Shown in pieces: positions 1-26,881 of a stretch of DNA of 26,881 nt (within the stretch, counting starts at the first letter, position 1; the number at the start of each line of letters is the position of its first letter). Under the pieces are notes generated by a model, which worked only from the letters and a program-made list of their open reading frames with translations, made no database searches and was not told the origin of the DNA. The translations under genes and the position numbers were made by a program. Source of the DNA: a virus; the IMG/VR virus record IMGVR_UViG_3300017781_000097, positions 1-26,881 of that record; one strand, written 5' to 3'.

Positions 1-511
1 CTCGTCCTGTGATAGAACCGCCAACACCCGCTGCAAAGTATTCCCCACCTTGATTGGTCTCCCAACGTCCTTTTGCCTTACTATCTTCTCTTAGTTTAAC
101 ATCTCCAAAGATCTGTTTATACTCTGGACTATCAATTAAATTTCTTACCTTAGCACCAAACCTTCCTGAAAGTTCTGCGTTGTGTGATACCTGCATTAAT
201 TTCATTTTAGGATGTTTTCCTATCATCCAAGCAGGAAAGTATATAGATGCAAATTCTGATTTAGTGTGTCTAGGAGGCATATTTACTATGAGCCTTCCTT
301 TTTTATTTTTAGCTATCTTCGTAAACTCATGTGCAATATGTTGATGATGTCCCCATTTGTCTGGATCACTATCAGTTCTACAAATAAAATCTGGCCAAAC
401 ATTCTTTACAAAATACAAAAAGTTGTCTTGACATAATTTTATATGTTGAAGCCACACTTTTTCGAGCCTCTCTCGAAGCTGATCTGTAGTCATCAAATCT
501 GTATTAGTCAT
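1..511 (-). CDS. Terminase large subunit, N-terminal part (cut by window edge)
   Basis: The frame is open from an ATG at 511 to the window edge (170 codons), so only the N-terminal ATPase part is present. It is the packaging motor subunit that, at the portal, hydrolyses ATP and cuts concatemeric DNA. Residues 76-86 read VNMPPRHTKSE, the phage TerL form of Walker A (R-H-x-K-S-E); the following YFPAWMIGKHP and SHNAELSGRFGAKVRNLI segments also match the TerL N-terminal pattern, ending near a GVGGSITGR stretch just before the edge. An in-frame second ATG lies at 493; neither start has a strong SD, AAGGG lying about 15 nt upstream of 511. It is separated from the small subunit by about 5.2 kb. The Walker B and nuclease regions lie outside the window. 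Confidence 0.92.
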   Translation of the reverse strand, partial: MTNTDLMTTDQLRERLEKVWLQHIKLCQDNFLYFVKNVWPDFICRTDSDPDKWGHHQHIAHEFTKIAKNKKGRLIVNMPPRHTKSEFASIYFPAWMIGKHPKMKLMQVSHNAELSGRFGAKVRNLIDSPEYKQIFGDVKLREDSKAKGRWETNQGGEYFAAGVGGSITGR

Positions 512-633
512 ATATATTTACTATACCCTTGGGTCCCCAAAAAAGAAACCCCTTAATTCTACAAGACCTTACTACTTCTATCTGTCATAGCAAGTAAAGG
601 TAAAGTTAGTAAACTTTCGTATAAAAATCCTAA

Positions 634-663
634 AAAAATAGAAATAAAAAAATTTCTATTTTT
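634..663. terminator. AT-only inverted repeat, possible terminator
   Basis: Perfect 12-bp arms (634-645 and 652-663) separated by six A residues. On the minus strand the arm runs into a T tract, so it could end transcription coming from the 726-1414 genes before the terminase gene. The stem has almost no G or C, which makes it weak. The rest of 512-725 holds no gene that I can support. Confidence 0.35.
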
Positions 664-694
664 AGATTTCGACTGGTACCTCTATTAATGGGAC

Positions 695-719
695 ATGCCC
701 CACGGATCACGTGGGGCAT
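695..719 (-). terminator. GC-rich stem-loop after the 72-aa gene
   Basis: Arms ATGCCCCAC (695-703) and GTGGGGCAT (711-719) pair perfectly over 9 bp with a 7-nt loop, starting 7 nt after the stop of the gene at 726-944. There is no T tract directly behind it, so it may be a terminator, an RNA processing signal or an mRNA 3'-end stabiliser. The loop region contains CACGGATCACG, a variant of a motif scattered through the window. Confidence 0.4.
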
Positions 720-725
720 TGGTTG

Positions 726-944
726 TTAATTGTTAGTTTGTTGTAAGTATCTTATGCGATCATTAATAGATCTCTGTATTTTATTTACTACATTGACCCA
801 TTTTTTATCATTAACAGTATTTAGTTTTAATATGTTGATATTATCATCTACACCATTACTAAAACTAAACTTAACTTGATCCGTTGAAGGCGTAATTACG
901 CCTTCAATCTTTACGTTATAGCCCTTGAATTTAAATGGTATCAT
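726..944 (-). CDS. Hypothetical protein, 72 aa
   Basis: I do not recognise this protein. It is a small hydrophilic protein with a beta-rich N-terminal half (MIPFKFKGYNVKIEGVI) and a basic, probably helical C-terminus (VNVVNKIQRSINDRIRYLQQ). Its ATG directly follows the TAA of the preceding 49-aa membrane protein gene, so translation is likely coupled. It is the last gene of the unit that starts at 1414, and a strong stem-loop follows its stop. Soluble; no signal peptide or membrane segment is seen. Confidence 0.6.
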   Translation of the reverse strand: MIPFKFKGYNVKIEGVITPSTDQVKFSFSNGVDDNINILKLNTVNDKKWVNVVNKIQRSINDRIRYLQQTNN

Positions 945-1094
945 TTAAACCTCCATGCCTTTAATAGCTAATACAATTCCACCAGTTGCAAGAATGCAAC
1001 CAGTGAAAACGTCAACCGTGAATAGTACTACCACGCCTAAGAATGCGATTGAGAAACTAATCAAGATTAAGAATATATGCAATGCAATATCCAT
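945..1094 (-). CDS. Small membrane protein, 49 aa, two hydrophobic segments
   Basis: The reading frame from ATG 1094 encodes a 49-aa protein almost wholly hydrophobic: residues 2-25 (DIALHIFLILISFSIAFLGV) and about 28-46 (VFTGCILATGGIVLAIKG) are two candidate membrane helices separated by a short turn. The ATG overlaps the preceding TAA by one base (TAATG), and the stop is followed at once by the ATG of the next gene, so the three genes 1414-726 look translationally coupled. A holin-like or other inner-membrane role is possible from size and topology, but there is no sequence signature that proves it. Confidence 0.7.
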   Translation of the reverse strand: MDIALHIFLILISFSIAFLGVVVLFTVDVFTGCILATGGIVLAIKGMEV

Positions 1095-1414
1095 TATTTA
1101 ACTATTTTGGTTTTAAGTTCAACTGACTCACCCTCTACAATAAATGAATTGTAAATTTGTGGGTGTTTTTCTTTAAACGACTTGACATCAAATCGAGTCG
1201 TGGGTTTTTTAGCAATCTCAATATAATAAGACTTTGATTTATATTTATTGATTACAGACCCCCCTAAGCTTTCAACTATTGGTAGGGCTTCTTCCTTAAC
1301 GTCAATCCATAACTTATTATAACTTTTTCTATTATGGTTAACTTCACACGCTTTAAACAATTTCACGTTTTCAACTGGTGAAAGTGTTTTTTGTTTTTGT
1401 TTTTGTACTTTCAT
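1094..1414 (-). CDS. Hypothetical phage protein, 106 aa
   Basis: A lysine-rich soluble protein and first gene of a three-gene unit. The start has a clear SD (AAGGAG, 6 nt before ATG 1414) and a recognisable promoter 40-70 bp upstream. The C-terminal part contains RFDVKSFKEKHPQIYNSF, a pattern (RFD-K-FK--HP-LY) that I have seen at the ends of small phage proteins encoded in recombination or early-gene clusters; I cannot assign a function from it. The first 12 residues are nearly all K and Q and are probably disordered. Confidence 0.7.
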   Translation of the reverse strand: MKVQKQKQKTLSPVENVKLFKACEVNHNRKSYNKLWIDVKEEALPIVESLGGSVINKYKSKSYYIEIAKKPTTRFDVKSFKEKHPQIYNSFIVEGESVELKTKIVK

Positions 1415-1455
1415 TTTTAACTCCTTGTTAGTGTTTTATTTTTAGTACATGTCCC

Positions 1456-1483
1456 ATATTAATCATATTTAATAAGATGTCAA
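1456..1483 (-). promoter_or_regulatory. Sigma70-type promoter for the 1414 unit
   Basis: On the minus strand a consensus -35 TTGACA (1483-1478) and a -10 TAATAT (1461-1456) are separated by 16 bp. The leader downstream carries ACTAACAAGGAG before ATG 1414, the same CTAACAA leader found before the genes at 2551, 4239 and 6627. Confidence 0.6.
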
Positions 1484-1502
1484 ATTAATTATTTACAGCT
1501 GA

Positions 1503-1527
1503 CACAGCCCTAGGTTGTAGGGCTGTG
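1503..1527 (-). terminator. Perfect 10-bp stem-loop after the gp88 unit
   Basis: Arms CACAGCCCTA (1503-1512) and TAGGGCTGTG (1518-1527) pair perfectly around a 5-nt loop, 14 nt beyond the stop of the 29-aa gene. No T tract follows, so termination is likely but not certain; it separates the 2551 unit from the promoter of the 1414 unit. Confidence 0.45.
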
Positions 1528-1540
1528 AATTAGAATCGTT

Positions 1541-1630
1541 CTAAACTAATAGAATCAATAAGAGTACTATTCCTATAGTACCTGGAAAAAATATTACGAG
1601 TCGCATTATAAAGGCTAGAAAACGATCCAT
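1541..1630 (-). CDS. Membrane micro-protein, 29 aa (paralogue of 5046-5144)
   Basis: ATG 1630 overlaps the TGA of the gp88-like gene by one base (TGATG) and opens a 29-codon frame ending in TAG at 1541. The product starts MDRFLAFIMRLVIFFP and continues with a hydrophobic helix (GTIGIVLLLILLV). The first 16 residues match the 32-aa product of 5046-5144 at nearly every position (MDKFLAFLIRLIVFYP), with conservative changes only. Two copies with conserved protein sequence in different transcription units argue that both are real genes. One amphipathic plus one transmembrane stretch is predicted; function unknown. Confidence 0.7.
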   Translation of the reverse strand: MDRFLAFIMRLVIFFPGTIGIVLLLILLV

Positions 1631-2316
1631 CAGGCCACCGCCTTGATAAACTTATTATTGACCTTACGGCCTTGACCCTTAGCAACCAATCCAACTATCA
1701 CGCCCCGCGGATCTTTAAACCTGAGATCATGACGGTCACCGTTTATGACTTTTTTATTAAGCCATTTTTTGGGCAGCTTATCCTGAAACACAACGGCAAC
1801 GTTTGAGCCCTTAGCTACAGCTGCAGCAATGTCCGAGTCGTTACGCCCTGAGTCACTGAAGGTAACATGATAATTTTTAAGATTATGATCAATATAATTT
1901 AAGACTTTAGTGTAATCATAAAATTGGACATCAGGATGGATCTCCATCAGGCTGCCACCTCCATCAACTTTCATTCGATGCCATGCAAGGTCACTTGTAC
2001 CGTTTAACCTAACGGCAAATTTAAAGCCCTGATTTGCAGCTCGTTTTTTGAGCTGCTCAATTTCACGACTCAGGTCCCATAAGAATGCATTCTTATTCGT
2101 CCAAAAATAATTGGTTTTATTTAATCTAGCTTTTTGTACTGAGCCCATCTGTCCACGGCCTGAAGTATTTAAACAAGCTGAAACACACTCAGGGGATGCT
2201 TTAGGACATACATTTTTACCTGATAGGGTAAACGGTGCAAGGTGTAATATAGCTGTTTTATATCCGTATTTTTCACCCTTAGCCATTTTGGTTTGACTGT
2301 AGTAATTAAGAAGCAT
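1630..2316 (-). CDS. Gp88-like protein (phage 'gene product 88' family)
   Basis: A 228-aa protein that fits the mycobacteriophage gp88-like family found widely in phages. The N-terminal half has a cysteine cluster, C37-P-K-A-S-P-E-C44-V-S-A-C48, followed by LNTSGRGQMGSVQKARLNKT, and a central VRLNGTSDLAWH segment (about residues 102-113), both hallmarks of the family. The family has no proven biochemical role; the three cysteines could bind metal. It lies between an 81-aa gene, which it overlaps by 11 bp, and a 29-aa membrane micro-protein. The annotated ATG has no strong SD of its own, consistent with coupling. An internal ATG at residue 11 is an alternative start. Confidence 0.85.
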   Translation of the reverse strand: MLLNYYSQTKMAKGEKYGYKTAILHLAPFTLSGKNVCPKASPECVSACLNTSGRGQMGSVQKARLNKTNYFWTNKNAFLWDLSREIEQLKKRAANQGFKFAVRLNGTSDLAWHRMKVDGGGSLMEIHPDVQFYDYTKVLNYIDHNLKNYHVTFSDSGRNDSDIAAAVAKGSNVAVVFQDKLPKKWLNKKVINGDRHDLRFKDPRGVIVGLVAKGQGRKVNNKFIKAVA

Positions 2317-2551
2317 GAGTTACCTCCATCCAATTGCCGTCAACCTTAGCTAGTTTAATATTAGTACTGTAAACGCTGCCAGCTTCATCGAAAAAACCCA
2401 GCTCCGAGCCCTTAGCATCTATTAGCACAGTTTTCTTTAAGCCCTTGCCTTGCTTAGGACTCTCTAGAAGCTTTCCGCTGCATAATATAAATGGATGCAG
2501 CTGATCGCTTTTTATTTCCTGGCCTTTTTTTAGATCTTTAAAGTGTATCAT
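2306..2551 (-). CDS. Hypothetical protein, 81 aa
   Basis: First gene of the gp88 unit. An SD GGAG lies 8 nt before ATG 2551 with the CTAACAA leader in front of it. The sequence is short and strand-rich (VLIDAKGSELGFFDEAGSVYSTNIKLAKVDGNWMEV), suggesting a small beta-barrel, but I recognise no family. Its 3' end overlaps the start of the gp88-like gene by 11 bp, so the two are probably expressed together and may work together. Confidence 0.7.
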   Translation of the reverse strand: MIHFKDLKKGQEIKSDQLHPFILCSGKLLESPKQGKGLKKTVLIDAKGSELGFFDEAGSVYSTNIKLAKVDGNWMEVTHAS

Positions 2552-2583
2552 TTTTATTCTCCGTTGTTAGTTAATTCCATCTC

Positions 2584-2611
2584 ATTAGCATGGGATGCCC
2601 ACAGCTGTCAA
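2584..2611 (-). promoter_or_regulatory. Candidate promoter for the gp88 unit
   Basis: On the minus strand a perfect -35 TTGACA (2611-2606) is followed after 16 bp by GCTAAT (2589-2584), which keeps the last four bases of the -10 consensus. The leader to ATG 2551 has the CTAACAA-SD arrangement seen at the other units. Confidence 0.45.
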
Positions 2612-2628
2612 CTTTTTATTTTAGCTGC

Positions 2629-2672
2629 CACGACTCCAGGACTAATTAAACACGACTCCAGGACCAATTAAA
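2629..2672. repeat. 22-bp tandem duplication
   Basis: Two adjacent 22-bp copies (2629-2650 and 2651-2672) beginning CACGACTCCAGGA differ at a single base (T or C in the -CTAATTAAA/-CCAATTAAA tail). They lie upstream of the promoter at 2584-2611 and may be a regulator binding site. No gene lies in 2552-2901; the stretch is filled by these repeats, the three 58-bp repeats and a hairpin. Confidence 0.7.
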
Positions 2673-2714
2673 AAAATTTAAATTTTTTTATATATAAAGG
2701 TAAATACCTTTAGG

Positions 2715-2865
2715 AAAAAATCCCACATACAATCTCAAAGTTTACGCACATGTAAAGGTATATAGGTAAAAGAAAAAATCCCACATGCAATCTCAAAGTT
2801 TACGCATGTATAAAGGTAAATGATTATTAGAAAAATCCCACATGCAATCTCAAAGTTTACGCACA
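2715..2865. repeat. Three tandem ~58-bp repeats with a conserved 28-bp core
   Basis: The cores begin TCCCACAT at 2721, 2779 and 2836 (spacing 58 and 57 bp) and continue to CTCAAAGTTTACGCA with one substitution. The linkers are also related (runs of A, then TAAAGGTA). The pattern TCYCACAT-6 nt-TCAAAGTTT also occurs three times at 5528-5618. The period is not a multiple of 3 and no coding frame spans it, so the repeats act at the DNA or RNA level. Confidence 0.75.
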
Positions 2866-2882
2866 ACGAAGTTGTGCGTAAA
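2856..2882 (-). terminator. 12-bp hairpin at the end of the VRR-NUC gene
   Basis: Arms TTTACGCACAAC (2856-2867) and GTTGTGCGTAAA (2871-2882) pair perfectly around a 3-nt loop. It begins 19 nt past the stop of the gene at 2902-3267, and its left arm is the end of the third 58-bp repeat. No T tract follows on the minus strand, so it may be a terminator, a processing site or part of the repeat system. Confidence 0.45.
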
Positions 2883-2901
2883 GAAGATCCGAGAGACGTG
2901 G

Positions 2902-3267
2902 TTATTGCGTCAAGATTTTTTTAAATGCGTCTTTTAAATTGAGTGATGAGTAGGCACGAACCAAGCGTCTCGGTTCACGAACCACGAAAATTTGTAAATT
3001 TTGAGAGGTTCTCTGCGAGAGGTCTTCTCGCAAGATAAACGAAGTGCCACCATTTTGAAAATGTGTTAAGTGCCAATTAATTTGAAACTTTGAAAGTCCT
3101 AAATTCTTGACATCATTTGACTTGAGTTCAATCCAAATACTTTTGTTGTTTATCAACCAATAAACGTCTGGAATACCATTGATTGTATTACTTTCTATGC
3201 GAAATAATTGACCTTTTAAATTTAATTTTTTTATTCGTTGCCAAAGATTTTTTTCTGATTTTGCCAT
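2902..3267 (-). CDS. VRR-NUC-like nuclease (PD-(D/E)XK fold), 121 aa
   Basis: The first 50 residues carry the short PD-(D/E)XK core: E25 in FRIES, G31-I-P-D34 and I46-E47-L-K49. The GIPD--W----SIWIELKS pattern is typical of VRR-NUC-type nucleases, small enzymes related to Holliday-junction resolvases that cut branched or damaged DNA. The rest is helical and basic. It may process replication or packaging intermediates. It stands alone as a transcription unit: an intrinsic terminator lies just upstream (3290-3326) and a hairpin just downstream. No clear SD is seen before ATG 3267. Confidence 0.8.
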   Translation of the reverse strand: MAKSEKNLWQRIKKLNLKGQLFRIESNTINGIPDVYWLINNKSIWIELKSNDVKNLGLSKFQINWHLTHFQNGGTSFILREDLSQRTSQNLQIFVVREPRRLVRAYSSLNLKDAFKKILTQ

Positions 3268-3289
3268 TAACTTATTAAGTCAATAACAT

Positions 3290-3326
3290 AAAAAAACCCC
3301 CAACTCTACTCTCGCTTTGTTGGGGG
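3290..3326 (-). terminator. Intrinsic terminator
   Basis: On the minus strand CCCCCAAC (3326-3319) pairs with GTTGGGGG (3304-3297) over 8 bp, and the stem is followed directly by seven T residues (3296-3290). This is a standard rho-independent terminator ending the 4239-3392 unit. Confidence 0.85.
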
Positions 3327-3334
3327 TCATTAAA

Positions 3335-3381
3335 GACTAGAGAGTGTTAACATTTTTCATAGGACATCTCCTATCGCTAGT
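3335..3381 (-). other. Nested inverted repeats in the 3' UTR, possible structured RNA
   Basis: Between the stop at 3392 and the terminator lie an outer pair GACTAG/CTAGTC (3335-3340 with 3376-3381) and an inner hairpin ATAGGA-CATC-TCCTAT (about 3361-3376 region). The inner hairpin hides an AGGAG and an ATG on the minus strand that could open only a 7-codon frame. It may be a structured 3' UTR or a small RNA made with the terminator below it. Confidence 0.3.
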
Positions 3382-3391
3382 CAATAATTCT

Positions 3392-3628
3392 TTAATATAT
3401 AACTGGAATAATTGGAAGTTCTTTTATATTCGTATGAATAGCACCACCATTATTTCCCTCGTCATCACTTGTTGGTGTTAGCCAAATACCATTATCCAAT
3501 AATATTTGTACTGGTTGATTATGCCAACCTTGATGTTCCATTTCTTTTTTAGAACAATACTCAATCTTGACAATTTTTCTGCCAACAAGATGATTAGTTA
3601 TTTCTTTTTTCCAATTTATTTTTGTCAT
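3392..3628 (-). CDS. Conserved-type phage protein, 78 aa
   Basis: A small protein that starts at ATG 3628, overlapping the TAA of the 203-aa gene by one base (TAATG), so translation is coupled. The segment WHNQPVQILLDNGIWLTPTSDDEGNNGGAIHT follows a pattern (W---V-I-L-DG-W--P--DDEGN-GGA) that recurs in small phage proteins; I know no function for them. Predicted compact alpha/beta, cytoplasmic. It closes a two-gene unit before the terminator at 3290-3326. Confidence 0.7.
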   Translation of the reverse strand: MTKINWKKEITNHLVGRKIVKIEYCSKKEMEHQGWHNQPVQILLDNGIWLTPTSDDEGNNGGAIHTNIKELPIIPVIY

Positions 3629-4239
3629 TACTTACTTGGCAACTCTTTCAAAGTATTTTGAGGAATTGTCATACTTATATTGGTTTGTTTAGCAATCAAA
3701 GATATTTGGTTCAAAACCTCTGACCCAATCATATCACTATGTAATAGATCAGTTGCTTTTTCTTCTAATTCATCAAGTGTTTTTAATTCTTGACCCTTTT
3801 TAGAATTATAAAAAGCATTTTTTGTTTCTTCTTTACATTGATTTTTTAAATATTTTTCAATGCTATCTGCTAGATCATACAGTTTATTATCCATTTCAAG
3901 ACTTGGTATATCGTATTTATCCCAAGACTTTCTTGTCTCTGACCAATTAACTATTTTTTCTCTAACTTTGTTGAAATGTTTTCTAACCATTTCTCTTTTT
4001 TCTTCTAGGTTCTTCATATAGTTTTTAGAAAAATCATTAAAATCTTTTTCAACTTTAATGTAGTTTACTATATCTTTTTCCAATCCTAATCTCTTTTTGA
4101 ATATAGGAAAGTTTTTTTGAGTTGTTTCATTAATCTCAACTTGATGAAGAGATTGAATGGCACTTTTTTTATCAGAGAATTTATTAGACAATTTTTTTTG
4201 CCAGTATTCTCTATTATCTTTACTTATTTGTTTTGACAT
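3628..4239 (-). CDS. Hypothetical coiled-coil protein, 203 aa
   Basis: I recognise no family. It is highly charged, lysine/glutamate-rich and helical almost throughout, with probable coiled coil around residues 50-145 (EKDFNDFSKNYMKNLEEK and KNQCKEETKNAFYNSKKG). No membrane segment. The start has a strong SD (AAAGGAG, 6 nt before the ATG, with GCAAAA spacing identical to the leader of the 198-aa gene at 4981). It lies in front of the 78-aa gene, sharing one base. Confidence 0.7.
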   Translation of the reverse strand: MSKQISKDNREYWQKKLSNKFSDKKSAIQSLHQVEINETTQKNFPIFKKRLGLEKDIVNYIKVEKDFNDFSKNYMKNLEEKREMVRKHFNKVREKIVNWSETRKSWDKYDIPSLEMDNKLYDLADSIEKYLKNQCKEETKNAFYNSKKGQELKTLDELEEKATDLLHSDMIGSEVLNQISLIAKQTNISMTIPQNTLKELPSK

Positions 4240-4265
4240 TTTTGCTCCTTTGTTTTTGTTAGTAA

Positions 4266-4295
4266 TGTATATTTTATGTGAGGGAAAATATACAA
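4266..4295 (-). promoter_or_regulatory. Promoter embedded in a 9-bp inverted repeat
   Basis: Perfect arms GTATATTTT (4267-4275) and AAAATATAC (4285-4293) flank ATGTGAGGG. On the minus strand the arms contain TTGTAT and TATACA, spaced 18 bp, usable as -35 and -10. The loop reads CCCTCACAT on the minus-complement strand, like the TCYCACAT core of the two repeat sets. An operator overlapping the promoter of the 4239 gene is a reasonable reading. Confidence 0.45.
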
Positions 4296-4316
4296 AAACC
4301 TAAATTTCATCTTAAG

Positions 4317-4372
4317 GTTTGAAATTCAAACTTACCTAGTAAAGCACCCTTAGTGAACGATTTTCAAAGGGT
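4317..4372 (-). terminator. Two inverted repeats after the 198-aa gene
   Basis: Thirteen nt after the stop at 4385, ACCCTT (4346-4351) pairs with AAGGGT (4367-4372) around a 15-nt loop, and GTTTGAA/TTCAAAC (4317-4323 and 4325-4331) forms a tight palindrome with a 1-nt centre. Either could help end the unit or serve as a binding site; neither has a T tract. Confidence 0.3.
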
Positions 4373-4384
4373 ACTCTAATTCTT

Positions 4385-4981
4385 TTAACCAATACTAAAG
4401 CCACCAGAATTTTTACAAAACTCTGAAAACTCTTTTACATTATCAACAGAAAAAGGATAACTAGCACCCCATTTTTTTCTTTTATAAATACTATCCCATT
4501 TCTTTTTATCATTCTCTGGAAATTGATTAGGTGCTAAATTTGTTGTACGTAGTTTTTTTTCAACAGATTTAGTAAATGCTTCCAGTTGCTTCTCAACTTT
4601 ATCATTATGTTTTTCTAACTTTTTTCTCTCTGTTTCATAATCTTTTTCAAACTTTTTAGTATGACCAGTTTTAATTAAATGATCTAATTGTTGAGATATC
4701 ATTTCTGCGTCTTTCTGTTCTATAATACAACAATCATTATAACCCCAACATTCTTTTCTGTCCTCTGGGATAACTTTAGTATATTCTAAAACATAATCTG
4801 CAAGTGGTCTCCACCACCAAACATTGTTTCTAAAATAAGTACCAGATTGAGAAGTATAATTTTCTCTATCTTCAAAATACTTATCTTGTTTTTCTTGAGA
4901 TAATTTAAACAAATTATCTGGTCTTTTAGGTTCTTTTATTTCTAGGTTTTTTGGATTTAAACCAGTTATATCAAAGCCCAT
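4385..4981 (-). CDS. Conserved-type phage protein, 198 aa (MGFD--GLNP family)
   Basis: The ends match a family I know from many marine and other phages without a function: N-terminal MGFDITGLNPKN, a central YFRNNVWWWRPLADYV (about residues 49-64) and a C-terminal YPFSVDNVKEFSEFCKNSGGFSIG. The middle is a lysine-rich coiled coil (residues about 105-140). It is cytoplasmic and likely an early protein. The start at 4981 has SD AAAGGAG at 6 nt and its own promoter and leader, so it forms its own transcription unit. Confidence 0.8.
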   Translation of the reverse strand: MGFDITGLNPKNLEIKEPKRPDNLFKLSQEKQDKYFEDRENYTSQSGTYFRNNVWWWRPLADYVLEYTKVIPEDRKECWGYNDCCIIEQKDAEMISQQLDHLIKTGHTKKFEKDYETERKKLEKHNDKVEKQLEAFTKSVEKKLRTTNLAPNQFPENDKKKWDSIYKRKKWGASYPFSVDNVKEFSEFCKNSGGFSIG

Positions 4982-5014
4982 TTTTGCTCCTTTGTTAATT
5001 GTTAATATCCCATG

Positions 5015-5041
5015 AATATAGGATATAGATTACTTTGTCAA
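5015..5041 (-). promoter_or_regulatory. Promoter for the 198-aa gene
   Basis: On the minus strand TTGACA (5041-5036) is followed after 15 bp by TATATT (5020-5015). The spacing is short. The leader has TTAACAATTAACAAAGGAG, a variant of the CTAACAA leader. The -35 lies just past the stop of the 32-aa micro-protein gene. Confidence 0.5.
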
Positions 5042-5045
5042 ATGA

Positions 5046-5144
5046 TTAGTTAATGCCTAAAAAGGCAATTAAAACAATGATTATAAGGGTAGGGATAGGA
5101 TAAAAAACTATTAATCTGATTAAAAATGCTAAAAATTTATCCAT
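5046..5144 (-). CDS. Membrane micro-protein, 32 aa (paralogue of 1541-1630)
   Basis: ATG 5144 opens a frame of 32 codons ending in TAA. The product starts MDKFLAFLIRLIVFYP, aligning residue for residue with the 29-aa protein at 1541-1630, and continues PTLIIIVLIAFLGIN as one hydrophobic helix. It lies 36 nt beyond the stop of the 110-aa gene. The SD is not obvious, so expression may depend on the upstream gene. It is likely an inner-membrane peptide; role unknown. Confidence 0.65.
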   Translation of the reverse strand: MDKFLAFLIRLIVFYPIPTLIIIVLIAFLGIN

Positions 5145-5180
5145 CTAAAATAGATATACGCAAATGATTTAATTACAAGA

Positions 5181-5513
5181 TTATAATTTTATTTTTTTTA
5201 TAGATTGTATTACACTTGTTGGAATGATTGTAGTATTGCCAATATTATCAAATGTAGGCTTTTCTTTAGTCTCTATGTAATCAGTAAATATTTTAGTAAT
5301 TCCATTAGATTGATTTAATAAATAACCTTTAGATACACATATAGGTAATTTAGAATTTTTGAGGCTTTTAGTATCTGACCAACCACTATCACCCTCTATA
5401 TCTGCCCATTTAATCTCAACATAAGGATACTCTGAAATATCATTACTTAAATTTTTAAAATCAAAATTTAGAATTTTTGAATTTTGTCTTTTTTTATTTT
5501 TTCGTTTTTTCAT
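5181..5513 (-). CDS. Conserved-type phage protein, 110 aa
   Basis: A small basic-to-acidic protein: residues 1-14 are almost all K, R and N, then comes a beta-rich domain. The pattern EIKWADIEGDSGWSD ... ICVSKGYLLN ... TTIIPTSVIQSIKKI (W-D--G-SGW, S-GYL, IP---I-SI--I) is that of short phage proteins of unknown function that I have met in other genomes. It begins 3 nt after the stop of the 11-aa-repeat micro-gene and is the last but one gene of the terS unit. Confidence 0.7.
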   Translation of the reverse strand: MKKRKNKKRQNSKILNFDFKNLSNDISEYPYVEIKWADIEGDSGWSDTKSLKNSKLPICVSKGYLLNQSNGITKIFTDYIETKEKPTFDNIGNTTIIPTSVIQSIKKIKL

Positions 5514-5516
5514 ATC

Positions 5517-5618
5517 TTAAAAAATTTTCACATATGACTTCAAAGTTTTGAAATTATTTCTCACATATAGCTTCAAAGTTTTGAAATTATTTCTCACATA
5601 TAGCTTCAAAGTTTTCAT
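5517..5618 (-). CDS. 33-aa protein made of 11-residue repeats
   Basis: ATG 5618 overlaps the TGA of the 27-aa gene (ATGA), and the frame ends in TAA at 5517, 3 nt before the next ATG. After the initial M the product reads KTLKLYVRNNF twice and then KTLKSYVKIF: three copies of an 11-residue unit encoded by 33-bp repeats. The unit is amphipathic, with K/R on one side and L/Y/V/F on the other. The coupling on both sides supports translation. It could also be that the DNA repeats are the functional element and the frame is incidental; the 33-bp period keeps either reading open. Confidence 0.55.
   Translation of the reverse strand: MKTLKLYVRNNFKTLKLYVRNNFKTLKSYVKIF
5528..5617. repeat. Three tandem 33-bp repeats
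   Basis: Copies start TCACATAT at 5528, 5561 and 5594, exactly 33 bp apart. The second and third are identical over their core (TCACATATAGCTTCAAAG); the first differs by two or three bases. All contain the same TCYCACAT-6 nt-TCAAAGTTT pattern as the 58-bp repeats at 2715-2865 (the first copy has TTTCACAT). TTCAAA-GT-TTTGAA makes each of the first two partly palindromic. Confidence 0.75.
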
Positions 5619-5698
5619 TTTTTATCCTCAGTTAAAATTGAAACGATACCAACAGATGTATTTAAATGTTGGTTGTGAATCTCATTGAACACCGTCAT
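5615..5698 (-). CDS. Small protein, 27 aa
   Basis: A 27-codon frame (MTVFNEIHNQHLNTSVGIVS...) starting at ATG 5698, just after the terS stop TGA. An AGGAGGG SD lies inside the last terS codons, 7 nt before the ATG, which strongly supports translation. A longer reading of the same frame back to 5803 is unlikely because it would overlap terS by 100 bp without an SD. Its stop overlaps the start of the 33-aa repeat protein. Function unknown; a phage-specific micro-protein tied to terS expression. Confidence 0.65.
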   Translation of the reverse strand: MTVFNEIHNQHLNTSVGIVSILTEDKK

Positions 5699-5702
5699 AA
5701 AA

Positions 5703-6218
5703 TCACCCTCCTTGAGTAATTTTTTCTGGCGTGACGTTAATAATGTCTTTGGCTTCTCCGATTTTTCCTTCAAGTTCGGATAGCCTCTTTTCAAGTTGTT
5801 CACGACTCATTCCCTCCAATCCTACATGTGTTACTTCCTTCTTATCAACAAACATACCTGCCATTTGTCCAGATCTGTATTCTGCATTTACAGCTACAGA
5901 AAACTGTTTCTTATCTTCTGCTTTTTTACTTAAAGTTTCAAATCGTTTATATTTTTTTAATTTATCACCTTCATGTTTTTTTAATTCTTGGTTATATTTC
6001 ATTTCCATATAACGCACTACATGAGGATTTTTATTAGGATCGGTTAATCTACTTGCAATCTCTGTGGGGCCTTCTGGTTTATTGGATTGATAACCAGCTC
6101 TTCTAGCAGCTTCAACCTTAGTAATCTCACCCCAATTACCAACATATATATCAACAAAAGCTTTTTGCTTTAAAGTAAGTTCAGTTGTAGATTTTAATGT
6201 GTTTTTTCTCTTAGTCAT
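5703..6218 (-). CDS. Terminase small subunit
   Basis: A 171-aa protein that fits the DNA-recognition subunit of the packaging motor. Residues 15-46 (LTLKQKAFVDIYVGNWG...EAARRAGYQ) are the standard helix-turn-helix DNA-binding opening of phage TerS, followed by A-S-R-L-T-D-P-N and PHVVRYMEMKYNQELKKH. The middle (EYRSGQMAGMFVDKKEVTHVGLEGMSREQLEKRLSELE) is the oligomerisation and TerL-contact region with a coiled coil. No strong SD precedes ATG 6218; a weak CAAGAA is present. It heads the unit 6218-5046. TerL, normally adjacent, is 5.2 kb further on. Confidence 0.88.
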   Translation of the reverse strand: MTKRKNTLKSTTELTLKQKAFVDIYVGNWGEITKVEAARRAGYQSNKPEGPTEIASRLTDPNKNPHVVRYMEMKYNQELKKHEGDKLKKYKRFETLSKKAEDKKQFSVAVNAEYRSGQMAGMFVDKKEVTHVGLEGMSREQLEKRLSELEGKIGEAKDIINVTPEKITQGG

Positions 6219-6507
6219 TTCTTGACCAGTTATATCATAATTTTTTCCTAATACACTTCCTTACAAATATTTTTTTAATTTTTTTTAAGCAGAAAACGGC
6301 CTCTCTATATTTTTTTCCTAAAGTTCTGGGAATTTTCCTAGTAAATTCCTGGTCTATTTTGCTCTAGAATTGTTATTTACCAATGTTTTTCCTGGTTTCC
6401 TAGAAAAAAACCCTTACAAATATTTTTTTTATTTTTTTTTTCTAAGAGAACGTACTAGGAAATTGGGAATTTGTGGCAACATTGTGCCGTGAGCCGTGAT
6501 TCTTTTA
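6219..6507. repeat. AT-rich intergenic region with TTTTCCTA boxes and a 31-bp direct repeat
   Basis: No gene is seen. TTTTCCTA or a one-base variant occurs at 6243, 6313, 6333, 6387 (TTTTCCTG) and 6395 (GTTTCCTA), and once inverted at 6456. A 30-bp stretch CCTTACAAATATTTTTTT... occurs at 6259 and 6412 with a poly-T tail. The region has long T runs and arms TTTCCTAGTA (6334) and TACTAGGAAA (6453) that could pair. Features are those of an origin or a complex regulatory region; neither is proven. It ends with GTGCCGTGAGCCGTGATTC, a copy of the scattered motif. Confidence 0.6.
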
Positions 6508-6627
6508 TCATTTACTTAGGTCAATGGTTCTATGCCCTCGACCCACGGTTAACTCTACAAAACGCTTGTAGTTTTTTAACGACTCAGGTAATGTAAACAA
6601 GGTTGTTATGTTTTTTATCATTTTCAT
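6508..6627 (-). CDS. Small protein, 39 aa
   Basis: ATG 6627 opens a 39-codon frame (MKMIKNITTLFTLPESLKNY..., with FVELTVGRGHRTIDLSK at the end) ending TGA at 6508. It is preceded by ACTAACAAGAGAAG, the same leader-SD module used by the genes at 1414, 2551, 4239 and 4981, which is the best evidence for it. The C-terminal F-E-L-T-V-G-R-G-H pattern looks like a conserved short motif, but I know no function. The 12-bp stem-loop at 6646-6677 lies just upstream, between it and the divergent plus-strand gene. Confidence 0.6.
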   Translation of the reverse strand: MKMIKNITTLFTLPESLKNYKRFVELTVGRGHRTIDLSK

Positions 6628-6645
6628 AACTTCTCTTGTTAGTTG

Positions 6646-6684
6646 CCTAGGCTTATATCCTTTCTTATAGGCCTAGGTTTTTTT
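6646..6684 (+). terminator. Stem-loop plus T tract directly before a start codon
   Basis: Arms CCTAGGCTTATA (6646-6657) and TATAGGCCTAGG (6666-6677) pair over 12 bp with one G-T wobble and an 8-nt loop, followed by seven T (6678-6684) and at once by ATG 6685. It has the form of a rho-independent terminator on the plus strand. Because it also hides the only purine-rich RBS (AGG) of the downstream gene, an attenuator or translational switch is possible. Its near-palindrome could instead be an operator between the two divergent genes. Confidence 0.6.
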
Positions 6685-6903
6685 ATGAGAAACTTATTTG
6701 AAACATTATGTGATGTAGGCAGTGGTCTTATTTTAAGCACCATGATACAACTATGGATATTCCCTTTTTTCGATATGTATCCAACAGTCTGGGAAAGCTT
6801 TCATATAGCAGTAATTTTTACAGCTATAAGCTTATGTAGATCGTGGCTATGGAGAACATTTTTTAGAAGGCCAAAAAACAATTTGCAAAATTTAAAATTA
6901 TAG
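6685..6903 (+). CDS. DUF7220-like membrane protein, 72 aa
   Basis: A 72-aa protein with two hydrophobic helices (about residues 12-30, SGLILSTMIQLWIFPFF, and 38-56, FHIAVIFTAISLCRSWLWR) ending in RRTFFRR-type basic residues. The pattern (E-L-D-GSGL-LS--IQ--IFP-F ... I---FT-ISL-RSWLWRTFFRR) fits the short phage membrane proteins I know as DUF7220-like; the number is from memory. The ATG at 6685 follows the T tract of a terminator-like hairpin and has no free SD. A longer TTG-start reading from 6643 would run through that hairpin and is unlikely. It is the sole plus-strand gene between 1 and 10.5 kb. Confidence 0.65.
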   Translation: MRNLFETLCDVGSGLILSTMIQLWIFPFFDMYPTVWESFHIAVIFTAISLCRSWLWRTFFRRPKNNLQNLKL

Positions 6904-6933
6904 TTATATTAAATCTATCTTTACTTATAGGTT

Positions 6934-6969
6934 ATCTGCAACTTAGAGATTGCTCCCTGGGTTGCAGAT
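6934..6969. terminator. Bidirectional stem-loop between convergent genes
   Basis: Arms ATCTGCAAC (6934-6942) and GTTGCAGAT (6961-6969) pair perfectly around an 18-nt loop. It lies between the plus-strand DUF7220-like gene and the minus-strand gene ending at 6969, so it can stop readthrough in both directions. Neither side has a T tract. Confidence 0.5.
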
Positions 6970-7412
6970 TAAAATTCAGCTGAAAAATCTCTTAAAAATT
7001 TATCAACATAAACATTATCCGCATCCATAATTTGTCTTCTTTTATTTTCTACATTTCTTCTTAATTCACGTCTTAAATCTAAATTAGTTGTTACCTTAAG
7101 TCTTTGAAATAACACAGCATATTCATGCCATAAAAAATGTCTTCTTTTAAATTTTATGTCACCTTTTTTTAATGCTTTATAATATCTATATCTTACATCA
7201 TCTGGTTCCCAACCAGCCCACCAACAAATCTGTTCAAAGTCTTTAGATTCTGCAATCCAATAATGTGCATCACACTTATTTAAACTTGCTTTTCTATCTC
7301 CACTATCCGTTCTAGTATCTTCAAACGCATTTAATATTACATGCCTCCATAACTTCTGTTCATTGCAAACATGATTTTCTGAAACCATATCGGAAGCCAC
7401 CTTAGTGCCCAT
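6969..7412 (-). CDS. Conserved-type phage protein, about 147 aa
   Basis: Soluble protein with the pattern LWRHVILNAFEDTRTDSG ... AHYWIAESKDFEQICWWAGWEPDDVR, which recurs in phages and prophages of alphaproteobacteria (LWR-V---A--D ... A--W----DF--VC--AG-D---VR); no function is known to me. The C-terminal half is basic (RRHFLWHEYAVLFQRLK ... RRELRRNVENKRRQIM) and may bind nucleic acid. I chose ATG 7412, which overlaps the upstream gene by 11 bp; a GTG start at 7442 with AAAGG upstream is the alternative and would give 157 aa. Confidence 0.75.
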   Translation of the reverse strand: MGTKVASDMVSENHVCNEQKLWRHVILNAFEDTRTDSGDRKASLNKCDAHYWIAESKDFEQICWWAGWEPDDVRYRYYKALKKGDIKFKRRHFLWHEYAVLFQRLKVTTNLDLRRELRRNVENKRRQIMDADNVYVDKFLRDFSAEF

Positions 7413-7617
7413 AAGTTTTAATAAGTCTAGAGAGTAGATCACGATAATGGCCTTTCGATTTTTTAAAATTTAATCGAGTAGCGACCTCGTAATGTTCTTG
7501 TATATCACTCAACAAAATGGTGATAGCAGCGCCTTGCAAATCTTCATCTGCAATATGTTCTTTGATTGAATTGAAATCTTGTATAGCTTCTTCTTTGGTA
7601 TAGTTATCAGGCATCAT
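7402..7617 (-). CDS. Hypothetical protein, 71 aa
   Basis: Small acidic helical protein (KEEAIQDFNSIKEHIADEDLQGAAITILLSDIQEHYE) of unknown family. The first two codons are both ATG (7617 or 7614). It overlaps the upstream 101-aa gene by 11 bp and the downstream gene by 11 bp, so it lies inside a tightly packed unit from about 8096 to 6969. Confidence 0.65.
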   Translation of the reverse strand: MMPDNYTKEEAIQDFNSIKEHIADEDLQGAAITILLSDIQEHYEVATRLNFKKSKGHYRDLLSRLIKTYGH

Positions 7618-7912
7618 GGGTCACCGAAACTTTCGAGTAGCTTTTAAAATCTATTACATTATTAGTTTTTTTATTTTTTTTAACTTTTTTTAATTTATAA
7701 GACTTAGCCTTGTCGGTGGTTGTATGAAAGCTGTATATATCAGAAGCATCATTGAGAAATTTTTGGTCCATTGAATCATAACCATAATTTACTCCATGAA
7801 GTAATGCGAATATAACTGATTTTAATCTACTGTATTTACTAGGCGTAAAGTGTTCTGCTGCATCTATTAGCAACTTAGTTAACTCAGTGATACCATCCTT
7901 TTTCTTTGCCAT
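7607..7912 (-). CDS. Hypothetical protein, 101 aa
   Basis: Unrecognised. N-terminal helical part (ITELTKLLIDAAEHFTPSKY), a central segment with LLHGVNYGYDSMDQ and a lysine-rich tail (KSYKLKKVKKNKKTNN, about residues 70-85) that could bind nucleic acid. GGGA stands 9 nt before ATG 7912. The start lies inside the 3' end of the zinc-finger gene (overlap 29 bp). Confidence 0.65.
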   Translation of the reverse strand: MAKKKDGITELTKLLIDAAEHFTPSKYSRLKSVIFALLHGVNYGYDSMDQKFLNDASDIYSFHTTTDKAKSYKLKKVKKNKKTNNVIDFKSYSKVSVTHDA

Positions 7913-8096
7913 TAATATAATCCCACGCTAATTTAAATAAAAAAACTTTTTCTGCTTCTGATTTTGGTCCGTGAAACGTGGTTCCTAATCCGTTACAAAT
8001 GATACAAGAAACTTTAGAATTAGACTGAATTGTTCGAATATACCCTCTTCCACTACAATCTATACAGCTCGTTGTGTTGTAACTATTAATACTCAT
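7884..8096 (-). CDS. DnaJ-type zinc-finger protein, about 70 aa
   Basis: Two CxxCxGxG motifs, CIDCSGRG and CIICNGLG, 20 residues apart, form one zinc site of the type seen in the DnaJ cysteine-rich domain. No J domain is present, so it is a stand-alone Zn protein as found in many phages; it may help protein folding or bind a partner, which cannot be told from sequence. An ATG at 8120 would add eight residues, but the candidate promoter upstream would put the transcription start there, so ATG 8096 is preferred. It heads the unit 8096-6969. Confidence 0.75.
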   Translation of the reverse strand: MSINSYNTTSCIDCSGRGYIRTIQSNSKVSCIICNGLGTTFHGPKSEAEKVFLFKLAWDYINGKEKGWYH

Positions 8097-8126
8097 ATAA
8101 AAATTTTTCTTTTCATGCAAGTACTA

Positions 8127-8156
8127 ATTATAAACTATTCAATGTCGTGGGTACAA
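8127..8156 (-). promoter_or_regulatory. Sigma70-type promoter before the zinc-finger gene
   Basis: On the minus strand TTGTAC (8156-8151) and a perfect TATAAT (8132-8127) are separated by 18 bp. Transcription would begin near 8120 and serve the genes 8096-6969. The spacer holds GTCGTGGG-type sequence related to the scattered motif. Confidence 0.55.
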
Positions 8157-8167
8157 GGGACTAGAGA

Positions 8168-8443
8168 TTATTTTTTTATAAAAGGGAAAGGGCCTTCTGC
8201 CATTAATCTAATCTGATCGTTTTTTAATTTTTGCATCTGCTGCATTAATGAAATCCATACAGTTTTATTTTTTTTAAATTTTTTCATCCATAACCAATTA
8301 CAGAAAGACATTAGAAATCTATCATTCCATTTTTTATTTTCAGTGTTATCTACTTTTTCAATATCGTACTCTACACCTAAACATTTCTGAGTCTTTTCAT
8401 CTAAAGACTTATATATTTTATAGGCTAACTTGTTGTATTTCAT
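8168..8443 (-). CDS. Hypothetical protein, 91 aa
   Basis: Small, basic helical protein (YKIYKSLDEKTQKCLG ... NDRFLMSFCNWLWMKKFKKNKTVW); no family recognised. ATG 8443 overlaps the TGA of the 29-aa membrane peptide gene (ATGA), with GAGGAG 2 to 7 nt upstream of it. It is the last gene of the methyltransferase unit before the promoter at 8127-8156. Confidence 0.65.
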   Translation of the reverse strand: MKYNKLAYKIYKSLDEKTQKCLGVEYDIEKVDNTENKKWNDRFLMSFCNWLWMKKFKKNKTVWISLMQQMQKLKNDQIRLMAEGPFPFIKK

Positions 8444-8529
8444 AACTCCTCTTTATTCCAAAGCATTAATAAAAATATAATAAACCCATATATTAAAGCG
8501 ATAATAAGCACATTCAATAAAAAAATCAT
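8440..8529 (-). CDS. Membrane micro-protein, 29 aa
   Basis: ATG 8529 overlaps the TGA of the methyltransferase gene (ATGA) and the frame ends in a TGA that overlaps the next ATG. The product (MIFLLNVLIIALIYGFIIF..., ending LMLWNKEEL) is one hydrophobic helix with a short charged tail. The tight overlap on both sides supports it as a gene. It is unlike the paralogous pair at 1541 and 5046 in sequence though not in type. Confidence 0.65.
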   Translation of the reverse strand: MIFLLNVLIIALIYGFIIFLLMLWNKEEL

Positions 8530-9584
8530 AACCTATCTTCCTCGATTAAAACTTGTTTTATAGCAAGACCTAGGATTCTTGCACATTGTGGAACGATTGC
8601 ATTACCTAAACTTTTTATTCTGTTGGATCTATCTTTGTCCAATTCATGGGAAATCCCATTAGGAACTCCACAAATGTTGGATTGAGTTTGCCACCAGGTT
8701 TGTTGTCCTTCAGTACTGTTCTCGGTAAATTTTTCTCTAGACTGTCTTTCCAAGTCGGTTGATATGCTGCGTCTTTGTAATCCCTTTGTTTCGGTGTTGG
8801 AAACATTTTGTCCTTCTCTATCTTGTTCACTACATCGTTCAGTTTGGCTCCGAAGACTCTGCCAGTCCCAACCCTCGTTACACTCCAACCTGTTGAATTC
8901 TTTTTTACTGTCTCTGCTGGGGCTACTACATCCATATTGCAACTCGCTGATGGTGTTGGATACATTGCCATTGTTTGTGGATCCATTTGTTCTCTCAGAT
9001 TCGATGGTTTGGTTCTGCCCTTTCTGTGTCCCTCCATTAATTTTTTTGTCCCTTGAACGCTTCTCGGAGGCAAGTAATCCATTGTGTTTGGAGTGGCCAA
9101 TAATCCAGACTCTATTCCTTTGGTGCCAAGCACCGAGGCCTGAAGCTGGAATAAGGAAACATTGGACTTCGAAACCTTCACCTTCCAATTGGTCCTGCAC
9201 CTGTCTGAGTACCATGCCGTCTTGGAGGTTAATAAGGCCTTGCACATTCTCCCCAATAACGAATTCTGGTTTGATCTCTTTAATGAGTCTAAACATTTCT
9301 GGCCAGAGATATCTGTTGTCATCTGTTCCTTTTTGTTTTCCTGCAACACTGAACGGTTGGCATGGGAATCCTCCAGTAATGACATCTGCTTCGAATTCTT
9401 GTCCTTTGACATCTCTTATATCTCCTTCTATTGGTATATTTTTAAAATTCTTTTGTAAAACCTTTTGACAAAATTTATCAAACTCTACAAACTTTACTGT
9501 ATCAAATATACCAGTGGAATGAAGACCTAAACTAAAGCCTCCAATACCACTGAATAAATCTAATACTTTGAGTTTATTGTTCAA
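8526..9584 (-). CDS. DNA cytosine-5 methyltransferase
   Basis: A 352-aa C5-MTase that transfers a methyl group from SAM to cytosine C5. Motif I is DLFSGIGGFSLGL (9-21), motif IV GGFPCQPFS (71-79, catalytic C75), motif VI GENV (111-114), motif VIII QRNRVWI (155-161) and motif IX-X RIKSLGNAIVP (322-332). The target-recognition stretch (about 170-310) is hydrophilic and rich in N, S, E and R, unusual for a TRD, probably because a second gene uses the same DNA in another frame. The role is likely protection of phage DNA from host restriction. No restriction endonuclease is adjacent. It overlaps the upstream 65-aa gene by 11 bp. Confidence 0.92.
   Translation of the reverse strand: MNNKLKVLDLFSGIGGFSLGLHSTGIFDTVKFVEFDKFCQKVLQKNFKNIPIEGDIRDVKGQEFEADVITGGFPCQPFSVAGKQKGTDDNRYLWPEMFRLIKEIKPEFVIGENVQGLINLQDGMVLRQVQDQLEGEGFEVQCFLIPASGLGAWHQRNRVWIIGHSKHNGLLASEKRSRDKKINGGTQKGQNQTIESERTNGSTNNGNVSNTISELQYGCSSPSRDSKKEFNRLECNEGWDWQSLRSQTERCSEQDREGQNVSNTETKGLQRRSISTDLERQSREKFTENSTEGQQTWWQTQSNICGVPNGISHELDKDRSNRIKSLGNAIVPQCARILGLAIKQVLIEEDRL
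8615..9412 (-). CDS. Overlapping second-frame protein inside the methyltransferase gene, 265 aa
   Basis: A 265-codon open frame lies +1 relative to the methyltransferase, from ATG 9412 to 8615, wholly inside it. The start has an AAGGAG SD 9 nt upstream, formed by the MTase codons for E-G-D. The product has blocks GLLATPNTMDY (about 104-114), TPSASCN, FPTPKQRDYKD and GGKLNPTFVEFLMGFPMNWT (240-259). I recall the last pattern (GG-LNP-FVEWLMGFP--WT) and the PTP-RD-K block in phage proteins that lie next to or within dcm genes in another frame. A 265-aa open frame by chance inside a GC-poor gene is improbable. Function unknown; it may cooperate with the methyltransferase. Confidence 0.75.
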   Translation of the reverse strand: MSKDKNSKQMSLLEDSHANRSVLQENKKEQMTTDISGQKCLDSLKRSNQNSLLGRMCKALLTSKTAWYSDRCRTNWKVKVSKSNVSLFQLQASVLGTKGIESGLLATPNTMDYLPPRSVQGTKKLMEGHRKGRTKPSNLREQMDPQTMAMYPTPSASCNMDVVAPAETVKKNSTGWSVTRVGTGRVFGAKLNDVVNKIEKDKMFPTPKQRDYKDAAYQPTWKDSLEKNLPRTVLKDNKPGGKLNPTFVEFLMGFPMNWTKIDPTE

Positions 9585-9771
9585 CTTGTTTTCTCATTTT
9601 AAGAAATTTAAGTTTTGCTATCTTAAGCATACGATCAAATAAAGATTCTGCCTTAATAGTGTGTATTTTATTTCTCATAACTCCATTAACATACAAAATC
9701 ACATTATTTTTTTCATGATCAAGTTCGATTGTAAAAAACTCTTTAGCTTTTATTTCTTTTGGATCCGACAT
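9574..9771 (-). CDS. Hypothetical protein, 65 aa
   Basis: Small protein with a beta hairpin-like part (FFTIELDHEKNNVILYVNG) and a basic helical C-terminus (DRMLKIAKLKFLKMRKQ). I place the start at ATG 9771, with GGAG 6 nt before it; ATGs at 9783 and 9777 are alternatives. It overlaps the RHH-like gene upstream and the methyltransferase downstream, so it is part of the 10453-8168 unit. Confidence 0.6.
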   Translation of the reverse strand: MSDPKEIKAKEFFTIELDHEKNNVILYVNGVMRNKIHTIKAESLFDRMLKIAKLKFLKMRKQVEQ

Positions 9772-9967
9772 TTGCATCTCCATTTATAAGTTTTGTACGA
9801 AACGTTGCATTAGGAATTTTATGTTTCCTAGCTTGATGATCAATGTAATCACTTAATATTTTTGATATCATTGCACCGGGAGCCCTAAATTTTTCTTTAC
9901 ATAACCCCTTTAACAAATCGTAATCTGTTTTTTTAATTGCTACAGATTTCCATTTATCTATGTTCAT
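9743..9967 (-). CDS. Putative ribbon-helix-helix DNA-binding protein, 74 aa
   Basis: The N-terminus WKSVAIKKTDYDLLKGLCKEKFRAPGAMISKILSDYIDHQ has the Arc/MetJ layout: one strand (SVAIKK) followed by two helices (DYDLLKGLCKE and PGAMISKILSDYID). Such proteins dimerise and bind operators through the strand. It sits directly before the methyltransferase genes and may regulate this unit or act on host promoters. The C-terminal 25 residues are basic. The start overlaps the stop of the preceding gene. The fold is inferred from the pattern only. Confidence 0.55.
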   Translation of the reverse strand: MNIDKWKSVAIKKTDYDLLKGLCKEKFRAPGAMISKILSDYIDHQARKHKIPNATFRTKLINGDANVGSKRNKS

Positions 9968-10185
9968 TATATTAATTCCCTTCCTTCAGCTGATGCAGTC
10001 TCTACTATACCAACTAAATCTTTTAGTCTTTTATTTTCTTCTGTTAATTTTTTTAAGTTAGCTTGAAGTTCATCTATATTTTTCATAAGACTTTTAACTG
10101 CGTCTTCAAGTTTTTTTAAAGAATCTAAATCACCTTCTGGTTGTTGTCCAATTGGTAAAATAGAATTAGTTGTTTCTGTTGCCAT
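9967..10185 (-). CDS. Coiled-coil protein, 72 aa
   Basis: A leucine-heptad coiled coil spans about residues 25-60 (LDSLKKLEDAVKSLMKN, IDELQANLKKLTEENKRLKDL). Start ATG 10185 has GGAGGAA 7 nt upstream; an earlier ATG at 10221 lacks one. It is short, acidic and cytoplasmic, probably an oligomeric partner protein; no family recognised. Confidence 0.65.
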   Translation of the reverse strand: MATETTNSILPIGQQPEGDLDSLKKLEDAVKSLMKNIDELQANLKKLTEENKRLKDLVGIVETASAEGRELI

Positions 10186-10453
10186 GTTTATCTTCCTCCG
10201 TTGGTTGTTGTTTGCGTTCATATAGTTCGTTCTCTACTAGAAGAGTTGCAATTGTTCTATCTATTGGATAATGTTTTTTTTCCCATTTACCCTCACAAAA
10301 ATAAATATTGCGAACACCATCAATAATCATATCTAATTGTAGTGAATCTTCAATTGGTGCACCAGTCCAATCAAATGTTGGAATTGCTGCTAATTGTTCA
10401 TCAAGGTCAGTTATGATATTCTCTAGTATTGTACTTTTACTTTTTAGTTTCAT
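10166..10453 (-). CDS. Hypothetical protein, 95 aa
   Basis: First gene of the unit that runs to 8168. Helical N-terminus (TILENIITDLDEQLA), a tryptophan motif (FDWTGAP) and a small C-terminal domain (IYFCEGKWEKKHYPIDRTIATLLVENELYE). No family recognised. Overlaps the coiled-coil gene by 20 bp. ATG 10453 has no clear SD. Confidence 0.65.
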   Translation of the reverse strand: MKLKSKSTILENIITDLDEQLAAIPTFDWTGAPIEDSLQLDMIIDGVRNIYFCEGKWEKKHYPIDRTIATLLVENELYERKQQPTEEDKHGNRNN

Positions 10454-10460
10454 ATAATCT

Positions 10461-10489
10461 TAGATATATGGGATAATAATTAAAGTCAA
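10461..10489 (-). promoter_or_regulatory. Candidate promoter for the 10453 unit
   Basis: On the minus strand TTGACT (10489-10484) is followed after 17 bp by TATCTA (10466-10461). The -10 is weak. The 78-bp gap 10454-10531 separates this unit from the divergent plus-strand genes. Confidence 0.35.
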
Positions 10490-10531
10490 ATTAAATCTTG
10501 TATAAAGTTAAATAAATATTTAAGGTTATTT

Positions 10532-10795
10532 ATGATAATAAAATTTATGATGTTAAGCACCTTTTGTTTTATAACACCTGAAATGGACATGGAAAAATGT
10601 GGCCAAACACTACATAATTATGTCCCAGATGCCCCACAATGCCGATCTTTTGCTAGATCCTATGGCAGAGATATAAAAGCGAGTTTAGCTGATAAGGGGG
10701 CTTCTATGACCCATTATAGGGCACAATGCTTGGCTATTACCAACCAAGGCTTAGATATTGACGAAACCTTCGAAATATCTTATAATATCTTATGA
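10532..10795 (+). CDS. Small protein with hydrophobic N-terminus, 87 aa
   Basis: The first 14 residues (MIIKFMMLSTFCFI) form a short hydrophobic stretch that could be a signal sequence or anchor. The remainder holds cysteines at about 23, 37 and 66 (CGQTLHNYVP, APQCRSFARSYG, YRAQCLAITN), which would fit a periplasmic protein, but I know no family. It overlaps the next gene by 4 bp (ATGA). First gene of a plus-strand group of three. Confidence 0.6.
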   Translation: MIIKFMMLSTFCFITPEMDMEKCGQTLHNYVPDAPQCRSFARSYGRDIKASLADKGASMTHYRAQCLAITNQGLDIDETFEISYNIL

Positions 10796-11022
10796 CAACT
10801 TATCGTGTCCAAGTTCGTATGGGAGGGCAACACTTTGATGATAAAGTTACAGCCGCCAACGATAAAGAAGCATTGAATAAGTTTGTTCAACTTGTGGATG
10901 AAGGCAAAGTTAGTTATACCGAAGATGGTTTTACTAGCAGAGACAAAGTCTACATAACTTATGAGGTACTTAGTAATGAGTCCAGAGAAAATAAAGTTGT
11001 TGAAAAGACTTCAACACCTTGA
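10792..11022 (+). CDS. Hypothetical protein, 76 aa
   Basis: Starts in the ATGA overlap with the preceding gene, so coupled. The body (TTYRVQVRMGGQHFDDKVTAANDKEALNKFVQLVDEGK) reads as beta strand, helix and strand, typical of small domains that adjust numbers of subunits; no family is clear. The tail (ESRENKVVEKTSTP) is disordered. Confidence 0.65.
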   Translation: MTTYRVQVRMGGQHFDDKVTAANDKEALNKFVQLVDEGKVSYTEDGFTSRDKVYITYEVLSNESRENKVVEKTSTP

Positions 11023-11161
11023 GCATACTTGGTCAGCTAAACTTATGGACCACGGTGGTTGTACTACCGATATGCTTAAAATAGAATCTGATATTAAGTC
11101 TACAAGAAATAGTCTTAAATATCAGGATGTACAAGAAAACTTATTAGCTAAAGCTAGTTAA
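10976..11161 (+). CDS. Hypothetical helical protein, 61 aa
   Basis: Helical, basic-acidic protein (PEKIKLLKRLQHLEHTWSAKLMD ... MLKIESDIKSTRNSLKY), probably a helical hairpin. The start at 10976 has GAGG 9 nt upstream; a start at 10961 adds five residues without one. Overlaps the preceding gene by 47 bp, and its 3' end overlaps by 4 bp the minus-strand homing endonuclease gene. Confidence 0.6.
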   Translation: MSPEKIKLLKRLQHLEHTWSAKLMDHGGCTTDMLKIESDIKSTRNSLKYQDVQENLLAKAS

Positions 11162-11583
11162 GTTTTATTTTTTATAAAAGGAAACTTTTTCCCTAGGGCT
11201 TCTGTCGGCTTAACAAACTCATAATGATTTATTATTTGTAACAACTTAGGTCTCTTAGTTACACTGTAAGGTAAAAACAATTTTGATAAATACAATGCTT
11301 TTTGGTGCGAACATCTCCATCTCCATTGATCTTTTTTTCCTAAAGAACCTTTTCCAATTCCTTTAAAATGTATAGAGCCTACTCCTACAATATCATAAAA
11401 ATTTTTAATACAATCTAAATCTGTCATAGCAACTTCCATTGCTACATTCCATTTCATATAAATTTTACCAGAAGGATTTTTACATTTATATTGTTTATAA
11501 TTAATATTACCTTCACCATCAAACAATCCTGCTGCATAAGCAATTAAGTCATTATTATTATGTGGCATATTTCTATTTTGCAT
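11158..11583 (-). CDS. LAGLIDADG homing endonuclease
   Basis: Contains AYAAGLFDGEGNI (about residues 16-28 from ATG 11583), the LAGLIDADG motif with the catalytic acidic residue, and later VGVGSIHFKGIGKG and WRWRCSHQKAL, typical of the single-motif family, which works as a homodimer. It is a free-standing homing endonuclease that would cut alleles lacking it and be copied in by repair. It overlaps the 3' end of the polymerase gene by 11 bp with this start; starts at 11568 (after the polymerase stop) and 11613 are possible. No intron is visible in the polymerase, whose motifs are intact. Confidence 0.88.
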   Translation of the reverse strand: MQNRNMPHNNNDLIAYAAGLFDGEGNINYKQYKCKNPSGKIYMKWNVAMEVAMTDLDCIKNFYDIVGVGSIHFKGIGKGSLGKKDQWRWRCSHQKALYLSKLFLPYSVTKRPKLLQIINHYEFVKPTEALGKKFPFIKNKT

Positions 11584-13447
11584 CTCCCCAACTCTTTCCA
11601 AGTCCAACATCAACTACTGAAGGAACTTTAAATTCAATTGATTTTTCCATTATTGATTTTATTTCTTTAGCATGATTATCATCCTTAATATTAAAACAAA
11701 GTTCATCATGTATCTGTAACATTGGTAAGTGGCCAGCATTATAGCAATCTAACATTGATTGTTTTGTTTGATCAGCTGAAGACCCTTGAATTAATCTGTT
11801 TAAAGCTTTGTATGTATAGGCTCTCTTAATATTATCCTTACCATATTTTGCTACCGCATTATCAAATGTTTCGGCTTGGTGTAATCCAAAGTCTCTTGTT
11901 TCCCATTTATCAAATCTACACTTTCTTCCTTTTTTAGTTCTAATCACACCTTTTTCATCTGCTGCTAATTTACATCTATCAGAAAGTTTTCTGATGAAAG
12001 GTACCTTCTTATTATATTTTGTAATCAATTCATCTGCTTCATCCTTTGTAACTCCTAGAGATAAGGCTAATTTATTTTTACCCATTCCATACATAATACC
12101 TAGTCCAATAGTCTTTGCTTGTGTTCTTTCAATACCCACTAGATCAGCTATTGTCTGATGAAAGTCTGCACTAGATTCTTTATAAGCCTCTACTAATTCA
12201 TTCGATCCTTCATAACCATCTCCAATAGACGCTGCATAATGAACCGTCATTCGTGGTTCTTGTTGTGAATAATCAAAACTACCCCATTGATACCCTTCCT
12301 CTGGTATAAATAAACTACGAATTTTAGGGCCAAAGTCTTTGTTTCTAGCTGGTACTTGTTGTAAATTTGGGTTACTCATTGAAAGTCTACCAGATACAGT
12401 CCCTCCAAGATCTGATCTAAGTTGTTGAATCTCTCCATGGATCCGACCCTTAACTTGGTATCTTAATATAGAAGATAAAAAAGTACTATGAAATTTATTT
12501 ACTTCTCTTGCATGTACAACTAATTGTGCTATTTTATTTTTATTATTACTTAACCAATTTTGTGTAAAGGAAGGCTCTTTTGTTTTTTCAGTTCTTGGAT
12601 ATTCTAACTTCAGTTTGTCAAAAGCTTTGGCGATCTGGCGTGATGCCCAGATGTCTACTTCTATTCCTGATTCTTTTTTTATGGCCACCAATATTTCTTT
12701 TTCTTGGATCATCATTTCTTTTTTTAATGATTCAGCTTTTTCCACTTGCACTCTCACACCTTTTTGCCTCATCTTTATTAACACAGGAATTAATTGTTGT
12801 TCAAGTTCCCACACTGTTGATAAACTTTGGGTAGATATTTCTTGTTTAAATCTTTGCCATAATTTAAGTGTAAGAACTGCATCTTGCTCTGCATAATAAC
12901 CAACATGTTCAGCAGGTAGCTTCCACATCTCTGCTTTAGGATCTATACCATGTGCTGCTGCAGCTTCTCTTAATTCTGTTTCAGCTTTAATCTCACCAAG
13001 ATAATCAACTGATAATGCATTTAAAGAATAGGAAAATCTATTTTCATCTATCAATGCTGCGGCTATCATCGTATCCACTATTGGTCCGTTGACCGTGATT
13101 CCAGATGCTTCTAGCCAACCCACATCGTACTGAGCATTATGAAATACTTTAGTACAAGGTAAACTACAAATTTTTTTCATGTATGCTTTAACTTGTTCTG
13201 GTATCATGTTACCACCACCTAAATGACCAAAGGGAAAATATCCTTGCCATCCATCAACGGCTACTGCAAACCCTACAATTTCTCCTTTACCTAAAGCCCA
13301 ACCAGCTCCAAGTTTCTCATTAATACCATCATCTCTAGTTTCTAAGTCAATAGCTATCTCAGTTGCATTAGATAAATCCTTATATTCAGATGGAGTATTC
13401 CAAATAGATTTTTTAAATGTCAAAGTTAATTGTAAAGCATTACTCAT
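11573..13447 (-). CDS. polA: Family A DNA polymerase (PolA type) with 3'-5' exonuclease
   Basis: A 624-aa replicative polymerase. The exonuclease domain has Exo I DLE (34-36), Exo II HNAQYD (103-108) and Exo III YAEQD (185-189). The polymerase domain has motif A DYSQQEPR (392-399), motif B RTQAKTIGLGIMYG (441-454; K445, Y453) and motif C HDE (580-582). The position equal to E. coli F762 is leucine (L449), a variant used as a marker of phage lifestyle. No 5'-nuclease domain. AAAGGA lies about 8 nt before ATG 13447, whose first base overlaps the stop of a small lipoprotein gene. It follows the oxygenases and DUF3310 in the unit. Confidence 0.95.
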   Translation of the reverse strand: MSNALQLTLTFKKSIWNTPSEYKDLSNATEIAIDLETRDDGINEKLGAGWALGKGEIVGFAVAVDGWQGYFPFGHLGGGNMIPEQVKAYMKKICSLPCTKVFHNAQYDVGWLEASGITVNGPIVDTMIAAALIDENRFSYSLNALSVDYLGEIKAETELREAAAAHGIDPKAEMWKLPAEHVGYYAEQDAVLTLKLWQRFKQEISTQSLSTVWELEQQLIPVLIKMRQKGVRVQVEKAESLKKEMMIQEKEILVAIKKESGIEVDIWASRQIAKAFDKLKLEYPRTEKTKEPSFTQNWLSNNKNKIAQLVVHAREVNKFHSTFLSSILRYQVKGRIHGEIQQLRSDLGGTVSGRLSMSNPNLQQVPARNKDFGPKIRSLFIPEEGYQWGSFDYSQQEPRMTVHYAASIGDGYEGSNELVEAYKESSADFHQTIADLVGIERTQAKTIGLGIMYGMGKNKLALSLGVTKDEADELITKYNKKVPFIRKLSDRCKLAADEKGVIRTKKGRKCRFDKWETRDFGLHQAETFDNAVAKYGKDNIKRAYTYKALNRLIQGSSADQTKQSMLDCYNAGHLPMLQIHDELCFNIKDDNHAKEIKSIMEKSIEFKVPSVVDVGLGKSWGDAK

Positions 13448-13569
13448 TGATTAGATCCTTTTAACAGTGTTCTGACTACTGTTGTTGCTGGGTTTAAATC
13501 TAAGTCTCTTATACAACCTAACAAACTTAATGACAGCACAAGGACCACAATAATAAATTTTATTTTCAT
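13444..13569 (-). CDS. Small lipoprotein, 41 aa, overlapping the zinc-ribbon gene
   Basis: ATG 13569 opens a frame 41 codons long that ends in a TGA overlapping the polymerase ATG (ATGA). The product begins MKIKFIIVVLVLSLSLLGC, a lipoprotein signal peptide with lipobox LLGC at residues 16-19, followed by a 22-residue mature part (IRDLDLNPATTVVRTLLKGS). It shares most of its DNA with the zinc-ribbon frame. SD weak. A phage lipoprotein this small may serve as an outer-membrane lysis (spanin) or exclusion protein, but neither is shown. The signal-plus-lipobox pattern is hard to get by chance. Confidence 0.6.
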   Translation of the reverse strand: MKIKFIIVVLVLSLSLLGCIRDLDLNPATTVVRTLLKGSNQ

Positions 13570-13618
13570 ATACAACTGCATCTTTTTTACATTTACTGCA
13601 TTTAATTTGTTTTGTCAT
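13451..13618 (-). CDS. Zinc-ribbon protein, 55 aa
   Basis: A 55-codon frame with two knuckles, C7-S-K-C10 and C24-G-P-C27, 14 residues apart, a small zinc ribbon, followed by a basic tail (KFVRLYKRLRFK). It overlaps the end of the upstream oxygenase gene by 17 bp. It may bind nucleic acid. The region also encodes the lipoprotein in another frame; both frames show clear motifs, so both may be used. Confidence 0.6.
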   Translation of the reverse strand: MTKQIKCSKCKKDAVVYENKIYYCGPCAVIKFVRLYKRLRFKPSNNSSQNTVKRI

Positions 13619-14195
13619 CTAAAAATAAATTTCCAGAAATTGTTATTCTTAAATCTTCACTATTATAAAAAGGGTAAACTGTGTGATACAACAGAGCAGG
13701 AAACATCAAACCTTTCTTTTCAAATTTTTTATCTACTGGGATAGATTTTGTTTCTAGTGATCTAAAGAAACCTTTATTAGGACAAACAAATTGTAAATGA
13801 CCTGCTAAATTTTTTACTGAATCAATACCGGGAGCTGCCTTTAATTCATCTTCAATGTTATAAGGAATTTTAATAAATAATATAAAACTCAAAATTCCAT
13901 CGTGACAATGTAAAGGATTAAACTCTAATTTCTTTTGGTAGTTAACCCATAATTCTTTTAAAACTAAACACTTGTTTTTGTTTGAAGATAAAGGAAAATT
14001 TTTCATCCATTTAAAGTTATTATCAGCAATTGTCTCTATAAATTTTTTTACATAAGGGATATGTTCTTGTAAATTATATTCTTCTTTTATATTCCCAGCT
14101 AATCTTGAATTATATTTTTTTGATTTGTCTTTTATAATTTTATTAAGCACATTATAGATTTCATCAGGAATATTAAAACTACATATTTCACTCAT
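13602..14195 (-). CDS. 2-oxoglutarate/Fe(II) oxygenase-like protein, 197 aa
   Basis: The core reads NPLHCHDGILSFILFIKIPY (93-112) and MFPALLYHTVYPFYNSEDLRITISGN (164-189): H96/H98-x-D99 as metal ligand pair, H171 as third ligand and R183 for 2-oxoglutarate. This is the double-stranded beta-helix pattern of the putative oxygenase family common in cyanophages and marine phages. Substrate unknown. It lies between DUF3310 and the zinc ribbon, in the replication cluster. No clear SD is seen before ATG 14195, which directly follows the DUF3310 stop. Confidence 0.75.
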   Translation of the reverse strand: MSEICSFNIPDEIYNVLNKIIKDKSKKYNSRLAGNIKEEYNLQEHIPYVKKFIETIADNNFKWMKNFPLSSNKNKCLVLKELWVNYQKKLEFNPLHCHDGILSFILFIKIPYNIEDELKAAPGIDSVKNLAGHLQFVCPNKGFFRSLETKSIPVDKKFEKKGLMFPALLYHTVYPFYNSEDLRITISGNLFLDDKTN

Positions 14196-14459
14196 CTAAT
14201 TTTTTTTCTTACCTTCATCTTTACGATCTTTAAGATGCTTAATTTCTAAATCACAATAATGTTTTATCTTTTCTAAATCCTCTAATGGTTTACCCTTAGA
14301 TAAATACCTACATACATATTTAATAATATTAGCTTGTAGTGGATTAAGATTGTTCTTTCTTATAAATGTCCAAGGTTGAATGACAAACTGCTTATAGTGA
14401 GATCCTCCAATTTGTTTATCATTAGGAAAGTTTTCATCAAAAAGATCTTTATTTGTCAT
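14196..14459 (-). CDS. DUF3310 family protein
   Basis: About 87 aa with the signature QIGGSHYKQFVIQPWTFIRKNNLNPLQANIIKYVCRYLSKGKPLEDLEKIKHYCDLEI, in which GGSHYK, IQP, N-IKYV-R and KG---DL-K---Y are the family markers. The family is common in phage replication regions; its biochemistry is not settled, and some annotations call it a nucleotide kinase. The start ATG 14459 lies 1 nt after the TAA of the oxygenase upstream. Confidence 0.9.
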   Translation of the reverse strand: MTNKDLFDENFPNDKQIGGSHYKQFVIQPWTFIRKNNLNPLQANIIKYVCRYLSKGKPLEDLEKIKHYCDLEIKHLKDRKDEGKKKN

Positions 14460-14460
14460 A

Positions 14461-15009
14461 TTAATATGCCCAGGTAACAAAAGAATACCTAGTCCCCTTT
14501 CTTACTTTAGTTACTTTATGTGGATATAGAAAGGTAGAAGGAAATAGCATTATATCCCCACACCTTAAACTAATTTTGTTTTTATTCAAATAAAAATCTC
14601 CACCTTCATAATTTTCATTTAAGTTTCCTACAATAGATATTATTGGTACACCCTCACTGTTACTAAAAATACTACTTATTAAATCATAGTGTTCTTTCAT
14701 TTCAGTATTCTCAGTATATTTATTAAACCTTATTGTAGAAAGTTTGTGCACAAATATAGAGTTTGAATGTATTTTTTGATAATTAACTAACACTTCAGTT
14801 ATAGGATCTATTAGTAAATCTCTTTGATATGGGTTAGAAAAAAGAATATCTAAATCATTTTTATCTGGTTCGATTAATTGTTTTTTTTCATTGTGATGCC
14901 AGTAATGTTTATCCCAAGTTTCATTGGTGATATTAGAAATTAATTCAGAACAAACTTCTTTTGATAATTTATTTTCAATGTGTATATAATCTTCTAATTT
15001 ATTTTTCAT
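14461..15009 (-). CDS. Prolyl-4-hydroxylase-like 2OG-Fe(II) oxygenase
   Basis: About 182 aa with the P4H C-terminal fold: IRFNKYTENTEMKEHYDL (H-x-D metal ligands), NENYEGGDFYL, LRCGDIMLFPSTFLYPHKVTKVRKGTRYSFVTWAY (third ligand H, 2OG-binding R). Such proteins occur in cyanophages and pelagic phages; the substrate is unknown, proposed to be host or phage proteins. Start at 15009; an ATG at 15027 gives six more residues. It overlaps the helicase by 11 bp. Confidence 0.88.
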   Translation of the reverse strand: MKNKLEDYIHIENKLSKEVCSELISNITNETWDKHYWHHNEKKQLIEPDKNDLDILFSNPYQRDLLIDPITEVLVNYQKIHSNSIFVHKLSTIRFNKYTENTEMKEHYDLISSIFSNSEGVPIISIVGNLNENYEGGDFYLNKNKISLRCGDIMLFPSTFLYPHKVTKVRKGTRYSFVTWAY

Positions 15010-16645
15010 TATTTTTTTCTTGAACATATATTAAATAATCAGAGCCAATTGGATAATTAAACTTATAATCACTTCTTAACAAATGTAAAGTTTTTCTTGC
15101 TCTAGTTGCACCAGTATACCAAACTTTCTTTTCATCACTTTTTTCTTTTTTATTTTTATTTCTATAATCAGACGGATAATTACCCTTACTGTAAAGCACT
15201 ACATGATTTGCTTCCCCACCTTTAACACTATGAATTGTATCAATAGTTATTAATGGATCTTTGTCTAATTCTTTTTGTCCATATCTCCTAAGTAGTCTAA
15301 TAAAATGTCTTACTTGTTTTGGTTTAAAATTTCTTCTTAATATCCAAAACCAAGGCTTATTCTTTTGGCTATCCTCTAGTGTTAAACCACACCATTCTTT
15401 TAAAGTTTGAAAATCATACTCTCTCATATCAGGTTCATTTCTCCAAAACTTATCTAATCTATAATTAGGGTCTTCTAGTTCTCTAATATTCTTATACATA
15501 TTACGAGCTGCTTTCTTATCTATTTTTTTTCCATTTGTTAATGCAGTCCAAGCTTTAATAGATTCCCATTGTTTCTGATCAAAACATTTTGTTCCTTTAT
15601 TATCTTTATAATAGAGACCAGCATCCTTAGCTAACATTCTTAACTCATTAACAGTTTCATTAATACGGCCAAGGATGTACCAATCTTCTTTAAAATTTTC
15701 AAAAGGTATTTCCTTAAAAGATAAGTAAGCTTTAACAAAACCTTTTGTGTCTCCTGGTAAGTATTCTTTTTCTTCACTATCACTTATACCTCTTCTAATA
15801 ACTTGTGAGAATCTATGAATTGCTTCTCCAAATCTTTGTGTCTTCCTAAGCTTTACTTTTCTACCTGGAAAGAATTTTGTAAAATATTTTGGATCAGCTC
15901 CATTCCATTTATATATAGCTTGATCGTCATCCCCAGCTAAGTAAATTCTTTTTACTTTAGGTGCCATCTTATAAATAACCGACCATTGTAAAGGAGTACA
16001 ATCTTGAGCTTCATCTAAAATTAAAACTTTTAATGAGGGAAAATCTATTTCAGTTATAGCTCTTTCAATCATATCATCAAAATCTATAAATGATCTTTCT
16101 CCTCCACCAGTTTTATAATGTTCATAAGTGCTTATCTTTCTTAAAAAAACAGTAAGAGAATCTCTCTTATATGTCTCTCTTCTATAAGCTTCTTCTGGTG
16201 TAATTAATAAATTTCTAGATTTACTATAAACACCTAATGACCAATCCTTATACATAAAATTATCATCGGCTAATCTTTTGTCACTACTCTTAATTACTTT
16301 AGTTTGAAGTGCAAAATCTATTGTGCAATCTTTTGGGTCAAATACTTCTTCTGGAAAATATCTTCTACAGTAAGTATGTAATGTTTTAAATCTTGCGAAG
16401 TCATCAGTAGTGTAGTTAGGAAAAGATTCCATTGCTCTTCTAACAGCTGTGTTAACAGCTTTATTGGTAAAAGATAAGTAAGCTATTTCTTGTGGCCTTA
16501 TACCTTTTCTTAAATAACTTTTTAATACTTTTTCTATTAAAGTATAAGTCTTACCTGTACCGGGAGGACCAAAGATCTTTACTGTTTTATGGTAAAGTTC
16601 TTTTAAAAATTTAAGTTCTAAACTTTCCTGTGTGGTATTCATCAT
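14999..16645 (-). CDS. SF1 (UvrD/Rep-like) DNA helicase
   Basis: A 548-aa ATP-driven DNA helicase. Motif I GPPGTGKT (26-33), motif Ia YLSFTNKAV (56-64), motif II DEAQD (211-215), motif III GDDDQAIYKW (238-247), a motif V region TIDTIHSVKGGEANHVVL near 468-485 and motif VI WYTGATRARKTLHLL near 510-524. It would unwind the fork or a recombination intermediate. It overlaps the primase-polymerase gene by 35 bp. ATGATG at the start leaves residue 1 or 2 as first. It is a direct neighbour of the primase and probably works with it at the fork. Confidence 0.92.
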   Translation of the reverse strand: MMNTTQESLELKFLKELYHKTVKIFGPPGTGKTYTLIEKVLKSYLRKGIRPQEIAYLSFTNKAVNTAVRRAMESFPNYTTDDFARFKTLHTYCRRYFPEEVFDPKDCTIDFALQTKVIKSSDKRLADDNFMYKDWSLGVYSKSRNLLITPEEAYRRETYKRDSLTVFLRKISTYEHYKTGGGERSFIDFDDMIERAITEIDFPSLKVLILDEAQDCTPLQWSVIYKMAPKVKRIYLAGDDDQAIYKWNGADPKYFTKFFPGRKVKLRKTQRFGEAIHRFSQVIRRGISDSEEKEYLPGDTKGFVKAYLSFKEIPFENFKEDWYILGRINETVNELRMLAKDAGLYYKDNKGTKCFDQKQWESIKAWTALTNGKKIDKKAARNMYKNIRELEDPNYRLDKFWRNEPDMREYDFQTLKEWCGLTLEDSQKNKPWFWILRRNFKPKQVRHFIRLLRRYGQKELDKDPLITIDTIHSVKGGEANHVVLYSKGNYPSDYRNKNKKEKSDEKKVWYTGATRARKTLHLLRSDYKFNYPIGSDYLIYVQEKNNEK

Positions 16646-18161
16646 CCATCTCTGTTACTTTTTTTGTATCTTCTTTTTTAGTTGCCTTTTTATAATCTAC
16701 AAACTTAGGCATTTCGACTGACCACACATTCTTTACACCCTCATGATAATCCAATCTATTACAACCGAGTAAGTTAAGTGCTTCAGTTGCACTTTTAAAT
16801 GTTTTATCATTACCTAAAAATTTTTCAAAAGTAATTTTTTTAAAATAACAAGTATTTGTTTTAGAATCTAAAATAACATAATTATCTTGCAGCTTTTCAA
16901 AATCGTCTTCTTCAATATGACTTTCAAAGAATTTTTTAAGGAAGTTATATTTCTCCTCACCTAACGTATCTTCAAATTTCATCTTCTCATTCTCCACTGC
17001 TTTTCTAACTAATGTAGCCATAAGCATTTCAAATGGAGATGGTCCCGACTTAGGTTTGGGTAATGTCATCCAATAGATACCATATCTAAGAAGTTTAACT
17101 CTAAAAGATTTTTCATCTTTCATATCTTCTGGATTAATTATTATTTTTTCATCTTGAAATGTGAAAGTATATTCGATTGATTTAGTTGATCTTATAAATT
17201 GTACATCTGCAAAATCATCTATCATGTCTGGTACTTGTGAACCAATACCAAGCTTTCTAAGTTTACAAAGATCTTTGTTACATAATGGTGCTATTGCATT
17301 TGTTTTTGGTGGACACTTATAAGTATAATCTTTTTTAGAAATTGATTTTGCTAAAGTTTCTACTTCCTTATGATCTAAGGGAGAAGTAAATATATCTTGG
17401 TTTCTTTTATGAAGAATATTAATTAATTCATTAGCATTTAAATTACCGTCTGCTTTCTTCATTTCTAAAACACCAACATTAAAAAGCAATTCATTTCTAT
17501 GGTTACCCTCCCACTTTTCTGAAATCATTTTTTGAACACAAGGGGGATAGTGTTTCCAATCACTTTCTGGTTCATATTCTTTTATTTTAATATTTTGTAA
17601 TTGTTCTAAAGTTACAGTTTTTTTAGCTATCATTTCTAAAAAATTATTTATTAATACTGGTGTATTGTTATCATTGTATGCAAACTCTGTAGTTTGATCC
17701 TTATTAAAATAAGGCATGTTTAAACATTTGTTCATTGGGAAAACTTCTTCAGAATAGAAAAAAGTTTTGTTCCAATCGTTTAAAACTTTAAGAACTTCTT
17801 TTACTGGAGACCAATCGTTTAAAAATAAAAATAAGTGTAAACCACCAGATTTTGATCTTGTTGGAATAAGGGGTAGTTGATTATCTCTAATTATATCTAC
17901 AATTTTTTTTTCAGAAAATGTTGTGTAGTTTCTAGGATCAATATCTATGCATCCCCATTTACATACATCACCATTCTCTGGTTTAATACCAATTCGTGTT
18001 TTACCTTCTAAATGTTTTTTCCATAACTCAAGAGTAATAGGTTCGTGAACCGTGAGTACCTTTACTTGTTTCTTACCCCGTTCATCTACCTCTCCAGTTA
18101 GAGAGGTAGTAATGAACAGTTCAGAATTACCCTCAAATATTTTTAAGAGCTCCTGTTCCAT
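16611..18161 (-). CDS. Primase-polymerase (archaeo-eukaryotic primase family)
   Basis: A 516-aa protein. The N-terminal AEP core shows D73-I-D75 (WGCIDIDPRNYT) and the S-x-H motif (RSKSGGLHLFLF, H109). Then PPCVQKMISEKWEGNHRNELLFNVGVL (about 206-232) and a Cys-rich region (YKCPPK ... LCNKDLCKLRKLGIG, about 284-311) form the primase C-terminal part, followed by a domain of unknown role. It makes RNA or DNA primers, replacing a DnaG primase. It lies between the ssDNA-binding-like protein and the SF1 helicase. Starts at ATG 18161, 3 nt after the upstream stop. Confidence 0.85.
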   Translation of the reverse strand: MEQELLKIFEGNSELFITTSLTGEVDERGKKQVKVLTVHEPITLELWKKHLEGKTRIGIKPENGDVCKWGCIDIDPRNYTTFSEKKIVDIIRDNQLPLIPTRSKSGGLHLFLFLNDWSPVKEVLKVLNDWNKTFFYSEEVFPMNKCLNMPYFNKDQTTEFAYNDNNTPVLINNFLEMIAKKTVTLEQLQNIKIKEYEPESDWKHYPPCVQKMISEKWEGNHRNELLFNVGVLEMKKADGNLNANELINILHKRNQDIFTSPLDHKEVETLAKSISKKDYTYKCPPKTNAIAPLCNKDLCKLRKLGIGSQVPDMIDDFADVQFIRSTKSIEYTFTFQDEKIIINPEDMKDEKSFRVKLLRYGIYWMTLPKPKSGPSPFEMLMATLVRKAVENEKMKFEDTLGEEKYNFLKKFFESHIEEDDFEKLQDNYVILDSKTNTCYFKKITFEKFLGNDKTFKSATEALNLLGCNRLDYHEGVKNVWSVEMPKFVDYKKATKKEDTKKVTEMDDEYHTGKFRT

Positions 18162-18164
18162 AAT

Positions 18165-18992
18165 TTAAAATGGAGTAGCTTCTTTGCTGCTATTATTTCC
18201 TTGGGATTGATTTTCTTGTGCAAAATCTACCTTACCAAAAATATCACTCTTCATCGCACTTTGATAAAAAGTTTGAGTAGTTTCTAAAGCTTTTAAATTC
18301 TCAGTTGCGTTTAAGAATTTATCAAACTCTACAACCCATCCATACCAAGAGTTTTGTGAATTAGACTCTTTAGTCGTGCTTAATTTATAAGCAGTAGACC
18401 ATGATGGTGGATTGAACATACCATTCTTACCTTGTGCTCTTCTAGACATAATCATGGAATTCCATGTCTTAGATTTTTTCTTTTGAGTAGACTTCATAGT
18501 AATCAATGCTTGTTCTAATGGATTATAATTTTCATCCAAAATATAAACAAAGTGATTACCAGTGTCTTCAATATAATTACCGTTTGGTAATCTATCTTTA
18601 TTATCAGCACCTCTATTTGTTTGTGACATAATAGATGGATCAGTATGAATTGCTACTGGTCTTCCTGGACTGTCTCCTTTGTCTTTCCATTCATTAAAAG
18701 TATTTATGTAAAGACAAGGTACTACGATTAGGCCTTGTCTACCTTTCCATACCTTACCAGATGTTTCACTCCATATGTCTCCTTGCTTAGCAGTCTCGAC
18801 ATACTTACCATCCGTCTCGTCTAAGACTGGTGAGTTAGCATAAAGTATTTTTAGGATTGGTAGTTTTTGATCACGAGCTGTAACATACTCTTGACCTTGT
18901 CCTGCCATCTCTTCTAAATTTATTTGAGTTGGTAGGTTACTTGCTTTTTTTATTACCTCTTTAGCTTGAGGTTTCGTTTGCTCTTGTGGCAT
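18165..18992 (-). CDS. Putative ssDNA-binding or replication accessory protein, 275 aa
   Basis: A conserved phage family in replication clusters: QEYVTARDQKLPILKILYANSPVLDETDGKYVETAKQGDIW ... GLIVVPCLYINTFNEWKDKG is the pattern that I know from other phages as a possible ssDNA-binding protein (the assignment is uncertain). The C-terminal tail ends ATPF after a disordered Q/N/S stretch, weakly like SSB tails. GAAGGAG is 7 nt before ATG 18992. It precedes the primase-polymerase directly. Confidence 0.6.
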   Translation of the reverse strand: MPQEQTKPQAKEVIKKASNLPTQINLEEMAGQGQEYVTARDQKLPILKILYANSPVLDETDGKYVETAKQGDIWSETSGKVWKGRQGLIVVPCLYINTFNEWKDKGDSPGRPVAIHTDPSIMSQTNRGADNKDRLPNGNYIEDTGNHFVYILDENYNPLEQALITMKSTQKKKSKTWNSMIMSRRAQGKNGMFNPPSWSTAYKLSTTKESNSQNSWYGWVVEFDKFLNATENLKALETTQTFYQSAMKSDIFGKVDFAQENQSQGNNSSKEATPF

Positions 18993-18995
18993 TGT

Positions 18996-19541
18996 TTACT
19001 CCTTCGTGGTTATTTTAGTTTTATTTGCAACATAGGTTCCAAACAATTCAGCGGGTACATCTTTTCCTAGGTCCTGAATTTGTTCTCTAACAAATCCTCT
19101 TAGACTGCTTGGATGTACGGATGTTTTTTGCTGTACTGCTAAGCCCTTTTGTTTCAACTCTTCTACAAGTGATTTGGCTTCATTGTCTTGTTTCATTCCG
19201 AACTCTAATGATACTTGATTTTTAATCAAGTCACCGTGTCCGTTTTCTCTTAACCAATGAAAAGCTTCTTCACTCTTTGAAGCTGGTATTCTAGCTGAGT
19301 AAAATGGTTTTACTTCAACAGATGACCCATCTGAGAGTTTAATCATTGATACACCAGCTTGTTGCATTAAGTTTGGAATTGTCTGCTCAGAAAGAGTTGA
19401 CTCAACTTCCTTCAACTTTTTAAGTTGTTCTTCAGCCGTTGATATTTGTTTCTGAGTTTCCAATAACTTATTGCAAGATTCGGCAATGTCTTGTGACATG
19501 CCAGTATCTATCGATACGATAGATTCTGCTTCTAAGTCCAT
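18996..19541 (-). CDS. Conserved-type phage protein, 181 aa
   Basis: First gene of the replication unit, with AAGGAGG 6 nt before ATG 19541 and its own promoter. An N-terminal coiled coil (about residues 25-55) is followed by TIPNLMQQAGVSMIKLSDGSSVEV, AFHWLRENGHGDLIKN and a VHPSSLRGFVREQI ... AELFGTYVANKTKI ending. This layout is that of a widely distributed phage family next to replication genes; I know of no proven function. Cytoplasmic. Confidence 0.75.
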   Translation of the reverse strand: MDLEAESIVSIDTGMSQDIAESCNKLLETQKQISTAEEQLKKLKEVESTLSEQTIPNLMQQAGVSMIKLSDGSSVEVKPFYSARIPASKSEEAFHWLRENGHGDLIKNQVSLEFGMKQDNEAKSLVEELKQKGLAVQQKTSVHPSSLRGFVREQIQDLGKDVPAELFGTYVANKTKITTKE

Positions 19542-19565
19542 AAGAACCTCCTTGTGCGAATCAAT

Positions 19566-19593
19566 ATATTATTTGATTGATTATTGCAAACAA
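19566..19593 (-). promoter_or_regulatory. Promoter and inverted repeat in the 19.5 kb divergent gap
   Basis: On the minus strand TTGTTT (19593-19588) and TAATAT (19571-19566) are spaced 16 bp, in front of the replication unit. AATCAA (19559-19564) and TTGATT (19573-19578) form a 6-bp inverted repeat around the -10. The same 72-bp gap must carry the plus-strand promoter of the SNF2 helicase, so an operator shared by both directions is possible. Confidence 0.4.
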
Positions 19594-19613
19594 ATAATTT
19601 AAATAATTTTACA

Positions 19614-21020
19614 ATGTATAAATACAAAACAGAACCCTTTAAGCATCAAAGACAATCATTAATTGAAGGGGCAAAACCATACAACTTTGCTTACTTTATG
19701 GAAATGGGAACTGGTAAAACTAAAGTTGCTATAGACAATGCAGCTTATTTATTTCAAGATCAAAGAATTAATTTTGTATTTGTTATTGCACCTAATTCTG
19801 TATATCAAAATTGGAAAAAAGAAATTGATGTTCATTGTCCAGAAGAAACAAATATCTATATTTGGAAAGTAACTAAAGATAAAACGTTTAAGCTAGATCC
19901 TAAAAAACTTACATTTATTTTAATGAATGTTGAAGCATTATCTCATGCATCAGGTAAGAAATGGTTAGAATATAAACTACTTAAACATGGTATGAGAAGC
20001 ATGATTATATTAGATGAAAGTACTTCAATTAAAAATTTAAAAGCATCAAGATCTAAAGCTATTATTAAATTAGGTCAATTAGCTAGATATAAAAGAATAC
20101 TAACTGGATCTCCTATTACTAAATCTCCATTAGATTTATTCTCTCAATGTGCTTTTTTAGATAAAGCCTTATTAGGTTATGACAATTTTACAGTATTTAA
20201 ATCTAAGTATGCAGTTATGTATAGTATTGAAAGAGGTGGATACAATATTCAAATACCTAAATACTATGTAAATCTTGAAGAATTAGAATATAAATTAAAA
20301 CACTTTTCTTACCGTGTTAGAAAAAAAGATTGTTTAGATTTACCAGAAAAGATGTACGTACAAAGATATGTGGATATGTCAGAAGAACAAAGACTAGCTT
20401 ATGAAAAGTTAAAAATTACTGCACTTATGATTATGAAAGATGAAGAAGTATCTTACAATAATAAGCTTACTGAATTACTTAAATTACAACAAGTAGCAAA
20501 TGGTTTTGTAAAAACTAATGATGGTAATATTGTTGATTTTAAAACGAATGCCAAACTTAAAGAACTAATGAGTATCTTAGAAGAGAGTGAAGATAAGTGT
20601 ATTATATGGGCTAACTATGTACATAACATTGAAAGTATTAAAAGTAAATTAGCTGAAACTTATGGGGTTGATTCTGTAGTTTCAATATATGGTAAAGACT
20701 CAGTTGAATCTCGTAACCAATCAGTTGAAAAATTTCAAACAAAAGATGAATGTAGATTCTTAGTTGGTAATCCAACAGTAGGTGGTTATGGTTTAACTTT
20801 GACTGCTGCTAAATATGTAATTTATTTTAGTAATTCTTATAATTTAGAAGTCAGACAACAAAGTGAAGATAGGGCTCACAGAATAGGTCAGAAGTCGCAA
20901 GTAACTTATATTGATATAATCTGTAGAGATACTATTGATCAAATGGTATTACACAATCTTGAAAACAAAATAGAATTATCTGCTAAGACTCTTGGGGAAC
21001 AGGTTCAGAAGTGGCTTTAG
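19614..21020 (+). CDS. SNF2-family DNA helicase
   Basis: About 468 aa, SF2. Motif I MGTGKT (31-36), motif II DEST (134-137), motif III LTGSPITKSPLDLF, then the second RecA lobe with IIWANYVHNIESIKSKL, GGYGLTLTAAKYVIYF and motif VI QQSEDRAHRIGQKSQVTYID. It would remodel protein-DNA complexes or branch-migrate DNA. It is the only plus-strand gene in the replication region, and its 3' end overlaps the minus-strand nuclease gene by 38 bp. An upstream TTG would add 10 residues; ATG 19614 has no SD. Confidence 0.9.
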   Translation: MYKYKTEPFKHQRQSLIEGAKPYNFAYFMEMGTGKTKVAIDNAAYLFQDQRINFVFVIAPNSVYQNWKKEIDVHCPEETNIYIWKVTKDKTFKLDPKKLTFILMNVEALSHASGKKWLEYKLLKHGMRSMIILDESTSIKNLKASRSKAIIKLGQLARYKRILTGSPITKSPLDLFSQCAFLDKALLGYDNFTVFKSKYAVMYSIERGGYNIQIPKYYVNLEELEYKLKHFSYRVRKKDCLDLPEKMYVQRYVDMSEEQRLAYEKLKITALMIMKDEEVSYNNKLTELLKLQQVANGFVKTNDGNIVDFKTNAKLKELMSILEESEDKCIIWANYVHNIESIKSKLAETYGVDSVVSIYGKDSVESRNQSVEKFQTKDECRFLVGNPTVGGYGLTLTAAKYVIYFSNSYNLEVRQQSEDRAHRIGQKSQVTYIDIICRDTIDQMVLHNLENKIELSAKTLGEQVQKWL

Positions 21021-21723
21021 ATTTGTGATATCTATCTACTCTTTCTAACCATTTATCTTCATACTCTTTTAACTTTGATTCATTCATTTTAAATTCTTGG
21101 TATAATATATCTTTGGTACAAATACATATAAGGCCTTGTGTTATAGGACCATATTGTTCTTTGTGTGCTAATGAATATGCAGCTATCTGATAGTAATAGT
21201 CTTCTACAAACTCTTCTCTCTTTGGTTTATTACTTTGTTTAAAGTCAATGATTGTAGGTTTATCATCATAAAGACCAACTACGTCTGTTGCACCTGCCCA
21301 TCTATCTTCATATGCTAGACTTACTTCATTACCCCATACCTCTTTCAATAGGTCAAGATTGTTTACTATCTCGTGAGCCATGAGTCGTGCTTGTGCACCC
21401 TCTGGAGATAGGTTTAGGTAGCCACGACCATCTATGTAGTTTTCAAGGACATAGTGCATCTCCGTGCCTCTGAGAGCTGCCTGTGAGGTAATTCTAGCTG
21501 CCTCTTGGTATCCAACTCTTTCTCTCCACTTATCTAATCCAGCTTTCTTTTCAGGAGATTGAGTAGCAGATAATATAGTCGTAACACTTGGTATCTTTTT
21601 GTTACCTACATTATAAGTCCGTGAACCGTCCTCCTCCTGTCTTGTATATTTTTTATATTGGTATTTCTTTTCGAGTTTTAAATCAGTAATAAAAAATTTA
21701 TTGTTTTTTTTAATAAGTTGCAT
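20983..21723 (-). CDS. Cas4/RecB-like PD-(D/E)XK exonuclease
   Basis: A 246-aa nuclease. IPSVTTILSATQ (44-55), RGTEMHYVLE (85-94, H90), GATDVVG (144-150, D147), IIDFKQSNK (158-166, D160, K162) and DYYYQIAAYSLA (175-186) are the conserved blocks. Likely ssDNA or end-processing exonuclease in recombination or replication. Its start overlaps the end of the cupin gene by 14 bp. It is the tail-to-tail partner of the SNF2 helicase, overlapping it by 38 bp. Confidence 0.88.
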   Translation of the reverse strand: MQLIKKNNKFFITDLKLEKKYQYKKYTRQEEDGSRTYNVGNKKIPSVTTILSATQSPEKKAGLDKWRERVGYQEAARITSQAALRGTEMHYVLENYIDGRGYLNLSPEGAQARLMAHEIVNNLDLLKEVWGNEVSLAYEDRWAGATDVVGLYDDKPTIIDFKQSNKPKREEFVEDYYYQIAAYSLAHKEQYGPITQGLICICTKDILYQEFKMNESKLKEYEDKWLERVDRYHKSKATSEPVPQES

Positions 21724-22153
21724 ATGAAAAAATAATTCTAGGATCTAAACCAATTGCTACATGTAAACTTCTTGCTGGTATATGAAGCATATCACCAGGT
21801 TCTACAATAAATTCTTTGTCTTCTACTTTATATAAAGTTCTTCCTAATGCTCCAATAATAAATACATCATAATCGTCTCTATGTGTTGGGCTTTTAATTC
21901 CTGATTGCATACTATAAAAAATATCTAAATCAGAATTAGAATTATTTTTATTAAAATTTTTTTGTAAGTAATTGTACATATCTCTTAAATCTGGATTTTC
22001 TTGTATACCTTTTATTTGAAAAGTAGAATGTAATACATATTCTGATAACCATTGACTATTTATTTGAGATACATAATGGCCTGAATTTAATATTCTTGAA
22101 CAAGAATTAAAATCAAAGGGTTGTGCAAATTTTATTTTATTTTTTTCAAACAC
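21710..22153 (-). CDS. Cupin-fold protein (possible oxygenase), 147 aa
   Basis: C-terminal half HRDDYDVFIIGALGRTLYKVEDKEFIVEPGDMLHIPARSLHVAIGLDPRIIFSYATY is a cupin: H-x-D metal ligand pair, PGDML-IP turn and a second H before the strand ending in R. Resembles JmjC-like cupin oxygenases of marine phages, so an Fe(II) enzyme is likely; the substrate is unknown. GTG start at 22153 (no other in-frame start nearby), 9 nt after the XhlA-like gene. It is the third oxygenase-like gene here. Confidence 0.7.
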   Translation of the reverse strand: MFEKNKIKFAQPFDFNSCSRILNSGHYVSQINSQWLSEYVLHSTFQIKGIQENPDLRDMYNYLQKNFNKNNSNSDLDIFYSMQSGIKSPTHRDDYDVFIIGALGRTLYKVEDKEFIVEPGDMLHIPARSLHVAIGLDPRIIFSYATY

Positions 22154-22162
22154 ATAAATGTT

Positions 22163-22375
22163 CTAGAATACTTTGAATAGAAGAGCAACAATTATTCCTA
22201 TCATTGAAGTCATTAAAAACGCAGTAGAAGATATAAGTATTTTTTCAATTCTATGTACGTCTGTATGTAAATCTTTAATTTGTTTATTAGTTTGCTCTTG
22301 CATGATTCTGCACAACTTCTCATGGTCATCAATTCTTTGATGGGCTAGATTATCTTTAGAAGTTTTTCTTGGCAC
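22163..22375 (-). CDS. XhlA-like membrane protein, 70 aa
   Basis: A helical, charged N-terminus (about residues 5-48, with heptads in EQTNKQIKDLHTDVHRIEKIL) is followed by one transmembrane helix (STAFLMTSMIGIIVALLF). This is the layout of haemolysin XhlA-type proteins near phage lysis genes; the sequence itself is not diagnostic. GTG start at 22375 with GGGAGG 9 nt upstream, inside the end of the 909-aa gene. Possible role in lysis or membrane attachment. Confidence 0.65.
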   Translation of the reverse strand: MPRKTSKDNLAHQRIDDHEKLCRIMQEQTNKQIKDLHTDVHRIEKILISSTAFLMTSMIGIIVALLFKVF

Positions 22376-25085
22376 TTACTATTCCTCCCTTATTAAAAAG
22401 GTTAAGGGCTTGTGCTAATTCAGTATTAGATTGACCACCCATTGGTAGGTTAGATGGAGTAACATTTGGTAAAGGTATGTTACTAGTGTCTGAGCCTACT
22501 ATAGAACCGACTCTTTGACCAGAACCTTGTTTTTGTATTCCAGATTCTACATATGGGTCTACTTCTATTGCAGGTGCATTTTCTGGTTGAAACTGTCTTG
22601 TTGCTGGTGCATTAGGCATAACTCCATTTTCAAAATATTTTTCAAAAGCTTCTTTGTTACCATTAAGTTGATTGATTGCTGCTTCAGCTTCTTGTGCACC
22701 TATTATTCCTTCAGCAACTAATGCACTTCCAAGTTGTCCAATATATCTTTCTAATTTTGGAAAGCTATCAATTTTACCAACTTTACCAATACCTTTACTC
22801 GCACCTCCTAAACCATCTATTAAAGCTTTTGTAGTTGAAGGTCTTGATAAAGCATAAGCTAAAGCAGTAGGACCTAATACAAAAAATGTTGCAGCACCCG
22901 GATCAATTGTACCTGTAGAAAAACCGACTACACCTACAATTTGTGAAATAGCACCAGCTTGTTTCATTTGTACTAACATCTCACCACTTGTTCCCGCAGA
23001 CCCTGGTGGTTTAATTTTACCTTCAACCATTTGAATTCTTCTCACATAATCTCTGATACCTTTTATTTGTGTATCATCTAAAAAACCAACTGGTTTTTTT
23101 GTTATTGGATCTTTCCCTAATAACCAATCATAATCTTTTAAAAATTTTTCAGCTTTAGTTTTATTTAAATTAAAATATTGACCAGCTTTATCTACACTAC
23201 TATTTAAAAAATCTTTTAAAAATTGTCCTTGTAGTGCACCTCTAATTGCTAATCTATTTGGAAAAACATCAAATTGTGTTCCACCGACTTGTTTTCCACC
23301 AACTTGTTTTCCACCAACTGTAAATTTTGCATCCTTTAAACTTTGATTAAATGATCTAAAGTAACTTGGTTTACCTGCACCTATGATATTTTTATATAAG
23401 GTTTCTTGCCCCATCTGTGAATTTAATAATTTTTTAATTGTTTCTTGTTGAAAAGGTTTTGCACCTAAATTAGTAAAACCAGAAGCAATTACTCTTTTTG
23501 CATTTACTGCAGCAGGTAGTGGAGAATTAGCTAACATGGATTCCATTCTTTTTAAAAGTTCTGCTCTTACTGAAGATGCTGTACCAGTAAGACCTATTTT
23601 ATCTCCAATAGCAGTATAAACATTTTTAAATCTATTATAATCAGCTCTTCCTTCCAGTCTTCCAACCATAGATAACATATCACTTACATCAGTATTTCTA
23701 ACATCCATATTTTTTGCTTGTGCTTCATAAATATAATCATCTAAATTTGAAACATCTTTATTTTCATATTTACCATTAGGTTGTCTTTCTCTTACCCGTA
23801 TTGTTTTTGGTACTTCAGGACCTCTAATTACAACATCATAAGCTGGGTCCATTGATCCGTCTGCTCTTCTTACTGTTGCGTTTATATCAGCAGTAAGATC
23901 ATTCCATAATTTATTTTTAGTTCCTTGATAGATATCTGTATAATTACCTTTTATTTGTGCGTTTAAAAATTGAGTGACCCCATCTTTAGCGGCATCATAA
24001 TCTATTTTTGGTAAATCTTTTGTTAATACTTTTGTAAATTGATCGATAGATTCAATTGTTGTTATTCTTCCTAATCCCTCTGCATTTCTTATAAATGCAC
24101 CACCACCAATAGAAGCAGCGGCAAGAGAAGAAGCTAACTCTACCCCAGACTGATCTGTTAATTTACCAGCTACAATATTTCCTCTTTCAAAAACAAACTC
24201 TTCTCCTTTGCCTAATAATCTTTTCTTTTTATCAAAAAAATCTGGTCTAGCTTGTTGAGCACTTTTGTATGCTTCATCGCTTAATTCTAAACTCTCTAAA
24301 ATAACTCTTTGTTGTGGACTAAGTGTGACTGTAGTTTTTAATGCTTCCTCAGTTAAGCCTTTACCCACTAATTTATCTAAAACTTCTTTAGATGGTAATT
24401 TTCCAGTTTCTTTAATTTTTGCTACTTCTTTATAAAACAATTTATCCGCATCTAATCCTTTAACTACATCTCTAGCACCATCAATTGTTTTTATAGATGC
24501 TCCAGTAACTTTGTTTGAAATTTTTGCTAATGCACCAGCCATACCAAAACCAAGTAATTCTCCAAAAGCACCTTGGGCTGTGCCCCTTGCAACTTCTCTA
24601 ACAATACTTTCTTTAGGATCAAATGTTTGAGAGATAGCTGCACCAGCTCCACCCCCAATTCCAGCTCCAGTCACTCCTGCTAAAATTTTTTGTTTATTTT
24701 TACTTAAATTTATAAGTGGTCTAGCAATTCTAGCTATTCTTGCAGCAGCGATAGATGTACCAACTAAAGATGAACCCCCAGTAAATGGAGCTGCAGCTAC
24801 ACCAGCAATACCACCAGCAATAGATAAACCTACCTCTGTTACTATTCTCATAAAGTCTGGACTAGCTAAAAAACTTTCTGTATCTTTATTATATTTACCC
24901 TTAGCAGCATCTGATAAAACTTCTTCAGGTGTAATCATAAGTTTCATCTCGTCATCAAAACTTAAACCACCTCCCTTAGTATTTCCTTTTGCAGCTAATA
25001 CAGAGTCAATAGCTAGTTGCTCTTTAGGTGTAGGAGTTGAACCTTTTATTTTGAATGTTTCGTTTTGTACAACTATCTCTGCCAT
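22356..25085 (-). CDS. Large virion protein, 909 aa (possible internal/injection protein)
   Basis: Residues about 85-160 contain hydrophobic glycine/alanine-rich stretches (EVGLSIAGGIAGVAAAPFT, ILAGVTGAGIGGGAGAAIS) that could insert into membranes, and another near 730-760 (ISQIVGVVGFSTGTIDPGAAT). The large size, position between other virion genes and membrane-active stretches fit an internal virion protein that is injected with DNA, like T7 gp15/gp16, but no lytic transglycosylase motif is seen. A short VGGKQ repeat occurs near residue 598. The C-terminus ends LFNKGGIVSAKKNF. AAGGA 7 nt before ATG 25085. Confidence 0.6.
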   Translation of the reverse strand: MAEIVVQNETFKIKGSTPTPKEQLAIDSVLAAKGNTKGGGLSFDDEMKLMITPEEVLSDAAKGKYNKDTESFLASPDFMRIVTEVGLSIAGGIAGVAAAPFTGGSSLVGTSIAAARIARIARPLINLSKNKQKILAGVTGAGIGGGAGAAISQTFDPKESIVREVARGTAQGAFGELLGFGMAGALAKISNKVTGASIKTIDGARDVVKGLDADKLFYKEVAKIKETGKLPSKEVLDKLVGKGLTEEALKTTVTLSPQQRVILESLELSDEAYKSAQQARPDFFDKKKRLLGKGEEFVFERGNIVAGKLTDQSGVELASSLAAASIGGGAFIRNAEGLGRITTIESIDQFTKVLTKDLPKIDYDAAKDGVTQFLNAQIKGNYTDIYQGTKNKLWNDLTADINATVRRADGSMDPAYDVVIRGPEVPKTIRVRERQPNGKYENKDVSNLDDYIYEAQAKNMDVRNTDVSDMLSMVGRLEGRADYNRFKNVYTAIGDKIGLTGTASSVRAELLKRMESMLANSPLPAAVNAKRVIASGFTNLGAKPFQQETIKKLLNSQMGQETLYKNIIGAGKPSYFRSFNQSLKDAKFTVGGKQVGGKQVGGTQFDVFPNRLAIRGALQGQFLKDFLNSSVDKAGQYFNLNKTKAEKFLKDYDWLLGKDPITKKPVGFLDDTQIKGIRDYVRRIQMVEGKIKPPGSAGTSGEMLVQMKQAGAISQIVGVVGFSTGTIDPGAATFFVLGPTALAYALSRPSTTKALIDGLGGASKGIGKVGKIDSFPKLERYIGQLGSALVAEGIIGAQEAEAAINQLNGNKEAFEKYFENGVMPNAPATRQFQPENAPAIEVDPYVESGIQKQGSGQRVGSIVGSDTSNIPLPNVTPSNLPMGGQSNTELAQALNLFNKGGIVSAKKNF
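23281..23320. repeat. 15-bp in-frame repeat in the 909-aa gene
   Basis: Copies CCACCGACTTGTTTT and CCACCAACTTGTTTT (23281-23310), then a third partial copy. They encode VGGKQ-VGGKQ-VGG on the minus strand. This would vary in copy number by slippage and seems to be a linker between domains. Confidence 0.7.
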
Positions 25086-25093
25086 ATAAATCC

Positions 25094-25954
25094 TTAATTT
25101 GCACTTACATCGTATTTGTTACCATCATATTGTTTAATAGTAACACCTTCACTTAAATCAACATAGTTAGAAGCACCTTTGCCTGAAGCCTCCATAATTT
25201 CTAATGCAGTAGTAAAGTCTGCATTGTTATCTTCTGCAATTGCAATAGCATCTGCAAAGTAACTATCTAACGCTTGTAATTTTGCTTCAAACGTAGCTTC
25301 AGTATCTCCTACTTGTGGAATTAGTTTTGTAATTCTTTCTGCTTCTTGTTCTGATACTGCAGCACCTGAGATCGCTTGTGTTACGAATGATGTTGCTTGT
25401 TGTATTCTACTTTTAAAAGCACCGTAGTCTTTTGAAAATTGTGAGCCACCTACTTTACCAAGTGATGCTCTAATTCTACTCATATCACCAAACCCTACAG
25501 GCTTACCTAATTTATAATAGTCATCACCTATTCTAGATAAAATAGTTCTTACTCTTTTACTTCCTTGAATTTGTTTAATAGATTCAGCAGAGGGTTTAGA
25601 TACAACAGTAATTTTTCCAGTTCCATCAACTTGAGCTACTGTGCCTTTTGGTAAATTATAAGCTTTTAATTCTTGTTCTCCCAAAGTTCTTACACCTTTT
25701 CCAGAGCCTTTTGCTTTTTCTACTGATAAAATAGTTGCTGGTAATTTTCCAACACCTTCACCTAATGCAGATAATGCGGGAGCAATACCTTCCCCTTTTG
25801 CTTGAAGCAAGGGTGCAGCTAAAGTTGCTGCATAGATTGCTTTCTCTTTTGAAGATAGTGATCCAAGTCCACCAGTATTAAAATGTTTAATAGTTGGTTT
25901 TAAACTTTTAAAATATCTATCTTTAAATAATTTTCTTGTTAATACTTTATCCAT
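25094..25954 (-). CDS. Virion protein, 286 aa
   Basis: Lies between two other virion genes, 8 nt after and 2 nt before them. N-terminus basic, with FNTGGLGSLSS near residue 25 and an alanine/leucine-rich helix (KEKAIYAATLAAPLLQAKGEGIAPALSALGEG). Then a segment YNLPKGTVAQVDGTGKITVVSKP and an acidic, helical C-terminal half (SEQEAERITKLIPQVGDTEATFEAKLQALDSYFADAIAIAEDNN). I recognise it as a structural protein of this phage type only through context. SD GAGG at 7 nt. Confidence 0.55.
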   Translation of the reverse strand: MDKVLTRKLFKDRYFKSLKPTIKHFNTGGLGSLSSKEKAIYAATLAAPLLQAKGEGIAPALSALGEGVGKLPATILSVEKAKGSGKGVRTLGEQELKAYNLPKGTVAQVDGTGKITVVSKPSAESIKQIQGSKRVRTILSRIGDDYYKLGKPVGFGDMSRIRASLGKVGGSQFSKDYGAFKSRIQQATSFVTQAISGAAVSEQEAERITKLIPQVGDTEATFEAKLQALDSYFADAIAIAEDNNADFTTALEIMEASGKGASNYVDLSEGVTIKQYDGNKYDVSAN

Positions 25955-25956
25955 AG

Positions 25957-26802
25957 TTACCTCGGCTGCATCATATTATAAGCTGCATAACCACCCAAAG
26001 CAGTTCCAGCTGCTTGTGCTAATGGATTAGAGCCGGGAGCCGTGGTTGCGGTTACAGTACTTTGTGTTGTTGGTAAATTAGTCATGATACCTTTTAAGAA
26101 TTCAATTCTTTGATAAGGTTCATAAGCTCTTTGTAATTCAGTTTGTCTTTGTGCTTCTAAAGCCTGCTGACCAATTCCTCTTTGCAGAGCACCTGCCTGC
26201 ATTTGTTGATTTATATCTGCTTGGAACATAGCTTGTTGTTGTAAACCAGCTTGGCCTAATGCTTGACCAGTTGCTAACTGTTGGGCTCTTTGTTGTTGAG
26301 CAGCTCCTAATGCAGTTTGAAAACCTTGAGCTTGAGCTTGACCTACTTGAGCTAATCTAGCTCTTTCTAATTCTGCTTGAGCAATACCTTGTCTACCACC
26401 ACCAAAAGCTCCAGCTCCAACTGCTTGTGCAGATAATTGGTTAGTAGCCATTTGTGCTTGTCTATTAATTTCATCAGTAACATATGATTGATAAGGATTA
26501 AAAAATTGTGATATGTTTGGAGCTTGTTGTCCAGCTTGTAATGAAGCAATACCTTGAGTAACAGTTCCTGTCCCAGCTCCTGTTGTACCAGCTTGAGTTA
26601 TACCAGCTTGTTCGAGTGGAGTAATTGGTGCAACTTGTATACCAGGTAAGTTAACTGGTGTTTTCGCAAGATTAGCAGCTTCATCATAAAGTGATAGTTT
26701 TCTAGCCTCTACTCCCGGTGCTTCTCTAGCAATAGTAGTTTGTGTTCCTGTAGAACTACCACCACCTCCTCCTCCCGAGGATCCTCCTCCAAATATACTC
26801 AT
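25957..26802 (-). CDS. Gly/Gln/Ala-rich virion protein, 281 aa
   Basis: N-terminus MSIFGGGSSGGGGGGSS is a low-complexity linker. Most of the protein is a repetitive A/Q-rich helix (about residues 85-230) containing GAGAFGGGRQGIAQAELERAR and ending with AYEPYQRIEFLKGI, patterns I associate with tail/internal virion proteins of marine podoviruses. AAAGGAG 11 nt before ATG 26802. It is followed closely by two further virion genes and directly preceded by a gene cut by the window edge. Confidence 0.6.
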   Translation of the reverse strand: MSIFGGGSSGGGGGGSSTGTQTTIAREAPGVEARKLSLYDEAANLAKTPVNLPGIQVAPITPLEQAGITQAGTTGAGTGTVTQGIASLQAGQQAPNISQFFNPYQSYVTDEINRQAQMATNQLSAQAVGAGAFGGGRQGIAQAELERARLAQVGQAQAQGFQTALGAAQQQRAQQLATGQALGQAGLQQQAMFQADINQQMQAGALQRGIGQQALEAQRQTELQRAYEPYQRIEFLKGIMTNLPTTQSTVTATTAPGSNPLAQAAGTALGGYAAYNMMQPR

Positions 26803-26881
26803 TTAATTTAACTCCTTTTCAAATTCAACATGTCTTGTTTTATAGCCATACTTCGGCATAATTTTTTTGTATCCAGGTCTC
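26803..26881 (-). CDS. C-terminal end of an unidentified gene (cut by window edge)
   Basis: The last 25 codons of an open frame (RPGYKKIMPKYGYKTRHVEF, ...EKELN) end in TAA at 26803, immediately before the ATG of the 281-aa virion gene. The neighbouring SD lies inside its end, so the two genes are coupled. Too short to name; basic and with repeated KYGYK-like residues. Confidence 0.5.
   Translation of the reverse strand, partial: RPGYKKIMPKYGYKTRHVEFEKELN

Follow-up and report, generated by a model that had tools for sequence, protein, structure and literature searches.

A phage C5-cytosine methyltransferase gene enclosing a second gene that carries motif IX

Described split methyltransferases and the layout of the locus

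M.EcoHK31I (YGGCCR) is a C5-cytosine methyltransferase made of two polypeptides (Lee, Kam & Shaw 1995, as cited in PMC3404938). Its large subunit carries motifs I-VIII and X together with the predicted target-recognition domain, while motif IX lies on the small subunit (PMC3404938). The small subunit is reportedly also read from an alternative frame inside the large one. M.EcoHK31I is part of a restriction-modification system. A second two-subunit C5-methyltransferase, M.AquI (CYCGRG), is divided between motifs VIII and IX, and its beta subunit carries both IX and X (PMC3404938). Multispecific C5-methyltransferases are represented by those of Bacillus phages SPR and phi3T (Trautner et al. 1996, in the references of PMC12707154). 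In these enzymes, variable rows of short modules lie between motifs VIII and IX.

Here, we describe a locus in a marine phage contig from IMG/VR (record IMGVR_UViG_3300017781_000097), of which the whole stretch analysed, 26,881 nucleotides, is called the window. A C5-cytosine methyltransferase chain, alpha, encloses a second open reading frame, beta, in its +1 frame (Table 1). We consider it likely that the two are chains of one split C5-cytosine methyltransferase, interleaved in a single stretch of DNA, although their assembly into a complex and its activity are inferred. Alpha matches Pfam PF00145 (DNA_methylase, E 6.8e-55) and phrog_363 (E 3e-73), and possesses the SAM-binding motifs and the catalytic PCQ, ENV and RxR (PF00145 match, aligned to M.HhaI). 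Its match to M.HhaI in a phmmer search of the PDB is limited to residues 5-162. Beta starts 172 nt into alpha and is wholly nested, ending just 5' of motif X.

Table 1. Features of the alpha/beta locus, numbered along the window
Feature	Coordinates	Strand	Size, content or basis
Alpha, C5-cytosine methyltransferase chain	8526..9584	(-)	352 aa, TTG start; motifs I-VIII and X, without motif IX
Beta, nested ORF in the +1 frame of alpha	8615..9412	(-)	265 aa, ATG start
Shine-Dalgarno core AAGGAG of beta, from alpha codons GAA GGA GAT	9422..9427	(-)	sequence
TAA in the beta frame, two codons 5' of the beta ATG	9416..9418	(-)	sequence
Catalytic motif IV of alpha (GGFPCQPFSV), overlapped by beta codons	9345..9374	(-)	sequence, HhaI alignment
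Beta N-terminal domain, residues 1-103, over alpha motifs IV-VIII	9104..9412	(-)	both frames constrained
Beta cassette 1 (LLATPNTMDY...), putative recognition cassette	8966..9103	(-)	71-member cluster, always slot 0
Beta cassette 2 (MYPTPSASCNMD...)	8807..8965	(-)	25-member cluster, slots 0-3
Beta cassette 3 (MFPTPKQRDYKD...)	8693..8806	(-)	cassette segmentation
C5-methyltransferase motif IX in beta (LNPTFVEFLMGFPMNWT)	8636..8686	(-)	profile match, spacing
Motif X of alpha (GNAIVPQ), just 3' of the beta stop codon	8586..8606	(-)	sequence, frame census

The locus fulfils the two M.EcoHK31I-type criteria on motif partition, motif IX being absent from alpha, which has I-VIII and X, and present on beta. 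It differs from M.EcoHK31I in that its recognition-like region, a row of cassettes, is selected in beta rather than residing in the large chain. It is also phage-borne, with no restriction enzyme recognised among the window ORFs read or scanned. With M.AquI it shares the break between motifs VIII and IX, but motif X remains on alpha; the M.AquI-type criterion of IX and X together on the small chain fails here and is fulfilled by Mycobacterium phage Bruiser. Whereas the SPR and phi3T modules sit in a single methyltransferase chain, the cassettes here are in a second chain and another frame. They are shuffled in number and order, and multispecificity is only a possibility.

An initial annotation had placed a 265-codon frame entirely inside a 352-aa methyltransferase gene, in +1, behind a well-placed AAGGAG built from methyltransferase codons, and both points are borne out by the ORF coordinates and the start signal. 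It had also credited the methyltransferase with motifs I-X, which holds for I-VIII and X and fails for IX, found in the second frame. Its suggestion of a hidden partner needs qualifying: the motifs are divided in this way in M.EcoHK31I too (PMC3404938), so this kind of system is already known, and the beta family itself already exists as phrog_1008. What is new is the breadth of the arrangement (hundreds of phages), the nested cassette-bearing subunit, the frame-by-frame selection result and the mosaicism of the cassettes. None of the papers searched describes this overlap, and the sole match for phrog_1008 was rejected as apparently a word-start match to phrog_10089.

Elsewhere in the window, a LAGLIDADG endonuclease (11158-11613, minus strand; PF00961, E 1.6e-6), probably a homing endonuclease, overlaps the end of the DNA polymerase gene. 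A SNF2-family helicase (19584-21020, PF00176) is the only large plus-strand gene, running opposite to its neighbours. Three minus-strand ORFs (14461-15027, 13602-14195 and 21710-22153) look like 2-oxoglutarate or cupin-type oxygenases, on the strength of H-x-D...H patterns only.

The nested frame is a gene under selection

The openness of the second frame was compared with chance by shuffling synonymous codons within the methyltransferase 20,000 times. Positions 8615-9412 stayed open in none of the 20,000 shuffles; the longest +1 run is 266 codons, against a mean of 86 and a maximum of 224 among shuffles. The +2 frame is unremarkable, its 40 codons being reached by 7,462 of 20,000 shuffles. 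The second frame is likewise +1 to the methyltransferase in 80 viral relatives and in phages N15, Bloom, R9.1 and pEp_SNUABM_08. The 80 relatives came from a search with the second protein, making ascertainment bias possible. To address this, a scan used only the N-terminal 169 aa of alpha as query, and returned 79 newly fetched loci. Eighteen of these run off the contig, and in all of the remaining 61 beta is open through motif IX, including two that a pattern search had scored as stopping before IX and that do contain FVSFLMGYP. Locus L018 has an in-frame beta stop close to the contig edge, and in L078 beta is intact but shorter. As a separate observation, alpha is broken early into two open pieces in uncultured phage Deep1-GF2-KM23-C739 (sequencing error or real change), where the beta CDS is intact from position 2043.

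Beta has its own start signal. The AAGGAG core ends 9 nt before the ATG, and in most relatives the beta open frame starts one codon before the ATG. The TAA just 5' of the ATG leaves no frameshift entry from upstream alpha codons. Judged from upstream sequences, the core is retained at 39 of 41 distinct beta starts despite differing alpha residues: the alpha versions E-G-D (GAAGGAGAT), E-E-D (GAGGAGGAT) and L-K-E-L (AAAGGAGTT) each spell it.

Selection can be read frame by frame owing to the geometry of a +1 overlap, in which methyltransferase codon positions 3 and 1 coincide with beta positions 2 and 3, respectively. Among the closest pairs, variability at methyltransferase positions 1, 2 and 3 is 0.000, 0.003 and 0.055 on the 5' side of the overlap, and 0.066, 0.019 and 0.021 within it. 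That position 1 is the most variable inside the overlap could not result from selection on the methyltransferase, and the beta frame must therefore itself be selected. Conserved four-fold sites of alpha also show less third-base entropy inside the overlap (0.48 and 0.40 bits) than outside it (1.31 bits).

An OLGenie-like count over 21 disjoint pairs (intervals in brackets) gave a beta-frame dN/dS of 1.04 [0.83-1.44] on the 5' side of the overlap and 0.66 [0.32-1.23] on the 3' side. Inside, the beta ratio was 0.24 [0.13-0.33] in the N-domain and 0.31 [0.24-0.40] across the cassettes and motif IX. For alpha, the ratio was 0.17 before the overlap, 0.13 [0.07-0.18] in the N-domain zone and 0.22 after the overlap, yet 0.81 [0.70-0.92] under the cassettes and motif IX. 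The region expected to hold target recognition is thus nearly neutral in alpha and constrained in beta.

Beta is therefore a real gene under selection, although its translation is inferred. The initial annotation had called it a genuine second gene, and this is upheld by an intact frame and purifying selection across diverged loci. Both frames are constrained in the N-domain; under the cassettes, alpha is nearly neutral. Two of the checks it proposed gave results: homologues of the second protein were found in the +1 frame of C5-methyltransferases in phages of many hosts, bearing out its view that the gene is widespread, and dN/dS in beta was purifying inside the overlap and about 1 before it. 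Frequent stops in the second frame, which it had named as refuting, were not met at the uncut loci of the alpha-only scan. Its idea of a hidden C5-methyltransferase partner is supported and can be specified as the carrier of motif IX, with association of the chains still inferred.

Motif IX, cassettes and relatives of beta

Beta belongs to phrog_1008, labelled 'DNA methyltransferase' (residues 2-262 to profile positions 30-282 of 329, E 1.4e-24). It has no match in Pfam or NCBIfam, and no catalytic or SAM-binding motif. Because of the latter, the label is a poor one, and motif IX/specificity subunit would be a better name. The same family includes the second-frame CDSs of Paenibacillus fernviruses and K1ind2, in which both frames are annotated.

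Motif IX is carried by beta and is absent from alpha at this locus. The beta C-terminus has the motif IX spacing seen in the frame-0 PIEAERLQSFPDNWT of control methyltransferases, and the beta family profile aligns with single-chain methyltransferases over 23 columns on the IX block (hhalign, probability 97%, E 1e-10). A weak PDB profile match of beta also falls on an IX-like stretch of a DNA methyltransferase (LEPDEVEMLLGFPKNHT, 4onj). In a frame census, motif IX was in +1 only for 102 of 114 intact viral alphas. In PF00145 control methyltransferases of Lactobacillaceae, IX is confined to frame 0, with none in +1. The pattern is reversed at the beta-bearing bacterial loci L232, L234, L238 and L233, the last being more degenerate.

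In profile comparisons, the likeness of beta to known methyltransferases is confined to this block of about 20 residues, the cassettes and N-domain having no recognised outside homology. Modelled alone, beta reached a mean pLDDT of only 52, without a fold match. Such a model is compatible with a partner-dependent subunit, but neither supports nor refutes one and proves nothing.

Between the N-domain and motif IX lie the 'PTP' cassettes, numbering 2 to 7 per protein across 129 nested proteins. Clustering sorted 309 cassettes into 37 groups, and most of the bigger groups are represented in several slots, on backbones either nearly identical or clearly different. This mosaicism is as expected for recognition modules, and the cassettes are probably the target-recognition domain, DNA recognition itself being inferred.

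Related stretches in IMG/VR number at least 466, and each query returned 70 to 307 phage records, of which the frame was checked for only some. The hosts of these phages include Paenibacillus, Escherichia, Klebsiella, Salmonella, Rhodobacter and Mycobacterium, among others, and plasmids are represented too. All sampled betas lie within or overlap a C5-methyltransferase. The nested arrangement is widespread, occurring in hundreds of phages, where it is usually mislabelled. Bacterial genomes rarely contain it, with matches at E 1e-6 in 4 of the 398 Bacillota genomes. A search of Citrobacter and Enterobacter plasmids for a restriction-modification copy with a nested beta yielded only phage-like plasmids.

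Other relatives distribute the same blocks differently. In a Mycobacterium prophage methyltransferase and its actinophage kin, a single chain carries 'LLPTPxAxD' cassettes, EWMMGWPxGWVT (IX) and GNGVVPQ (X) in one frame. One such actinophage protein was modelled as a complete M.HhaI fold (pLDDT 76.6, pTM 0.76, Foldseek E 1e-16). Mycobacterium phage Bruiser encodes motifs I-VIII in gp78 and the cassettes, IX and X in gp77, the two genes partly overlapping in +1 in an M.AquI-like manner. Familton gp7 and gp6 likewise form a catalytic half and a cassette/IX/X half with a partial +1 overlap, and in both phages the two genes are annotated as 'DNA methylase'. At loci L208-L230, motif IX is read in +1 and motif X in frame 0; at L183, L184 and L188, both are read in +1. 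At L186, the cassettes are in +1 and IX in frame 0, so motif IX is not on beta in every case. That locus encodes a single-chain actinophage methyltransferase (1186-2583) with IX and X in frame 0, and a +1 ORF (1502-2368) that spans the beta N-domain and PTP cassettes and ends short of IX. These arrangements look like steps of one series (single chain, partial overlap, full nesting), with its direction tentative in the absence of a tree.

Alternative explanations and implications

Of the alternatives, the one that survives best, though unlikely, is that beta is real but performs a separate job, as a regulator, anti-restriction protein or restriction enzyme that merely overlaps the methyltransferase. 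In its favour, a biochemical link to the methyltransferase is lacking, and the N-domain and cassettes have no recognised fold. Against it, beta supplies motif IX exactly where alpha is without it, no sampled beta was found apart from a C5-methyltransferase, and single-chain homologues carry the same blocks in frame. Programmed frameshifting, yielding an alpha-beta fusion instead of a separate beta, is less probable still. Single-chain relatives indicate that a fused protein is workable. However, this candidate was rejected on the stop before the beta ATG and the conserved Shine-Dalgarno sequence and start codon, and a shift within beta would drop the N-domain, itself under selection. Finally, a shadow ORF, kept open and conserved merely through the methyltransferase motifs and repeats beneath it, would account for those beta motifs that are literal +1 images of methyltransferase motifs (such as LWPEMFRL over SGQKCLDS) and for tblastn matches tracking methyltransferase homology, but it is all but excluded by codon shuffling, codon-position variation (position 1 fastest in the overlap), two-frame dN/dS (cassettes conserved in beta over a nearly neutral alpha), four-fold-site entropy (synonymous sites frozen inside, free outside), a Shine-Dalgarno sequence that survives alpha residue changes, and control methyltransferases without a comparable +1 gene bearing IX.

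Under the split-methyltransferase reading, which we prefer, alpha would provide motifs I-VIII, the core for SAM binding and catalysis, as well as motif X. Beta, initiated from its own Shine-Dalgarno sequence and ATG inside alpha, would contribute the conserved N-domain, the variable cassette row and motif IX. It is predicted to dock onto alpha through the N-domain, using its motif IX to complete the small (DNA-recognition) domain and presenting the cassettes to the DNA. In this way, beta would determine the sequence or sequences methylated, and methylation would shield phage DNA from host restriction. Self-protection is the likely purpose, an inference resting on the lack of a recognised restriction enzyme among the ORFs read or scanned. 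Translation of beta, association of the chains, recognition by the cassettes and the anti-restriction role are all inferred, without expression or activity data.

We speculate further that beta is a modular specificity subunit, following a logic like that of HsdS in Type I systems, nested in its own methyltransferase. Each of the 2-7 interchangeable cassettes would set a target, and their shuffling would retune or broaden self-methylation while both frames are kept. C5-methyltransferases would have moved from the single chain through the partly overlapping split to the nested one. Taken jointly, these three proposals seem to us as apt to fail as to hold.

The locus exemplifies a well-supported, long gene pair, one member wholly inside the other, that recurs in phages of many bacterial groups and in which selective labour is clearly divided between the frames. 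For annotation, phrog_1008 entries and doubled 'DNA methyltransferase' labels would be corrected to denote one enzyme's catalytic chain and its motif IX chain, the latter being lost by gene callers that do not allow nesting. If the reading is true, many phage C5-methyltransferases deemed complete would show no activity if the nested partner is left out of the clone. The family also offers a natural series for studying how a protein domain shifts out of frame into an overlapping gene.
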